Below, piece by piece: positions 1-64,000 of a stretch of 64,000 nucleotides of DNA. Source of the stretch: Archangium lipolyticum (lineage in GTDB: Bacteria; Myxococcota; Myxococcia; Myxococcales; Myxococcaceae); contig NZ_JANKBZ010000017.1 of assembly GCF_024623785.1 (NCBI RefSeq), positions 1 through 64,000 of the forward strand, written 5' to 3'. The notes beneath the pieces are model-generated. The model did no database searches, had not been told where the DNA came from, and worked only from the letters and a program-made list of their open reading frames with translations. The position numbers and the translations under genes are program-made. Numbering within the stretch: the stretch's first letter is position 1; every line of letters starts with the position of its first letter.

Positions 1-273
1 GTGACGTACTCTCATTCCTTACCGATACCCTCGCCGCGCACCGCCGCGGCTTGCGCGGGCCTTCGCTCCTCCCCACCGTGCCCGTACCTCAGCTCGCGCT
101 CGCTGCCTGAGTCGGTGAACGGTTACCTTCGAACAAGCGGATGCCTGTCGCGTGTAACTGGCAAGAGCGTCCTGGCTCAATTTGTCCGACTGCAGTTTCG
201 CTACCCGGATCCGATGCAACTTGGCTTCTCCAAGAAGCATGCAGAGGAATGGTTTGAATGCCTCTCGAAGGCG

Positions 274-633
274 GACAGATGCTGACTGGGCAAACGTAGC
301 AGCCGCAACGCAGTTCGCATCGAAGTACGCCTTCCCAACGCAGGATTGCAGCCCCTGAGTCACTTCTTTTCCCGCAGCATCTCGCCCAAAGAGAGCATCC
401 CGAAGTTGGAGAGCGTTGTTGCTGATGAGTGTCCCACCATCTGGCAACTGACCTCCAAAATAATACAATCTGAATTCGTGCCAGTGATTGTAGGTTGTCT
501 CTTTCATCGGCATTGCCCCGATCTTCCAGGCTAGCGTCACCAATGCGCTGTCAAATGCCGCCCATCGATCATGGATTTCTTTTGTGCACGCACTTCCTGG
601 CGCCACTTGCGGTTCGGCGTCATTTGTCGTCAA
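274..633 (-). pseudogene. Fragment of unrecognised protein
   Basis: About 120 codons of the minus-strand frame read like a genuine soluble protein, with a mixed amino-acid composition and segments such as CTKEIHDRWAAFDSALV and TTYNHWHEFRLYYFG, while the flanking parts of the same open frame become arginine/glycine-rich, as expected of non-coding high-GC DNA. No start codon with a ribosome site sits at the plausible N-terminal edge and no natural end is seen. I do not recognise the family. It is either a decayed gene or a fragment left by rearrangement; it could also be chance. Confidence 0.25.
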
Positions 634-993
634 GCATGGCTCAGCAAGACGCGCAGCGGCAACATCCACTGCCGTCGCATCTTGAATCAATCCTAAATGG
701 TCCCGCTGGACCCATCGGGTGCAGTCCAAAGGGCCCGAGCCGGCCCCCTGAGTGCACCGCCAATCCCCAGATGCCTCCGCCGCACCGTGGTGTCTCGACC
801 CTCGGTTTCCAAGGCGACACGACGTGCCAGCCTGCTCCACAGGCGTTGAGAAGTGCCCCTGCCTGCCCCCTCCCTGGTGCGAGCCCACCGGCCCGAGTTC
901 CGCTCCTGCGCCCTTGTCACCACACCTGAGCCAGCCCCCTGGGTCGACAGTGGCGCCGCACAGGGCATCACCGACTGGTGTGAGCCTTCCCCG

Positions 994-1140
994 AACCAGT
1001 GGTCCTCGACCGGCGCTCTCTGGACGGCCCGCTTGGGCCACACCATGACCCTGCTGAAGAACGGCAAGGTCCTGGTCACGGGCGGAACCGGTCAGGACGG
1101 CACCGTCCTGTCCTCCGCGGAACGCTACGACCCTGACACG
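994..1140 (+). pseudogene. Kelch-repeat protein fragment
   Basis: A single repeat unit is readable, with the segments TARLGHTMTLLKNGKVLVTGG and SSAERYDPDT around a short variable piece. This is the usual form of the kelch-like beta-propeller blades in large secreted myxobacterial proteins (title, H-T-x-T-L-L, G-K-V-L-V-x-G-G, S-A-E-x-Y-D-P). Only one blade remains. The upstream frame is proline-rich non-protein-like sequence, and the frame ends about 70 bases downstream after unrelated sequence. A full protein would carry five or more blades and a signal peptide, so this is a remnant and not a gene. Confidence 0.55.
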
Positions 1141-1208
1141 CCACCAGCTCATCCGCCACTCGATCCACCTCTCCGCCAAAAACTGCGAAACTCGAACCTG
1201 GGCGCTTC

Positions 1209-1805
1209 CTAGATGGGCACGCTTTCGGGTCGACTGATGAAGAGCGCATCGAAGAGGGTGGTGTGGGGTGGCTCCTTTGGCTCGACGATGAGCGGGACGG
1301 GAGTTCGGGCGAGCTCGCGAGGAAGGGCGGTTACCGCGAACGTCCTCTCGAGCTTCCTGGCGACGACCTCGGCGGGGGCCTGCATCTCGGGCGGAAGTGA
1401 ATCCAGGAAGACACGCTCCTCGATTCGCTGCTTGCCTCTATAGCCGAGTTGCAAGCCATAGATGGCGTAGACAGGTGCCAGGATGCTGACGCAACCGACG
1501 ACGCACCAGATAACCGGCTGCGGTGGCTTCTGCACTTTCGGGTACACGGCACAACGAAAAGACGCATCACATGTGGACGTGAAGTTCCCGACCTTGAGCC
1601 CCGGCAGCTCTGCTCGGAGCGCGTCCACGAATGCGTCCCACTGGTCCATCTTCTTGCGCTCTTGGACCCATCGTGTGAGGAAGAGCTCTGCCTCGGGGCT
1701 GTTCTCGGGTCTGAAATCGAAGTCCTTGTCCGCACGGTAGTAGTTGCGAACGAGGGCAAGCAAAGACTCCGCCGAGAGTGGAATGGGACTAGAATTCAAT
1801 GACAT
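1209..1805 (-). CDS. Hypothetical single-pass membrane protein
   Basis: A 198-aa protein of no recognised family. The first ~95 residues are polar and soluble. One hydrophobic segment (about residues 97-122, VIWCVVGCVSILAPVYAIYG) could anchor it in the membrane, and the last ~75 residues are again polar and proline-containing. Two cysteines lie before the segment and two inside it. The ATG overlaps the last 17 bases of the upstream lipoprotein gene, so the two are probably translated from one message and may act together at the envelope. No close functional clue is available; codon use is normal for the genome, so it looks like a live gene. Confidence 0.7.
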   Translation of the reverse strand: MSLNSSPIPLSAESLLALVRNYYRADKDFDFRPENSPEAELFLTRWVQERKKMDQWDAFVDALRAELPGLKVGNFTSTCDASFRCAVYPKVQKPPQPVIWCVVGCVSILAPVYAIYGLQLGYRGKQRIEERVFLDSLPPEMQAPAEVVARKLERTFAVTALPRELARTPVPLIVEPKEPPHTTLFDALFISRPESVPI

Positions 1806-2268
1806 GGGGCGTTGTTTCCTTGTCGCACAAGGTGGTGACTCGGGAGCCGAGTACGGCGCGATTCAGAATCGTGTGAAAAGTGCTCTTGAACTCCTGGCAG
1901 ACGAGGCCAGGACTCGGGGAGTTGGGGAATTCGAGCACGATTCTTCCGGCCTCGTTGGCGCAATTGGCGGCGATACGCTGCGCAAGGGCCGTGGAAATGG
2001 GACCATCCGTTTGGGTCTCCAGGGGCATTCCGACACCAAACTTGCAGAAGAAAGTCTCCCAGGAGGACGTGTTGACGATGGGGACGAGCAGGCATGCAGC
2101 ACGCCAGCCGCCCGAGTCTGGGTCAGTTTTCTGCACCACCGTGACGAACTGGAAATGGAGTGGTTGATAGTGGTTGATGCTGCATCCCGCGAGGAGTGGC
2201 AGCATGACGGCGAGCAGGTGCCACGGCGGGAGTGCACGTCTTCGCTCGAGTTGCCCTGAACTGCTCAC
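1789..2268 (-). CDS. Hypothetical lipoprotein
   Basis: Predicted outer-envelope lipoprotein of 159 aa, family unknown. The chosen GTG start is preceded at a good distance by GAGGTGA and gives a type II signal peptide: a basic n-region (ERRR), a hydrophobic core and the lipobox LLAGC, with the lipidated cysteine near residue 30. An earlier ATG in frame lacks a ribosome site and would bury the signal. The mature part contains about five cysteines. It is followed by, and overlaps by 17 bases, the single-pass membrane protein gene, so the pair is likely one operon. Nothing in the sequence assigns a function. Confidence 0.75.
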   Translation of the reverse strand: MSSSGQLERRRALPPWHLLAVMLPLLAGCSINHYQPLHFQFVTVVQKTDPDSGGWRAACLLVPIVNTSSWETFFCKFGVGMPLETQTDGPISTALAQRIAANCANEAGRIVLEFPNSPSPGLVCQEFKSTFHTILNRAVLGSRVTTLCDKETTPHVIEF

Positions 2269-2476
2269 GGCATCACCTCGGTCCAGAGGGGGATGAGGGC
2301 CAGCGAGAGTAGCAACGTTCATGAACCCCTGGCTTTCGCTCGGTTTGGCATGGCGCGACACTACGTTGATTCTCACCGCCCCCTGTGTCAGGTGGTTGAT
2401 GCCTGTGCCGAGAGACGTCAGGCCTTGGAGGCGGCGGGAAAAGCGAACCCGCCGCCCCTATGAAACCCAGACCCGG

Positions 2477-4231
2477 CTACGCGCGATTGAGAATGGACTC
2501 GACGGCCGCCTGCGCGATGGGGTGGTAGCGCTCGCCGTAGCGCTTGAAGAGGCCGCGCGCGATGCCCTTGCCCTCGGGGGTTGTCACCAGCGCTCCGTAG
2601 AGCGGCTTGAGGTACTTCATCCGTCCCACCTCGCCGAGGAAGGCCTCTGTGCGGCCCAACGCCGGCTCCCAGCCCGCCTTGAGCGCCGCCGCCAGCCACG
2701 ACACCAGCACCTCCGAGTTCTGGCTCTTCGTCAGCTGGAAGCGCTCGTCCAACTGCCGGAATACGTCCTTCGACGTTCCCGCCGGCAGCCACTCGATGAA
2801 GAGCTGCCACTCGGCCGGGGTCCAGTCCTTCACCTCCTCGGTCGACGGCACCTTGCCCTTCGTCTGCCCCATGCGCTCCAGCCGCTCCGAGCGCGGCACC
2901 GGCGCCCCCGCCGGGATTCCCGGCTTGCTCAGGTACGCCTCCGCGTCCACCTTCGCCAGCGCTCCCGGCAGGTGTTTCTCCACGAACGCCGTGAACTGCT
3001 CCGTCGTGAGCGCCTGGAAGCGGTGCGCCTCCAGGTAGCGCCTCAGGAAGCCGTCGAAGGCCGACCGGCCCACCGCGTCCTCCAGCGCCCTCAGGAAGAG
3101 GTAGCCCTTCTCGTATGGCACCTGGGAGAACGCCTCGTCCGGATCCACCCCGTTGAGGTGCGTGCGCAGCGCCGTGAGCTGCGGATGCGCCCGGAAGTGG
3201 TGCACGGCCTCCTCCAGCGCCCTCCGGCCCAGCGCCGAGTGCAGCTGCGCCACGTCCGCCCCGTACAGCGCCTCGATGATGCGACGCTCGGCGAACACCG
3301 TGAAGCCCTCGTTCAGCCAGAAGTGCTCCGCCGACGCGTTCGTCACCAGGTTGCCCGTCCACGAGTGCGCCAGCTCGTGCGCCACCACGCTCACCAGGCT
3401 CTTGTCCCCCGCCAGCAGCGTCGGCGTCAGGAAGGTCAGGCGCGGGTTCTCCATTCCCCCGTACGGGAACGACGGCGGCATCGTCAGCAGGTCGAACCGC
3501 TCCCAGTCATACGGCCCGAAGAGCTCCTCCGCCGCCCGCAGCATCGCGTCCACGTCCTCGAACTCCTCCGCCGCCTCCTCCAACATCTCGGGCTCGGCCC
3601 AGACCCTCGAGCGCGGCCCCAGCTCCTTGGCCGCCAGCCTGCCCACCGCGAAGGCCAGCAGGTACGGGGGAATCGGCTGTGGCATCTCGTAGCGCTCCAC
3701 CGCCTCCACCCCGTGCTCCTCCCGGCCCGTGAAGCCCGCCGCCATCACCGCCTTCAGCTCCTTGGGCACCGTGAGCTCCGCCCGGTACCCGATGCGGATT
3801 CGCGGCGTGTCCTGAAGCGGCACCACCGAGCGTGCGTGGATCGCCTGGCACTGGCTGAACAGGTACGGGTACTGCCCTCCCGCCGTCTGCGCCGGCGTCA
3901 GCCACTGCAGCGCGCTCGCCTGGGGCGACGTCCGGTAGCGGATCGTCAGCTGCTTCGTCCCCGGGCGCAGCTCCACCCTCAGGCGGCTGCCCAGGATGGG
4001 CTCGGGCGGCGACACCAGGAAGGGCAGGGGCTTGCCCTCGGCGTCCACCACCGAGCGAACCTCCAGCTCCCGCGTGTCCAGGTCCAGGGGGCCCGCGGAG
4101 GCCTCCTTCAGGGTGAGCGTCGCCTCCGCGTGCAGGCGGCGCGTTCGAAAGTCCACGCGCGCCTTCCAGGTGAGGGTCTCGGTCTCGGGCTGCGTGTCAT
4201 CGTTGTACGAGTGGGGATCGAGTCGGGCCAT
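2477..4231 (-). CDS. M1-family zinc aminopeptidase
   Basis: A 584-aa metallopeptidase of the M1 family (leukotriene A4 hydrolase / aminopeptidase N type), which removes N-terminal residues from peptides. The substrate-recognition motif GGMENP lies near residue 257 and the zinc site HELAHSW near 283, followed 18 residues downstream by NEGFTVFAE, supplying the third zinc ligand. The N-terminal half is the usual beta-rich domain, and the C-terminal helical region matches the short LTA4H-like subgroup (about 600 aa). No signal peptide is present, so it is probably cytoplasmic. I start at ATG 4231 because the longer frame to 4321 runs into the divergent fatty-acid operon promoter. It stands alone in its transcription unit. 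Confidence 0.93.
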   Translation of the reverse strand: MARLDPHSYNDDTQPETETLTWKARVDFRTRRLHAEATLTLKEASAGPLDLDTRELEVRSVVDAEGKPLPFLVSPPEPILGSRLRVELRPGTKQLTIRYRTSPQASALQWLTPAQTAGGQYPYLFSQCQAIHARSVVPLQDTPRIRIGYRAELTVPKELKAVMAAGFTGREEHGVEAVERYEMPQPIPPYLLAFAVGRLAAKELGPRSRVWAEPEMLEEAAEEFEDVDAMLRAAEELFGPYDWERFDLLTMPPSFPYGGMENPRLTFLTPTLLAGDKSLVSVVAHELAHSWTGNLVTNASAEHFWLNEGFTVFAERRIIEALYGADVAQLHSALGRRALEEAVHHFRAHPQLTALRTHLNGVDPDEAFSQVPYEKGYLFLRALEDAVGRSAFDGFLRRYLEAHRFQALTTEQFTAFVEKHLPGALAKVDAEAYLSKPGIPAGAPVPRSERLERMGQTKGKVPSTEEVKDWTPAEWQLFIEWLPAGTSKDVFRQLDERFQLTKSQNSEVLVSWLAAALKAGWEPALGRTEAFLGEVGRMKYLKPLYGALVTTPEGKGIARGLFKRYGERYHPIAQAAVESILNRA

Positions 4232-4280
4232 GAGGGCAAATACCTTACCCCCCACCGGCCGACACCGGGGGCCCAAGAGT

Positions 4281-4302
4281 CGGTTGACTTTTGAGTCAAC
4301 CG
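4281..4302. promoter_or_regulatory. 9-bp palindromic operator candidate
   Basis: CGGTTGACT-TTTG-AGTCAACCG is a perfect 9-bp inverted repeat with a 4-base centre, 47 bases before the beta-oxidation operon and 50 bases before the divergent aminopeptidase start. The size and symmetry fit a dimeric TetR-family operator. It also contains a TTGACT that could serve as a -35 element. Fatty-acid degradation operons are commonly controlled by acyl-CoA-sensing TetR regulators, so repression here is a reasonable inference. No regulator gene is adjacent. Confidence 0.55.
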
Positions 4303-4348
4303 GCGCAATGTCTCCTGCCATCCTTTTTCAAATCGGGAGCCTCTTTCG

Positions 4349-6739
4349 ATGACGACGCGGATCCGCAAAGTGGCAGTTCTGGGCGCGGGCGTGATGGGCA
4401 GCGGCATCGCCGCGCACCTGGCCAACTCGGGCGTGCGCGCGCTTCTGCTGGACATCGTGCCCCCCAAGGCCGGGCCCGGCGAGGACACGGCCTCCAAGGC
4501 CTTCCGTAACAAGTTCGCCGCCGGGGCCGTGGCCAACCTGCGCAAGCAGAAGCCCAGCCCCATCGTGTCCGAGCAGGTGCTCTCCTTCATCGAGGTGGGC
4601 AACTTCGACGACGACATGGCCCGCATCGCCGAGTGCGACTGGGTCATCGAGGTGGTCAAGGAGGACCTGGCCGTCAAGCAGGCCACCTTCGCCAAGGTGG
4701 AGCAGCACGCCCGCAAGGACGCCATCGTCAGCTCCAACACCTCCGGCCTCTCCATCCAGGGCATGCTCCAGGGCCGGGGCGCCGAGTTCCGCAAGAACTT
4801 CCTCGTCACCCACTTCTTCAACCCCGTCCGTTACATGAAGCTGCTGGAGCTGGTGGCGGGCCCGGAGACGAGCCCCGACGTGGTGAAGGCCGTCCACCGC
4901 TTTGGCGAGGAGGTGCTCGGCAAGGGCATCGTCTACGGCAAGGACACCACCAACTTCATCGCCAACCGCATCGGCACCTACGGGATGATGCGCACCATCT
5001 CGGAGATGCAGAAGGCGGAGCTGTCCATCGAGGAGGTGGACAAGATCTTCGGCCCCGCCATGGGCCGCCCCAAGTCCGCCGTGTTCCGCACCGCCGACAT
5101 CGTCGGTCTGGACACCTTCTCCCACGTGGCCAAGAACTGCTACGACACGCTCACCCAGGACGAGGAGCGTGAGGTCTTCGCCGCCCCCGAGTTCCTCCAG
5201 AAGATGGTCGCCAAGGGCATGCTCGGCGACAAGAGCGGCGGCGGCTTCTACAAGAAGGACAAGAGCAGCGGCGGCAAGGACATCCTCGCGCTGGATCTCA
5301 AGACGCTCGAGTACCGGCCCCAGGCCAAGGTGCGCTACGAGTCCCTCGGCGCCGCCAAGGACGTGGAGAACGTGCGCGAGCGCGTCGCCACCGTCCTGAA
5401 CGGCCAGGACAAGGCCGCGAAGTTCGCCGAGCGGATCACCCTGGACGTGCTGGCCTACTCCAGCCGGCGCATCCCGGAGATCGGCGATGACGTGGTGAAC
5501 GTCGACCGCGCCATGCGCTGGGGCTTCGGCTGGGACATCGGGCCCTTCGAGACGTGGGATGCCTACGGCGTGAAGAAGGGTCTGGAGCGCATGAAGGAGC
5601 TGGGCCTCAAGCCCGCCGCCTGGGTGGAGCAGATGCTCGCCTCCGGCCGCACCTCCTTCTACGGCGTGGAGAACGGCAAGGACACCTACTGGGACATCCC
5701 CTCCAAGTCCGTGAAGGTGGTCCCGGAGAACGCCCGCACCTCGCGCGTGGAGTACCTCAAGCGCGGCAACAAGAGGATCGCCGGCAATGACTCCGCCTCC
5801 CTGTGGGACATGGGTGATGGCGTGACGCTGCTGGAGTTCCACTCGAAGATGAACTCCATCGACGATGACATCATCTCGATGATGAACACGGCCCTGGACG
5901 AGACGGAGAAGAACTTCCGCGGCTTGGTCATCGGCAACGATGGGGGCAACTTCTCCGCGGGCGCCAACATCATGGCCATGCTCATGGCCGCCAAGAGCGA
6001 GGAGTTCGAGGCCATCCGCAAGATGGCCGGCGCCTTCCAGGCCGCCAACCAGCGCATGCGCTACAGCCCCGTGCCCGTGGTGACCGCGCCCTTCAACCTC
6101 ACCCTCGGCGGCGGCGCCGAGGTCACCATGGGCGGCAACGCCGTCCAGGCCTCGGCCGAGCTGTACATGGGCCTCGTCGAGGTGGGCGTGGGCCTCATCC
6201 CCGGCGGCGGCGGCACCATGCAGCTGCTGCGCAACGTGTACGGCCCGTACTCGGCCGACAAGGACTTCGACGCGTTCCCCTTCATCAAGAAGGTGTTCCT
6301 GTCGATCGGCACCGCGAAGGTGGCCACCAGCGCCGAGGAGGCCCGCGAGATGGGCTTCCTGTCGCAGGCGGATGGCATCAGCGCCAACCGCGACTTCCTG
6401 CTGTCGGACGCCAAGCAGCGGGTGCTCGGCCTGGCCAACGCCGGCTTCCGCCCGCCCCGGCCCTCCCGCTTCCGCCTGCCCGGGCCCAGCGGCTTCGCCA
6501 CCATCGACATGATGCTCTACGACATGGAGCTCAACGGGCAGGTCTCCGCCCACGACCGGAAGATCGCCCAGAAGCTGGCGCGCGTCCTCACCGGCGGCGA
6601 CACCAGCCCCTCCGTGCTCCTCACCGAGGAGCGCCTGCTGGAGCTGGAGCAGGAGTCCTTCCTGAGCCTGATCGGCGAGGCGAAGACCCAGGACCGCATG
6701 ATGCACATGCTCGAGAAGGGCAAGCCGCTGCGCAACTGA
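4349..6739 (+). CDS. 3-hydroxyacyl-CoA dehydrogenase / enoyl-CoA hydratase
   Basis: A 796-aa bifunctional beta-oxidation enzyme catalysing hydration of trans-2-enoyl-CoA and NAD-dependent oxidation of 3-hydroxyacyl-CoA. The order is dehydrogenase first, hydratase second, as in FadN-type proteins and opposite to FadB. The Rossmann motif GAGVMGSG is at residues 12-19, the dehydrogenase catalytic segment VTHFFNPVRYMKLLE near 152, and the C-terminal dehydrogenase domain runs to about 470. The crotonase fold begins near 485, with the oxyanion-hole segment FSAGAN near 534 and VGVGLIPGGGG near 612. CGGGAGCC precedes the ATG. It is transcribed with the thiolase 88 bases downstream, giving a complete two-gene spiral. 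A palindrome upstream suggests repression in the absence of acyl-CoA. Confidence 0.95.
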   Translation: MTTRIRKVAVLGAGVMGSGIAAHLANSGVRALLLDIVPPKAGPGEDTASKAFRNKFAAGAVANLRKQKPSPIVSEQVLSFIEVGNFDDDMARIAECDWVIEVVKEDLAVKQATFAKVEQHARKDAIVSSNTSGLSIQGMLQGRGAEFRKNFLVTHFFNPVRYMKLLELVAGPETSPDVVKAVHRFGEEVLGKGIVYGKDTTNFIANRIGTYGMMRTISEMQKAELSIEEVDKIFGPAMGRPKSAVFRTADIVGLDTFSHVAKNCYDTLTQDEEREVFAAPEFLQKMVAKGMLGDKSGGGFYKKDKSSGGKDILALDLKTLEYRPQAKVRYESLGAAKDVENVRERVATVLNGQDKAAKFAERITLDVLAYSSRRIPEIGDDVVNVDRAMRWGFGWDIGPFETWDAYGVKKGLERMKELGLKPAAWVEQMLASGRTSFYGVENGKDTYWDIPSKSVKVVPENARTSRVEYLKRGNKRIAGNDSASLWDMGDGVTLLEFHSKMNSIDDDIISMMNTALDETEKNFRGLVIGNDGGNFSAGANIMAMLMAAKSEEFEAIRKMAGAFQAANQRMRYSPVPVVTAPFNLTLGGGAEVTMGGNAVQASAELYMGLVEVGVGLIPGGGGTMQLLRNVYGPYSADKDFDAFPFIKKVFLSIGTAKVATSAEEAREMGFLSQADGISANRDFLLSDAKQRVLGLANAGFRPPRPSRFRLPGPSGFATIDMMLYDMELNGQVSAHDRKIAQKLARVLTGGDTSPSVLLTEERLLELEQESFLSLIGEAKTQDRMMHMLEKGKPLRN

Positions 6740-6827
6740 GGCGCCAGCGTTACGGGTTGTTCACACGTCATCCAGTGATTCGAGACTTTGACGCCCGGGG
6801 TTGCTCCCCGGGCGAGGAGACAGACAG

Positions 6828-8000
<1,173 letters not shown>

Positions 8001-8002
8001 TT

Positions 8003-11000
8003 TCACACCTCACGCGGCCCCTTCCGTTGCACATGGGAGGGGCCGTCGTGTTTCTGGCGTCGTCCCGGACGCCACGCGACGAGCGCGTGCAGGCTGACGT
8101 AGAGGCACGGCACGACGAAGAGCGTGAGCAGCGTGCCCACGCTCAGCCCGGACAGGGTGACGAGCGCGAGCGGACGCAACAGCTCGGTGCCCTCGCCGAA
8201 GCCGAGCGCGATGGGCACCAGCCCCAGTGTGGCCAGCAGCGTGGTGATGAGGATGGGGCGCAGGCGCATGGGCGCGGCGTGTTGCATCGCCTCCAGGCGC
8301 GACAGCCCGGGTGATTCCTCGCGGAGCTGGTTGGCGAGCTCCACCAGGATGATGCCGTTGCCGACGATGACGCCCACCAGCAGCACCATGCCGATGAGTG
8401 CCGTGGCTCCCATCGCCACCCCCGTCACCACCAGCCCCATCGTCCCGCCCACCAGCGCGAGCGGAATGGTGAAGAGGATGACCAGGGGATCCACGAGCGA
8501 GTCGTACTGCACCGCCATCACCGTGAGCACCAGGAAGATGGCGAGCCCGCCGAGCACGAACAGCGAGCGCTGCAGCTCCCGGTTGCTCCGGGCCGCGTTG
8601 CTCTCCATGATCGACACGCCTCGCGGCAGCTCCACCTCCGAGAGGATCCGCTCCACCTCCTCCAGCGCATCGCCCAGGCTCGCCCCCTCCGCGAGGTCTC
8701 CCGCGATGATGAACACCTGCCGCTGGTTGATGCGTTGGATCTCCGCCGGAGTGGTGCCCTCGGACACGCTCGCCACCTCCGAGAGCCGCACCGGCGCCTG
8801 ATTCGAGAAGACCAGGGGCAGTTGCTCGAGCTGGGCGCGGGTGCGCAGGGCCCCGCGCTCCAGCTTCACCCGCACGTCCACCAGTCGCTCGCCCCGTTGG
8901 AGCTGCGTGGCGATGGTGCCCTCGAGCGCCGTCTGCACCGCCTCGCCGATGTCCCCGGACGATAGCCCCAGCAGCCCCGCGCGCTCCGGATCCCGGCGCA
9001 CCTGCACCTCGGGCTGCACGGGGTCCGCGTCCGGGCGGTAGCGGGCCAGCTTCGCCTTCGCGTCCAGCGCCGCCACCACCTGCTGTCCCGCGCGCTCCAG
9101 CGCCTGGGGATCCTCTCCCTCGAGCATCACGTCCACCTCGGCCCGTACCGGCGAGTTGCTGGTGATGAGGCCGCGGATCTGCTCCGGCGCGAGCCTCAAC
9201 CGGATGCCCACCAGGTTGAGCTTCGCCATCTCCCGGTTGACGCGAGCGACGTAGGCCTGCACGTCCGTGCCCGGTTCCAGGGTGATGGTGCTCGAGGAGC
9301 GCAGCGCGTTCTCGGAGGTGGCGTTGCCGAAGAGGAAGCCTCCCACCGTGGTGAAGACGTAGCGCGTCTCCGGCTGGCGCATCAGCAGCGCGTCCACCTG
9401 CTTCATCAACCGCTGGTTGTCCGCCAGTGGCAGCCCTGGCGGGAGCTGCACGACGAGGCGCGCCTGGCCCGTGCCCACGCGCGGGAGGATCTCCGTGGAC
9501 AGGAATGGCAGCAGCAGCGCCGCCAGCACCCCGAGCCCCACGAACACCGAGGCGAGCACCACCAGCCGGTGGGCCAGTGCTCGGGAGAGCAGCGCTCCAT
9601 ACCCGTGGGTGAGGCGCTCCACCCGGCCGGCGAACCAGCGCACCGGCTTCAGGCGGGACAGGCCGCTCGTCTTCCGGATGGCGAGCAACCTCGCCGCGAG
9701 CGAGGGGATGATCGTGAGCGCGGTGACGAGCGAGGCGCCCACCGTGAAGAGCACGGTGAGGATGAGCTCGTTGAAGAGCAGCGACACGAAGCCGCCGATG
9801 AGCAGGAAGGGCACCACGGCGACCAGGTTGGTCGTGGTGGAGGCCACCAGGGCCGATTCGAGCTCGGTGGCCCGGGTCTGGGTGAGGGGGATGAGCTCGG
9901 GGAGGGGGAGGGTGTCCGCGTCTCCGTTTCCCTCTCCGCGCCGGCGCCGCTCCTCCACACCCCGTACGATGTTCTCCAGCACTACGATGCAGCTGTCCAC
10001 CGCTCCGATGCCCACCGCCAGCCCGCCCAGGCTGAAGATGTTGAGCGAGGCGTCCGCGAGCGACAGCAGGCTCACCGCCATCAGCGTGCCGAGCGGGATG
10101 GACAGCACCACGATGAAGGTCTGCCGCAGCGAGCCGAGGAAGAGCAGCACCACGATGCTCGCCAGCACCGCGCCCGCCAACCCCGAGACCGCCACGTCCT
10201 GGATGGAGCGCTTGATGAACTGGGACTCGTCCAGCGTGGCCGTGAGCACCGTGCCTTCCGGCAGCCGCCCCGTGCGCCGCAGCTCCTCCACCTGCGCCTT
10301 CACGCCATCGACCACTTCGATGGTGTTGGCGTCCGGCTGTTTCTGCACGCTCACCTTCACCGCCGGCTGGCCGTTGAGCGTGACGAAGACGCGCTCGTCC
10401 TCGGTCCCGTCCACCACGGTGGCGAAGTCTCCCAGCAGCACCTTGCGCCGCTGCGGCGCCACGGTGGGCTCTGGCGTCCCGGTGCTGGTCTCCGGCGGCG
10501 GGCTGTCGACGAGGAAGGTGAGGCGCTCGAGCTCGGCCGCGTCGCGGAAACGCCCCACCGTGCGCACGAGCGACTCGGTCCGTACACCCTCCAGCCGCCC
10601 CGCGGAGATGTCCTGGTTCTCCGTCTCGAGCGCTTGAAGCACTTCCACGATCCCCAGCCTGGAGGCCTGCATCCGCTGCAGGTCCAACCGCACCTGCACT
10701 TCCTCGACCGCTCCACCGGACACGTCCACCGCCGCCACTCCGGGGACCACCGCCAGCTCTCGCGCCAGCTCCTCGTCCGCGAAGATGCGCAGCGCCCGGC
10801 CCGACAGGCCGGGGGAGGTGAGGGCGAACTCCACGACGGGGAGCTGTGAGGGGTCCACCTTGAAGAGCCGCGGCTGCTCCAGGGTGTCCGGCAGGTTGCT
10901 CCGAGCGCGGTTGACGGCCGCCGTGGCGTCGTTGAGCGCCTGATCCACGTCGCCGCCCGGCTGGAAGTACAGGTTGATGCTGACCTGCCCCTCGCGCGTC

Positions 11001-11269
11001 TGCGAGTAGACCTGCACCACCCCCTCCGTCGCCGAGAGGGCCTCCTCCAGCGGGCGGGTGATCTCCTCCACCGCCACCTCGGGCGCTATGCCGGGCGCGT
11101 CCACCCGCACGCCGATGCGTGGGTAGGTGATGGAGGGCAGCAGGTCCACCGGCAGGCGGAAGAGGAAGAAGAGCCCGAGCACCACCACGGCCGCCGCGAG
11201 CATCAGCGTCCCCACCGGACGCCGCACCGCGAGCGCGCTCAGTCCCCCACGTCGTCCGGGCTCACTCAC
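8003..11269 (-). CDS. RND efflux pump inner-membrane permease
   Basis: A large inner-membrane transporter (1088 aa) of the AcrB/MdtB type that forms a trimer and exports hydrophobic compounds using the proton gradient. The N-terminal RRPVGTLM helix, two large periplasmic loops and the repeated 6+6 membrane segments are evident. In TM4 the usual Asp-Asp pair reads VDSCIVVLEN, keeping one Asp, and the TM10 segment reads VIVGNGIILVE without the AcrB-type lysine. The GTG at 11269 overlaps the upstream gene stop by 8 bases and has GGGGGTGG before it; a GTG at 11287 is an alternative. It is the last gene of a TolC / fusion-protein / permease operon, so the whole tripartite pump is encoded together. 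Confidence 0.95.
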   Translation of the reverse strand: MSEPGRRGGLSALAVRRPVGTLMLAAAVVVLGLFFLFRLPVDLLPSITYPRIGVRVDAPGIAPEVAVEEITRPLEEALSATEGVVQVYSQTREGQVSINLYFQPGGDVDQALNDATAAVNRARSNLPDTLEQPRLFKVDPSQLPVVEFALTSPGLSGRALRIFADEELARELAVVPGVAAVDVSGGAVEEVQVRLDLQRMQASRLGIVEVLQALETENQDISAGRLEGVRTESLVRTVGRFRDAAELERLTFLVDSPPPETSTGTPEPTVAPQRRKVLLGDFATVVDGTEDERVFVTLNGQPAVKVSVQKQPDANTIEVVDGVKAQVEELRRTGRLPEGTVLTATLDESQFIKRSIQDVAVSGLAGAVLASIVVLLFLGSLRQTFIVVLSIPLGTLMAVSLLSLADASLNIFSLGGLAVGIGAVDSCIVVLENIVRGVEERRRRGEGNGDADTLPLPELIPLTQTRATELESALVASTTTNLVAVVPFLLIGGFVSLLFNELILTVLFTVGASLVTALTIIPSLAARLLAIRKTSGLSRLKPVRWFAGRVERLTHGYGALLSRALAHRLVVLASVFVGLGVLAALLLPFLSTEILPRVGTGQARLVVQLPPGLPLADNQRLMKQVDALLMRQPETRYVFTTVGGFLFGNATSENALRSSSTITLEPGTDVQAYVARVNREMAKLNLVGIRLRLAPEQIRGLITSNSPVRAEVDVMLEGEDPQALERAGQQVVAALDAKAKLARYRPDADPVQPEVQVRRDPERAGLLGLSSGDIGEAVQTALEGTIATQLQRGERLVDVRVKLERGALRTRAQLEQLPLVFSNQAPVRLSEVASVSEGTTPAEIQRINQRQVFIIAGDLAEGASLGDALEEVERILSEVELPRGVSIMESNAARSNRELQRSLFVLGGLAIFLVLTVMAVQYDSLVDPLVILFTIPLALVGGTMGLVVTGVAMGATALIGMVLLVGVIVGNGIILVELANQLREESPGLSRLEAMQHAAPMRLRPILITTLLATLGLVPIALGFGEGTELLRPLALVTLSGLSVGTLLTLFVVPCLYVSLHALVAWRPGRRQKHDGPSHVQRKGPREV
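8015..8045 (+). terminator. Hairpin terminator candidate after thiolase
   Basis: CGGCCCCTTCC and GGGAGGGGCCG form an 11-bp stem with one G-U pair and a 9-base loop, 14 bases after the thiolase stop, followed by GTGTTT. It lies inside the last codons of the convergent RND gene, so it would serve the fatty-acid operon only. The U-tract is weak, as is usual in high-GC genomes. Confidence 0.5.
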
Positions 11270-12638
11270 GGCCACCCCCGTTGCCACCTTCCGGTGCGAG
11301 GCCGTCCGACAGGGCGCTGGGTCGCACCTCGAGCCCCGTTCGCAAGGGCCGCTCGCCGCGGACCACCACCCGTTCGCCCTCCCTCAGCCCCGAGAGGATC
11401 TCCACCTGCCCGTCGGCTCGCGCGCCCAGCCGCACCCGCCGCTCCTCCACCCGGGCCCCACCTCCATCGGCCGCACCCGTCACCACGAAGACGCGTCCCT
11501 CTTCCGGTGGTGCCTCCTGGGGGCCATCGTCAGTGCCGCTCCCGGAGCCACCCTGCGCGCTGGAGAGGCCACTCCCCGCATCGGGTTGGTCCACCCTGAG
11601 GGCCGACTCGAGCACCAGCAGTCTTTTCTCTCCTCCATTGTCGAGCTGGACCCGGGCGAGCAGTCCGCTGCCGATGCGGCCCTCGGGGTTGTCCAGCACC
11701 ACCTCCACGGGCACCAGCCGGCTCAGCGGGTCCGCCTGGGGCGACACTCGCGTCACCGTGCCCGTGAAGGTGGTGTCACCCAGGGCGTCGAGGCGCACGG
11801 GCACCCGTTGTCCCGGCTTCACTCGGGAGAGCTCCAGCTCGGACACGGAGAGCGTCACCTCCACCTGGGAGAAGTTCCCCACGCTCAGCACCTCGTTCCC
11901 GGCCAGCACCAGGTCTCCCACCGTGTGGAACCGCTCCACCACGCGCCCGTTCACCGGCGAGCGCAGGCTGGCGAACGAGCGTCGCTCCCGCGCCGCCGCG
12001 AGCAGGGCTTCCTGCGCCTTCACCCGGGCCCTCGCCGCCGACACGAGGCTCTGTTGCGTGCGCACCTGCTGCGCCGCCGCGCGGACCGCCTGCCGCGCGG
12101 TGCGCGCCTCGGTGGTGCGCTGCTCCGCCTCCTGGCGGCTGGCGATGCCTCGCCTGGCCAGCCGCTCGTAACGCCGCGCCTCCACCTGCGCCTGGGCCTG
12201 CGCGAGCCGCGACTGTTCGAGCGCGCTCCTGGCCTGGGCGACGCCCGCCTCCGCGCTCGCCACCTGCGAGCGTGCCTCGGCCAGCCCCGCCTCCGTCTCG
12301 TGCACCTCCGCGTCCAGGAGCGCGGTGCTCAGCCGTCCCAGCTCCTGGCCCTCCTTCACGGCATCTCCCACGTCCACCGCGAGCGTCTCCAGGTGCCCCT
12401 CCACCCGCGCCCGCACCGCCACCTGCTCCACGGGTTGCGTGGTGCCCACCAGCGTGAGAGGCGCCCTCAGCCGTCCGAGCCGCGCCTCCTTCACGTCCAC
12501 CGCCACCGCTCCATTGCCCCCGTCGCGTCCACCTCCGCCTCCCTCCGGCTCGCGGGTACACGCCGCTTGCACCAGCAGGAGCGCGAGCCCCGCGGACATC
12601 ACCCGGAGTGCTCTCCTCCCACCCGTCACAGAGGGCAT
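11262..12638 (-). CDS. RND periplasmic adaptor (membrane fusion lipoprotein)
   Basis: The HlyD/AcrA-type adaptor (458 aa) that bridges the RND permease and the TolC channel. An N-terminal signal with lipobox VQAAC places the lipidated cysteine near residue 27, followed by a glycine-rich linker. The lipoyl half-motif near residue 60, a long alanine/arginine/glutamate-rich coiled coil (about 95-210), then the beta-barrel domain complete the usual order. An acidic/glycine-rich insert lies near residues 345-370. It overlaps the TolC gene by 13 bases upstream and the permease by 8 bases downstream, indicating tight translational coupling. Substrate cannot be told from the sequence. Confidence 0.93.
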   Translation of the reverse strand: MPSVTGGRRALRVMSAGLALLLVQAACTREPEGGGGGRDGGNGAVAVDVKEARLGRLRAPLTLVGTTQPVEQVAVRARVEGHLETLAVDVGDAVKEGQELGRLSTALLDAEVHETEAGLAEARSQVASAEAGVAQARSALEQSRLAQAQAQVEARRYERLARRGIASRQEAEQRTTEARTARQAVRAAAQQVRTQQSLVSAARARVKAQEALLAAARERRSFASLRSPVNGRVVERFHTVGDLVLAGNEVLSVGNFSQVEVTLSVSELELSRVKPGQRVPVRLDALGDTTFTGTVTRVSPQADPLSRLVPVEVVLDNPEGRIGSGLLARVQLDNGGEKRLLVLESALRVDQPDAGSGLSSAQGGSGSGTDDGPQEAPPEEGRVFVVTGAADGGGARVEERRVRLGARADGQVEILSGLREGERVVVRGERPLRTGLEVRPSALSDGLAPEGGNGGGRE

Positions 12639-13996
12639 TCGGCCTCCACCATGAGCGCCTCCACACGCGCCTGCACCAGGTCCAGCTCGCGCAGGGCGAG
12701 CGTGCGCTCCGCCTCACGCAACTCCTCGGCGCTCTGCACCAGCTCGAGGCTGGTCGCCACTCCCTCGCGGAAGGCCTCCTGGGTGAGGGTGTCCGTCTGG
12801 GACGCGGCATCCCGCGCGCGCCGCGCCGTCAGCCTCAGCGCCTCCGCCAACGCCACTCCCCGGCGTGCCCTCGCCACCTCCACCCCTAGCGTGCGCCTCA
12901 CCGATTCGAGCTGCTCCCCGGCCACCGCCAGGTTCGCCCGCTCCGCTCGCTCCGTTGCTCCCCGCGTGCCCCCGTCCCAGATGGGCACCTCCAGCACCGC
13001 CGCGATGTTCCACGTGCTCACGCGCGCCACCCCCGGATCCACCGAGATGGCTGTCAGCGAGCTCTGCACCCCCAGCGTGGGCACATAGGCCGCTCGCGCC
13101 TCGGCCACCTCGCGCTCGGCCGCCTGGACCTGCTGACTCGCGGCGAGCAGGTCCGCCCGGGGCTCGCCTCGCAGCGGGCGGCACAGCGTGGACAGCTCGT
13201 CGCGCAGCCCGTCCAGCCGGAAGCCAGGCGCAACGCCCACCTCGGTATCGGCTCCAAGCGCCAGCCCCAGCCCATCTCGCGCGCGGCGCAGCGACTCCAC
13301 GCTGGAGAGCAGCTCGGCTCGTGCGATCTCGAGATCCCTCCCCGTGCGCAGCGTGTCCAGCTTGCGCCCGGTGCCCAACCGCTCGGCCTCCTGGGTGAGC
13401 CGGTGCCTCTCGCGGGCCTGGGCCAGTCCCGTGCCGTTGAGCTCCACCACCCGCTCGGCCGCCACCACCGCCACGAGGCTTCGTGCGAGCTCTCGCACCA
13501 GGAGCCGCCAGGCGTCCCGCGCGGAGGCTCCCGCCGCTCGCTCCCGGGCCCGGGCCGCGGACAGCGCCTGCCAGGCCGGCACGTTGATCACCGACTGCAC
13601 CACGCTGGCGCGCAGCGCGACCAGCGGGGAGGTGGGTCTCGACTCGTCCGTGCCCCCTCCCACGTCGACGTTCCCGTCACCTCCCTCGACGAGGAGCGAG
13701 CTCCTCCCCGCCAGCCTTTCCTGCACGGACAGGGAGGCGCGCACCTCGGGCAGCAGGGGAGAGAGCGTCAGGCGCGCCTGCGCTCCGGCCAGCTCGAGCT
13801 GGGCGAGCGCGGTCCGCAACTCCACCGACCTCGCCCGGAGCCGGCCCACCGCCTCGTCCCAATGGGTGAGCACCACCTTCGGGGCGGGTGGGGTGACCAG
13901 TTCCTCGGCGAGCTCGGGTTGCGTGGCCGTCGACGGATGCACCCCGGCTTGCGCGGGGGCGGGGACGGCGGTGAGCAGGAAGAGGGCCAGCAGCAT
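12626..13996 (-). CDS. TolC-family outer membrane efflux protein
   Basis: A 456-aa outer-membrane channel subunit of the TolC/OprM family. A signal peptide ends at about residue 18 (PAPAQAG), and the mature protein shows the duplicated TolC architecture: long heptad-rich alanine/arginine/glutamate helices with short beta-strand segments, e.g. ARLTLSPLLPEVRASLSV and YVPTLGVQSSLTAI. The two halves repeat the pattern. It is the first gene of the efflux operon and its stop overlaps the adaptor start. No clear ribosome site precedes the ATG at 13996, so the exact start is less certain than the family. The 240 bases upstream carry no gene. Confidence 0.92.
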   Translation of the reverse strand: MLLALFLLTAVPAPAQAGVHPSTATQPELAEELVTPPAPKVVLTHWDEAVGRLRARSVELRTALAQLELAGAQARLTLSPLLPEVRASLSVQERLAGRSSLLVEGGDGNVDVGGGTDESRPTSPLVALRASVVQSVINVPAWQALSAARARERAAGASARDAWRLLVRELARSLVAVVAAERVVELNGTGLAQARERHRLTQEAERLGTGRKLDTLRTGRDLEIARAELLSSVESLRRARDGLGLALGADTEVGVAPGFRLDGLRDELSTLCRPLRGEPRADLLAASQQVQAAEREVAEARAAYVPTLGVQSSLTAISVDPGVARVSTWNIAAVLEVPIWDGGTRGATERAERANLAVAGEQLESVRRTLGVEVARARRGVALAEALRLTARRARDAASQTDTLTQEAFREGVATSLELVQSAEELREAERTLALRELDLVQARVEALMVEAECPL

Positions 13997-14238
13997 GTGC
14001 GAGGTGGAGATGGGCTCCAGAGGGTGATTTCGGAGCCCCCCGGCTCACGCGAGCGGACGTTGTGACGCCCCGGGGTCTCGCACCCGACGTTTTTCCTGCT
14101 CGTCCGCTCACAGATTCCTCGTACCCGAGGGCGAGCTCCCGGAGCGCCATTGGCCGCGCGCATCGCCAGGTGCGTGTCCCTGTCCCGAGCCCCGGGGCCG
14201 GTTTGACGCCCTCGTCCCCGTGGTTAATCTGATCCGGT

Positions 14239-14541
14239 ATGCACGGACGTCTGCATCACATCGCTCGCTGGCTGAGGTTGTTGCTGGCGTGCCTCTCGCT
14301 CGCTGGGAGCTTCTCCCCGGCGCATGCGATGCCCGATGCGAACCCCGTGGTCGCCGTCTCGGTGCTCCGGCGTGAGTCCGTCAGGCCTCGCCAGGTGGTC
14401 GTTTCGGCCGCGCCTCTCGTGCATTCCGTGGGGCTGGCGTGGGCCCTCGAGCGGGCTCCGCTCGCGTGCCGCGTCCCCGAGGTGCTCCTCCCCGGGCCTC
14501 CACGCCGCCTCTTCATCGCTCATCGCGCACTCCTCCACTGA
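14239..14541 (+). CDS. Small secreted hypothetical protein
   Basis: A 100-aa protein with a clear Sec signal peptide: basic n-region (HGRLHHIARWLR), a leucine-rich core and an AHA-type cleavage site near residue 30. The mature ~70 residues are arginine/proline-rich with one cysteine and no recognised fold. Third-position G/C is very high, supporting real coding. It is followed 50 bases later by a small membrane protein gene in the same direction, and the two may form a unit. The ribosome site is weak. I cannot assign a function. Confidence 0.6.
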   Translation: MHGRLHHIARWLRLLLACLSLAGSFSPAHAMPDANPVVAVSVLRRESVRPRQVVVSAAPLVHSVGLAWALERAPLACRVPEVLLPGPPRRLFIAHRALLH

Positions 14542-14591
14542 GCCATTCCAGGGTCCGTTCCTGGTTGGTCCTTCAGCTCGAGGAGTTCGCC

Positions 14592-14789
14592 ATGTCTTCC
14601 TTTTCCTCGGCGGGGGGCGCCTTCCGGCGCTCCTTCTCCGCCTGTCTTCGTCTTGTTTTTCGTGTCCTGCGGTTCCTCTTCATCCTCGGCCTCGTGATGC
14701 TCCCCGCTCCTCTGACCGCTTGTCTGGTCATCATCCTGGAGCCGGTCCGCCGGAATCTGCCCGCCGAGGTGCTCCGTAAGAAGCGGTGA
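14592..14789 (+). CDS. Small membrane protein
   Basis: A 65-aa protein with GAGGAG seven bases before its ATG, the strongest ribosome site in this neighbourhood. After a serine/arginine-rich start it has one long hydrophobic segment (about residues 22-50, LVFRVLRFLFILGLVMLP then LTACLVIIL) and a basic tail ending in KKR, which suggests an inner-membrane hairpin or single span with the tail in the cytoplasm. No family is recognised. It sits between the secreted protein gene and a convergent MutS-like gene, with an intergenic hairpin repeat just downstream. Confidence 0.65.
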   Translation: MSSFSSAGGAFRRSFSACLRLVFRVLRFLFILGLVMLPAPLTACLVIILEPVRRNLPAEVLRKKR

Positions 14790-14813
14790 ACGGGTTTGAA
14801 CACCGGGGCGTAT

Positions 14814-14851
14814 ACCCTCACCCCGACCCTCTCCCAGAGGGAGAGGGAGGG
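14814..14851. repeat. Intergenic hairpin repeat, copy 1
   Basis: The element ACCCTCACCCCGACC is followed by a perfect 9-bp hairpin CCCTCTCCC-AGA-GGGAGAGGG (14827-14847) and AGGG. A second copy is at 16928-16967. It sits between two convergent genes, so it may end transcription from both sides. Repeats of this CCCTCTCCC/GGGAGAGGG kind are scattered through intergenic DNA of many GC-rich proteobacteria. Confidence 0.75.
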
Positions 14852-14877
14852 ATGGGGGAGGGGGCGGGTTTGGGGGT

Positions 14878-16752
14878 TCAGCCCAGTCGGGACTCGGTGG
14901 GGGCGGGGGGTTGTTCTGAATCCTCCACCGGAACTCCCGCCATCCTCAGCACCCTCAGCGCGTTCGTCGTGTCCACCACCCCTGGTCTCAGCTGGTAGTC
15001 GAACACCATCTTTCCGTTCTCCAGATGATCCCGGAAGTGCATGTTCACCACCTTCCCGCCGTACTCCTCCGCCAGATTCGCCAGCGATAGATCGTGTGTC
15101 GTTACTCCTCCGCACGCCCCCGTCGCCAGCAGCAGCCTCAGCACCTCGCGCGAGGCGATCTGTCTCTCCCGCGTGTTCGTCCCCAGGAGGATCTCGTCCA
15201 GCAGGAACATCGCCTGCCCCTTCGCCGCCGCCGCCGCGTCCAGCACCGCCTTGATTCGCTGCACCTCCGCGTAGAAGTACGACACGCCCCGCTCCAGCGA
15301 GTCCTTCACCCGCATGCTCGTCAGCACCTGCAGCGGTGACAGTGAGAAGGCCCTCGCGCACACCGGCGCCCCCGCCAGAGCCAGCACCGCGTTCAGCCCC
15401 AGCGCTCGCAGCAGCGTCGTCTTCCCCGACATGTTCGAGCCCGTCAGCAGCAGCGCGCTCCCTGGCCCCGGCAGCTCCACGTCGTTCAGCACCGGGTTGT
15501 CCAGCAGCGGGTGGCCTACCCCCTCCGCCTTCACCCGGGGCCCGTCCCCCTCCACCGTCGGCCAGAGGAAGCCCGGCCGGTCGAACGCCAGCCCCGCCAG
15601 GCACGAGAGCGCCTCCAGCTCCGCCAGCGCCTCGAACCACCCCCTCACCCGCGCCCCGTGCTTCTCCCTCCACCTCTCCAGCGCGAACAGCGCGTGCACG
15701 TCCCACAGCGTGAACAGGTGCACGATCGGGTGGAACTGGTGCCGCTTGAACTCCACGAACGAGTACAGCCAGCTGAAGCGCTTCAGGTGCGTGGATACCG
15801 GCGGCTCTCCCTCGTGCTGCAGCCCCGCCTGCACCCGCTTCAGCTCCGGGTGCTCGAAACGTTCACGCTCCACCCGCTCGAAGACCGGCGCGTAGCGCAC
15901 GAAGCCGTGCTCCCCCGCGCTCATCTTCTCCTCCATCGCCCGCAGCGTGCTCCTCGTCAGCCACACCACCCCGAGCTGCGCCAGCAGTCCCAGCCACCAC
16001 AGCGCTCCCGGCAGCACCTCCAGCCGCCCCAGCACGTAGAGCGACAGCGTCACCAGCGGCAGCACCACCGCCACCGGCCTCGCCCACCGGATGCTCGCCA
16101 GCGATGGCCCGCTCTCCGCCCACTGGATGAACAGGCCCGGGTCCGCCTTCTCCTTCGCCACCGTGCGCGCCTCCACGCACACGTCCTGCCGGAACTCCAC
16201 CCGTGGCCTCAGCTCGCGCGCCGCTCCCTGCCTCGCCCGCACCTCCTCCGCCTGTGCCGGCCACGACAGCCACGCCGCCAGCCGCTCCTCCCCCGCTCGC
16301 GTCGCCGTTTCGTTCATCAGCTGGAAGACGCTGCCCTGTCCGAAGACGTCCAGGTCCGCCGCGTACAGGTGTGAGCCCGTCAGGAAGCGCTCCCCCCGCT
16401 CCGCGAAGTCGTGCCAGCCCCTCGTCAGCCTCGCCAGCCCTCGCTCGTTGAGCTTCACGTAGAGCCGCTGCCGCTCCTCTCGCAGGAAGACCTGGTGGTG
16501 CAGCACCGCCAGCAGCGCGTACACCGCGAGCGCCGCCCCCACCGCCCACCACCACTGGCTCGGCAGCCGTTTGAACAAAATGAGCCCCGCCACCACCGCT
16601 CCCGCGGTGAACACCAGCGCCCTCAGGTTCGCGTAGCGCGCGCTGATGCCGTCCAGCCGCTTCAGCTCCGCTTCGGCGGCGGCGCGGCGCTCGGTGTACG
16701 TCTGGTTCGGAGAGGAGGTCTCGGTGAGCGGTGTGTTCACGGGCGCGCGCAT
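14878..16752 (-). CDS. Membrane-anchored MutS-family ATPase
   Basis: A 624-aa member of a membrane-associated branch of the MutS family. Residues ~45-90 form two membrane segments and ~225-265 a second pair; the C-terminal ~190 residues are the MutS ATPase with Walker A GSNMSGKTT, the signature region YFYAEVQRIK, Walker B FLLDEILLGTN and the downstream THD motif. It lacks the mismatch-binding (MutS_I) domain with its Phe-x-Glu motif, so it is unlikely to do classical mismatch repair; the role of this membrane branch is not established. It is a single gene flanked on both sides by copies of the same hairpin repeat. The start ATG has only a weak ribosome site. Confidence 0.88.
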   Translation of the reverse strand: MRAPVNTPLTETSSPNQTYTERRAAAEAELKRLDGISARYANLRALVFTAGAVVAGLILFKRLPSQWWWAVGAALAVYALLAVLHHQVFLREERQRLYVKLNERGLARLTRGWHDFAERGERFLTGSHLYAADLDVFGQGSVFQLMNETATRAGEERLAAWLSWPAQAEEVRARQGAARELRPRVEFRQDVCVEARTVAKEKADPGLFIQWAESGPSLASIRWARPVAVVLPLVTLSLYVLGRLEVLPGALWWLGLLAQLGVVWLTRSTLRAMEEKMSAGEHGFVRYAPVFERVERERFEHPELKRVQAGLQHEGEPPVSTHLKRFSWLYSFVEFKRHQFHPIVHLFTLWDVHALFALERWREKHGARVRGWFEALAELEALSCLAGLAFDRPGFLWPTVEGDGPRVKAEGVGHPLLDNPVLNDVELPGPGSALLLTGSNMSGKTTLLRALGLNAVLALAGAPVCARAFSLSPLQVLTSMRVKDSLERGVSYFYAEVQRIKAVLDAAAAAKGQAMFLLDEILLGTNTRERQIASREVLRLLLATGACGGVTTHDLSLANLAEEYGGKVVNMHFRDHLENGKMVFDYQLRPGVVDTTNALRVLRMAGVPVEDSEQPPAPTESRLG

Positions 16753-16927
16753 GCTGGGTCCGCCGGCCGATCAGGGCAAGCCCGGAGACGCGCTCGTTGC
16801 TCGAAATGATGAACCCCGGCGCCATGCCCTCTCTCGGGCGGCTGCCAGGGTCCTCGGTCCGCTCCCGTCATGTGGGACACGGAGGTACGGCTTGGACTGG
16901 GTTCTGGTTGGCAGGACGGTGACGGAG

Positions 16928-16967
16928 ACCCTCACCCCCGACCCCTCTCCCGGTGGGAGAGGGAGGG
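16928..16967. repeat. Intergenic hairpin repeat, copy 2
   Basis: Second copy of the element at 14814: ACCCTCACCCCCGACC, then a perfect 9-bp hairpin CCCTCTCCC-GGT-GGGAGAGGG (16943-16963), then AGGG. Only the loop and one extra C differ. It lies just beyond the mrpC stop and may act as its terminator. Confidence 0.75.
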
Positions 16968-16991
16968 TGTCCGCGCAGCAACGTCCTCTTC

Positions 16992-17738
16992 TCACTTCTC
17001 CTTCGACGCGAGCTTGCGCAGCGCCTTCTGGTCACGGATGCACAGGATGCGGCCCACGTTCCCCAGCACCCCGTCCCGCTTCATCTCGTTGATCAGCGTC
17101 GACACGAACGAGCGCGACGCTCCCACCAGATCCGCCAGATCCTGCTGCGTGATGCCCCGCAGGTCCGTCTCGCCGCCGTGCGGGCAGCGCTCACCGTGCG
17201 CCTCCGCCAGCGTCAGAAGGGTGTCCGCCAGCCGCGCCGGAACCTCCTTGAACGTCAGGCCCAGCACCCGCTTGCGCAGCGCACGCACGCGCTCCGCGTA
17301 CGCGCGGACCACGTCCACCGCCAGCGCCGGGCGGGCCTCGAGCTGCGCGCGGAAGTCGCGGCCCTCGATGCTCCACACCTCGGCCTCACCCGAGGCGATC
17401 GCCATCTCCTCCACCGGCGTCCCCTCCGGGCGGAACAGCTCGCCGAACAGGTCGCCCGGGCGCAGGATGCTCACCACCGAGCGCGAGCTGTTCTTGCCCA
17501 GCCTCATCAGCCGCACCCGGCCCGTCTTCAGCAGGTACACGCGGTCCGTCGTGTCGCCCGGCCGGTAGATGACCGAGTTGTGCGGGAAGGACTCGACCTT
17601 GAAGTACCCCTTGAAGTCGATCGCCTCCTGCCCGGGGATCAGCTTGTTGGCCGTCACGAGCATGCCGGAGCTGGTGGTCTGGATGGGGGCAACGACGTTG
17701 GAGCCGATCGGACCGAGAGGGCGATTGAAACCGTGCAT
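16992..17738 (-). CDS. mrpC: Developmental regulator MrpC (Crp/Fnr family)
   Basis: A 248-aa transcription factor with an N-terminal cyclic-nucleotide-binding-like beta-roll (about residues 40-155) and a C-terminal Crp-type winged helix (about 165-240, with GITQQDLADLVGASRSFVST as recognition region). From memory it is almost identical in sequence and length to Myxococcus xanthus MrpC, the early regulator that activates fruA and other fruiting-body genes and represses its own promoter. ATG 17738 has AGGAG nine bases upstream; a GTG three codons earlier has no such site. It follows mrpAB in the same direction after a 274-base gap holding a sigma-54-type promoter. The gene order mrpA-mrpB-mrpC is as in M. 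xanthus. Confidence 0.95.
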   Translation of the reverse strand: MHGFNRPLGPIGSNVVAPIQTTSSGMLVTANKLIPGQEAIDFKGYFKVESFPHNSVIYRPGDTTDRVYLLKTGRVRLMRLGKNSSRSVVSILRPGDLFGELFRPEGTPVEEMAIASGEAEVWSIEGRDFRAQLEARPALAVDVVRAYAERVRALRKRVLGLTFKEVPARLADTLLTLAEAHGERCPHGGETDLRGITQQDLADLVGASRSFVSTLINEMKRDGVLGNVGRILCIRDQKALRKLASKEK

Positions 17739-17800
17739 GGCGGGCACTCCTGCGGGCGGTTGAAAGTGGGCTTGCTGTGCTGCGGACGGAACAGTCCCTT

Positions 17801-17816
17801 TCCAAGCTTTGTGCCA
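17801..17816 (-). promoter_or_regulatory. Sigma-54-type promoter of mrpC
   Basis: On the minus strand TGGCAC-AAAGC-TTGGA matches the -24/-12 consensus TGGCAC-N5-TTGCA except for G in place of the -12 C. It predicts a start near 17790 and a leader of about 50 bases before mrpC. MrpB, encoded just upstream, is an enhancer-binding protein of exactly the type that activates such promoters. Confidence 0.7.
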
Positions 17817-17916
17817 ACCCGAACGCTTTTCCCAAGACGCGAAAAACCCTGGAATGACGGCTACTTGGCGCTACAGATCCTCTTCCACCCCAGAAGAGTG
17901 TCCGAAACCTGAAACA

Positions 17917-17957
17917 GAACGTTCAAACAGTCTGATCAAGTTGAACGTTTCGTTCAA
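17917..17957 (-). promoter_or_regulatory. Upstream activating palindromes of mrpC
   Basis: Two related palindromes lie 100-155 bases upstream of the sigma-54-type promoter: GAACGTTC (17917-17924) and TTGAACG-TTT-CGTTCAA (17941-17957). The half-site CGTTCAAA recurs with a 31-base period, about three helical turns, which suits cooperative binding on one face. Distance and symmetry fit an NtrC-type enhancer, presumably for MrpB. Near them, TGTTCGAAACAC (17990-18001) and GTGTCCGAAAC (17898-17908) could be MrpC contacts. Confidence 0.55.
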
Positions 17958-18012
17958 ATCGCGCGGGGGTTTGTCGGACGCGGAACAATGTTCGAAACAC
18001 GTCCTTCGACGC

Positions 18013-19464
<1,452 letters not shown>

Positions 19465-19469
19465 GGTCC

Positions 19470-20441
19470 TCAGGCCGCAAAGGTGAGCGTCAACACCGTC
19501 CCGGTGTCAGGGGCCGCCTCGGCGGATACGTCCCCCCCCTGGTGCACCAGGACGCGGCGCAGGGCCGCCAGCGACAGCCCCGCCCCTCGCGCCAGCCCGC
19601 ACTCGAAGGGCTCGAAGAGCATGTCGAGCTCCTCGGGCATCTCTCCCGCCGGATCCTTCACCACCAGCTGCACCCGTCCCTGGGCACCCTGGCGCAGGGA
19701 GACCTGCACGTTTCCTCCCTCGCCCATCCCCATGGCCACGTTGAGCAGCACCTGCGCGAGCACCGGCCTCAGCCTCCCCGCGTCCACCCGCACCCGCGGC
19801 AGCTCCGCGGCTTCGTCCACCCGCACCTCCACGCGCCGCTCGGCCAGCTCCGGCGCCACCATCGCCAGGGCCTCCTGCACCAGCGTGCGCGGCACGTGCT
19901 GATCCATCGCGGGCGTGCTGTCCCGGCCGTACTCGGACAGCATCCACAGCATCCGCTCCATGGTGCGGATCTCCCGGTTGGCGATCGTCAGCCGGCGCTG
20001 GTCCCTCTCCGACAGGCCCGTGTTGCGCGCCAGCGTCTGCACCGCCATCTTCACCGAGCTGAGCGGGTTGCGGATCTCATGGCTCAGCTGCGAGGCCAGG
20101 CCGGAGAGCTGCACCGGCGGCGCCCCCTTCAGCAGCGCGCGCATGTCCAGCACCACGGCGGTGGCCTCGTCCTCGTCCAGGCCGAGCGCCAGCCGCAGGG
20201 GGAGGGGCTCTCCCGCGCCGAGCTGCGCGTAGAGGAACTCCACCGCGCCAGTTGCGCGCCGGGCCAGGGCATCCAGCTCCCGGACCTTCTCGGCGCTGGT
20301 TCCCAGCACCACATGGAGCGGCCGGTCCTTCAATTCCGGAGCCGGACGATGCAGCACGGTCTCGCAGTCACCCTCGACGCGGGTCACACGCAGGTTTTGA
20401 GACCATGAGATTTGAACGGCCTGCAGCAGGTGGTGGTTCAT
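19470..20441 (-). CDS. mrpA: MrpA, cytoplasmic histidine kinase/phosphatase
   Basis: A 323-aa soluble histidine kinase paired with MrpB. No membrane segment is present; the first ~105 residues are an input region. The H-box SQLSHEIRNPLSSVKMA carries His121. The ATPase part is divergent: the N-box keeps an Asn (QVLLNVAMGM), but the DxGxG box reads KDPAGEMP, so nucleotide binding may be weak. In M. xanthus MrpA is thought to act mainly as a phosphatase on MrpB, which would be consistent. I start at ATG 20441 (MNHHLLQAV); the longer frame to 20645 is proline/arginine-rich and lacks a ribosome site. Confidence 0.9.
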   Translation of the reverse strand: MNHHLLQAVQISWSQNLRVTRVEGDCETVLHRPAPELKDRPLHVVLGTSAEKVRELDALARRATGAVEFLYAQLGAGEPLPLRLALGLDEDEATAVVLDMRALLKGAPPVQLSGLASQLSHEIRNPLSSVKMAVQTLARNTGLSERDQRRLTIANREIRTMERMLWMLSEYGRDSTPAMDQHVPRTLVQEALAMVAPELAERRVEVRVDEAAELPRVRVDAGRLRPVLAQVLLNVAMGMGEGGNVQVSLRQGAQGRVQLVVKDPAGEMPEELDMLFEPFECGLARGAGLSLAALRRVLVHQGGDVSAEAAPDTGTVLTLTFAA

Positions 20442-20742
20442 GGGCAGGTGCGAAACATAACGAGTCGACCGCCCCCATGTCCCCCTACATGAGAGGGGAT
20501 TCCCCTTGAGAATCCGACAGTTGGCGCTCTCCCCACCCGGGGAAAGGCCCGGACGGCCGCCCGGCTGTTTGTCAGGTAACAGTTGAGGACTCCCCGGAAA
20601 CCGGTGAGGGGCCAGCGCCGCGAAAGCCCAGGGAAGTGCGATCATCCTCCCGATGACGGATAGAGGTCAGGCGAGTAGGCGGGTACTTTACTCATCGTCG
20701 CAGGTGGCCACCCCCGGTCACCCCCCATCCAGGAGATCGCAC
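20442..20742. other. Divergent intergenic region mrpA / flp
   Basis: About 300 bases without a gene between divergent mrpA and the Flp pilin. It must hold the mrpAB promoter and the pilin promoter, but I see no clear sigma-70 or sigma-54 element. Proline/arginine-rich open frames crossing it are not protein-like. Confidence 0.5.
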
Positions 20743-21000
20743 ATGACCGCCAACAAGAACCTGAAGAAGCTCGCCAAGCGCCGTGGTCAGGGTATGACCG
20801 AGTACATCATCATCGTGGCCCTGATCGCCATCGCGGCGATCGGCGTCATCACCCTGTTCGGCAACAACATCCGCAAGCTCTTCGGCGCCTCCGCCGAGGC
20901 CCTGGCCGGCAACGAGGACGTGAAGAACACCGGCACCACGGCCAACGCCCAGCTGCAGCGCAAGTCGCTGAAGAACTTCGGCGCGAACAAGGACGAGTAA
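20743..21000 (+). CDS. flp: Flp-family type IVb pilin
   Basis: An 85-aa prepilin. After a short basic leader (NLKKLAKRRG) comes the type IVb processing motif G/QGMTEY, with Glu at +5 and Tyr at +6 after the predicted cleavage, then a hydrophobic helix (IIIVALIAIAAIGVITLFG). Such pilins are cut by a TadV-type peptidase and assembled by the Tad machine into thin adhesive pili. AGGAG lies eight bases before the ATG; the longer frame from 20653 has none. No tad genes are present in the window, so this is a stand-alone pilin gene whose secretion genes must lie elsewhere. A strong hairpin follows. Confidence 0.9.
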   Translation: MTANKNLKKLAKRRGQGMTEYIIIVALIAIAAIGVITLFGNNIRKLFGASAEALAGNEDVKNTGTTANAQLQRKSLKNFGANKDE

Positions 21001-21034
21001 GTCCTTCGCAGTCGCCGCAGGATGCATCCCGAGG

Positions 21035-21062
21035 GGCGGTCCTCCTTATAAAGGAGGCCGCC
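21035..21062. terminator. Bidirectional hairpin terminator
   Basis: GGCGG(T)CCTCCTT-ATA-AAGGAGGCCGCC forms a 12-bp stem with one bulged base and a 3-base loop, between the convergent pilin and YfhO-family genes. The A/T-rich loop side and symmetry would allow use from both directions; it overlaps the last codons of the YfhO gene. Confidence 0.7.
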
Positions 21063-23316
21063 CTTCGTGCTTGCGGGGCCGGAGCGCCAGCGCCAGGGCG
21101 CCGAGCGCCAGCACCGAGAGGAGCACCCCCACTCGGAAACTGAGAGGATGGTAATCGAAGCGGACGGTGTGCGCCCCCGGCGGCACCCGCACCGCGCGCA
21201 TCACCCCGTTGGCCCGCCGCACCGGCACGGGCGCCCCGTCCAGCGTGGCCTCCCAGCCCGGGTAGTGCGAGTCGCTCAGCACCAGGTAGCCAGGGCCACA
21301 GGCCTGTAGCGCCACCTCCACCCGGGACAGGCCCGCCCCCGTTACCCGCGCCGTCGAGCCCTCGCAGCCGGGGCCCTCCAGGGGCTCGCCCTCGGAGAGC
21401 AGGGCGGTGCGGCGCAGGGGTTGGGCCGGATCCAGGAAGGCCGTCCGTGCCTCCTCGTCTCCGGCCACACGCGCCGTGTGCACCACGAAGGCGCGCGGCA
21501 GGGCGGTGTCGGAGCGGTAGAGGGTGGGCAGTCCCGGCAGGGTGAGCACGGGCACCAGGTCCGCGAAGGGCGGCGGGCCCCTCCGCACGTAGTAGCCCAC
21601 CCCGGCCAGGTCGAAGGCCGCTCGCGCCCCCGACTCGTACAGGGGCTCGATGCGCAGGGGCTCCGGTGCGCCATAACCCTCGAAGACGCGCAGCCGCTCC
21701 TCCACGAAACGGTTGGGCACCAGGGCGTCCCGGCTCAGCGCGATGTACGAGCCGCCCTCGCCGGGCAGCGGCGCCACGGTGGCGCTCACGGTGGTGGGGA
21801 CCTCGGAGAGCTCGTCTCCCGAGAGGTCCACGCTGACGCGGCCCTCGTAACCGGCGGGGATGGCGGCGGCGAGCCGGGAAGGCCGGCCGAGGGATTCGGG
21901 CGGTGCGCTGTCGGTGACTCCCTGGAGCAGGTGGAACGCGCCCAGCTCCACCAGGGCCACCACGGCGAGCGCGCGGCGGACGCGGTGGGCTCGCCCGGGA
22001 CCGGCGGCGGGGAGGATGAAGGCCAGGGCGCCCGCGCCGAGTGCCAGCACCACCCAGGGCAGTCCGGCCTCCACGCCAGCGCGGAAGAAGGGCAACCGGG
22101 TGAGGGGAGGGCCCAGCAGCAGCGCGGCGAAGAGGGCGGCCACCACTCCGGCCACGCGCCAGAGCGAGCGCTCTCCCCGGCGGCTCCGGCGGGCGAGCAC
22201 GTCCAGCCCGAGGGCGGCGAGCACCGCCAGGCAGAAGGCCGCTCCGACGAAGTACTTCACCGGGTAGCGGAAGAGGTGGAAGGGCGGCAGCCGCAGCAGG
22301 AGCGCCGCCGGTGGGAAGTGCGCGCCGAGGGCGAGCGCGGTGAGTCCCAGTGCCCCCAGGCCAAAGGGCAGTGCCCGCCGCGAGCGCCCGAGTCCGGCGA
22401 GCGCCAGGGCGCAGGTGAGGGTGCCCAGGAAGAGGACGAGGATGAAGAACTGATCGTCCCCCTCCCAGTAGCGCGAGCGTGGGTGCTCGGCGAAGGGCCA
22501 CGCCACCGAGAGCAGCTGCGGCCAGGACAGGGACCACTCGAGTGGATTCATCCCCCCCGTGCTCCGGGTGGAGTTGCGGGCGAACTCGAGCGCGGGCAGG
22601 GCCACCAGCGCCCCGAGCGCGAAGCCCCAGGCGAGCCCCGCGCCCGTGGCCACCCCGGCGCGCACCTCGCGCCGCGCGGCGAGGGCCACCCCCAAGGCGA
22701 GCAGGGCCTGCCACAGCCACGTCTCCGGCGAGCCCGCGAGGAAGGTGAGGCCCGCGACGAGCGCCACCTGCGCGGCGCGGCGGGGCGAGGGCTGGAGCGC
22801 GGCCCGGCGCGAGGCCAGCAGGAGGAACCCCGTCCACGCGGCGGCGCTGGCCACGTTCTGCTGGGCGGCCAGGTCGGAGAAGGGCGCCGAGAGCGCGAAG
22901 GCGGCCGAGCCCAGGACGGCCGCGGGGCGGGAGGCGCGCAGGTGCCGCAGCAGGAGGAAGGTGCCCGCCGCGGCGATCACCCCGTGGAGCAGGTGCTGGA
23001 GGGTGAGTCCCGCCACCGGCCCCGCGAGCAGCACGGTGAGCAGCCGCGGCGGGTAGAAGACTTGCGAGTACAGCGTGGCGGCAAAAGGCTGCCCTAAACG
23101 GAGATAGGGATTCCACAGGGGCAGCTCGCCAGCCCGCAGCGCCTCGAGCAGGAAGGCCGAGTCCGGGATGAAGATGCGGAAGGCATCCCGCCCGGCCAGT
23201 ACCCTGCCCGCGAGCACGGAGCGGTACACGAGGGCCAGGCCCGCGAGGAGCCCCGACCCGAGGAGGAGCTGCCGGCGGACGGCCCTGCTCCTCGGCTCCG
23301 GGCGCGGCGGCGTCAT
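21046..23316 (-). CDS. YfhO-family polytopic membrane protein
   Basis: A 756-aa inner-membrane protein with about a dozen hydrophobic helices over the first ~460 residues, including the GRDAFRIFIPDSAF and WNPYLRLGQPF segments typical of GT-C-like YfhO proteins, then a ~250-residue extracytoplasmic domain and a final helix. The segment DSHYPGWEATLDGAPVPV near the C-terminus is the conserved YfhO signature. In Gram-positives YfhO members help glycosylate lipoteichoic acids; in Gram-negatives the role is unknown but transfer of sugar from a lipid carrier is a reasonable guess. It stands alone, convergent with the pilin gene. Confidence 0.85.
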   Translation of the reverse strand: MTPPRPEPRSRAVRRQLLLGSGLLAGLALVYRSVLAGRVLAGRDAFRIFIPDSAFLLEALRAGELPLWNPYLRLGQPFAATLYSQVFYPPRLLTVLLAGPVAGLTLQHLLHGVIAAAGTFLLLRHLRASRPAAVLGSAAFALSAPFSDLAAQQNVASAAAWTGFLLLASRRAALQPSPRRAAQVALVAGLTFLAGSPETWLWQALLALGVALAARREVRAGVATGAGLAWGFALGALVALPALEFARNSTRSTGGMNPLEWSLSWPQLLSVAWPFAEHPRSRYWEGDDQFFILVLFLGTLTCALALAGLGRSRRALPFGLGALGLTALALGAHFPPAALLLRLPPFHLFRYPVKYFVGAAFCLAVLAALGLDVLARRSRRGERSLWRVAGVVAALFAALLLGPPLTRLPFFRAGVEAGLPWVVLALGAGALAFILPAAGPGRAHRVRRALAVVALVELGAFHLLQGVTDSAPPESLGRPSRLAAAIPAGYEGRVSVDLSGDELSEVPTTVSATVAPLPGEGGSYIALSRDALVPNRFVEERLRVFEGYGAPEPLRIEPLYESGARAAFDLAGVGYYVRRGPPPFADLVPVLTLPGLPTLYRSDTALPRAFVVHTARVAGDEEARTAFLDPAQPLRRTALLSEGEPLEGPGCEGSTARVTGAGLSRVEVALQACGPGYLVLSDSHYPGWEATLDGAPVPVRRANGVMRAVRVPPGAHTVRFDYHPLSFRVGVLLSVLALGALALALRPRKHEGRPPL

Positions 23317-23442
23317 CGCGGTGGGAGTCTACCAGACGCCGTCCCGGGTCTGGCTTCCGGTACCACCTGCCGCACGGAGTTGGCCTCGACGTTCATTTGG
23401 GGCTCTGCTTGCCTCCTCGATCTTCTCTCCGGATTCCTCCTC

Positions 23443-24567
23443 ATGCTGAAGAGCGCATTGGTGAAGGCTGCCGTCCTGGCGGTGATGCTGTTGGGATTGC
23501 CCCTGGTGGGGTCCTCGCTCGTGGGTCATCCTCTCGCGCGGTACTTCGAATTCCCTCCCAGGACCCATTACGTGCAACACGCGGGGTTCTCCTGGGTCGC
23601 GTTCTTCCTGATCGCCGCCTTCACGCTGTGCTGGGTCGTTCCCCTGCTGCTCCAGGCCTTCCGGACCTGGCGGCGTGGGGAGCGCCGCGAGCCCGCGCTC
23701 CATCCGTTCCCCTGGTGGGGCTGGGCCGGTCTGGCGTTCGGCGGGATGAACTGGCTCGTCGCCTGGACACGCCTTCCCTGGTGCGAGCCCATCCAGGTGC
23801 ACACGTTCTCTCCCCTGTGGCTCGCCTACATCCTCGTCATCAACGCGCTCACGTACCAGCGCACCGGCCGCTGCATGATGCTGGAGCGCCCCCGCTTCTT
23901 CCTGATGCTGTTCCCGGTGAGCGCGACCTTCTGGTGGTTCTTCGAGTACCTCAACCGGTTCGTGCAGAACTGGTACTACGTGGGCACGAACCTCACCGCC
24001 ACCGAGTACTTCTGGGCCGCGACGCTGCCATTCGCCACCGTGCTGCCCGCCGTGCTCGGGACCCAGGAGTGGTTGAGGAGCTTCCCCCTCCTGGAGGGCT
24101 CCTTCGCGAGCTTCCATCCCATCCGCTTCCGCCACCCGCGTCTGGCCGCCGTCGTCGTCCTGTCCATCTCGGGGCTCGGGCTGGCGGGCATCGGCGTGTG
24201 GCCGGACTTCCTGTTCCCCCTGCTCTGGGTGTCTCCCGTCCTCATCCTCGTGTCGCTGCAGGCCCTGCGCGGAGAGCGTCACATCCTGTCGGACGTCGCC
24301 ACGGGCGATTGGCGGCTCGTCGTCTCCGCCGCGCTCGCCTCGCTCCTCTGCGGCTTCTTCTGGGAGATGTGGAACTTCCACAGCCTCAACAAGTGGATCT
24401 ACTCGGTGCCCTACGTGCACCGGTTCCTCCTCTTCGAGATGCCGCTGCTGGGTTTCGCGGGGTACCTGCCCTTCGGGCTCGAGTGCGCCGCCCTCGGCGG
24501 TACCGTGGCCGGCGTGGTCGTGGAGGACGAGCTTCAGCCCGAGTCCGTGAGCGTCTCCCTGGGGTGA
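23443..24567 (+). CDS. Polytopic membrane protein, unknown function
   Basis: A 374-aa integral membrane protein with about nine or ten hydrophobic helices. Tryptophan- and phenylalanine-rich stretches are frequent (FPVSATFWWFFEYLNRF, LLCGFFWEMWNFHSLNKWIY), the latter with two E/W-containing motifs that look like functional residues inside the membrane. I do not recognise the family. Start chosen at ATG 23443; an earlier in-frame ATG at 23380 gives only a short extra hydrophobic piece, and neither has a strong ribosome site. It ends 7 bases from the stop of the convergent PAS kinase. Confidence 0.8.
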   Translation: MLKSALVKAAVLAVMLLGLPLVGSSLVGHPLARYFEFPPRTHYVQHAGFSWVAFFLIAAFTLCWVVPLLLQAFRTWRRGERREPALHPFPWWGWAGLAFGGMNWLVAWTRLPWCEPIQVHTFSPLWLAYILVINALTYQRTGRCMMLERPRFFLMLFPVSATFWWFFEYLNRFVQNWYYVGTNLTATEYFWAATLPFATVLPAVLGTQEWLRSFPLLEGSFASFHPIRFRHPRLAAVVVLSISGLGLAGIGVWPDFLFPLLWVSPVLILVSLQALRGERHILSDVATGDWRLVVSAALASLLCGFFWEMWNFHSLNKWIYSVPYVHRFLLFEMPLLGFAGYLPFGLECAALGGTVAGVVVEDELQPESVSVSLG

Positions 24568-24574
24568 GCCCGGC

Positions 24575-26497
24575 TCAGGCGGACTTCGACTCGACGGCGG
24601 CGGGGCGCACGCCCTGCTCGGCCACGGGCATGTAGACGCGGAAGGCGGTGCCCTTGCCCAGCTCGCTCGACACCTCGATGCGTCCGCCCATCGCCGTGAC
24701 GATGCCGTGACAGATGGACAGGCCCAGGCCGGTGCCCACGCCCACCGGCTTGGTGGTGAAGAAGGGCTTGAAGAGCCGTTGCAGGTTCTCCGGGGAGATG
24801 CCCGTGCCCGAGTCCTCCACGGTGACCACCACCCAGTCCTTGTCCGAGAGCCCGGTGGCCAGGCGCACCCGGTTGCCCTTCGCGTCGCCCTCGGGGATGG
24901 CCTGCGCCGCGTTGACGAGCAGGTTGAGGAAGAGCTGTCCGAGCCGTGACTCGTTGCCCAGCACGGGCGGCAGCTCCGCGTACTCCTTCACCAACTGCGC
25001 GCGGTGGCGGATCTCACTCCGGGCCAGGCTCGCGCACGAGTCGAGCACCGCGTGGATGTCCACCGGGCCGAAGCGCTCGTCCTCCCGGCGCGAGAAGCTC
25101 CTCAGGTCGCGCACGATGTTGCGCATGCGCTCGCCACCCTCGAGCGCCTCCTCGAGCGCCTGGTGGACCTCCCGCGCCTGCTCGTCCGTGAGGGGCTTGC
25201 CCGCCTGGACCTGCTCGGCCAGCTCGTCCACGGCGAAGCGCAGGTTGCTCAGCACATAGGAGATGGGGTTGTTGAGCTCGTGCGCCACGCCCGCGGCGAG
25301 CGTCCCGAGCGACACCATGCGATCCGTGGAGCGCAGCTTCTCCTGCACCTGTTTGCGCTCGGTGATGTCGCGCGCGATGGACACCCGCGTCTGCAGACCG
25401 TCGAACGGAATGGAGAACGTCACCACCTCGCCCAGCACCGGTTGGCCTCCCCGGTGCCGGAAGTGGACCTCCCGCGCGGCACCGCCCTCGGCCGTGTCCC
25501 CGGTGAGCGCCCCCTGTTCCTCGGGCATGAGCAGGTCGTCCACCTTCTGGCCCCGCAGGTGCTCCTGGCACTCATGGCCCAGCAGGGCGATGGCCGCCGG
25601 GTTGGTGAAGAGCACGGTGCCATCCCGGTGCACGAAGATGGCGTCCGGGCTGCGCTCGATGAGGGTGCGGGAGCTGGCCTCCGAGCGCCGCAGGGCCTCC
25701 TGCTCCCGTCCGAGCCGCTCGGCCATCTTGTCGAAGGCGCGGCCCAGCGTCCCCAGCTCGTCCACCCCGCGCACCCCGGCGCGCACGTGCAGCTCGCCCC
25801 GGGCGATCCGGCGCGCGGCGGACTCCAGGCGCTGCACGCGCTGCCCCAGGACGAAGTGGAAGACGAGCCCCATCACCCCGGCCATCAGCCCCAGCAGGAG
25901 GCCCGCGTCCAGAGCGGAGCGCTCGGCCCTGGCGAGCTGGGCGGCCTTGAGCTGCGACAGGTCGTGCTGGAGGTAGAGGTAGCCCACCCAATGCTTCCGG
26001 GCCTCCGCGCCGAGGGCGATCGGGAAGATGCCCTCCACCGTCATTCCGTCCTCGCTCACCCGCACGTACCCGTGCAGGCGCTTCCGGGCGGCGTTCAGAT
26101 TGGCGAGGGCCTCCGGGTGCGTGAGTGCCGGCCACGCCTGCTCCATGGGCTGGCCGATCAGCTCGTACCGGGTGGCGGCCAGCACCCTCCGCTCGTCATC
26201 GAGCAGCAGCCCCACCCGCAGCTCGGGATTGGTCCCCAGGTCGGAGATCTGCTCGCGCGCCGCTTCGAGCTGATGGGTGCGCAGCAGGTACTCCAGCGTC
26301 CCCTGCAGGTACGTCATCCGCAGGTGGATGTCCTCTCGCGCGTGCTCCTCCACCTGCTGCTCGCGCAGCGTCACGTCCCGGTGCAGGGTGTACAGTCCGA
26401 AGAAGCACGCATACGCGAGCAGGAGCAGCGGGACGAGAACGCGCAACGACAGGAGTCGGTGCCACCCGGCGCGCCGGACTTCCTGCTTCGCCTTCAT
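24575..26497 (-). CDS. Membrane PAS sensor histidine kinase
   Basis: A 640-aa sensor kinase. One helix at residues ~13-35 and a second near 205-230 enclose a periplasmic sensor of about 170 residues. A HAMP linker, a PAS domain (IERSPDAIFVHRDGTVLF...), the H-box AAGVAHELNNPISYVLSN and an HATPase with N-box LLVNAAQAI, DSGTGIS, FKPFFTTK and GTGLGL follow. The HELNNP H-box places it in the HisKA group common in myxobacteria. No response regulator is adjacent, so it is an orphan kinase. ATG 26497 is preserved with GGAG upstream and gives a proper basic n-region; the longer frame from 26578 adds only proline-rich sequence. Confidence 0.93.
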   Translation of the reverse strand: MKAKQEVRRAGWHRLLSLRVLVPLLLLAYACFFGLYTLHRDVTLREQQVEEHAREDIHLRMTYLQGTLEYLLRTHQLEAAREQISDLGTNPELRVGLLLDDERRVLAATRYELIGQPMEQAWPALTHPEALANLNAARKRLHGYVRVSEDGMTVEGIFPIALGAEARKHWVGYLYLQHDLSQLKAAQLARAERSALDAGLLLGLMAGVMGLVFHFVLGQRVQRLESAARRIARGELHVRAGVRGVDELGTLGRAFDKMAERLGREQEALRRSEASSRTLIERSPDAIFVHRDGTVLFTNPAAIALLGHECQEHLRGQKVDDLLMPEEQGALTGDTAEGGAAREVHFRHRGGQPVLGEVVTFSIPFDGLQTRVSIARDITERKQVQEKLRSTDRMVSLGTLAAGVAHELNNPISYVLSNLRFAVDELAEQVQAGKPLTDEQAREVHQALEEALEGGERMRNIVRDLRSFSRREDERFGPVDIHAVLDSCASLARSEIRHRAQLVKEYAELPPVLGNESRLGQLFLNLLVNAAQAIPEGDAKGNRVRLATGLSDKDWVVVTVEDSGTGISPENLQRLFKPFFTTKPVGVGTGLGLSICHGIVTAMGGRIEVSSELGKGTAFRVYMPVAEQGVRPAAVESKSA

Positions 26498-26598
26498 CGG
26501 GAGGTCTCCGGACTCGACGCGTTCATGGGGCGGAGGCAGGATAGCAAGCACCAACCCCCTCCCGGGAAGATCCGTCAATCCGGATTTCCGCTACCAGG

Positions 26599-26625
26599 CC
26601 CTCTTCCAATTCCCAAGGAAGGGGG
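26599..26625 (-). terminator. Hairpin terminator candidate
   Basis: On the minus strand CCCCCTTCC and GGAAGAGGG pair over 9 positions (one mismatch) around a 9-base A/T-rich loop, two bases beyond the stop of the cysteine-rich secreted protein. There is no U-tract. Confidence 0.4.
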
Positions 26626-26626
26626 T

Positions 26627-27043
26627 CTAGGAGGGCGTCACCGCCCGGCACTGCCCCTCCACCAGCTCGAGCTCCGGAGGAGAGATGAACTCGCAGGTGG
26701 AGAAGACGTCGCACTGCTGGTTGAATTGCCCCTCACGCTTCTCGAGCCGTTCCAGTGCTTTGAGCAACCTGTCCTCGTCCGTGGAGGTTGCGCAATAGAC
26801 GACATGGCTCCGCGGTCCGCCGCAGGCCTTGGCCCCCACGGGCGCGGAGCGGCACTGGCCGACGTCCTCGCAGCCCCCCGGCGCCGCGAGCGCCAGGGCC
26901 TCGCTCTCCAGCTGGTCGATCTCCGCGCGATCACACGACTGGTAGCCGGCTCGCGCCTCCGGTTCCGAGGTCTCCTGCGCGCTGGCCACTCCCGCCCATA
27001 GCAGAACGCACCCCATGCCCATCTTGACCCAGGTCTTCACCAT
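26627..27043 (-). CDS. Secreted cysteine-rich hypothetical protein
   Basis: A 138-aa protein with a Sec signal peptide (KTWVKMGMGCVLLWAGVASAQE, cleavage after ASA at about residue 23). The mature protein has eight cysteines, including GCEDVGQC and KACGG, an even number that would allow four disulfides in the periplasm or outside the cell. GAGGAGG just upstream of ATG 27043 is a very strong ribosome site and fixes this start over an earlier ATG. A hairpin follows the stop. I do not recognise the family. Confidence 0.8.
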   Translation of the reverse strand: MVKTWVKMGMGCVLLWAGVASAQETSEPEARAGYQSCDRAEIDQLESEALALAAPGGCEDVGQCRSAPVGAKACGGPRSHVVYCATSTDEDRLLKALERLEKREGQFNQQCDVFSTCEFISPPELELVEGQCRAVTPS

Positions 27044-27155
27044 GGCACCCCTCCTCGTATGCTGAGTGGAAATCACCACTCAGCGTGCGCATCGGCCCAG
27101 GGGGGAACAAGGATGAACCTGCCGACGGACGGGCGCCCGAGAGGAGGGCCACGAC

Positions 27156-27806
27156 TCAGAGGAGGGAGCGCAGGTGCGCGGCGAGTGAGCCACGGACCGA
27201 TTTCGCCACCTCTTGCGAGTCGGGCAGCAGCTCGTCGGGCAGCCAGTAGTGGAGCACCCGTCCCTCGGCCTCCACCTGCGTGCGGGTGAATCTCATGCCT
27301 CCGGCCTCGGCGTGCTCGCCGCTCTGGGGGAAGCAGCGCCGGCACAGGCAGGGCAGTGGCCCCCGCTCATCATGGGCCGTGAGGTGGATGAGCCGCGCCT
27401 CCACCGCGCCGCCCACCGCTCCCAGCAGCAGCGCCACGTCCTCGGACGTCAACGCCCGCGGCGTCTGGAGCGACATGCCCAGGGCCCCCTTCGCGGCCTG
27501 GATGCCCTTGCCCGACTCGAAGCGCAGGCGGGGGATGAGGGCGGTGACGTCCGTGATGGGGACGCGGTTGGGCTGGGCGAGCCACCCGGCGTCCTCGAAC
27601 CGCGGGGCCTCGAGCACCGCCACCAGCCAGAGCGCCTCCGCCGGAGGCCGCACGGTGACCAGGAAGAGCCGCCCTCCCGAGCGCAGCGGCTCCAGGTTCT
27701 TGCTGGCACTGCGGTAGCGGTCGATGGGGAGCACCTCGCCAGGTGAGCGGCCAGACGCTTCCTTCTCGAATACGGCCTTGCTGATGATGGCCAGCATGTC
27801 GGGCAT
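27156..27806 (-). CDS. Conserved hypothetical protein
   Basis: A 216-aa soluble protein, no signal peptide. Notable features are IDRYRSASKNLEPLRSGGRLFLVTVRPPAEALWLVAVLEAP, which reads like a small globular alpha/beta domain that handles a value or limit, and a CLCRRC cysteine cluster followed by FPQSGEHAEAGG. I do not recognise the family. The ATG at 27806 has no ribosome site, but TAGAAT lies seven bases upstream, so the message may be leaderless. It diverges from the HEAT-AKR gene with only 37 bases between starts, so both promoters must overlap. Confidence 0.75.
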   Translation of the reverse strand: MPDMLAIISKAVFEKEASGRSPGEVLPIDRYRSASKNLEPLRSGGRLFLVTVRPPAEALWLVAVLEAPRFEDAGWLAQPNRVPITDVTALIPRLRFESGKGIQAAKGALGMSLQTPRALTSEDVALLLGAVGGAVEARLIHLTAHDERGPLPCLCRRCFPQSGEHAEAGGMRFTRTQVEAEGRVLHYWLPDELLPDSQEVAKSVRGSLAAHLRSLL

Positions 27807-27843
27807 GCCCACGATTCTATCAGGGCGCGTAGAGTCCGCGTGC

Positions 27844-30735
27844 ATGTCCCATCTGGACCCGGCCGCGGTGCGGCTGATCGACGAGAACACCGAGACGCGG
27901 CGCGACGCGGTGGAGGCCGTCGACACCTCGGTGCTGGCGGGCCGCTACGTGCTGCGTCAGGCCCTGCTCACCGACGAGGACGCCGAGGTCCGTGCCTCCG
28001 CCGCGCGCCGGCTCGGAGAGGCGAGGGATGAGCGCTTCGCTCCGGCCCTGCTCGAGGCCTTGTGCGACCCGATGTCCAGTGTCCGCGACCGGGCCTGGCG
28101 CGCGCTGGCCCGGCTGGGCTCGCGGGAGTTGCTGCCGCATGCGTCGCGCGCCCTTCGCGAGGAGCCAGTCTGGTGGGTGCGCCGCGCCGCCATCCGTGCC
28201 GCGGGCTCGGTGGCGGGGAGTGGAGCGCTGGAGCTCCTGTTGGAGGCGCTGGAGGACCCCTTCTGGCGCGTGCGGAACGCGGCGGTGCAGGCCCTGGCGT
28301 GGCTCGGTGAGGCGGATGCTTTCGTGCGGGAGCGGGTGCGCGCCTTCGCGGAGGGCTCCCGGCACGGAGCGGTGAAGGCCGCCGCCGTGTACCTCGGGGG
28401 CGTGTGGGGCTCGGCGACCTCGTCTCCGGATGGGGAACCCCTGCCACCCCCAGAGCCGCTCCTGGTGGGGGTGGGGACCCTCGACAACGAGGATCCGGCG
28501 GTGGTGACGGCGAGGCTCGAACGGATGCCCGCTTCGGACGTTCCCGTGTCCGAGCTGGTGCGGTGGTTGGGAGATCCGCATGAGCCGCTGCGGGTGCTGG
28601 CGCGGCGGCGCCTGCGTGAACGGGGTGGGCCAGAGGCCCTCCGGCTCGCGATGCGCTGGCTGGACGAGCCTCGTGTCCCCCATGCCGCGGACGAGGTCCG
28701 TACGCTGCTCGAACGGCTCGACCTGGACGACATGGCGCTCGCCTCGCGGATCCTGGACGAGCCACCCCGGCCGGGGTCGGTGGAGTGGGCGGCTCGTGTG
28801 GCGGCACGAAGGGCCCACCCGGAGTTGCTGGAGCGCGTCCGCGTCCTGGCCCCGCACCCGGAGCCCGCCGTGCGGCGCGCGGCGCTCTCGGGGCTCGTGC
28901 ATGACCCGGAGAGCCGGGCGCGGGTCCTGTCCGCGCTCGACGACCCGGAGGAGGCGGTGCGGGCGGTTGCCCTCTCCGCGTGGGAGTCGAGGCCGGTGTC
29001 ACCGGAGGCGCTGGAGGCGTACGCCCGTGCGCTGGTGGCCTTCGCCCCCCGGGCCCGTACGCCTCGCGAGCGCCGTGCCGTCGCGGAGGCGGCGGCCTTC
29101 CTGGAGGACGAGGCACTGCTCGCGCGGGCCTCGGAGGACGTGGACCCGTCGGTCCGCGCGGTGGCACTGGCCGCGCTCGTGGAGAGGGGAGTGCTCTCGG
29201 AAACGGCGCTTCGCTCGGCGGCCGGGCACGAGGACCCGTGGATTCGCGCCGCCGTGCTGGACACGGACTCGGCGCGGACCGCGTGCACGAGCGATTCGGA
29301 TCCCTCGGTGCGCCGCGTGGCGATGCGGCTCCTCGTGTCCCGCCTTCACGAGCTGTCCCCCGAGGAATCACGCTCCGCCGGGCTCATGGGGGCGAGGTCT
29401 CCGGACCCGTGGATTCGCGCGCGCGCGGCCGGGCTGCTCGAGCCGGAGGGCGGGCGGGAGGAGTTGAGCGCGCTGCTGCGCCTGTCGCTGGACACCTCTC
29501 CCATGGTGCGAGCCGCGGCGGCCTCGGCGTTGGAGGAGTGCGAGACGCTCGAGGAGCGCCTGTCCGGGCTGCTGAACGGCCCCGAGCGCGAGCGGGACGA
29601 GGATGTTCGCGCCTCCGCCTACACGTGGCTGCTGCAACGGGCGGATGGCCCCGCCTTCGAGCGTCTGTGCGCGGCGCTGCGCGACGCCTCCGAGCCGGCG
29701 CGGGTGGTCTCTCACCTGGAGGCGATGACGCTCGTCTTCCCCGACGAGCTCTTCACGGGCGCCCCTGACATCGAGCAGCGGAGGCCCACGCGTCCCCAGC
29801 GGGCGAAGCCGGGCCCGCGCACGCAGCCGGAGTCCCCATCCCCTACGTCCCGAAGGCCCCTGGGCCAGACGGGGTTGAGCGTCTCACCGCTGGTGCTCTC
29901 GGGGGCGCACGGGCTGTCGGCCGGCTCGCTGGCCGAGGCCCACGAGGCGGGCGTGAATGCCTTCTTCTGGGAGCCGCGCTACACGGAGCTCACGCGCTTC
30001 CTGCGCTCGGGGCGCTCTCAGCGGGATGGGCTCGTGGTGGTGGCTGGCACGTACCACTCGGGGGCCGAGGCGATCCGCCGGGATGTCCAGGCCGCGCTGC
30101 GCCTGCTGCGCACGGACCGGCTGGATGTCTTCCTTTTGTTCTGGGTGCGCTCGCGCGAGCGGCTGGATGCGGAGAACTTCGAAGCGCTGGAGTCCCTGCG
30201 AGCAGAGGGGAAGGTGAGAGCCTTTGGTTTCTCCACGCATCACCGGGACATCGCGCTGGAGGCCCTGCGCCAGAATCCGTGGCCGGTGGTGATGACGCGT
30301 CACAGTGCGGCACACCCGGGTGCGGAGGCGGCCCTCCTTCCCGAGGCGCTCGCGCGAGGCACGGGAGTGCTGACCTTCACCGCCACCTGCTACGGGCGCC
30401 TCTTGCGGCCAGCGCCGGGGGAGCCGCCGGACACCGCGCTCCCGAGCGCCGTGGATTGCTACCGCTATTCGCTGTCACAGCCCGGGGTGGCGGCGAGCCT
30501 GAGCGCACCGCGCAACCACCGGGAGCTGAGGCAGAACCTGGAGGTGCTCGGGAGACCCTGGATGATGCCGGACGTGCTGGCGGCGATGCGTGCGCACGGA
30601 GCGCGGGTGCGCGCGAGCAACCAGCGCTTCAACGTCCTCGTGAGGCAGGCACCAGGAGGCACGCGAGACACCTTCCTGGCGCTGCTCGACGAGGACGAGC
30701 CTGGGCCCGAAGCGGGTGGGCTTCCAACTCCGTGA
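27844..30735 (+). CDS. HEAT-repeat protein fused to degenerate aldo-keto reductase domain
   Basis: A 963-aa cytoplasmic protein. Residues ~30-630 are a solenoid of HEAT / PBS-lyase-type repeats, recognisable by recurring D-P-x-x-x-V-R-x-x-A-x-x-A-L motifs (e.g. DEDAEVRASAARRLGEA, DPFWRVRNAAVQAL, SDPSVRRVAMRLL). From about residue 670 a second domain resembles aldo-keto reductases: PLGQTGLSVSPLVLSG, then strand/helix units and GKVRAFGFSTHHRDIALEAL. The catalytic tetrad is mostly gone: FFDTADVYG-type Asp/Tyr reads AFFWEPRYTE, the ATK lysine reads VAGTYH, and the LFQLH histidine reads FLLFWV. It is therefore probably a binding or scaffold module and not an oxidoreductase. No ribosome site precedes the ATG. 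Confidence 0.85.
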   Translation: MSHLDPAAVRLIDENTETRRDAVEAVDTSVLAGRYVLRQALLTDEDAEVRASAARRLGEARDERFAPALLEALCDPMSSVRDRAWRALARLGSRELLPHASRALREEPVWWVRRAAIRAAGSVAGSGALELLLEALEDPFWRVRNAAVQALAWLGEADAFVRERVRAFAEGSRHGAVKAAAVYLGGVWGSATSSPDGEPLPPPEPLLVGVGTLDNEDPAVVTARLERMPASDVPVSELVRWLGDPHEPLRVLARRRLRERGGPEALRLAMRWLDEPRVPHAADEVRTLLERLDLDDMALASRILDEPPRPGSVEWAARVAARRAHPELLERVRVLAPHPEPAVRRAALSGLVHDPESRARVLSALDDPEEAVRAVALSAWESRPVSPEALEAYARALVAFAPRARTPRERRAVAEAAAFLEDEALLARASEDVDPSVRAVALAALVERGVLSETALRSAAGHEDPWIRAAVLDTDSARTACTSDSDPSVRRVAMRLLVSRLHELSPEESRSAGLMGARSPDPWIRARAAGLLEPEGGREELSALLRLSLDTSPMVRAAAASALEECETLEERLSGLLNGPERERDEDVRASAYTWLLQRADGPAFERLCAALRDASEPARVVSHLEAMTLVFPDELFTGAPDIEQRRPTRPQRAKPGPRTQPESPSPTSRRPLGQTGLSVSPLVLSGAHGLSAGSLAEAHEAGVNAFFWEPRYTELTRFLRSGRSQRDGLVVVAGTYHSGAEAIRRDVQAALRLLRTDRLDVFLLFWVRSRERLDAENFEALESLRAEGKVRAFGFSTHHRDIALEALRQNPWPVVMTRHSAAHPGAEAALLPEALARGTGVLTFTATCYGRLLRPAPGEPPDTALPSAVDCYRYSLSQPGVAASLSAPRNHRELRQNLEVLGRPWMMPDVLAAMRAHGARVRASNQRFNVLVRQAPGGTRDTFLALLDEDEPGPEAGGLPTP

Positions 30736-30809
30736 GCCACCCGGTTCAGCGGGGGTGGTTTCTTCATTTCGAGCCGGGTTCGGAAATGAAGCAAGATGGG
30801 CTGGAGATC

Positions 30810-31202
30810 ATGACCGAACCGTCCCCGAATCCACGCTTCCGGTTCCTCTTCCTGGCGATCGGGTTCTTCTGCTTCGGCCTGGGGGTGCTCGGCGCGTTCC
30901 TGCCGCTGCTGCCGACGACGCCCTTCCTGCTCGTGTCGTTGTGGGCGTTCTCGCGCAGCTCCCGCCGCTTCCACCACTGGCTGTATACGCATCCGCGCTT
31001 CGGGCCCCGGCTCCAGGCCTGGAACGAGCACGGCGTCGTGCCGGTGAAGGTGAAGGCGAGCGCGCTCACCGCGATGGCGGTGAGCCTCTCGCTCATGGCG
31101 TTCGTCGCGCGGGTGAAGTGGCCGGTGCTCGCCGCGGCCGCGGCGCTGATGCTCGTGGGGGCGACGTACATCCTCAGCCGCCCGAGCCGCCCGCCCCGAT
31201 AG
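30810..31202 (+). CDS. DUF454 (YbaN-type) membrane protein
   Basis: A 130-aa inner-membrane protein of the YbaN/DUF454 family. The conserved signature LGVLGAFLPLLPTTPFLLVSLWAFSRSS is at residues ~25-52, followed by HHWLYTHPRFGP, and two more helices near the C-terminus (about 82-120). Function of the family is unknown. GGAG sits just before ATG 30810; an ATG eight codons earlier is possible. The last 29 bases overlap the 3' end of the convergent PhlG-like gene. Confidence 0.88.
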   Translation: MTEPSPNPRFRFLFLAIGFFCFGLGVLGAFLPLLPTTPFLLVSLWAFSRSSRRFHHWLYTHPRFGPRLQAWNEHGVVPVKVKASALTAMAVSLSLMAFVARVKWPVLAAAAALMLVGATYILSRPSRPPR

Positions 31203-31995
31203 CCCTGGCGGCTCCGCTGCCGTTCGCCTGGCGGTACAGCGCGGGCAGGAAGCGGGCGAGGTGATTCATCTCCTCGGCGCAATGCACCAGCAGCTCCAGC
31301 CCCAGCCGGTCCGGCATGACGCGCCGGCGCACCGGCGGGAGATTGGCCAGACGCGAGAGCGCGCCTCCGAGCACGGGCAGCCGCACCCGCACGTCCCCGA
31401 GCCAGAAGCGGCTGCGCATCTCGCACCCGCCCTCGACATGGCGGATGAGGTGGATGAGGTGGCCCACGGCCAGGGGCGTGCCCCGGAACGCCGTGCGGGC
31501 GCACACGGCCGTGCCCACGTTGGCTCGCGCGAGCCCGTCGGCCGTGAGGCCGTACACGCCCGGGTCGGCGAACTCGATGGACAGCTTCATCAACTCGGCG
31601 CCGATGTACTCGTCCACGTAGGACACGTTGCCCACGTAGCGCTCACGGTATCCCGGCAGGTGGGAGCGGTCCTCCTTCACCGTCGCCTTCAGGTGCGCCT
31701 TGGGATGCCACAGCCGGTAGCGCTCCGAGGACGTCAGGTGCCAGCCGAACCACCAGTCGATCATCTCCCCGGTGACGCCCGGCATCTCCGTGCGCACGGA
31801 GACGACCAGCATTCCCTCCGGGTGTCGCTCGACGCCATCCTCCACTGGCAGGTAGCCGGGATCGAGCAGGCGCGGGGCCTGGACCAGGCCGAGGGGGTCG
31901 GAGTCCCGCCGCACGCCTCGGGCGAGGGCCTCCTTCACCCGCTCGGGGATGGGCTTCATCTCGAGTTGGAACGCACGCAGGTCCAGTTCGGGCAT
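31174..31995 (-). CDS. DAPG/phloretin hydrolase-like (PhlG family) protein
   Basis: A 273-aa protein resembling the PhlG/phloretin hydrolase family of zinc-dependent C-C bond hydrolases that act on acylphloroglucinols such as 2,4-diacetylphloroglucinol. The diagnostic block is VRTEMPGVTGEMIDWWFGWHLTSSERYRLWHPKAH (two pieces around residues 70-105), with the family's conserved tryptophans, His and Glu. RYVGNVSYVDEYIGAEL and the C-terminal HCAEEMNHLARFLP contribute further likely metal ligands. AGGA stands seven bases before ATG 31995. No polyketide synthase is nearby, so the natural substrate is unknown and could be any acyl phenol. The 3' end overlaps the DUF454 gene by 29 bases. Confidence 0.75.
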   Translation of the reverse strand: MPELDLRAFQLEMKPIPERVKEALARGVRRDSDPLGLVQAPRLLDPGYLPVEDGVERHPEGMLVVSVRTEMPGVTGEMIDWWFGWHLTSSERYRLWHPKAHLKATVKEDRSHLPGYRERYVGNVSYVDEYIGAELMKLSIEFADPGVYGLTADGLARANVGTAVCARTAFRGTPLAVGHLIHLIRHVEGGCEMRSRFWLGDVRVRLPVLGGALSRLANLPPVRRRVMPDRLGLELLVHCAEEMNHLARFLPALYRQANGSGAARAIGAGGSGG

Positions 31996-32190
31996 GCGTG
32001 CATCCTGGATCATCGAGGGAAAAGGCGCTCGCTCTCCCGCCTGTTTCCGCCTCGAGCCTGCCCTGAAGGCCTGACGGGTGGCGCTCCTGGACTACCTGGA
32101 GGTGAACATCTCGGATGGATGGGGAGGAGCGGGCGCGTGTTGCTGTGTATGTGTGTACTGCCGTCACGAGCCCTCCACCAGGTTCTCTTC

Positions 32191-35100
32191 ATGCGAGCTT
32201 CTTCTCCTGACCATCCCCTGTCTCCCGTTCTGAATGATGTGCTTCGAGGGGGAGGGGAGATGGGCGAGCTCATGCGGGCGCTGGACTGGTCCAGAACGCC
32301 CGTGGGGCCGGTGGAGACGTGGCCGCAGAGCCTCCGGACCGTCCTCTCCATCCTCCTCACCAGCCGGCACCCCATCTTCGTCTGGTGGGGGAAGGAGCTC
32401 GTCCAGTTCTACAACGACGGCTACCGGCCCATTCTGGGCGCCACCAAGCACCCCAGGGGCCTGGGGCAGCGGGGGCGGGAGGGCTGGACGGAGGTCTGGG
32501 ATGTCATCGGTCCCATGATCGAGGCCGTCATGGAGCGGGGCGAGTCCACCTTCATCGAGGATGGGCTGCTGTGCCTGGACCGGAACGGCTACGTGGAGGA
32601 GGCGTACTTCACCTATGCCTACTCGCCCATCCGGGACGAGTCCGGGGGCATTGGTGGCATCTTCTGCGCGTGCACGGAGACCACCGAGCGCATCCTGGGT
32701 GAGCGGCGCCTCCAGATGCTGCGGGAGCTGAGCGAGGTTTCGGGCGAGCAGAAGAGCGCGGAGGAGGGATGCCGCAAGGCCGCGCGCGTTCTCGCCTCCA
32801 ACCCCCACGATGTCCCCTTCGCCCTGCTGTACCTGACCGAGGCGCGGGGCGGGGCGGCCCAACTGGTGGCCACGGTGGGCGTGGAGCCGGGCAGCACCGC
32901 CGCCCCGTCCAGGCTCGACGCTGGCGACGCCAGCGCGCCGTGGTCCTGGGCCTCCGTCGAGAGCACGGGCCAGGCCGTCCTGCTGGCGACCCTGCCTCCT
33001 TCCCTGGGCACGCTCCCGGGAGGCCCCTGGCCGGAGGCGGCGTCCTCGGCCCTGGTGCTGCCCCTGTCCAAGCCGGGCCACGACAAGCCCGCGGGCATGC
33101 TGGTGGTGGGCATCAGCCCGCGCAAGGCGTTGGATGTGAAGTACCGCGGCTTCCTGGAGCTCACCGCGACGCACATCGCCAACCTCATCACCAACGCTCG
33201 CGCCTACGAGGAGGAGAAGCGGCGCGCCGAGGCGCTCGCGGAGCTGGACCGGGCCAAGACGGACTTCTTCTCCAATGTCAGCCACGAGTTCAGGACGCCC
33301 CTCACGCTGCTGCTGGGCCCGGTGGAAGAGGGCCTCATGGACGCCGAGCAACCCCTTCCTCCGCGTCAGCGCGAGCGGCAGGAAGCCGTCCACCGCAACG
33401 GCTTGCGGTTGTTGAAGCTCGTCAACACCCTGCTGGACTTCTCCCGCCTCGAGGCCGGGCGCGTGCAGGCCAGCTTCCGTCCCACCGACCTGTCCGCCCT
33501 GACGGAGGACCTGGCCAGCACCTTCCGCTCCACCCTCGAGCGCGCGGGGTTGCGGCTGGTGGTGGACTGCCCGCCGCTGCCCGGGCCCGTCTACGTGGAC
33601 GAGGAGATGTGGGAGAAGGTTGTCCTGAACCTGCTGTCCAATGCCTTCAAGTTCACCCTGGAAGGGGAGATTCGCGTCGCCCTCTCGCTCCAGGGGGAGT
33701 CCGTCCGTCTCACGGTGGCGGATACGGGCACGGGCATTCCCTCCCACGAGCTGCCGCACCTGTTCGAGCGCTTCCACCGGGTGCGGGGCGCGAAGGGCCG
33801 CACCAACGAGGGCAGTGGCATCGGGCTCGCCCTGGTGAAGGAGCTCGTCAAGCTGCATGGCGGGACGGTGGAGGTCCAGAGCACCCTGGACCAGGGCAGC
33901 ACCTTCACCGTGTCGCTTCCCCTGGGCTCGGCTCACCTGCCGCCGGAGCACATCCAGGCGGCGTCTCCCCTCTCCTCCACAAGGCTGGGGCGGGCTCCCT
34001 TCCTGGAGGAAGCGGCGCAATGGGGGGACGCGGCCGTGCCCGAGGCGCGGGTGGTTCGCCAGGGGGGCCAGGGCCCGGAGCGCATCCTCCTCGTGGACGA
34101 CAACGCGGACATGCGCGCCTACGTCCAGCGGCTCCTCGGCGAGCACTGGACGGTGGAGGCGGTGTCCAATGGCGTGGCGGCCCTCGCCGCGGCCCGCGAG
34201 CGCACACCCCACCTGGTGGTGAGTGACGTGATGATGCCAGGCCTGGACGGCTTCGGGCTCCTGCGCGAGCTGCGCGCGGACCCGCGGACCGCGTCCATCC
34301 CTGTCATCCTCCTGTCGGCGCGGGCGGGAGAGGAGGCCTCCATCGAGGGAATGCGGGCGGGCGCCGACGACTACCTGGTGAAGCCTTTCTCGGCGCGAGA
34401 GCTCGTGTCCCGCGTCGGCGCGAGACTGGAGATCGCCCGGGCCCACGCCGAGACCCGGAATGCCCGCGCCCGGCTCCACGAGCAGCTCATGCAGGCGCCC
34501 GTGGGCGTGTGCTTCTTCACGGGTCCGGAGCTCGCGTACGAGTTCGCCAACCCGCGCTACCTCGAGATGGTGGGCCGCCAGGAGGACCTGATAGGCAAAC
34601 CCATGCGGAAGGCCTACCCCGAGCTCCCCGACGACGCCGCCGTCTTCCAGATGTTGGAGGGCGTGTACACGAGCGGCCAGACCTTCACGTCGGACGACTT
34701 CCGCGTCCCGCTGGACAGGCGCGGCAACGGCGTGCCGGAGGACGTGTACTTCCAGCTCACCTGTCAGCCCATGCGCGATGCGACGGGCACCATCGTGGGC
34801 GTCATGGCGGTGGCCGTGGACGTGACGCCCCAGGTCCTGGCCCGCAACCAGGTCGAGAAGCTCGCGGCGGCGGAGCACGAGGCCCGTGGCCGCGCGGAGG
34901 ATGCCGACAGGCGCAAGGACGAGTTCCTCGCCATGCTGGCCCACGAGCTGCGCAATCCCCTGGCCGCCTTGAGTACGGCCCTGGAGATGATGGGCCGCGT
35001 CCAGGGTGACGAGGCCCGGGAGGCCCGTCTCCGGGAGACGTGCAGGCGCCAGGTGATCAACCTGGTGCGCCTGGTCGATGATCTCCTGGACGTGTCGAGG

Positions 35101-36039
35101 ATTACCCGGGGCAAGGTGGAGCTGCGCAGGAAGGAGGTGGACTTCACCTCCATCGTCCAGAACGCCATTGGAACGAGCCGCTCCCAGATCGACGGGCGCG
35201 GGCACGAGCTCACCGTGACGTTCGGCCCTGGAGACTTCCGCATGGAGGCGGACGCCACGCGCCTGGAGCAGGTGGTCTCCAACCTCCTCACCAACGCGGC
35301 CAAGTACACCGAGCCCGGTGGCCACATCTCCGTGCGCGTGGGACGTGAGGAGCGTCAGGGCGTCCCGTGGGCCGTCCTCCACGTGCGCGACACCGGGCGC
35401 GGCATTCCCCCGGACATGCTGGACAAGGTGTTCGAGATGTTCGTCCAGGTCGACAAGTCGATCGACCGGGCCGGTGGCGGGCTGGGCATCGGACTGACGC
35501 TGGTGGAGAGGCTGGTGGGCATGCACGGTGGCACCATCACCGCGCGGAGCGAGGGGCTCGGACGAGGCAGCGAATTCATCGTCCGGCTCCCCCTGTCCCG
35601 CCAGGCGCCCCTGGCCGTCCAGACGCCTTCCTTCCTTCCACTCGCGGCGCCCGCTTCACCCCGGAAGCGCCGGGTGTTGCTGGTGGAGGACAGCCCGGAC
35701 GTGCGCGAGATGATGCAGGAGCTCCTGGAGGAGCTGGGGCACGAGGTGGAGGTGGCCACCAATGGCCTGGAAGGGGCGGCGAAGGTGTTGGATGTGCGCC
35801 CGGACGTGGCCCTCGTGGACGTGGGCCTTCCCGGCATCGATGGCTACGAGGTGGCCCGGCGGGTGCGCGCGTCGAAGGACGGAGGCTCCTTCTACCTGGT
35901 CGCGCTCACGGGCTATGGCGGCTCGGAGGCCAGGTCCAAGGCCCTGGAGGCCGGCTTCGACGTGCACCTCGTCAAGCCCATCGACGTGGACGATCTGCCC
36001 CGTGTCCTGGAGGGCTCTCGCCGCGACGCGCCCACTTGA
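32191..36039 (+). CDS. Double hybrid histidine kinase (PAS-GAF-HK-REC-PAS-HK-REC)
   Basis: A 1282-aa soluble hybrid kinase with two complete kinase modules. Order: PAS (about 20-170, beginning [19 protein letters not shown]), GAF-like (180-340), first HisKA with [16 protein letters not shown] (about 363), HATPase (470-590), receiver 1 (630-745, Asp in VVSDVMMPG), second PAS (760-885), second HisKA with [12 protein letters not shown] (about 917), HATPase (1013-1136) and receiver 2 (1159-1273, Asp in ALVDVGLPG). No membrane segment, so it senses a cytoplasmic signal. Such proteins let two phosphorelays be integrated in one molecule. It is monocistronic, and its stop is 3 bases from the convergent opgH stop. 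Confidence 0.94.
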
Positions 36040-36042
36040 GCC

Positions 36043-38058
36043 TCACGCGTACCGCGGCCGCGCCTGTTCGAGCGTCGCCGCGTCCAGCAGCACGGCCACC
36101 TTCTCGTTGGCGGAGAGCTGCTCCGGCTGTCCCTCCAGCAGCTTGCGGCGCGCCGAGGCGAGCGCGAGCGACGTCACGTCGATGCCCGGCGAGGACGCCA
36201 GCAGGGCCAGGTGCAGCGCGTGCGCGCGCGGATCCTTCAGCACCCGCTCCAGCCCGTCTCCCACCGGCTCCAGCTCCCGCTCGGAGAGCTCGAGCGCCCG
36301 GGCCACCACCGGCGGCGGGGCCGACTCCTCGGGGATGAGGAACAGGCCATGCCGCGCCGCCCACGTGCCCAGCGACGCGCGCGCCGTCCACACCGACAGG
36401 GGGATGGACAGCAACAGCCCGGCCACCACGGGGGACAGCCACGGGAGCAGTCCCGGGGACACGAGGAAGGCCACGGCCGCCAGCACCACGCCCACCGCGG
36501 TGTGGACCGCATGGCGCCGCGCCGCCTCCGCCCAGGGCAGGTCCTGGTCGTCGCGCTGCTGGCTCGTCCAGGACACCCGGTAGCCGAGCAGCGTGCCGAA
36601 GACGAAGTGCGACTGGAAGAGCATCATCACCGGCGCGAGCAGCGTGGAGAGCACGCTCTCCATCAGCGCGCTCAGCACCAGGCGGACCCGGCCACCCATG
36701 CGCGCGGCATGCTCCCGATTCGCCAGGGCCAGCGCGAGCCCGAAGGCCTTGGGCAGCAGCAGCATGGCCAGGGACACCGTCATCAGCCGCAGCGCGCCCT
36801 CCGAGTCGAACGTGGGCCACACGGGGAAGAGCGTGCGGTGCTCCGGGAAGTACGCCGGCTCCACGAACCCATCGTGCAGCGCCGCCACCAGCCCCGTTGC
36901 CAGGAAGAGCAGCCACAGCGGCGAGGCCACATAGGACATCACGCCCATGAGGAAGTGCGCCCGGCTGAAGGGGTGCAGCCCGCCGGCGAGGACGAGCCGC
37001 AGGTGCTGGAGGTTGCCCTGGCACCAGCGCCGGTCCCGCTGCGCGTAGGCCAGCAGGTGGGGAGGGGGCTGCTCGTAGCTGCCGCCCAGCTCCGGCACCA
37101 GCCACACCGTGTAGCCGGCGCGCCGCATCAGCGCCGCCTCCACGAAGTCATGGCTGAGGATGTGGCCGCCGAAGGGCTGCTGCCCCGGCAGCACGGGCAG
37201 CCCGCAGTGCTCGGTGAAGGCCGCCACGCGCAGGATGGCGTTGTGGCCCCAGTAGTTGGACTCCCCGAGCTGCCAGGCCGCCGCGCCCGCGGCCACCACG
37301 GGCCCGTACACCCGGCCGGCGAACTGCTGCAGGCGGGCGAAGAGCGTGGCCCGTCCCACCAGCTGCGGCGGGGCCTGGAGGATGCCCACGCGCGGGTTGA
37401 GCTCCATCAACCGGGCCATCTTCACCAGCGTGTCGCCGGACATGAGGCTGTCGGCGTCCAGCACCACCATGAAGTCGTACCGGCGGCCCCAGCGCTCGCA
37501 GAAGTCGGCGAGGTTGCCCGCCTTCTTCCCCGTGTTGTCCGAGCGCCGCCGGTAGAAGATGCGCCCCTGTCCGCCCACCCGGCGGCACAGGTCCGCCCAC
37601 GCCAGCTCCTCGGCCACCCAGGCCTCGGCGCGCGTGGAGTCACTCAGCACGTAGAAGTCGAAGGACTCCAACTGCCCCGTGGCCGCCACCGACTCGTAGG
37701 TGGCCTGCACGTTGGCGAAGACCGACGCGGGGTCCTCGTTGTGGATGGGCATCACCACCGCGGTGCGGCGCTTCAGCGGGGCCGCCTCTTCCCGGGCGTC
37801 CGGCCACCGCAGGCCGGGCAGCCGCCGGCCGAGCGCGAGCTGGATGAAGCCCGCCACCGCCGCCCAGAAGGACAGGGAGATCCACGCGAAGCAGAGGATG
37901 AAGAGGCCCGCCATGAGCAGCTCGGGCGGGGTGTGGCCCTTGACGCTCAGCAGGCGGAGCATCTCCCACGCCGCGGCGAGGGTGGAGAGCGCGGTCAGGC
38001 CGAGGACACACGCCCGGCGGAGCCCGGCGGAGCCGGGAGAGAAGGAGTGCGCGTACAT
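36043..38058 (-). CDS. mdoH: Periplasmic glucan glucosyltransferase OpgH/MdoH
   Basis: A 671-aa inner-membrane GT2 glycosyltransferase that polymerises beta-1,2-linked glucose from UDP-glucose for osmoregulated periplasmic glucans. Two N-terminal helices (about 15-80) precede the catalytic domain with TAVVMPIHNEDP, the nucleotide-sugar motif VVLDADSLMS, a SHDFVEA base and the processive signature QRDRRWCQGN; five or six helices follow. The C-terminal ~100 residues are cytoplasmic. It is the distal gene of an operon opgG - small unknown gene - opgH. The intermediate gene ends 15 bases before this ATG. Confidence 0.95.
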   Translation of the reverse strand: MYAHSFSPGSAGLRRACVLGLTALSTLAAAWEMLRLLSVKGHTPPELLMAGLFILCFAWISLSFWAAVAGFIQLALGRRLPGLRWPDAREEAAPLKRRTAVVMPIHNEDPASVFANVQATYESVAATGQLESFDFYVLSDSTRAEAWVAEELAWADLCRRVGGQGRIFYRRRSDNTGKKAGNLADFCERWGRRYDFMVVLDADSLMSGDTLVKMARLMELNPRVGILQAPPQLVGRATLFARLQQFAGRVYGPVVAAGAAAWQLGESNYWGHNAILRVAAFTEHCGLPVLPGQQPFGGHILSHDFVEAALMRRAGYTVWLVPELGGSYEQPPPHLLAYAQRDRRWCQGNLQHLRLVLAGGLHPFSRAHFLMGVMSYVASPLWLLFLATGLVAALHDGFVEPAYFPEHRTLFPVWPTFDSEGALRLMTVSLAMLLLPKAFGLALALANREHAARMGGRVRLVLSALMESVLSTLLAPVMMLFQSHFVFGTLLGYRVSWTSQQRDDQDLPWAEAARRHAVHTAVGVVLAAVAFLVSPGLLPWLSPVVAGLLLSIPLSVWTARASLGTWAARHGLFLIPEESAPPPVVARALELSERELEPVGDGLERVLKDPRAHALHLALLASSPGIDVTSLALASARRKLLEGQPEQLSANEKVAVLLDAATLEQARPRYA

Positions 38059-38073
38059 GAGAGCGTCCGTGCC

Positions 38074-38556
38074 TCAGCGGGAGATGGAGACGTCCGGCTC
38101 GCCCGCGCGCCACCAGCGGCGGAAGAGCTCACCCAGCGGCCACAGCACCAGCTGCTGCTCGGGCATCGACGCCGGGAGCGGCAGGGGGGCGGGGACGGGA
38201 ACGGAGGCGCGCAGGGCCCGCTCGAGCTCCACGGGCACAGGGGCCGATTCCTCCGTGAGGACCGCGGCGCCCCACCGGGCGCCCTCGCACAGCACGAAGG
38301 CCGCGCGGCCCCGCGCCAGCAGCGCGCCGCCGCCCGCGAGGGACGGACCGAGTGCCCGGGCCAGCCAGTCCTCCATCCGCGCCTGGGCGAGGGCCAGGGC
38401 ATCCCGGGGCTCCGCACCGTGAGCGCCGAGCGTCCACTCCGTCAGGAGGGCGAGGTCGCCCTCCTGGGTGAACCCGAAGGACCGGAAGAAGGCGTCGAGC
38501 GCCGCGCGGGTCTCCGGGGAGCAGAGGGGGGAGGTCGGCTTCTTCACGGTGTCCAT
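38074..38556 (-). CDS. Unknown protein within the glucan operon
   Basis: A 160-aa protein encoded between opgG and opgH. It starts inside the last codons of opgG (13-base overlap) with GGAG seven bases upstream, so it is translationally coupled. No signal peptide or membrane segment is seen; it has an N-terminal helical half (ETRAALDAFFRSFGF, EPRDALALAQARMEDWLARAL) and an alanine/valine/proline-rich second half ending LVLWPLGELFRRWWRAGE. I do not recognise it. The canonical enterobacterial operon has only two genes, so this may be a myxobacterial accessory that modulates glucan synthesis. That role is inferred from position alone. Confidence 0.75.
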   Translation of the reverse strand: MDTVKKPTSPLCSPETRAALDAFFRSFGFTQEGDLALLTEWTLGAHGAEPRDALALAQARMEDWLARALGPSLAGGGALLARGRAAFVLCEGARWGAAVLTEESAPVPVELERALRASVPVPAPLPLPASMPEQQLVLWPLGELFRRWWRAGEPDVSISR

Positions 38557-40055
38557 AGGTAACTCCATGTCTCGGTGAGGGTTGCGGATCCGCGTCGGAG
38601 GAAGCAGCGCAGCTCGGTGGGGGTACCCGCTTGTGGCACCAGCTCGAAGGTGACCCGCCAGCCGCCGGTGACGTCGTTGCGCTGCGCGATGGGCTGGAGG
38701 ATCTGTCCCTTCGAGGCCGTGATGACCGGCTCGACGGGCCCCGCGCCTTCCGGGCCACCGCGAGAGAACTCGAGGACGAAGCGCCGGGCGTTCGCCGTGC
38801 TGCCCGCGGCCACGCGCGTGGCGGTGGTGACGGCCACGGTGGGGCGCACGGGCGGCGCGTTGCCCCAGTGCAGCTTCCAGGCGAGGCGCAGCTCGGCCCC
38901 GGGGGCGAAGGGCGCCTCGGGCACCCAGAAGGCCACGATGTTGTCGTGCACCTCCTGCGGCGTGGGAATCTCCACCAGCTGCACCGAGCCGCGGCCCCAG
39001 TCGCCCACCGGCTCCACCCAGACGCCGGGACGCTTGTCGTAGCGCGCCTCCAGGTCCTCGTAGTTGGGGAAGGATTGATCGCGCTGCAACAGGCCGAAGG
39101 TGCGCAGGCCCTCCACCTGGAAGCTGGAGACGTTCAGCCGGGCCGGGTTCTGCAGCGGGCGCCACAGGTGCTCGCCATTCTTCATCCACAGGACGAGCCC
39201 GTCCGAGTCATGCACCTCGGGCCGGAAGTCGTCGTAGGCGCCCCGGTCGTTCTCCCCGAAGAGGTACATGCTGGTGAGCGGGGCCACCCCGAGCCGCTTC
39301 ACCGCCTTGCGCGCGTGGAGCGTCGCCTCGACCTCCACCACCGTCCGCTCGCCGGGGATGATGACGAAGCGGTAGGCGCCGGTGACGCTCGGGCTGTCCA
39401 GCAGCGCATGCACCACGACGCGGTCCGAGCCGGGGGCCGGCTTCTCCAGCCAGAACTCGCGGAACGAGGGGAACTCCTCGCCCTCGGGGAGCGCCGTGTC
39501 GATGGCCAGCCCGCGAGCGGACAGCCCGTACACGTTGCCCCGGCCCAGGGCGCGGAAGTAGCTGGCGCCCAGGAAGGACACCACCTCGTCGAAGTGGTCC
39601 GGCCGGTTGAGCGGGTGGGTGAGCCGGAAGCCCGCGAAGCCGTCCACGGGCTCGGGCTTCAGCTCCTTCACGAGCGAGCCATAGGTGAAGAGCTCCTGCG
39701 AGAAGCGCACCGGCTTCGCCTCACCGCCCTCCACCTCGTGCAGGCGGATGGGCGAGGTGTAGAGGAAGCCCGGGTGGAAGAACTGGGCCTGGAAGGGCAG
39801 GCCGGCATCGCGCCACCAGGCCCGCTCCGGGCGGTAGCGGATGTCCCGGTACTGGTCGTACGAGAGTTGCGCGTAGGCGGGAGGGAGCTTCGACTCCGGG
39901 GCCTGGTAGGGGCGGCTGGCCAGCTCGCGGGCCCGCTCCCGGACGGTCTCGGCGGTGAAGGACGGCTTCGCCCCGGCCACCATCGCCCACAACGCCCCGA
40001 GCGCACCCACCACTCGAGCCCTTCGTACAGCCCACTGCATTGACTTCACTCCCAT
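38544..40055 (-). CDS. mdoG: Periplasmic glucan biosynthesis protein OpgG/MdoG
   Basis: A 503-aa periplasmic protein of the OpgG/OpgD family, needed to branch or release the glucan backbone made by OpgH. A signal peptide (RRARVVGALGALWAMVAGA) ends near residue 29; the mature protein has family landmarks YDQYRDIRYRPERAWW, FQAQFFHPGFLY, YFRALGRGNVYGLSARGLAID and SMYLFGEND. Length matches the family (about 510 aa). AGGAAGG precedes ATG 40055; a second ATG five codons on, with GGGAG upstream, is an alternative. It is first in the operon with the small unknown gene and opgH. Confidence 0.95.
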   Translation of the reverse strand: MGVKSMQWAVRRARVVGALGALWAMVAGAKPSFTAETVRERARELASRPYQAPESKLPPAYAQLSYDQYRDIRYRPERAWWRDAGLPFQAQFFHPGFLYTSPIRLHEVEGGEAKPVRFSQELFTYGSLVKELKPEPVDGFAGFRLTHPLNRPDHFDEVVSFLGASYFRALGRGNVYGLSARGLAIDTALPEGEEFPSFREFWLEKPAPGSDRVVVHALLDSPSVTGAYRFVIIPGERTVVEVEATLHARKAVKRLGVAPLTSMYLFGENDRGAYDDFRPEVHDSDGLVLWMKNGEHLWRPLQNPARLNVSSFQVEGLRTFGLLQRDQSFPNYEDLEARYDKRPGVWVEPVGDWGRGSVQLVEIPTPQEVHDNIVAFWVPEAPFAPGAELRLAWKLHWGNAPPVRPTVAVTTATRVAAGSTANARRFVLEFSRGGPEGAGPVEPVITASKGQILQPIAQRNDVTGGWRVTFELVPQAGTPTELRCFLRRGSATLTETWSYLWTP

Positions 40056-40381
40056 GTCCTTCCTGGCGGGTTCCGCCGTGGCGAAAGCCGGTCAGCAACC
40101 CGTGTGCCATTCAGGCGGGGCACTCCGGAGTCACGGGATGTTCACGGGAGCGCACCTGCCCCGGACCCGGGTGCCATTGCGAAGCAAACGATTTCGCTGG
40201 GTTGGCGGGCCGCCTTCCCATGACCCCGGGAGTGGGGTGGGGAGGAGGGGTGTGGAGCATGGCAACAGCGGTGGGGCTGGAACTGTTCGCCTGGTCCACA
40301 ACGCGGGTTTCCAGGGTTCCTACACCCCGAGAACGAACTCCTCGTGCGGTGGTGCGAGGGCTCGAATAGAAAGGGCACCCC
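40056..40381. other. Divergent intergenic region opgG / AKR
   Basis: About 325 bases without a credible gene between divergent opgG and the aldo-keto reductase. Open frames cross it on both strands but are not protein-like. It should contain both promoters; I see no clear consensus element. Confidence 0.5.
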
Positions 40382-41416
40382 ATGGAATTCAGACAACTAG
40401 GTGGTTCGGGGTTCAAGGTTCCCGTGCTCAGCCTCGGCACCGGGACCTTTGGTGGTACCAACGAGTTCTTCAAGGGCTTCGGGAGCAGCGACGTGAAGGA
40501 GGCCACCCGGCTCGTCGACATCTCGCTCGACGCCGGGCTGAACATGTTCGACTCGGCCGACGTGTACTCCGGCGGAGTGGCCGAGGAGATCCTGGGCCAG
40601 GCGATCAAGGGCAGACGGGAGCGGGTGATCATCTCCACCAAGGCCACGTTCCGCGCGGGCCCGGGCCCCAATGACGTGGGCTCCTCGCGCCACCACCTCA
40701 TCCGGGCCTGCGAGGGAGCCCTGCGCCGGCTGGGCACCGATTACATCGACCTCTTCCAGCTCCACGGCTTCGACGCCGTCACGCCCGTGGAGGAGACGCT
40801 CAATGCGCTCGACGATCTCGTGCGGGCCGGGAAGATCCGCTACATCGGCTGCTCGAACTTCTCGGGCTGGCACCTGATGAAGTCACTGGGGGTGTCGGAG
40901 CGGTACAACCTGGCGCGCTACGTGGCCCATCAGGCGTACTACTCGCTGGTCGGGCGCGAGTACGAGTGGGAGCTGATGCCGCTGGGGCTCGACCAGAAGG
41001 TGAGCGCGGTGGTGTGGAGCCCGCTGGGGTGGGGACGGCTGACGGGGAAGATCCGGCGCGGCCAGCCGCTGCCGGAGGGCACGCGGCTGCAGAACGCCTT
41101 GACCGCTGGAGGCGGCCCTCAGGTCCCCGAGGAGTACCTCTACCGGGTCGTGGATGCCTTGGACGAGGTGGCGAAGGAGACGGGCAAGACGGTGCCGCAG
41201 ATCGCCCTGAACTGGCTGCTGCAGCGGCCGACGGTGGCCAACGTCATCATCGGCGCGCGCAACGAGGAGCAGCTGCGCCAGAACCTGGGGGCGATCGGCT
41301 GGAACCTCACGAAGGAGCAGGTGGCGAAGCTCGACGCGGCCAGCGCCACGCCCTCGGTCTACCCCTACTGGCACCAGCGGCAGTTCGTGGAGCGCAATCC
41401 GTTCCCGACGTCCTGA
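40382..41416 (+). CDS. Aldo/keto reductase
   Basis: A 344-aa NADPH-dependent oxidoreductase with the (beta/alpha)8 barrel of the AKR superfamily. The catalytic tetrad is intact: Asp and Tyr in NMFDSADVYSGG, Lys in ISTKATF, His in LFQLHGFD. The cofactor-binding end has VVWSPLGWGRLTGK and NVIIGARNEEQLRQNL. It resembles the AKR group of general carbonyl reductases with broad substrates. AAGGG lies seven bases before the ATG. It is monocistronic. In contrast to the AKR-like domain at 27844-30735, all catalytic residues are kept here. Confidence 0.93.
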   Translation: MEFRQLGGSGFKVPVLSLGTGTFGGTNEFFKGFGSSDVKEATRLVDISLDAGLNMFDSADVYSGGVAEEILGQAIKGRRERVIISTKATFRAGPGPNDVGSSRHHLIRACEGALRRLGTDYIDLFQLHGFDAVTPVEETLNALDDLVRAGKIRYIGCSNFSGWHLMKSLGVSERYNLARYVAHQAYYSLVGREYEWELMPLGLDQKVSAVVWSPLGWGRLTGKIRRGQPLPEGTRLQNALTAGGGPQVPEEYLYRVVDALDEVAKETGKTVPQIALNWLLQRPTVANVIIGARNEEQLRQNLGAIGWNLTKEQVAKLDAASATPSVYPYWHQRQFVERNPFPTS

Positions 41417-41480
41417 ACGGGTGACGGATGGGGGCGGGGAACCTGGGTGCATCCCCGTTCCCCGTCCTCGCTGTGTTCAT

Positions 41481-41903
41481 TCAGTACCGCGTGTTCTGGG
41501 CGATGGCCTTGCCCATGTCGTGCAGGGTCTGGAGCATGTTGGACAGCAGGTTGGTGCCGATGTTCTGCATGGAGGCCTGCATGGCCAGCTCCTTCTGCTG
41601 CTCCGGAGGGAGCTCGTCGAAGAGCTTCGCCGCGTCCTTCCCCATGTTCTTCTCGACCAGCTTCCGCATGTCGAAGCCCGGAGGCGGTGCCAGGGCGGCT
41701 TTCGTCCCGAGAGTGGCTGGCGGGTGGCTCAGGTTCGAGGCTCCACCCGTCGCGGAGTGGGGGCTGCTCCCGGCCAGCTCGAAGCCGCTCTGGCTGCCCG
41801 AGTGAACCACCTTCCCCAGGATCTCCCCCGCGGAGCGCAGGGCCGAGGTGGCGATCTTCCCGAGGTTGATGGAAGGAACGGAACCGAAATTTCCAATCCG
41901 CAT
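41481..41903 (-). CDS. Hypothetical protein downstream of sitAI
   Basis: A 140-aa protein with GGAGG five bases before its ATG. The N-terminal ~75 residues are serine/glycine/alanine-rich and probably unstructured; the C-terminal ~65 are helical (FDMRKLVEKNMGKDAAKLF, DELPPEQQKELAMQASMQN) with many methionines and glutamines. There is no signal peptide. It lies 116 bases downstream of the SitI-like immunity gene, in the same direction, so it may belong to that operon. Function is unknown. Confidence 0.75.
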   Translation of the reverse strand: MRIGNFGSVPSINLGKIATSALRSAGEILGKVVHSGSQSGFELAGSSPHSATGGASNLSHPPATLGTKAALAPPPGFDMRKLVEKNMGKDAAKLFDELPPEQQKELAMQASMQNIGTNLLSNMLQTLHDMGKAIAQNTRY

Positions 41904-42019
41904 GGCACCTCCAGAGGTGGGCGGCACGAAAAGAGTACGGACACGTCCGTGTCGTCCAGGAGTTATCGGAAGAACCCCCGCCGGAGTTTCCTGGGAATGT
42001 TCGAATCGGGAGGCCCGGC

Positions 42020-43271
<1,252 letters not shown>

Positions 43272-43398
43272 GGGGGGGTCTCCTTCCGCTCCTCTATCAG
43301 GACTGTGCCGAAAGGGAGGAGAGATGGTCGTCCTCTTCCTCCCTACCGAGCCATGCGGCGGCCCTTCCCACCCCGTCCGGGTTGTGGTGAGCTTGCCG

Positions 43399-43563
43399 CC
43401 GGTGCTCCTGGGGTCGCGTGCAGCCAGCCTTCCGTCCGCGATGTCACGTCGCGGCTGCTGACGTTACCCATTGAAGAACGACGCAGTACGAGGTCCGCCT
43501 GGCGGGCTACCCTGACCTCGTCTGCCTCTGCCGTGCAGGTGGCGGTGGCTCCAGGAGCACCGG
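43399..43563 (+). ncRNA. Retron msr-msd RNA locus
   Basis: A candidate retron RNA placed just before a retron reverse transcriptase. The flanks are inverted repeats: CCGGTGCTCCTGG (a1, 43399-43411) pairs perfectly with CCAGGAGCACCGG (a2, 43551-43563), extendable to 19 bp (to 43417/43545) with three G-U pairs. Inside a1 the tract GCAGCC (43421-43426) offers a branching guanosine in an AGC context (43423). An msr hairpin CCGCGA/TCGCGG spans 43436-43454. A larger msd hairpin follows: GCAG(T)ACGAGGTC (43483-43495) with GACCTCGTCTGC (43514-43525), enclosing a small hairpin. This predicts an msDNA of roughly 65 bases and an RNA of about 60. The exact branch point and ends are inferred. Confidence 0.78.
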
Positions 43564-43594
43564 TTTTCTCGCGCGGCCGCTCCGGGTGCACAGC

Positions 43595-45019
43595 ATGAAC
43601 CTCGCCAGCCTCCTCCTCGAACTGAAGCCCCTGCTGGCCGACCCCGATGCGAACTTCGATCGCATCACCGACCTGCTGGAGCGTCACCAGGGTCTGGCCG
43701 AGTACGAGGTGGCGCGCTTCTTCGTGAGCCGCTCGTGGAAGGAGCCCGTCGAGCGCAGGTTGCGCAGCGTGGATCCTCGCGAGCGCTCGAAGGGCGTGCG
43801 GCAGCTCCCGCTCATGTTCTCCAGCGCCGTGGCGGCCCGCCATCTCCGCTCGCGGGTGAAGGACGCGGACTCCCGGGTGGCCTCGAAGGCCCGGGCCGCG
43901 GTGCGCAAGCTGGGGCTCGCGGACGTGGCGCCTCCGGATTCCCGGGCGGAGCCCCCCCGCTACGGCAGCAAGAGCGTGGGCGGGTGGAACCCGACCGGCT
44001 GGAACTTCGGCCTCTTCCGGTCCGAGCTCCAGGGCTGGTCCGGGCGCATGCGGCGTCCACCGCCCACCTCGGGCGAGCTGCCCAGGTTGAGCACCCGTGC
44101 CGACGTGGCGAAGCTGGTGGGGGTGGACGTGTCCGAGCTGGATGCGCTGATGCGTCCGGGCACGGAGGCGGGCTCGGGCTACGTGGAGTTCGAGGTGCCC
44201 AAGCGCTCGGGTGGGGTGCGCCGCATCTCGGCGCCGCGCCAGAAGCTCAAGGAGGTGCAGCGGGCGCTCCTCGACCAGGTGCTCGCGCGCATGACACCGC
44301 ACCCGGCCGCGCATGGCTTCATCGAGGGCCGCTCCACGGTGAGCAATGCCGGGCCGCACGTGGGCTCCACGGTGGTGCTTCGGGTGGATCTGGAGGACTT
44401 CTTCCCCACGGTGCACTACCGCCGCGTGAAGGGCCTGTTCCTGGCGCACGGCTATGGAGAGGAGGTGGCCGGAGTGCTCGCCGGGCTCACCACCCACCGT
44501 CCGAAGTTGCCGGACGGGACGGTGGTGTGGCCGGGCGCGCTGCCGCAGGGAGCGCCCACGTCTCCCACCCTCGCCAACCTGGTGTGCCGCCGCATGGACG
44601 CGCGCCTCACCGCGCTGGCCACGAAGTTCGGCGCCACCTACACGCGCTACGCGGATGACCTGTCCTTCTCCTTCCGCGCGCCTCCCGAGCGTCTGGGCCG
44701 CTTCTTCTGGTGGATCAACGCCATCCTCCAGCAGGAGGGCTTCACCGAGAACGGACCGAAGCGGCGGGTGATGCGTCAGGGCTCGCGCCAGCGGGTGACG
44801 GGCCTCACGGTGAACCAGAAGGTCTCCATTCCTCGCGAGGAGCGGCGCCGCTTCAAGGCCATCCTGGCCAATTGCCGGCGGCACGGAGTGGCCTCGCAGG
44901 CGAGGGGACGGCCGGACTTCGAGCGTTGGCTGGAAGGTTACGCGGCCTACGTGCGCATGGTGCACCCGGAGCTGGGCGCGCGCTGGCAGCGAGAGGTGAA
45001 GGAGTTGCTCGGCCGATGA
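43595..45019 (+). CDS. Retron reverse transcriptase (Mx162-like)
   Basis: A 474-aa reverse transcriptase that primes from the 2'-OH of a guanosine in its own RNA to make multicopy branched msDNA. The catalytic motif is YADD (residues 352-355, TRYADDLSFSF). Retron-specific marks are present: NAGPH (251-255, motif X), PQGAPTSPTLANLVC (motif 4) and VTG (401-403, motif Y). The N-terminal ~170 residues are a helical extension as in the long myxobacterial retron enzymes such as Mx162. The ATG is 32 bases after the a2 repeat; an in-frame GTG three codons earlier is possible. No toxin or effector domain is fused. The stop overlaps a 27-aa ORF (ATGA). Confidence 0.95.
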   Translation: MNLASLLLELKPLLADPDANFDRITDLLERHQGLAEYEVARFFVSRSWKEPVERRLRSVDPRERSKGVRQLPLMFSSAVAARHLRSRVKDADSRVASKARAAVRKLGLADVAPPDSRAEPPRYGSKSVGGWNPTGWNFGLFRSELQGWSGRMRRPPPTSGELPRLSTRADVAKLVGVDVSELDALMRPGTEAGSGYVEFEVPKRSGGVRRISAPRQKLKEVQRALLDQVLARMTPHPAAHGFIEGRSTVSNAGPHVGSTVVLRVDLEDFFPTVHYRRVKGLFLAHGYGEEVAGVLAGLTTHRPKLPDGTVVWPGALPQGAPTSPTLANLVCRRMDARLTALATKFGATYTRYADDLSFSFRAPPERLGRFFWWINAILQQEGFTENGPKRRVMRQGSRQRVTGLTVNQKVSIPREERRRFKAILANCRRHGVASQARGRPDFERWLEGYAAYVRMVHPELGARWQREVKELLGR

Positions 45020-45099
45020 GCTCCCTTCGAGAGCTGCTGGCCTGGGTGGCCGCCCATCCGGACGATGTGGACTTCGCAAGCGGCTCGGAGACGGGCTGA
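45016..45099 (+). CDS. 27-aa ORF coupled to retron RT, possibly truncated gene
   Basis: A 27-codon ORF whose ATG overlaps the reverse transcriptase stop as ATGA, the hallmark of translational coupling. It reads MSSLRELLAWVAAHPDDVDF then a glycine/serine-rich tail. This resembles the first helix of some SMI1/KNR4 (SUKH)-type proteins in myxobacteria, which run on for ~150 more residues. It may therefore be the stub of a truncated retron partner, or a real micropeptide. I see no continuing frame. About 175 bases of non-coding DNA follow. Confidence 0.35.
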   Translation: MSSLRELLAWVAAHPDDVDFASGSETG

Positions 45100-45277
45100 A
45101 GCTCTGAGGGCTCCGCTTCGTCACGTTCCGGACAGACGCGGACCTCCTGAATTCCGACCGGGCGGGCAGGGGAGCCATGACTCCCCGCGTCGGGTCGGTT
45201 ACAGGATGGCGGACGTAGTACCGACTTCCCAGCCACCCGTTCCATGAGGTAGTACCGTGGACATTACTGGAGAAGAC

Positions 45278-45700
45278 ATGTCCACGACCATCACCATCAC
45301 AATGCAGGAGCGAAGGTTCTTCGAGCGCATCTACCAGGTCGTCGAGCAGGTGCCCCGGGGCAAGGTGACGACCTACGGCGATGTAGCGCTCATCGTCGGA
45401 GGGGATTGCGACGCGCGCATCGTGGGGCTCGCGATGGGGGACCTGGGGCCGCGCGCCGCCAAGGTGCCCTGGCAGCGCGTCATCAACCGCTCGGGAGGCA
45501 TCAGCACCCAGGGGTACAACCAGCGCGAGCTGCTGGTGGCCGAGGGGGTCGAGTTCGACGAGAAGGGGAAGGCGCTCCTGGAGCGCTTCCGCTGGGCCGG
45601 ACCCGACAAGGAGTGGGCGGTGAAGCACGGCTTCACCCCGCTGCCCGCGCGGGCCCCGAGCAAGGAAGAAGAGGACAAGTCGCAGTTGCGTCTGTTTTGA
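45278..45700 (+). CDS. Alkyltransferase-like (ATL) DNA repair protein
   Basis: A 140-aa member of the MGMT/ATL family that binds O6-alkylguanine and flags it for nucleotide excision repair. The helix-turn-helix core VPRGKVTTYGDVALIVGG is at residues ~27-44. Where alkyltransferases have PCHRV, the sequence has P64-W65-Q66-R67-V68, so the acceptor cysteine is replaced by tryptophan and no alkyl transfer can occur, exactly as in bacterial and yeast ATL proteins. The C-terminus adds a lysine/glutamate tail. GGAG lies six bases before ATG 45278; a GTG at 45257 is an alternative. It is followed by an amidohydrolase gene 32 bases on. Confidence 0.9.
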   Translation: MSTTITITMQERRFFERIYQVVEQVPRGKVTTYGDVALIVGGDCDARIVGLAMGDLGPRAAKVPWQRVINRSGGISTQGYNQRELLVAEGVEFDEKGKALLERFRWAGPDKEWAVKHGFTPLPARAPSKEEEDKSQLRLF

Positions 45701-45732
45701 GGTCTCCGGGGGCGTCATATACTCGCGCCCCC

Positions 45733-47094
45733 ATGGAAGGCCGCCTGGTCCTCAAGAATTGCTCCATCTTCCGCGCGGACGGCCGGGGGCGCACCGGGAT
45801 GGCCATCGTCGTCGAGGATGGTCTCATCCGCCGGGTCGCTCCCGATGCCGACGTGCCCGTGCTGCCCGGGGATTGGGAGGTCTCCTGCCGCGGGCGGCTG
45901 GTGCTTCCCGGCCTCGTGGACTGCCACTCCCACCTGGTGGGCGATCTGCTCTCGCCGGCCTCGGGAGAGGTCCTCCTGCACCCACCCCAGGCGCGGCTCG
46001 ACTATGAGCGGCGCCTGTCCTCGCGCCTCACCGCCCAGGACGTGGAGGTGCTCTCCCTGCATGCCATGGCCCGGGCCCTTCATTCGGGCGTCACCCTGGC
46101 GGTGGAGCACCTGTCCTGCCCGGGGGACGTGGCCGGGGGGCTCGAGGCCCAGGCGCGCGCGGCGGAGCGGCTCGGCCTGCGCCTGGTGTCGAGCCATGCC
46201 ACCCACAGCCTCGACGGTGCTCCCCTGGCCGACGCTCAGGCCGAGGCCAATGCCGACTTCGTGCGCCGCCGGAGTTCCCATCCGCTCGTGCGCGGCGCGC
46301 TCGGCTTCCACGCCTCGTGGACGAGCGGGGACTCGCTGCTGCGCAGGCTCGGCGTGCTGCGCGAGGTCTCCGGCGCACCCGTCGTCTTCCACCTCTCCGA
46401 GGGTGACCATGACCTGGCCACCACCTGGGAGCACCATGGGCAGCGGGTGGTGCCCCGGCTGGAGTCCTTCGGGCTGCTCGGGCCACTCTCGGTGGCCGCG
46501 TACGCGCGCTCCGTGGACGACGCCGAGTCCATCCGCCTGGCCCAGTCCGGCACCTGCGTGGCGCTCGGCCCCGGGGCGGCGCTCCTCGTCGAGCCCAGTG
46601 GCCGGGCCCTGGAGACGCTGCTCGGGCGCCAGAACCTGATGGGACTGGGCAGTGGTGGGCACGGCAACCTCTGGGACGCGCTGGCCGCCGCGCTCGTGAC
46701 GGCGGTGGGGGCGGCGCGGGGCTCGCGGCTGGTGGACCCGGATGGCGTGCTGGTGCAGCTCTTCGCGGATGGCCCGGCGGAGGTGTGCTCGCGCCTCTTC
46801 GGCGTCCCCTCCGGCGCGGTGGAGGAGGGACGGCTCGCGGACCTGGTGGTGTTCGACTGCGTGCCCTCCGTCGAGCAGGACAGCGGGCAGGCCCCGCATC
46901 TGCTGGGGCAGATCGGGCGTTCCCGGGTGGCGTGGAACATCGTGCACGGCCGTGTCACCATCCGCGAGGGGCAGCTGCTCGGCGTGGACGAGGTGGAGCT
47001 GGCGCACGAGGCCGCCCGCGTCCTCACCTCCGTGCGGGCGCGTGCCCGTGCCTGGGATGCCGAGACTCCCGGGGGCCCGGTGGGCGGGGGATGA
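45733..47094 (+). CDS. Amidohydrolase-family deaminase/hydrolase
   Basis: A 453-aa metal-dependent hydrolase of the amidohydrolase superfamily, closest in layout to the SsnA/ATZ-TRZ group of aminohydrolases. The N-terminal beta-sandwich (1-60) leads into LPGLVDCHSHLVGD, the metal-binding His-x-His at about residues 65-67. Further ligands are plausible in VVFHLSEGDHD and GALGFHASW, and the final Asp in NLMGLGSGGHGNLWDAL seems altered from the usual D-G. The C-terminal strand region has GRLADLVVFD. Substrate is unknown; the altered ending makes activity uncertain. The next gene starts within its stop (ATGA). Confidence 0.82.
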   Translation: MEGRLVLKNCSIFRADGRGRTGMAIVVEDGLIRRVAPDADVPVLPGDWEVSCRGRLVLPGLVDCHSHLVGDLLSPASGEVLLHPPQARLDYERRLSSRLTAQDVEVLSLHAMARALHSGVTLAVEHLSCPGDVAGGLEAQARAAERLGLRLVSSHATHSLDGAPLADAQAEANADFVRRRSSHPLVRGALGFHASWTSGDSLLRRLGVLREVSGAPVVFHLSEGDHDLATTWEHHGQRVVPRLESFGLLGPLSVAAYARSVDDAESIRLAQSGTCVALGPGAALLVEPSGRALETLLGRQNLMGLGSGGHGNLWDALAAALVTAVGAARGSRLVDPDGVLVQLFADGPAEVCSRLFGVPSGAVEEGRLADLVVFDCVPSVEQDSGQAPHLLGQIGRSRVAWNIVHGRVTIREGQLLGVDEVELAHEAARVLTSVRARARAWDAETPGGPVGGG

Positions 47095-48077
47095 GCGCTC
47101 GCACCGCCTCTCTCGCGGACGTGCTCCGCGAGGCCCGGGAGCGGCGCGCGCCGCTGCGGGAGGATCCGCGCACCACCGCCTTCCGGCTCGTCAATGGCGG
47201 GCCCGACGGCGTCCCGGACGTGACGGTGGACGTCTTCGAGCACGTGCACGTGGTGAGCCTCTACCGGGACTTCACGCCGGCCGAGGAGGTGGCGCTCCTG
47301 GATGCGATGGAGTCCGCCTGGGCGCCCCGCAGCGTGTACCTCAAGCGAAGGCCCCGGGAAGCGCGCCACCTGGCCAACGTGGCGAAGGAGCAGCTCGCCC
47401 CCGAGGTGGCCGCGCGTGGCGAGTCGGTGGAGTCGCTGGTGGCGCTGGAGAACGGGTTGCGCTTCCTCATCCGTCCCGGGCAGGGCCTTTCGGTGGGCCT
47501 CTACCTGGACATGCGTGACACGCGGGAGTGGCTGTCCGGGCAGGTGCGGGGCCGCACGGTGCTCAACCTCTTCTCCTATACGTGTGGCTTCGGCGTGGCG
47601 GCCACCGCGGGCGGGGCGAAGCGCGTCCTCAACATCGACGCCAGCCGCCGTGTGCTGGATTGGGGCGAGGAGAACGCCCGCCTCAATGGCCAGCCGGTGG
47701 ACCGGTACGACTACGTGGCGGGGGACGTCTTCGAGTGGCTCGGACGCCTCGCGCGCAAGGGGGAGACGTTCGACGTGGTGGTGGCGGATCCGCCCTCGTT
47801 CGCGACCACGCGCACCAGCCGCTTCTCCGCCGCGCGGGACTACGCCAGCCTGGCCGAGGCCGCCGCCCGCGTGGTGGCGCCCGGGGGCCGGTTGGTGGCG
47901 TGTTGCAACCTCGCCACCCTGGAGCCCCGCCGCTTCGATGCCATGGTGACGGAGGGGGTGTCCCGGGCCGGCCGGAAGGGCAGGGGGGTGCACCAGCCAG
48001 GTCCCTCGCCGGTGGACTTTCCCGCCTCCGCCGAGCACCCGGCCGCGCTGAAGGTGCGGGTGCTCGAGCTGTCCTGA
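47091..48077 (+). CDS. RlmI-like rRNA methyltransferase
   Basis: A 328-aa class I SAM-dependent methyltransferase of the RlmI/RlmK group, which makes 5-methylcytidine in 23S rRNA. The small N-terminal domain contains FRLVNGGPDGVPDVTVDVF (PUA-like). The SAM motif VLNLFSYTCGFGVAATAGG is near residue 157, and DVVVADPPSF (catalytic/post-I motif) near 225, followed by RDYASLAEAAARVVAPGG. It overlaps the amidohydrolase stop by ATGA, so the two are co-translated, although their functions show no obvious link. The C-terminus ends 15 bases from the convergent cheA stop. Confidence 0.88.
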   Translation: MSARTASLADVLREARERRAPLREDPRTTAFRLVNGGPDGVPDVTVDVFEHVHVVSLYRDFTPAEEVALLDAMESAWAPRSVYLKRRPREARHLANVAKEQLAPEVAARGESVESLVALENGLRFLIRPGQGLSVGLYLDMRDTREWLSGQVRGRTVLNLFSYTCGFGVAATAGGAKRVLNIDASRRVLDWGEENARLNGQPVDRYDYVAGDVFEWLGRLARKGETFDVVVADPPSFATTRTSRFSAARDYASLAEAAARVVAPGGRLVACCNLATLEPRRFDAMVTEGVSRAGRKGRGVHQPGPSPVDFPASAEHPAALKVRVLELS

Positions 48078-48092
48078 GCCCACCCCGGGGGG

Positions 48093-49736
48093 TCAGGCGG
48101 AGGTGGCGAGCGCGCCGCCCGCGGAGGGCCTCCGGGTGGCCTCGCGCAGGAGGGCGGTGACGTCGAGGATCAGCGCGATGCGTCCGTTGCCCAGGATGCT
48201 CGCCCCGGAGATGCAGGGCAGATCCTTGAACATCGACCCCAGGGGCTTGATGACCGTCTGGCCTTCCCCGTGGAGGGTGTCCACGACCAGCCCGACCCTG
48301 CCCTGCGGGTGTTGGACGATGACCATGCTCTCCCGGGTTGGTGCCTCCACCTCGTGCGAGAAGAGGTGACGCAGCCTGAGGAAGGGGAGTGGCTCTCCCC
48401 GCAGGTTCAGCACCCCCTCGCGGTCCTGGGGCCGTCCTCGTGCGCTCGCGGGCAGCTCGATGCACTCCTGGACGGCGTCGAGCGGGACGACGTACGTATC
48501 CGGGCCGACACCCACCAGGAACCCCTCGATGATGGCGAACGTGAGCGGGAGCCGGAGGGTGAACGTCACCCCGTGTCCCTCCCGGCTCTGGACGGAGACC
48601 TTGCCCCGCAGGGCCTCCACGTTGCGGCGCACCACGTCCATCCCCACGCCCCGGCCGGACATGGAGGTGACTTCCCGCGCGGTGGAGAAGCCCGGCGTGA
48701 AGATGAGCGAGAACAGCTCCTCCTCCGGCAGGTTCTCGGGCTCCCGTGCGAGGCCGAGGGCCCGGGCCCGCTCGATGATCCGTGTCTTGTCGAGGCCCGC
48801 CCCGTCGTCGATGACCTCGATGAGGATGCCGCCGGAGTCATGGGCGGCACGGAGCTTGATGTGTGCGACCTCTGGCTTGCCCCGCGCCCGCCGCATGGCC
48901 GGGGTCTCGATGCCATGGTCGATGGCATTGCGGATCATGTGCAGCAGCGGATCTCGCACGTTGTCGACCACCGCGGTGTCCATCTCCACGTCCTCGCCCT
49001 CGAAGACGAGCTCGACCTGCTTGTCCCGTGACACGGCCAGGTCGCGCACGGTGCGCACGTACTGGCGGAACATGGGGCCGAGCGGCACCATCCGCACCTT
49101 CATCACCAGCTCCTGAAGCTCGCGCAGGAGGCGCTCGCCCGCGCGGGCCGCCTCCCGCAGCTCCTCCTTCGGCCGGTTCCCCTCGACCAGCGCCGCCACT
49201 CCCTCCTGGGCGATGGACAGCTCTCCGAGGAGATCCATCATCCGATCGAGCTTGTTGATGCCCACCCGGAGGCTCCTGGCCCGCTCCTCCTCGGCGAGGG
49301 GCTTGCGCCCGGGCGGCTCGGGAGGTGGGCTCGTGGGGGAGACCGCCTTCGCGTCGACGGCCCCGGCCATGACTTCCATCAGGCCGCGGTGATGGGGGGT
49401 CAGCACCAGCTGCGAACCCGGTACCTGTCCCCGGAGCTCCCGCATCGCATCCACGGCCGCGAGCAGGAGGGAGACGACCTCGTGCGACACGGCCAGCGCG
49501 CCCGTGCGCAGGCGCTCGAGCAGATCCTCGACCCCATGTGCGAATTCCGCGAAAGCGGGCAGCTCCACACACGTGGCGTTGCCCTTGAGGGTATGGGCCG
49601 CGCGGAAGATGGTCTGCAGCCGCTCGGGCTGCTCCGGCTCCTGCTCCAGGCCGATGAGCTGCTCCTCCATGAGGGAGAGGAGCTCATCGCACTCGACGAG
49701 GAAGGCATTCAGGAGCGCGTCGTAATCGATTTCCAT
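48093..49736 (-). CDS. cheA: CheA-type chemotaxis histidine kinase
   Basis: A 547-aa CheA-family kinase. The HPt domain (1-110) carries the phosphorylated His48 in RAAHTLKGNA. There is no separate CheY-binding P2 domain, only a proline-rich linker (about 135-155). A dimerisation helix pair (about 155-215), the HATPase with NAIDHG, DDGAGLD and GRGVGMDVV, and a C-terminal CheW-like domain (about 410-540) follow. It lies last in an operon with a GAF protein, a CheY-like regulator and a receiver-PilZ protein. No methyl-accepting receptor, CheW, CheB or CheR is in the cluster, so it may work as a non-motility signalling core. Confidence 0.93.
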   Translation of the reverse strand: MEIDYDALLNAFLVECDELLSLMEEQLIGLEQEPEQPERLQTIFRAAHTLKGNATCVELPAFAEFAHGVEDLLERLRTGALAVSHEVVSLLLAAVDAMRELRGQVPGSQLVLTPHHRGLMEVMAGAVDAKAVSPTSPPPEPPGRKPLAEEERARSLRVGINKLDRMMDLLGELSIAQEGVAALVEGNRPKEELREAARAGERLLRELQELVMKVRMVPLGPMFRQYVRTVRDLAVSRDKQVELVFEGEDVEMDTAVVDNVRDPLLHMIRNAIDHGIETPAMRRARGKPEVAHIKLRAAHDSGGILIEVIDDGAGLDKTRIIERARALGLAREPENLPEEELFSLIFTPGFSTAREVTSMSGRGVGMDVVRRNVEALRGKVSVQSREGHGVTFTLRLPLTFAIIEGFLVGVGPDTYVVPLDAVQECIELPASARGRPQDREGVLNLRGEPLPFLRLRHLFSHEVEAPTRESMVIVQHPQGRVGLVVDTLHGEGQTVIKPLGSMFKDLPCISGASILGNGRIALILDVTALLREATRRPSAGGALATSA

Positions 49737-49747
49737 CGGGAAGAATC

Positions 49748-50314
49748 TCAGTCGGGCCGGGTCATGGCGAGGACCAGGCCGGCTTGCCTCTCCAGCAGCG
49801 CGAACAGCTCCCGGTCCTGGGGTTTGAGCGCGGGCTTCTGCGGCAGCATTCCGAAGATGGCGATGACCCCCCAGACATCGCCGCCGAAGCAGCGAAGCGG
49901 GATGCAGGCGGTCAGCCCCGGCTCGAGCCCGGTGCCCGTGGGAGCCGCGCCATCGCCCGCGATGAAGGTCTTTCCGGTGAGTGCCGTGTGCCCGATGACA
50001 CCGGCGCCCAGGGCAATGGACTGGAAGCCCGCCGGGTCGATGCCCATCGAGTCCACCAGGCTCAGCACCGAGCGCTTCGCATCGAGCTCGAAGATGCCCA
50101 GCTCCTCCGAGCCGACGATGTTGTTGAGGATCTCCCGGAGGATGCCGAGCAGCTCCCGCCGGTCGGCCGTCTCGTGCAGCCGGTGGCTGGCCACGCAGAG
50201 GTTGACCAGGAAGGACATCTGCTCTTCGAGGCAGGTCAGCTCCTGGCGCAGGGTGGCCACCTGATGTCGCAGGGCCTCGTTCTCCTCCCGCAGCCTGGCA
50301 CGGTCCGAGGTCAT
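49748..50314 (-). CDS. GAF-domain protein
   Basis: A 188-aa soluble protein. An N-terminal coiled coil (about residues 5-40, REENEALRHQVATLRQE) precedes a GAF domain (about 50-185, LHETADRRELLGILREIL ... IPLRCFGGDVWGVIAIFG). GAF domains bind small ligands; here it may feed a signal to the adjacent CheA, replacing a membrane receptor. ATG 50314 has GGATG nine bases upstream; a TTG at 50332 is an alternative. It sits 11 bases from cheA and 21 bases from the CheY-like gene, in one operon. Confidence 0.88.
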   Translation of the reverse strand: MTSDRARLREENEALRHQVATLRQELTCLEEQMSFLVNLCVASHRLHETADRRELLGILREILNNIVGSEELGIFELDAKRSVLSLVDSMGIDPAGFQSIALGAGVIGHTALTGKTFIAGDGAAPTGTGLEPGLTACIPLRCFGGDVWGVIAIFGMLPQKPALKPQDRELFALLERQAGLVLAMTRPD

Positions 50315-50335
50315 GTGGGGTGCATCCGTCAATGT

Positions 50336-50707
50336 CTACTCGCCGAGGTGGTGGCGAAGCTTGTCCATCAGCTCGCTCTTGTCGAAGGGTTTGGTGATGT
50401 ATTCGGTGCAGCCGCTCTCGTAGCCAGCCTTCACGTTGTGTGGCTCGCCACGGGTGGTGACCATGATGATGGGGGTGGATTTCATCTCCGGGTCCTCGCG
50501 GATCCGCTTGCAGGCCTGGAATCCATCCATCCGGGGCATGATCACATCCATGAAGATGAGGTCCGGCCGTTCGCGGAGCGCCAGATCCACCGCCTCCGAG
50601 CCATCGCGGGCGATCAGCAGATCATAGCTGCCGCCACTCAGCATCATCCGGTGCATGAGCAGGACGGTGTTCGAGTCATCCACGAGGAGGATCTTCTTTC
50701 GCGTCAT
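50336..50707 (-). CDS. Single-domain response regulator (CheY-like)
   Basis: A 123-aa stand-alone receiver. Acidic pocket DD in LLVDDSN, phosphoacceptor Asp in LIFMDVIMPRMDG (about residue 54), conserved Thr in IIMVTTRG and Lys in YITKPF. AGGAG is nine bases before ATG 50707; the longer frame has no such site. It is likely the phosphate acceptor for the CheA encoded two genes downstream. It might act on the PilZ protein next to it or on a motility target. Confidence 0.93.
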   Translation of the reverse strand: MTRKKILLVDDSNTVLLMHRMMLSGGSYDLLIARDGSEAVDLALRERPDLIFMDVIMPRMDGFQACKRIREDPEMKSTPIIMVTTRGEPHNVKAGYESGCTEYITKPFDKSELMDKLRHHLGE

Positions 50708-50738
50708 CGTCACGGTTCTCCTGACCGCGCAGAGAGGT

Positions 50739-51875
50739 TCAAGCAGGCTTGCGAGGGGTGGGGTCCACCCCACACAGCTCGCGCAACTGGGCCAGGCCCC
50801 TGGGGCTCATGCCGAGGAAATGCACTCCCATGCCTGTCGGATAGGAAGCGGTCTTCTGGGGGGTATACGCGTTGGACCACGCCACGACGCCCGAGCCGAG
50901 CAGCTCCATGCGCAAGGTCGTCAGGTGGATCTTCAGCTCCACCGCGGCCCCCGGGCGCGGCGGCACGAGCGTGCGCAGGAAGATGCCCCCCGGGCTGAGA
51001 TCATAGGAGTAACAGGAGCTCCAGCTGCCGAAGATGTTGCCCGCCTCGCGGTACTCGACGGGACAGAAGAAGGGTACCCGCGCCTCGGGCTGGAGGGCAT
51101 CGATGGCCCTGGAGAACCAGGCATTGGCCTTGTGGATGAGCTGCTCCGGGAGGTCCCGGGCCATGTCGAAACCGGCGATCAACGCCCCACCCGCATGGGT
51201 GACGAGGTGCCCTGGCCCCTCGGTGCAGATGAGGAACCAGCGCGACCCCGGGGGAAGCCCCGCGGGCTGGCGCACCCGGAGCGCGTGGGCGAGCTCCTCG
51301 CGGGAGTCGGTGCAGAGGATGTGCAGGTCGATGCCGGACTCCTCCCGCGCCGGGCGCTCGTCCTCGAGCGGCTCGTAGCGCACGTGGTAGCCGCTCTGCT
51401 CGAGCAGCTCGCCGGCCCGCTGGGCGAAGGTCCGCTTTCCATGAACGAGGGAGACGGTCTTCGCCACCCAGCGTGAGAGGGGATGGGGGCTGGTGGGCCT
51501 GGATGCCGAGGCGGCCTCCAGACGCAGCTGAAACTGGCGGGTCTGCAATGGCTTGAGCAGGCAGTCATCCCCACCCACCCGGCTGAGGCTCTCGATGAAC
51601 TCGGTGGGAGTCTCCAGACCGGCCAGGAAGACCAGGGGTGCTCCCGCCAGCCGGCGCAGCTCCTCTATCTGCGCGAGGAGCCGTTCATCGCCAGGCATGA
51701 GGGAGGCGCAGTCCAGCACGATGAGGAGGGGGCGTACCCGCCTGGCTTCCTCCAGGGCCGCCGGCAGACTTCCCACCGCGAAACACTCGCAGTGCGCGGC
51801 CTGGATCGCCTGGTGTGTCAGCATCCGGAATGGGCTCTCGCCCTCGACGAGGAGCACCCCGCCACTCCTGCTCAT
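50739..51875 (-). CDS. Receiver-like and PilZ domain protein
   Basis: A 378-aa protein, first in the CheA operon. Residues 1-125 form a receiver-like domain (phosphorylatable Asp in LLIVLDCASLM, Lys in CLLKPL; the acidic pair is reduced to E-G-E). A middle region (130-250) is a second alpha/beta unit. The C-terminal ~110 residues are a PilZ-type domain of the kind repeatedly found in myxobacterial proteins, with YDLSPGGIFLRT as the second cyclic-di-GMP motif. The first motif (RxxxR) is not clear, so c-di-GMP binding is uncertain. It probably gives the output of the operon, linking CheA signalling to second-messenger control. Confidence 0.85.
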   Translation of the reverse strand: MSRSGGVLLVEGESPFRMLTHQAIQAAHCECFAVGSLPAALEEARRVRPLLIVLDCASLMPGDERLLAQIEELRRLAGAPLVFLAGLETPTEFIESLSRVGGDDCLLKPLQTRQFQLRLEAASASRPTSPHPLSRWVAKTVSLVHGKRTFAQRAGELLEQSGYHVRYEPLEDERPAREESGIDLHILCTDSREELAHALRVRQPAGLPPGSRWFLICTEGPGHLVTHAGGALIAGFDMARDLPEQLIHKANAWFSRAIDALQPEARVPFFCPVEYREAGNIFGSWSSCYSYDLSPGGIFLRTLVPPRPGAAVELKIHLTTLRMELLGSGVVAWSNAYTPQKTASYPTGMGVHFLGMSPRGLAQLRELCGVDPTPRKPA

Positions 51876-52102
51876 CTCCTGACTCCGGCCCAGCCCATTC
51901 CCAGCCAGATCGCAGGGGCGTCAAATATTGTCAAACAGGCCATGGAGCCTCCTCCTGGAGCGGGGGACCGCCGGAAGGGACTTGCCGCGAGCCGCCGAGC
52001 TGGCTCTCCCCAGGCGATGTCGGGCGGAGTAGGCCATGAAGGTGTGGGTGTACGAACTCTCTTGGCCGCTCGGGCCTCCGGGGAGCTATCGTCACGCTTC
52101 CG

Positions 52103-53254
52103 ATGTCGCCCGTAGCCCCGCGCTCTTCCGTCACGTTCGGCCAGTACACGCTCATCGACCGCCTCGCCGTGGGAGGTATGGCGGAGGTGTTCCTCGCCCA
52201 CCACTCCGGGCAGGATGGCTTCGACAAGCCCGTCGTCATCAAGCGGATCCGTCCGCACCTGTCCCGGCAGCCGGCCTTCGTGCGCATGTTCCTCAACGAG
52301 GCCCGGCTGGCCGCCCAGCTCAACCACCCCAATATCGTGCAGATCCACGACCTGGGGAAGGTGGGCGACAGCTACTACATCGGCATGGAGTACCTCTTCG
52401 GCCGGGACATGCGGCGGGTCGTCCCCAAGGCGGAGTCCCTGGGGATTCCCTTCCCCATGGTGTACGCGCTGAAGATCGCCTCCTCCGTGTGCGAGGGCCT
52501 CTACTACGCGCACCAGAAGGTGGACCTGTACGGCGCCCCGCTGAACATCGTCCACCGGGACGTGACGCCGGAGAACATCTTCGTGTGCTTCGACGGCTCG
52601 GTGAAGGTGCTGGACTTCGGCATCGCCAAGGCGGCCAACCGGGTGGAGCAGACGCGCGCGGGCGAGCTGCGGGGCAAGCTCAGCTACCTCAGCCCCGAGC
52701 AGTGTCTGGGCAAGCCCCTGGACCACCGCAGCGACATCTTCTCCCTGGGCGCCGTCCTCTACGAGTGGCTCACCGGCTTCAAGCTCTTCACCGGCGAGTC
52801 CGACGTGGCCGTCATGCGCAGCATCGTCGATGGCAAGGTGTACGCGCCCTCGTACTTCCGCGCGGACATCCCCGAGCCCGTGGAAGCCATCCTCATGAAG
52901 GCGCTGGAGCGGGACCGGGACAAGCGCTACCCCACGGCCTGGCACTTCCAGCAGGACCTGGACCGCTTCCTCAACACCTACGAGTTCACCCCCACCCACC
53001 TCCACCTCTCCAACTTCCTCAAGCAGCTCTTCCTCGACGAGCTGGAGGAGGAGCAGCGGCGTCTGCGCCCCGGGCCCGTGCCCGCCGCGCCCACCACGGA
53101 GCCGGAGATGGAGGAGGCCCCTTCCGAGCGCACGCTCCAGGTCCCCGTCACCGCCTCGCAGCTGGAGGCCCTGGAGGCGCTCGCCCGCAAGCACAACGTC
53201 CCCGTGGGGCGGATGGTGGGCGACATCCTCGCGAGCTGGCTCAAGTACCGCTGA
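52103..53254 (+). CDS. Ser/Thr protein kinase
   Basis: A 383-aa cytoplasmic Hanks-type kinase. Gly-rich loop AVGGMAEVF near residue 23, ATP-binding Lys in VVIKRI, catalytic loop VHRDVTPENIFV near 150 (HRD with Asp, Asn), DFG in VLDFGIAK and the activation-loop end SYLSPEQ. The C-terminal ~85 residues after the kinase carry a glutamate-rich linker and a short helical unit (SQLEALEALARKHNVPVGRMV) of ribbon-helix-helix-like length. There is no membrane segment. The gene is followed one base later by truA, so the two are cotranscribed. Substrate unknown. Confidence 0.92.
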   Translation: MSPVAPRSSVTFGQYTLIDRLAVGGMAEVFLAHHSGQDGFDKPVVIKRIRPHLSRQPAFVRMFLNEARLAAQLNHPNIVQIHDLGKVGDSYYIGMEYLFGRDMRRVVPKAESLGIPFPMVYALKIASSVCEGLYYAHQKVDLYGAPLNIVHRDVTPENIFVCFDGSVKVLDFGIAKAANRVEQTRAGELRGKLSYLSPEQCLGKPLDHRSDIFSLGAVLYEWLTGFKLFTGESDVAVMRSIVDGKVYAPSYFRADIPEPVEAILMKALERDRDKRYPTAWHFQQDLDRFLNTYEFTPTHLHLSNFLKQLFLDELEEEQRRLRPGPVPAAPTTEPEMEEAPSERTLQVPVTASQLEALEALARKHNVPVGRMVGDILASWLKYR

Positions 53255-53255
53255 C

Positions 53256-54050
53256 ATGCCCCGGCTGAAGCTGACCCTCGAATACGACGGCACCCGCTAC
53301 GTGGGCTGGCAGGTGCAGCCCAACGGTGTCTCCATCCAGGCCCGGCTGGCGGGGGCGCTGGAGCAACTGCTCGGTGAGCGGGTGGCCGTGGAGGCGGCCG
53401 GCCGCACGGACGCGGGCGTGCATGCCACCGGGCAGGTGGTGTGCTTCGACACGCGGCGCACGCTGCCGCTCAAGGCGTACTGGAAGGGGCTCAACGGCTT
53501 CCTGCCCGAGGACATCGCCGTCGTCCGCGCGGAGGAGGTGCCCCCGGACTTCGACCCGCGCCGCTGGTCCCTCGGCAAGCGCTACCGCTACCGGGTGAGC
53601 AACAAGCCCACGCGCTCGCCCCTGCGCCGTTTCACCCACTGGGAGGTGTTCTCCCCCCTGGCGGTGGAGGCCATGCAACGCGCCGCCGCGCACCTGGTGG
53701 GCCGGCACGACTTCTCCTCCTTCCGGGCCTCGGACTGCCAGGCCGCCCACGCCATGCGCGAGGTGCGCCGGGTGGACGTCCAGGGCACCTCCGGCGATGC
53801 GGTTTCCTTCACCGTCGAGGGCACCGCCTTCCTCAAGCACATGGTGCGCAACCTCGTGGGCACCCTGGTGGAGGTGGGCAAGGGGCGCCGTCCCGAGGAC
53901 TGGGTGGCCGAGGTCCTCGCCGCGCGAGACCGCAAGCGCGCCGGCCCCACCGCGCCGGCCCACGGGCTCGTCATGGAGGAGGTCTTCTATGGAGAGGGCC
54001 CGCCTCCTCGCACCCCGGGCGGCACGGCGGACGGAGATGACGAGGAGTGA
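53256..54050 (+). CDS. truA: tRNA pseudouridine(38-40) synthase TruA
   Basis: A 264-aa pseudouridine synthase that isomerises U38-U40 in the tRNA anticodon stem. Family motifs: LEYDGTRYVGWQVQPNG at the N-terminus, the catalytic aspartate in AAGRTDAGVHA (about residue 52), RRWSLGKRYRYRV, and HMVRNLVGTLVEVGKG near the C-terminus. Length fits bacterial TruA (about 260 aa). It begins one base after the upstream kinase stop. A C-terminal tail of about 15 glycine/acid-rich residues is extra. Confidence 0.96.
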   Translation: MPRLKLTLEYDGTRYVGWQVQPNGVSIQARLAGALEQLLGERVAVEAAGRTDAGVHATGQVVCFDTRRTLPLKAYWKGLNGFLPEDIAVVRAEEVPPDFDPRRWSLGKRYRYRVSNKPTRSPLRRFTHWEVFSPLAVEAMQRAAAHLVGRHDFSSFRASDCQAAHAMREVRRVDVQGTSGDAVSFTVEGTAFLKHMVRNLVGTLVEVGKGRRPEDWVAEVLAARDRKRAGPTAPAHGLVMEEVFYGEGPPPRTPGGTADGDDEE

Positions 54051-54090
54051 GGACTCCCCGTGCGTCCCCGGCCCGCGCTTGCGCTAGGCT

Positions 54091-54783
54091 GTGGCTCCCG
54101 TGAGCACTCCGAAGAAGGCCGTCCTCGAACCGCTGCGCGTCCGCCTCCGCCGTCTCCAGTTCACCGTGGGGATGGGCTTCCTCGCGTTGGTGCTCGGCTC
54201 CATGCTGAGCGTGGCCCTCACCCTGCGGCTCTCGGAGCGCGTCCAGGCGCTGGACTTCGCGCCCCTCCAGTACGCCATCGCCCTGCTGGTGGAGAACCTG
54301 TGGGTGCTCGCCGTGCTGCCCCTGCTCTGCTACGGCTCGGCCCGCATCATCGAGCTGCGCCCGTGGCCCACCGCGCTGGGGACCGCGCTCACCGGCCAGT
54401 TCTTCATCCTCGCGCTCGACTTCGCGCGCGACGGGGTGGACGGGTGGTTGGAGCGCGGCTGGCTGCGCACGGTGCTCGAGTGGGCGGTGTTCGCCGGCGG
54501 CGTGGTGCTCAGCCGCCAGGCCGTCGTCCGGGGCCGGGCCCATGCGCACAAGCAGGGGGAGCGGGCCCAGCAGCAGGCCGCCGCGAAGACGGACGAGTAC
54601 GCCGAGTTCCTCCGGGAGGCCGAGCGCGCGGGCGAGAAGATCGCCCAGCGCGAGGCAGCGAAGGCCGAGGGGCAGGGCACTCCGGAACAGTCCCAGCCCG
54701 CTCCGGAGCAGGCTCCGGCCACGCCCACGCTGGAGTCCTCGGAGCCGAAGCCCGAGGACGCGCCCAGGAAGCCCGCGGCCTGA
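54091..54783 (+). CDS. Hypothetical membrane protein
   Basis: A 230-aa protein with three or four hydrophobic helices (about residues 25-48, 60-85, 100-120, 132-150) and then a cytoplasmic alanine/glutamate-rich coiled-coil tail of about 75 residues ending in repeated EQSQPAPEQAPATP-like sequence. No family recognised. The start is uncertain: GTG at 54091 or GTG at 54100; neither has a good ribosome site. It follows truA by 40 bases and may be in the same operon. It converges with the SUI1 gene. Confidence 0.65.
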   Translation: MAPVSTPKKAVLEPLRVRLRRLQFTVGMGFLALVLGSMLSVALTLRLSERVQALDFAPLQYAIALLVENLWVLAVLPLLCYGSARIIELRPWPTALGTALTGQFFILALDFARDGVDGWLERGWLRTVLEWAVFAGGVVLSRQAVVRGRAHAHKQGERAQQQAAAKTDEYAEFLREAERAGEKIAQREAAKAEGQGTPEQSQPAPEQAPATPTLESSEPKPEDAPRKPAA

Positions 54784-54786
54784 AGC

Positions 54787-55182
54787 TCAGCCGTGCACCA
54801 CGCGCTTGACGCCCCGGCGCAGCAGCAGATCCGGCAGCGTGAAGCGGTGGTCTCCCTGGAGGACCAGCCGCTCGCCCTCCACCGAGCCCCGGCAGGCCAG
54901 AGCCCGCTGCAGGGCCTGGAGCCACGCCTCCAGCTCGGCTCCCGGCAGGCCCAGCCCCTCCACCACCGTCACCTCCTTGTCGCCGCGGCCCGTCTCGAGC
55001 CGCACCACCGCGCGCTCGGGGCCCTGGGGTGGAGGCTCCTCGGGGAAGTCCTCCCGCCGCACCTGGGGCTTCGTGGAGGGCAGGGTGTCGCGCAGGCCCT
55101 CGAGCCGGGCGAACGGGTTGTTGAAGCCCTTCGCCTTCGGGTCCTGCTTGCCGCTGGAGTCCTTGTCCTTCTGTTTCGCCAT
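54787..55182 (-). CDS. SUI1/eIF1-domain translation factor (YciH-like)
   Basis: A 131-aa protein whose C-terminal ~80 residues are a SUI1 domain: KEVTVVEGLGLPGAEL, LQALQRALACRGSVEG, LVLQGDHRFTLPDLLLRRG and the ending VKRVVHG. Bacterial YciH-type proteins of this kind influence start-codon selection at the 30S subunit. The first ~50 residues are charged and probably flexible. GGAGG lies eight bases before ATG 55182. It is 14 bases downstream of the 72-aa gene and in the same direction. Confidence 0.9.
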   Translation of the reverse strand: MAKQKDKDSSGKQDPKAKGFNNPFARLEGLRDTLPSTKPQVRREDFPEEPPPQGPERAVVRLETGRGDKEVTVVEGLGLPGAELEAWLQALQRALACRGSVEGERLVLQGDHRFTLPDLLLRRGVKRVVHG

Positions 55183-55196
55183 GGCCTGCGCCTCCT

Positions 55197-55415
55197 TCAC
55201 GGAACCCGGCGCCCGACAAGGCGCGTGAGGATGTCCTGGAACTCGTCGGGACCGATGTCGAGGCGCTCGACGACGTACCCGTAGAGCATGGCCGTCGGGA
55301 CGTTGCGGCCTCCGCGCTCCTCCTGGAGCTGGTGCAGCGTGTGGAGGATGACGCGCTCCACGCGCGTGAGTCCGTCACGCACATCGGGGATTCGGTCGCG
55401 TGGATCGATGGGCAC
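55197..55415 (-). CDS. Small conserved hypothetical protein
   Basis: A 72-aa soluble protein, mostly helical (LTRVERVILHTLHQLQEERGG, NVPTAMLYGYVVERLDIGPD). The pattern of helix-helix-strand with a conserved VPTAMLYGYV segment is like a small winged-helix unit, so it may bind DNA or a partner. Start is a GTG with GAGG upstream. It is followed by the SUI1-domain gene, with which it likely forms an operon. Confidence 0.7.
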   Translation of the reverse strand: MPIDPRDRIPDVRDGLTRVERVILHTLHQLQEERGGRNVPTAMLYGYVVERLDIGPDEFQDILTRLVGRRVP

Positions 55416-55568
55416 TCTCGCTACCTCGTGGCCCGGGAGCCTATGTCACCCCGGCGCGAGCGCCGCACTCGTCCCGAAGGGCCCGGGGCTGGCGCGTCTT
55501 CCCCTTTTTCCGGGTAGCCAACCCATGGCGCATCGCGCCACAATGGAGGGAGGACAGGGGAGACGTGA

Positions 55569-58500
55569 ATGGCGGAAAGCACGATCGACAGCATCTGCCC
55601 CGAGGAGAACTTCGTGCGGGAAGCCGCCTCGGGACGGTTTCCGGAGGCGGAGGTCGCGCGGCTCATCGCGCATGCGGAGAAGTGCCCCGCGTGCGGCCCG
55701 TTGCTGGTGCGCAGTGGGACCTCGACCGCCTTCTCGGCGGAGGTCCCCACCAACGTGGTGCCAGCGCCGGCGCCGCTGCCCGAGAGCCCTCCGCGGGAGG
55801 TGCTCCCGCGCGGCGCGCTGGTGGGACGCTACATGGTGCTGGAGAAGCTGGGGTCCGGCGGCATGGGCGTGGTGTACGCCGCGTATGACCCCGAGCTGGA
55901 CCGCAAGCTCGCCCTCAAGCTGCTCCATGTGGAGTCGGACCAGGTGGAGAAGGGTGGCGGACAGGCCCGGCTGTTGCGCGAGGCGCAGGCCCTGGCGCGC
56001 CTGGCCCACCCGCACGTCATCTCCATCTACGACGTGGGGACGTGGGAGGAGCGTGTCTTCATCGCGATGGAGCTGGTGGAGGGGCCCTCGCTGCGCGACT
56101 GGCTGAAGCAGGGGCCGCGTCCCTGGCGCGAGGTGGTGGAGGTCTTCGTCTCGGCCGGACGGGGGCTCGAGGCGGCGCACGCGGCGGGCCTGGTGCACCG
56201 CGACTTCAAGCCGGACAACGTCCTGCTGGGCAAGGATGGGCGGGTGAGGGTGCTGGACTTCGGTCTGGCCCGCCAGGCCTCGGCCTCCGACGAGCCCCTG
56301 CCTCCACAAGGCGAGCAGCCCTGGCCCGAGCGGGTCAATTCACCGCTGGACACGCCCCTGACGCGGGTGGGCCTGGTCATCGGCACGCCGGCCTACATGG
56401 CGCCGGAGCTGTACGGCGGAGGCATCCTCGACGCGCGGGCGGACCAGTTCAGCTACTGCGTGGCCCTCTACGAGGCGCTCTACGGTGAGCGGCCCTTCGG
56501 GCGTATCCCGGGCCCGCCCTCCACCTGGCGCACTCCGGAGCCTCCCCGGGACGGACGGGTGCCCGCCAGTGTGCGGCGCATCGTGCTGCGCGGGCTCGAG
56601 CAGGATCCCTCGCGGCGCTTCCCCTCCATGACGGAGCTGCTCGAGGCGCTCGGCCGCACCCTGCCGTCGCGCCAGCGGCACTGGCTGGTGGCCGCCGCCA
56701 GCCTCCTGTTGCTCTCCCTCGCCGTGGGGCTGCCCCTCCAGCAGCGGGCCCAGGCCGAGCCGCCCTGCAGGGGTGCCGCCCGTCGCCTCGAGGGGCTGTG
56801 GGATGGGCCCCGTCAGGCGGCGCTCGCCCAGGTCTTCCACGCCACCGGCAAGCCCAACGCGGACGAGTCCTGGACGCGCACGGCGCGGGTGCTGGACACC
56901 TACGCGCAGGGCTGGGTGTCCATGCACACCGAGGCCTGCGAGGCCACGCGGATCCGCGGCGAGCAGTCCGACGAGGTGCTCTCGCTGCGCATGGCCTGTC
57001 TGGAGCGGCGGCGGCAGTCGCTCCAGGCCCTCGTGGACGTCTACGCCCACGCCGAGCCGGCGCTGGTGGACCAGGCGGCCCGGGCGGCCCACTCGCTGCC
57101 TCCCCTGGACGGGTGCGCCAACGTGGAGGCGCTGCGTGCCACCGTCCGGCCACCGGAGGATCCGGCCACCCTGGAGAAGGTGGAGGGCCTGCGGATCCGC
57201 TTCGCCCAGGCCCGGGCCCTCTTCGACAGCGGCCAGTTCAAGCCCGCCCTGGAGCGCATCCGGGCCCTCGCCCAGGAGACGGAGGCCCTGCACTACCGTC
57301 CGTTGGAGGCCGAGGTGCTCGAGCTGCGTGGCGCCCTGGAGGAGAAGGCGGGGGACTTCCCGGCGTCCGAGGCCTCGCTCCGGCGGGCGGTGTTGGCGGC
57401 GGAGGCGGGTGGGCACGACGAGGTCATCGCCTCGGCCTCCGCCCGACTGGTGCGCTCGGGGATGCTCCAGGCCCGGTTCGAGTCCGGTCACGAATGGGCC
57501 GAGCACACCCGCGCGGTGCTGGAGCGGATGGGAGGGGATGACCGCATCGAGGCCTTCGTCCTCAACGCGCTGGGGGCCATCTACCTGCGCCAGGACCAGA
57601 TGGACGAGTCCCTGGCGCACTTCCGCCGGGTGGTGGAGCTGCGCCAGAAGGTGTATCCGCCCGAGCACCCGGAGGTGGCGGCGGCCTACAACAACCTGGG
57701 GGCGGCGCTCACCAAGCTGGGCCGGTTCGAGGAGGCGCGCCAACAGCTCGCCCAGGCGCAGTCCATCTACGAGAAGGCCCTGGGACCCACGCATCCGGAG
57801 ACGGGCAACGCGCTGCACAACCTGGGACGCATGTCGCAGAACCTCGGGGATGACGCGGCGGCCCTGCGCTACTTCCAGGGCGCCCTGGTGGCGCGCGAGG
57901 CCGGGCTGGGTCCGGAGCACCCGGAGGTGGGCGCGTCGTTGGGCTCCATGGGCATCAGCTACTGCGCCCTGCGCCAGTACACGGAGTGCCTCGCCGTCGC
58001 CGAGCGGAGTCTGGCCATCCGGACGAAGGCCTTCGGGTCCATGCACCTGGAGCTTCCGACCAGCCTGTCGAGGATGGGGGAGGCCCTGGTGGGACTGGGC
58101 AGGAATGCCGAGGCGCTGGAGCGCTTCCAGCAGGCGCTGCGGGTGGCGGAGGGCATCAAGACGCCCTATCCCCCCGACATCATCACCGCGTTGGTCAATC
58201 TGGCCGAGGCCCTGCGGGCGCGGGGCAAGCGCGCGGAGGCGCTGTCCCATCTCCAGCGCGCCCTCGCCCTGGCGGAGAAGGAGCTGGGACGGGAATCCTC
58301 CGACACTGCTTTCGCGCTGAATGCGTTGGCCGACTGGTACCTGGAAGGCGGGCAGCACCGGCAGGCGCTGGAGCACTACCAGCGGGCCCTGGCCATTCGG
58401 GAGAAGACGAGCCCGCCGAAGCACCCGGACCTGTTCGGGCTGCTGGCCGGCATCGGGAGGAGCCAGATGGCGCTCAACGCGCCGGCCCAGGCGGTGGCCC

Positions 58501-58721
58501 CCCTGGAGCGGGCGCTGGAGCTCACGGACTCTCCGCGCATCGGCCCGGAGGCGGCGGCGGAGCTGCGGTTCCTCCTGGCCCAGGCCCTCTGGGACTCCGG
58601 GGGAGGCAAGGAGAGCGCGCGGGAGCTGGCCTCGCGGGCGCTCGAGGCGCTCCGGCAGGCGAAGCAGGAGACGGAGGCCTCGCGGGTGACGGCCTGGCTG
58701 GAATCTCACGGGGGCCGCTAG
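55569..58721 (+). CDS. Ser/Thr kinase with TPR sensor region
   Basis: A 1050-aa membrane-spanning Hanks kinase of the type frequent in myxobacteria. The N-terminus has a short zinc-site-like HAEKCPACGPLL (H-x3-C-x2-C) as in anti-sigma proteins. The kinase domain (about 85-365) has GSGGMGVVY, Lys in ALKLL, HRDFKPDN (near 210) and DFGLAR. One membrane helix (about 374-393) separates it from a C-terminal region of ~650 residues with at least eight tetratricopeptide units between ~560 and 1010 (e.g. AAYNNLGAALTKLGRFEEARQ, EHYQRALAIREK). TPRs probably bind a protein partner in the periplasm. The gene is monocistronic. Confidence 0.93.
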   Translation: MAESTIDSICPEENFVREAASGRFPEAEVARLIAHAEKCPACGPLLVRSGTSTAFSAEVPTNVVPAPAPLPESPPREVLPRGALVGRYMVLEKLGSGGMGVVYAAYDPELDRKLALKLLHVESDQVEKGGGQARLLREAQALARLAHPHVISIYDVGTWEERVFIAMELVEGPSLRDWLKQGPRPWREVVEVFVSAGRGLEAAHAAGLVHRDFKPDNVLLGKDGRVRVLDFGLARQASASDEPLPPQGEQPWPERVNSPLDTPLTRVGLVIGTPAYMAPELYGGGILDARADQFSYCVALYEALYGERPFGRIPGPPSTWRTPEPPRDGRVPASVRRIVLRGLEQDPSRRFPSMTELLEALGRTLPSRQRHWLVAAASLLLLSLAVGLPLQQRAQAEPPCRGAARRLEGLWDGPRQAALAQVFHATGKPNADESWTRTARVLDTYAQGWVSMHTEACEATRIRGEQSDEVLSLRMACLERRRQSLQALVDVYAHAEPALVDQAARAAHSLPPLDGCANVEALRATVRPPEDPATLEKVEGLRIRFAQARALFDSGQFKPALERIRALAQETEALHYRPLEAEVLELRGALEEKAGDFPASEASLRRAVLAAEAGGHDEVIASASARLVRSGMLQARFESGHEWAEHTRAVLERMGGDDRIEAFVLNALGAIYLRQDQMDESLAHFRRVVELRQKVYPPEHPEVAAAYNNLGAALTKLGRFEEARQQLAQAQSIYEKALGPTHPETGNALHNLGRMSQNLGDDAAALRYFQGALVAREAGLGPEHPEVGASLGSMGISYCALRQYTECLAVAERSLAIRTKAFGSMHLELPTSLSRMGEALVGLGRNAEALERFQQALRVAEGIKTPYPPDIITALVNLAEALRARGKRAEALSHLQRALALAEKELGRESSDTAFALNALADWYLEGGQHRQALEHYQRALAIREKTSPPKHPDLFGLLAGIGRSQMALNAPAQAVAPLERALELTDSPRIGPEAAAELRFLLAQALWDSGGGKESARELASRALEALRQAKQETEASRVTAWLESHGGR

Positions 58722-58750
58722 CCCGGCTGGCCCACGGCCGGGGGGCGGGA

Positions 58751-58800
58751 TTGACAGAGCATCCGTTAAAACGGATATTGCGTATGTCCGCTACGGCGGA
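58751..58800 (+). promoter_or_regulatory. Promoter with twin TCCG-N6-CGGA operators
   Basis: TTGACA (58751-58756) is 17 bases from GATATT (58774-58779), a good sigma-70-type promoter. Two inverted repeats with the same plan, TCCG-N6-CGGA, overlap it: 58762-58775 lies between the -35 and -10, and 58787-58800 over the expected start site. The second extends to ATGTCCGC-TACG-GCGGACAT. Their spacing is 25 bases. They are likely autoregulatory sites for the XRE-cupin regulator just downstream. Confidence 0.7.
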
Positions 58801-58830
58801 CATGGTTCCGCTATTGGAGACGTCATCTGT

Positions 58831-58968
58831 ATGAGCCAGGCAGCCGAAGTGATCAATCTCGAAGAGTTCCGGAAGCGGCGTGAGCCCAGGCCTTCGTCCA
58901 CTCGGTCGCCCGCCCCCATGAGCCTCTGGACGCCGGTGTGGGTGTGGGTCATGGTCTGGCCTACGTGA
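58831..58968 (+). CDS. 45-aa tryptophan/valine-rich microprotein
   Basis: A 45-aa ORF starting 31 bases after the operator pair. The N-terminal half reads SQAAEVINLEEFRKRREPR, a V-I-x-L/F-E-x-F/Y-R-x-R-R pattern that I recall from other short myxobacterial ORFs; the C-terminal half ends SLWTPVWVWVMVWPT, strongly hydrophobic with four tryptophans, so it could associate with the membrane. Its stop overlaps a possible GTG start (58965) of the regulator gene. It is the first gene after the promoter, so it would be co-regulated with the XRE-cupin protein. Function unknown. Confidence 0.5.
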   Translation: MSQAAEVINLEEFRKRREPRPSSTRSPAPMSLWTPVWVWVMVWPT

Positions 58969-59021
58969 AATCGGTCCGGGAAAATACGCCTGCTGGAAAG
59001 CAGGAAGAAGAAGAGGCACCC

Positions 59022-59705
59022 GTGTCCGCGAAGGGCCGGGGAAAGAAGCGGGAGCAGGCCGGGAAGACGGAGGCGCCGCCGCCCGAGGTCCCTTCCTCCG
59101 AGGAGGAGTGGGCCTATGAGGTGGCGCACGCCGAGTCCTCGACGGATCTGGCGCCCATCGTTGGCCGCAACCTGCGCCGCCTGCGCACCCACCGGGGTCT
59201 GTCCCTGGAGCGGCTCGCCAAGGCATCCGGGGTGAGCCGCGCCATGCTCGGGCAGATCGAGCTGGGGCAGAGCGCGCCCACCATCAACGTCATCTGGAAG
59301 ATCGCCCGGGCGCTGGGCATCCCCTTCTCGGCGTTGATCAGCACCACGGCCCAGAGCGGCACCCGGTTGATGAGGGCCTCGCAGGCCAAGCGGCTGGCCT
59401 CGCATGACGGGAGCTTCAGCTCGCGGGCGCTCTTCCCGTTCGACGAGCCCCGGCGTGTGGAGTTCTACGAGCTGCGCCTGGCGGCGCACGCGGTGGAGCA
59501 GGCGGACGCGCACCCGCCGGGGACGCTGGAGAACCTGGTGGTGACGATGGGGACGGTGGAGATCGACCGGGGCGACGAGCACCATGTGCTGGCCGCGGGA
59601 GACGCCATCGTGTTCGAGGCGGACGTGCCGCACGTCTACCGCAACCCGGGCAACGTGGACGCGGTGATGTACCTGGTGATGACGTACGCGGAGACGGTCG
59701 GCTAG
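59022..59705 (+). CDS. XRE-family regulator with cupin domain
   Basis: A 227-aa transcription regulator. After a charged, lysine/glutamate-rich leader, residues ~46-106 form an HTH-XRE domain (NLRRLRTHRGLSLERLAKASGVS), and residues ~150-225 a cupin_2 fold (ENLVVTMGTVEIDRGDEHHVLAAGDAIVFEADVPHVYRN), which would bind a small effector. This class often controls amino-acid, polyamine or osmolyte genes. The GTG at 59022 has GAGG seven bases upstream; GTG 58965, overlapping the microprotein stop, gives a longer form. The palindromes in its own promoter suggest autorepression. The gene ends at a strong bidirectional terminator. Confidence 0.88.
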   Translation: MSAKGRGKKREQAGKTEAPPPEVPSSEEEWAYEVAHAESSTDLAPIVGRNLRRLRTHRGLSLERLAKASGVSRAMLGQIELGQSAPTINVIWKIARALGIPFSALISTTAQSGTRLMRASQAKRLASHDGSFSSRALFPFDEPRRVEFYELRLAAHAVEQADAHPPGTLENLVVTMGTVEIDRGDEHHVLAAGDAIVFEADVPHVYRNPGNVDAVMYLVMTYAETVG

Positions 59706-59733
59706 GCCCTGCGCGCGTCCGCTGGAGATACGA

Positions 59734-59770
59734 AGAGCCGGCGGGCCCCTGGGGCACTCTCGCCGGCTCT
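59734..59770. terminator. Bidirectional terminator
   Basis: AGAGCCGGCG and CGCCGGCTCT are perfect 10-bp arms with a 17-base spacer, between the convergent regulator gene and methionine-rich gene, followed by CGCGTTT. Confidence 0.7.
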
Positions 59771-59797
59771 CGCGTTTCCGGCCCTACGGGCCCGGTG

Positions 59798-60268
59798 CTA
59801 CTTCGCGGTGCACATCATCATGGGCATGCCGTTGCACATCATCATCATCGGCATCCCCATGGCCATCATGGAGTTCATCGCGTCGCAGCAGTCCTTCATC
59901 ATCTCCATCTGACCCGCGTCCATGGGCATCATCCGGCACATCATGCCGTCCTTGCCCATTTCACAGGTCATCCGGGCCATCATCGGCATGCGCATCATCA
60001 TGGGCATCATCATGGGCATGCCACCCATCATGGGGTTCATGCCCATCATGGGGTTCATACCGCCCATCATGGGCATGGGCATCATGCCGCCCATCATCGG
60101 GTTCATGCCGCCCATCATGGGCATGGGCATGGGCATCATGCCGCCCATCATCGGGTTCATGCCCATCATGGGGTTCATGCCGCCCATCATGGGCATGGGC
60201 ATCATGCCGCCCATCATCGGGTTCATTCCGGACTGCATCGGCATGGGCATCTGAGTGGCAGGGGTCAT
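59798..60268 (-). CDS. Methionine-repeat protein (about 45 % Met)
   Basis: A 156-aa protein with about 71 methionines. GAGG seven bases before ATG 60268 supports the frame. Residues ~15-95 are tandem units MNPMMGGMMPMPMMGG (16-18 aa, three copies) and MNPMMG (6-7 aa, three copies). The C-terminal ~60 residues lose the repeat but keep MM clusters and add six cysteines (TC, MC, DCC, MMC, MMC), with the segment KDCCDAMNSMMAMGMP. No signal peptide or charged patches are seen. Dense M-x-M and C-x-x-C-less cysteines suggest soft-metal (copper(I) or silver) binding or an oxidation sponge; both are inference. No copper pump is nearby. I know no such family. Confidence 0.75.
   Translation of the reverse strand: MTPATQMPMPMQSGMNPMMGGMMPMPMMGGMNPMMGMNPMMGGMMPMPMPMMGGMNPMMGGMMPMPMMGGMNPMMGMNPMMGGMPMMMPMMMRMPMMARMTCEMGKDGMMCRMMPMDAGQMEMMKDCCDAMNSMMAMGMPMMMMCNGMPMMMCTAK
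60031..60229 (-). repeat. In-frame tandem repeats of the Met-rich gene
   Basis: Imperfect tandem copies of a ~48-54-base unit (GGGTTCAT...CCGCCCATCAT...GGGCATGGGCATCAT on the plus strand) interleaved with an 18-base unit, all multiples of three. Copy number is likely to vary by slippage without breaking the frame. Confidence 0.85.
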
Positions 60269-60499
60269 GGTTCGGCCTCGTGTGGGTGTGACTGGGAGTG
60301 TTGCTCGGGCCAGGGACGGTAGAGAGGGGCGCCTCCCCCGACAACGCGGGGGTGTCTTTTCCTCCGGTGAAACGGAGGTGTCGCTCCAGGCGGCGGAGAG
60401 GTGTGTCCGGCAGCGAGCAGGGCCTGGGGCGGATGTGCACTCCCGGGCAGGGGGCTGCCCCCGAGGAGGGCGCCGTGGATTTGCGCTAGAACCTCGCAC

Positions 60500-61222
60500 A
60501 TGAGCGCAGATCCGCGAGAGGAAGGGCCGGGCTCCTTCCCACCCACGCGTTGGACTCTCATCCGCTCGGCGAAGGCTTCCCCGGAGGCCCGTCGCGCGGC
60601 GCTGGAGTCGCTGCTGCGCACCTATTGGCGCCCGCTCTACGTCTTCATGCGCCGCCAGGGGTTGGACTCGGAGGCCGCGCGCGACGCCGTGCAGGATCTG
60701 CTCGTGCGGCTGCTGGAGCACGAGTTCCTCGAGCGGCTGAATCCCGAGAAGGGCCGGCTGCGCGGCTATCTGCTGACGGCGGCCCGCAACCACCTCATCC
60801 ACCGGCACGAGCGCGAGAGCGCGGCCCGGCGTGGGGGCGGGGTGGCATCGTTGCCGCTGGACTTCGAGCTGGCGGAGCGGATCGCCTCCGAGGAAGGGCA
60901 GGGACCGGACGAGGCCTTCGAGCGGGAGTGGGCGGCGAGTGTGATGGAGCGCGCGCTGGAGCGGCTGAAGTCCGAGTACGACAGCGGTGCGCGCAGCGGC
61001 CCGTTCGCCCTGGTGCTCCAGTTCTTCCGTCCGGGCGAGCCGCCGAGCTACCGGGAGGCGGCGGCGGCGTACGGCATGTCGCTGCCGCAGCTCAAGACGT
61101 TCCTGCACCGGGCGCGGGTGCGCTACCGCGAGCTGGTGCGCGAGGAGGTGACGGACACGGTGGGTGCACCCGAGGAGGCGGAGGCCGAGCTGGCGGAGCT
61201 GCTGCGGGTGCTGAAGCGATGA
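60500..61222 (+). CDS. ECF-like RNA polymerase sigma factor
   Basis: A 240-aa sigma-70-family factor of ECF type. Region 2 is near residues 30-95 (LLRTYWRPLYVFMRRQGLDSE ... DAVQDLLVRLLE), preceded by FPPTRWTLI, typical of an ECF group often paired with Ser/Thr kinases. Region 4 is near 175-225 (PPSYREAAAAYGMSLPQLKTFLHRARVRYRELV). It would redirect RNA polymerase to a special promoter set. The kinase gene starts in its stop codon (ATGA), so the kinase probably controls the sigma factor in place of an anti-sigma protein. The region upstream (60269-60499) is non-coding. Confidence 0.9.
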   Translation: MSADPREEGPGSFPPTRWTLIRSAKASPEARRAALESLLRTYWRPLYVFMRRQGLDSEAARDAVQDLLVRLLEHEFLERLNPEKGRLRGYLLTAARNHLIHRHERESAARRGGGVASLPLDFELAERIASEEGQGPDEAFEREWAASVMERALERLKSEYDSGARSGPFALVLQFFRPGEPPSYREAAAAYGMSLPQLKTFLHRARVRYRELVREEVTDTVGAPEEAEAELAELLRVLKR

Positions 61223-62664
61223 GTGCCCGGTGCCCTCGCTGCGGTACGCCGGTGGATGGTGGGCGCCTGGCGGTGTGTCCCGGCTGCCTCCTGGGCGAGG
61301 ACGTGGAGGACCCCGGGCGCATCGGCTCGTTGGAGTTGGAGGAGGAGATCGGCCGTGGAGGCATGGGCCGCGTCTTCCGCGCGCGCCACGTGCGGCTGGA
61401 CCGTCCGGTGGCGGTGAAGTTCCTCTCGGGGGAGGCCGCCTCGAGCCCCGAGGCGCAGGCCCGCTTCGCCCGGGAGGCACGGGCGCTGGCGCTGTTGGAC
61501 CATCCGAACATCGTCCGGGTGCACGACTTCGGAGAGGAGGAGGGCGAGCGCTTCCTGGTGATGGAGCTGGTGGAGGGCCGGTCCCTGGCGGAGCTGCTGC
61601 CGCTGCCACCGGCGGAGGCCGTGCGCATGGCGCTCCAGGTGTGCGACGCGCTGGCCTATGCCCATGCACGAGGCGTGGTGCACCGGGACATCAAGCCGGC
61701 CAACATCCTGGTGGACGGGGAGGGACGGGTGAAGGTGACGGACTTCGGCATCGCGCGCATCGTGCGCCAGGAGGGGCCTCGGGACACCCTGACCGCCGCG
61801 CACACGGTGGTGGGGACGCCCGAGTACATGGCCCCCGAGGCGCTCGCGGGAGCGCCGCCCGAGCCGCGCATGGACGTGTACGCGGTGGGCGTGCTGCTGC
61901 ACGAGATGGTGACGGGCCGGCCCCCGGTGGCGGGCATGCCGTCGTTGACGGGAGCGCTCGGGGTGGTGGTGCGGAGGGCGGTGGCGCTGGAGCCCTCGCG
62001 GCGCTACGCGAGCGCGCGAGCCCTGGGCCTGGAATTGCGGCGGCTGGAGGACGGAGGGGCGGAGGCGGCCCTGCCGCCGGACGAAGCCATCTGGCTGCGG
62101 GCGGTGGCGGTGTTGCAGGCGGTGGCGAGCGCGCTGGTGTTGTGGGCGCTGGTGGTGTCGGTGACGCCGCGGGTGCTGGCGTCGCACGAGTTGGATCCAC
62201 TCACCATGCAACCGGCGGCGAGGCTCGCGGATGGCCGGTGGGTGACGCGGGCGCGCTTCGAGACAGGCCCCATCCTGGGGGCGGTGGCGGGGCTGGCGGT
62301 GGCGCTCGCGGCGTACGGGCTGCTGAGGAGACACTGGAGACACGAGGGACTGGACGCGCCCGCCCCGGAGGTGCCGTTGCGCGAGTCCCGGAGCTTCCTG
62401 GGCGTGGCGTGCGCGTGCTCGGGGCTGTTCGCCCTGCGTGGCGTGCTGGAGTGGGGGGCGGACATCACCCTGCCTCCCTTCATGCCGCTGGTGGGGGGCT
62501 TGCTGGAGTTGTCGGCGCTCTACCTCCTGTGCGTCTCCACCCTGGAGGCGTGGCGCCGCCAGAGGCCGCTCTCCCGCGAGCCCGCGATGTGGGCGGGGCT
62601 GGTGCTGATGCTCACGCCGCCGGTGCTCGAGTTCGGCCTCTACCTGTGGCACTGGGTGCCCTGA
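61219..62664 (+). CDS. Ser/Thr kinase with zinc ribbon and membrane tail
   Basis: A 481-aa kinase. A CPRCGTP...CPGC zinc ribbon at residues 5-25 precedes the Hanks domain (about 37-300): GRGGMGRVF, VAVKFL, VHRDIKPANILV, DFGIAR, GTPEYMAPE. Residues ~305-470 contain four or five membrane helices. ATG overlaps the sigma gene stop (ATGA). Such pairs, where a sigma factor is phosphorylated by its partner kinase, are known in other bacteria. The sensory signal would be in the membrane tail. Confidence 0.9.
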   Translation: MSARCPRCGTPVDGGRLAVCPGCLLGEDVEDPGRIGSLELEEEIGRGGMGRVFRARHVRLDRPVAVKFLSGEAASSPEAQARFAREARALALLDHPNIVRVHDFGEEEGERFLVMELVEGRSLAELLPLPPAEAVRMALQVCDALAYAHARGVVHRDIKPANILVDGEGRVKVTDFGIARIVRQEGPRDTLTAAHTVVGTPEYMAPEALAGAPPEPRMDVYAVGVLLHEMVTGRPPVAGMPSLTGALGVVVRRAVALEPSRRYASARALGLELRRLEDGGAEAALPPDEAIWLRAVAVLQAVASALVLWALVVSVTPRVLASHELDPLTMQPAARLADGRWVTRARFETGPILGAVAGLAVALAAYGLLRRHWRHEGLDAPAPEVPLRESRSFLGVACACSGLFALRGVLEWGADITLPPFMPLVGGLLELSALYLLCVSTLEAWRRQRPLSREPAMWAGLVLMLTPPVLEFGLYLWHWVP

Positions 62665-62698
62665 GCATCCGTTCACGCTCGGGTATCATCGTGTGCGC

Positions 62699-64000
62699 AT
62701 GGACACCGAGGGCGACCGCTACGTGTACGAGTACATATCCGGGTCATCGCAATGGCCATCCCTGGTCCGCGCACTTGCAAGGGTGGCCCTGGTGCTACTG
62801 TCCGGATGCGCGCTGAAGGGGCCACTGCGGCCTCCACTGGAGGACACGTCGGCGAACACCCATTACCGGCCCTTTACCCCACTGGGGCCCTCGGACACGC
62901 TTGCCGAGGACGCGCGTGCCGCCCGGGTGGGCTGGCGCCGCCCAACGTCCAAACCTGCCGCAGTAGACCCTCTGGATGACTGGGAGGCGGAGAGACCCGG
63001 CTGGCCGGATGGGGTGGGTGACGGTCGCCCCTACTCCGTACCCATGAGCCTGGACTGGTTCCAGGGCTTTCTCGTGGAGGCAGGAGTGCCCACGAGTGCA
63101 CTTCCCGAGGACGGACGCACACTCTTCCCCGCGCAGGCGATGGAACTGCTGCCGCACCTGCTCTCCACGCCGGTGACGCTGGGCAACTTCGGCCCGCGGC
63201 GCATGGCGGCGCACCTGCTGCTGGAGGTGGCGACGGGCGGCGTCCCGGTGTCACGTGACGAGCTGCACGCGCGCATGCGCCGCTTTGCGCGGTTGCTGGT
63301 GGTGCGTCCGGATGGCTACCTGGTGAAGCCCGCCACGGGGGTGGCGGTGCAAAAGGCGGGCGAGGTGGTGCTGGCGAAGGATGGCACTCTGCGCGCCGAC
63401 CGCTTCGAGGTGGGCCCCTTCTACGCCATGGAAGGCGGACATCTCTTTTCGGTGGATGACGCCCTGGAGGTGCCGCACGGGTCGTTCCCCGTAGGACGTT
63501 ACGAGCCTGACGACGGGGTGTTGCTGCCAGTGGTGGAGGGGGCCGTGCTGGCGGTGGTGGACACGGTGGAGGGCCTCTACCGGCTCGCCTTCCACCCAAG
63601 AGAGACGCTGGAGGGCCTGACCCAGTTGCCGGGAGTGGTGCGCGAGCTGTACGAGAACGCGCCTCAGCGCTGGGATGCGTTTCGCCACAAGCCCTATGCG
63701 GAGAAGGTGCGCACCATGTCGCGCCTCGCCACGGGAGCGGTGCTGCTGGTGGGGACCTCGGGGGCGGGCGCCGCGAAGGCGGCCTCCTGGGGTGGTCGGC
63801 TGGGCAATGTCTCCATTCCCCTCCTCTCCCTCTCGGGCGATGGCCTGATGGCTGTGCGCTTGGTGGCCTTGCCCGTGGGTGGCGTCGTCAGCGCTGCGGC
63901 TCCCGCCCTCGGTGCCACCTATGTGCTGCACATGGCCAACGCCAGAGCTCGGGGAACGGCCGGTAACGGGAGTGCCAATGACCGCACCCATTCCGGGGTG
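62699..64000 (+). CDS. SitA5-like lipoprotein toxin, cut by window end
   Basis: An open frame of 434 codons running off the window. The N-terminus, RYVYEYISGSSQWPSLVRAL then ARVALVLLSGC, is a lipoprotein signal with cysteine at about residue 37. The middle domain includes FHPRETLEGLTQLPGVV, RELYENAPQRWDAFRHKPYA and GRLGNVSIPLLSLSGDGLMAVRL, which I recognise as the shared delivery part of SitA5-type polymorphic toxins of myxobacteria. The toxin end and its immunity gene would lie beyond 64000. A TATCAT sits ten bases before the ATG, suggesting a nearly leaderless message. The start is the only ATG with this signal, but no ribosome site is visible. Confidence 0.72.
   Translation, partial: MDTEGDRYVYEYISGSSQWPSLVRALARVALVLLSGCALKGPLRPPLEDTSANTHYRPFTPLGPSDTLAEDARAARVGWRRPTSKPAAVDPLDDWEAERPGWPDGVGDGRPYSVPMSLDWFQGFLVEAGVPTSALPEDGRTLFPAQAMELLPHLLSTPVTLGNFGPRRMAAHLLLEVATGGVPVSRDELHARMRRFARLLVVRPDGYLVKPATGVAVQKAGEVVLAKDGTLRADRFEVGPFYAMEGGHLFSVDDALEVPHGSFPVGRYEPDDGVLLPVVEGAVLAVVDTVEGLYRLAFHPRETLEGLTQLPGVVRELYENAPQRWDAFRHKPYAEKVRTMSRLATGAVLLVGTSGAGAAKAASWGGRLGNVSIPLLSLSGDGLMAVRLVALPVGGVVSAAAPALGATYVLHMANARARGTAGNGSANDRTHSGV

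Follow-up and report, generated by a model that had tools for sequence, protein, structure and literature searches.

The window analysed here is a stretch of 64,000 nucleotides from Archangium lipolyticum (contig NZ_JANKBZ010000017.1, positions 1 to 64,000), in which a gene for a methionine-rich protein and a gene for a transcriptional regulator converge on a short intergenic stem. The features of the locus are as follows.

58938..59705, plus strand: gene for an XRE-cupin transcriptional regulator, SutR-like, the convergent partner gene (HTH_3 and Cupin_2 domains).
59734..59770, minus strand: perfect 10-bp stem between the two convergent genes, a possible shared terminator without a T-run.
59798..60268, minus strand: gene for the Met-rich protein (start ATG, stop TAG, 156 aa), with relatives.
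59801..60007, minus strand: conserved C-terminal domain of about 65-69 aa, predicted beta-beta-alpha-beta-beta (profile, alignment and models).
59987..60250, minus strand: tandem-repeat region, the variable N-terminal part, with MNPMMGG / MMPMPMMGG units (repeat scan and lengths of relatives).
60316..60344, minus strand: putative promoter, TTGTCG - 17 nt - TACCGT, recognized by eye and kept in genus relatives.
60358..60378, minus strand: candidate operator, CCTCCG-N6-CGGAGG followed by AAA, conserved in other Myxococcota and in Alphaproteobacteria.
60491-61222, plus strand: ECF-type sigma factor gene, divergent from the Met-rich gene, with a Ser/Thr kinase gene downstream of it.

The Met-rich protein consists of 156 aa, among them 71 Met (45.5%), 22 Pro, 22 Gly, 8 Asn and 6 Cys. 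An earlier sequence-only reading had described the ORF at this position on the minus strand (60268..59798), with about 71 Met and six Cys and with tandem repeats, and all of this is borne out by the translated ORF and by a repeat scan, which found tandem repeats of 120, 66 and 54 bp covering 59987-60250. The ribosome site it had pointed to is also present, as a GAGG 5' of the ATG that is kept in relatives. Its claim that the gene is real had been tied in advance to conservation of the minus-strand frame in relatives, and when this was examined the frame proved to be conserved: the length of the ORF differs among relatives by whole codons, and the frame is open in every case. Strong support comes also from the GC3 of the Met-rich frame, which is 0.95 (0.91 without the ATG codons), and from substitutions in the C-terminal domain, which fall mostly at third positions (85/91/274 at positions 1/2/3 of non-ATG codons). 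The minus-strand ORF at 60268-59798 is a real, conserved gene.

Both strands carry long open frames at this site, because CAT and ATG mirror each other, and the mirror frame is a His-rich ORF of 175 aa with 71 CAT (His) codons (59795-60322, plus strand). This ORF was rejected as a gene on its GC3 of 0.43, against 0.95 for the Met-rich frame. The paired open frames might be taken to mean that there is no Met-rich gene at all, only an ATG/CAT repeat left open by chance, or that the His-rich ORF is the coding strand, but such a reading has a negligible probability given the GC3 of the Met-rich frame, a domain conserved over phyla, the third-position excess of substitutions and the conserved linkage to a regulator and to upstream elements.

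The N-terminal repeats vary in number and order among relatives, and with repeat number the length of the protein varies from 152 to 168 aa within the genus, which fits the remark in the sequence-only reading that the DNA repeat is an expected hot spot for slippage. A comparable Met-rich, low-complexity part occurs in the cytosolic yeast protein Pbp1, and that part is held to act as a condensate or as a redox/methionine sensor. By this precedent, low-complexity repeats joined to a small folded domain could make the protein a condensate or sensor that acts on other proteins; we regard this as very improbable, as the N-terminal part has no conserved order or length and the only conserved partner is a transcription regulator (see later). 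Unlike the protein described here, Pbp1 is eukaryotic and the region is part of a large, RNA-linked protein, and we know of no domain in it related to the one found here.

In relatives, the C-terminal domain keeps the pattern 'MTCEM..DGM.CKMMPM....M.MMK.CC.AM..MMAMG.PMMM.CNGMPMM', in which the cysteines C20 and C54 hardly vary. Cysteines have been lost in several family members, one of which (L046) keeps only three. AlphaFold2 gave a beta-beta-alpha-beta-beta arrangement for the domain of the window and the same for both Pseudomonas domains, at moderate confidence only (pLDDT 69 and 63). Neither the whole protein, searched against Pfam at E 10, nor its domain found anything meaningful in Pfam, NCBIfam or PDB sequences, and a fold search with the domain model gave a best E of 1.4 and no match; in these searches, by sequence and by fold alike, the protein matched no catalogued family. 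No description of the family was found in open papers, and it seems to be undescribed.

The codon ATG has no synonym and lies a single step away from codons for Leu, Val, Ile, Thr, Lys and Arg. When the domain of the window was paired with those of Pseudomonas, Alphaproteobacteria and a member of another myxobacterial family of the order, 77-86% of its Met residues were kept (about 80%), against 39-59% of the other residues (about 45%), and only 0-3 Met of the window were replaced by L, I, V or F. For comparison, the adjacent regulator keeps 48-67% of its LIVM residues in the same pairs. Aligning Met-rich sequences may inflate the Met matches somewhat, but the nearly gap-free alignment of the domain limits this effect. 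All members examined have a Met content between 38-49%, and a divergent member (L011), which has shifted further toward I/L/V, keeps 20 of 31 Met. Since Met is kept so far above other residues, Met itself is the selected feature of the protein.

The gene occurs in soil bacteria of widely separated lineages, among them myxobacteria, Magnetospirillum and Pseudomonas. When 59 genomes were searched with the protein, each of the six from the genus and several from the family proved to have a close homologue, and a profile built from the C-terminal domain (A1), which was used to search the family and other genomes, matched in 28 of 96 family genomes. Named carriers are Archangium, Pyxidicoccus, Myxococcus, Hyalangium, Labilithrix, Telmatospirillum, Magnetospirillum and Pseudomonas, and many of the relatives are metagenome bins with short contigs. 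Among Pseudomonas, 63 of 299 species carry the gene, and in nearly all of these a single protein contains the domain twice. This two-domain form (L056, L098-L116) has 15-16 Cys in the members counted, and its promoter and leader are highly conserved. There were two clear carriers among 337 genomes of the class that holds Magnetospirillum, while in a 369-genome sample of the class that holds Pseudomonas the gene was found in the query genome only, so that it is rare in that class outside Pseudomonas. Plasmid and viral collections held no relative of the protein.

Chains of methionine bind Cu(I) and also absorb oxidants. The Met and Cys residues of the domain and repeats might serve as a soft-metal buffer that binds Cu(I) or Ag(I), as the richness in both residues, the 15-16 Cys of the two-domain form and the near-invariance of C20 and C54 would suggest. 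Against this are the loss of Cys in several members (three are left in L046) and the absence of a copper-type neighbour or regulator among the annotated neighbours. Judged by eye, no signal peptide (a charged n-region followed by a hydrophobic stretch) is apparent in MTPATQMPMPMQSGMNPMMGG either, whereas known Met-only copper sites are mostly periplasmic. We take a metal buffer to be an improbable role. The protein is small and probably cytosolic.

Upstream of the gene, CCTCCG-N6-CGGAGG-AAA or a near copy is found about 100-150 nt 5' of the ATG in most members from Myxococcota and Alphaproteobacteria. Of 35 upstream regions, 30 contain the core of the palindrome, GGAGGAAA, compared with 0.6% expected from shuffled sequence, although many of the 35 come from close relatives and the 30 are not independent cases. 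They do extend to Magnetospirillum (L060), to a second alphaproteobacterium (L096) and to a different family of the order (L088, L089). In L046 the palindrome reads CCTCTG-N6-CAGAGG, a symmetric change on both arms, and the copy in the window (60378-60358) is the sole exact one in the 12.6 Mb genome. From its position and conservation, the palindrome is likely to be the operator of the Met-rich gene. It is absent upstream of the regulator gene itself, which gives no evidence of autoregulation through it, and it was not found in the Pseudomonas upstream regions, where a well-conserved block around TCTTGC-17-TAGAAT occurs instead. The putative promoter at 60316..60344 is a weak match to consensus and was not found by a consensus scan.

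At the other end of the gene, the arms of the intergenic stem (59770-59761 paired with 59743-59734) are perfectly complementary over 10 bp, and the stem recurs 3' of the gene in genus relatives. The matched terminator proposed in the sequence-only reading is thus upheld as far as a repeated, perfect stem is concerned, but the T-run is absent, a terminator scan made no call at 59734..59770, and the folding energy around the stem is ordinary (z -0.5).

A profile search of the convergent gene identified an N-terminal HTH_3 (E 3.1e-16) and a C-terminal Cupin_2 domain (E 4.3e-12). The protein is 38% identical to E. coli SutR over 169 aa, and PuuR, the one other XRE-cupin protein compared singly, is a weaker match; SutR is cited for sulfur utilisation in PMC8464067. 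The best PDB sequence match is 1Y9Q (E 4.7e-23), the cupin pocket of which is described as holding D-methionine (PMC7901475). In P. aeruginosa, XRE-cupin proteins mostly control neighbouring genes as local modules (PMC7901475).

The Met-rich gene and the XRE-cupin gene form a two-gene module. Of the 28 family genomes that the profile matched, 25 have the two side by side, and in a 26th (G002) they are 5 kb apart; in the remaining two (G115 and G118) the regulator is on another contig and the Met-rich gene is unlinked. Beyond the family, the two genes are neighbours in other Myxococcota, in every one of the 20 Pseudomonas loci examined, and in Telmatospirillum, Magnetospirillum and one more alphaproteobacterium. 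Among all loci that include flanks, nearly every one has a regulator gene of this kind next to the Met-rich gene. In Labilithrix (L059) no regulator was found within 10 kb of the Met-rich gene, and about 16 family genomes have an orthologous regulator without a detected Met-rich gene. In a tree of the regulators, the Met-linked ones are clustered without making up a single clade. Among the loci compared, we saw no further neighbour that recurs. The divergent sigma factor and Ser/Thr kinase genes were rejected as functional partners, since their linkage is confined to the genus of the window. On the other side, the regulator gene adjoins a large Ser/Thr kinase gene with many TPR repeats (55569-58721, plus strand) that is kept in some genus relatives only. 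The Pseudomonas modules of this type (PauR, PsdR, ErfA) and E. coli SutR have the same two domains and also lie beside their presumed targets; those neighbours are mostly enzymes or transporters, whereas the Met-rich protein encoded next to the regulator here is apparently not an enzyme.

Where related regulators, with about 45-71% identity to that of the window or 49-61% to that of Magnetospirillum, occur without the Met-rich gene, their neighbours repeatedly include sulfur genes. A cysE gene adjoins one in L123 and in L060, the latter also with the Met-rich gene. In one locus (L140:1-3972) the genes for a family-2A encapsulin shell, its cargo cysteine desulfurase and an XRE-cupin regulator all point the same way, and in another (L139:46-1964) a cysteine desulfurase gene lies beside a regulator fused to a rhodanese domain. 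Further neighbours of related regulators are a pair of DsrE genes (L141), a MetN-like ATPase that carries a NIL domain (L149), an ABC system of the taurine type (L150) and an alkanesulfonate-monooxygenase-like enzyme (L152), the MetN-like, tau/ssu-like and alkanesulfonate-monooxygenase-like assignments being profile matches below curated cut-offs. Some related regulators adjoin unrelated genes, such as glyoxylate genes and a nitroreductase gene. In several genomes of Myxococcaceae without the Met-rich gene, the orthologous regulator adjoins rimO, a methylthiotransferase gene (TIGR01125), in L125, L128, L129, L133, L134 and L137. Given the rimO, glyoxylate and nitroreductase neighbours, the link to sulfur is a trend and not a rule.

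Encapsulin scored above cut-off in six family genomes, with a paralogue of the regulator within about 3 kb in three of them; in a fourth, the contigs break between the encapsulin and the paralogue. In some Myxococcaceae, a related regulator gene thus adjoins the family-2A encapsulin and cysteine desulfurase, a system of protein shell and enzyme unlike the Met-rich protein. Both cysE and rhodanese are the most enriched accessories of family-2A encapsulin operons (PMC8346489), and in Synechococcus such a system is induced by sulfate starvation (PMC8049743). Mutual exclusion of the Met-rich gene and the encapsulin was considered (none of the Met-gene genomes searched, against six others above cut-off), and was set aside because the genomes are too few for significance.

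A conserved Met content together with a regulator from a sulfur-linked subfamily makes a reserve or sink for methionine or sulfur the simplest reading, and we put about an even chance on the protein being such a cytosolic store under a sensor of sulfur compounds. Of the three roles offered by the sequence-only reading (soft-metal storage, scavenging of reactive oxygen, a methionine store), linkage to a regulator that is SutR-like and belongs to a sulfur-linked subfamily speaks most for the last, so that its view of function is partly supported; it had not touched on the partner regulator, on the conservation of the domain or on how widely the gene occurs. Under the store reading, the cupin domain of the regulator would sense a sulfur metabolite, methionine or a related compound, and the regulator would control the Met-rich gene through the upstream palindrome. 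With sulfur in excess the protein would be made and sulfur locked up as protein-bound Met, much of it carried by the low-complexity repeat tail, while the small Met/Cys-rich domain would give stability or assembly; later proteolysis would recover the sulfur. We infer the binding of the regulator to the palindrome, its ligand and the direction of control, like the cytosolic location and the storage function, the last of these argued from neighbouring genes, and a sulfur store would have to be an abundant protein. The proposed role, sulfur banked as protein-bound Met, resembles that of the Met-rich seed storage proteins of plants (maize zeins, 2S albumins), but the protein is bacterial, has its own transcription switch next to it, and no family relation to them was found.

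The same side chains could instead serve as a sacrificial scavenger, with hypochlorite or peroxides oxidising the Met at the surface and methionine sulfoxide reductases restoring it, a role that has been proposed for the periplasmic MrpX/BcrX peptides. The very high density of Met, the ECF-type sigma factor gene divergent from the Met-rich gene in the genus of the window, and the overlap, in L146, between an OsmC-like gene and the end of the regulator gene would fit such a role, for which there is a precedent in Azospira and Brucella (PMC8315932). The OsmC-like gene was observed in an alphaproteobacterium (G368, at L146:2033-2572), beside the Met-rich gene. MrpX (Azospira suillum) and BcrX (Brucella) are likewise small, bacterial, Met-rich and encoded beside a dedicated regulator gene; they are MXKDX-repeat peptides under ECF sigma control that work together with msrPQ-type reductases, and the location described for MrpX is the periplasm. 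The protein described here differs in having 45% Met, no export signal apparent by eye, and a SutR-like XRE-cupin regulator as its conserved partner, the sigma factor being confined to one genus. The MXKDX pentapeptide array is absent, with a single MGKDG only and no Pfam match at E 10. No msrP/msrQ-type gene was identified beside the Met-rich gene in the named loci or elsewhere in the 20-kb loci, only part of whose neighbours were profile-searched, and no metal-resistance or methionine sulfoxide reductase gene was identified among the annotated neighbours, many of which were judged just from their opening residues. Scavenging and Cu(I) buffering draw on the same Met chemistry, and what counts against both is the type of regulator, together with the fact that no obvious export signal was seen and that no Msr or copper gene was identified among the partly annotated neighbours; we consider a scavenger unlikely, if less so than a metal buffer.

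That bacteria store carbon, phosphate, nitrogen and iron is well established, but we know of no bacterial protein store for methionine or reduced sulfur. The Met-rich protein may, we suggest with somewhat less confidence than the store reading itself, represent a new class of bacterial sulfur reserve, in which a cytosolic Met-bank protein with its own domain is paired with an XRE-cupin regulator that senses methionine or sulfur, while related bacteria pair the regulator with other sulfur genes, including the desulfurase compartment of family-2A encapsulins. If this is true, one gene and its regulator would provide a short genetic handle on the banking of Met, and in tractable Pseudomonas species. 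Even if the protein is a scavenger or a metal buffer, a conserved family with 38-49% Met and no family model, carried by roughly one in five of the sampled Pseudomonas species, is a large gap in annotation and a test case for the role of Met-rich sequence.
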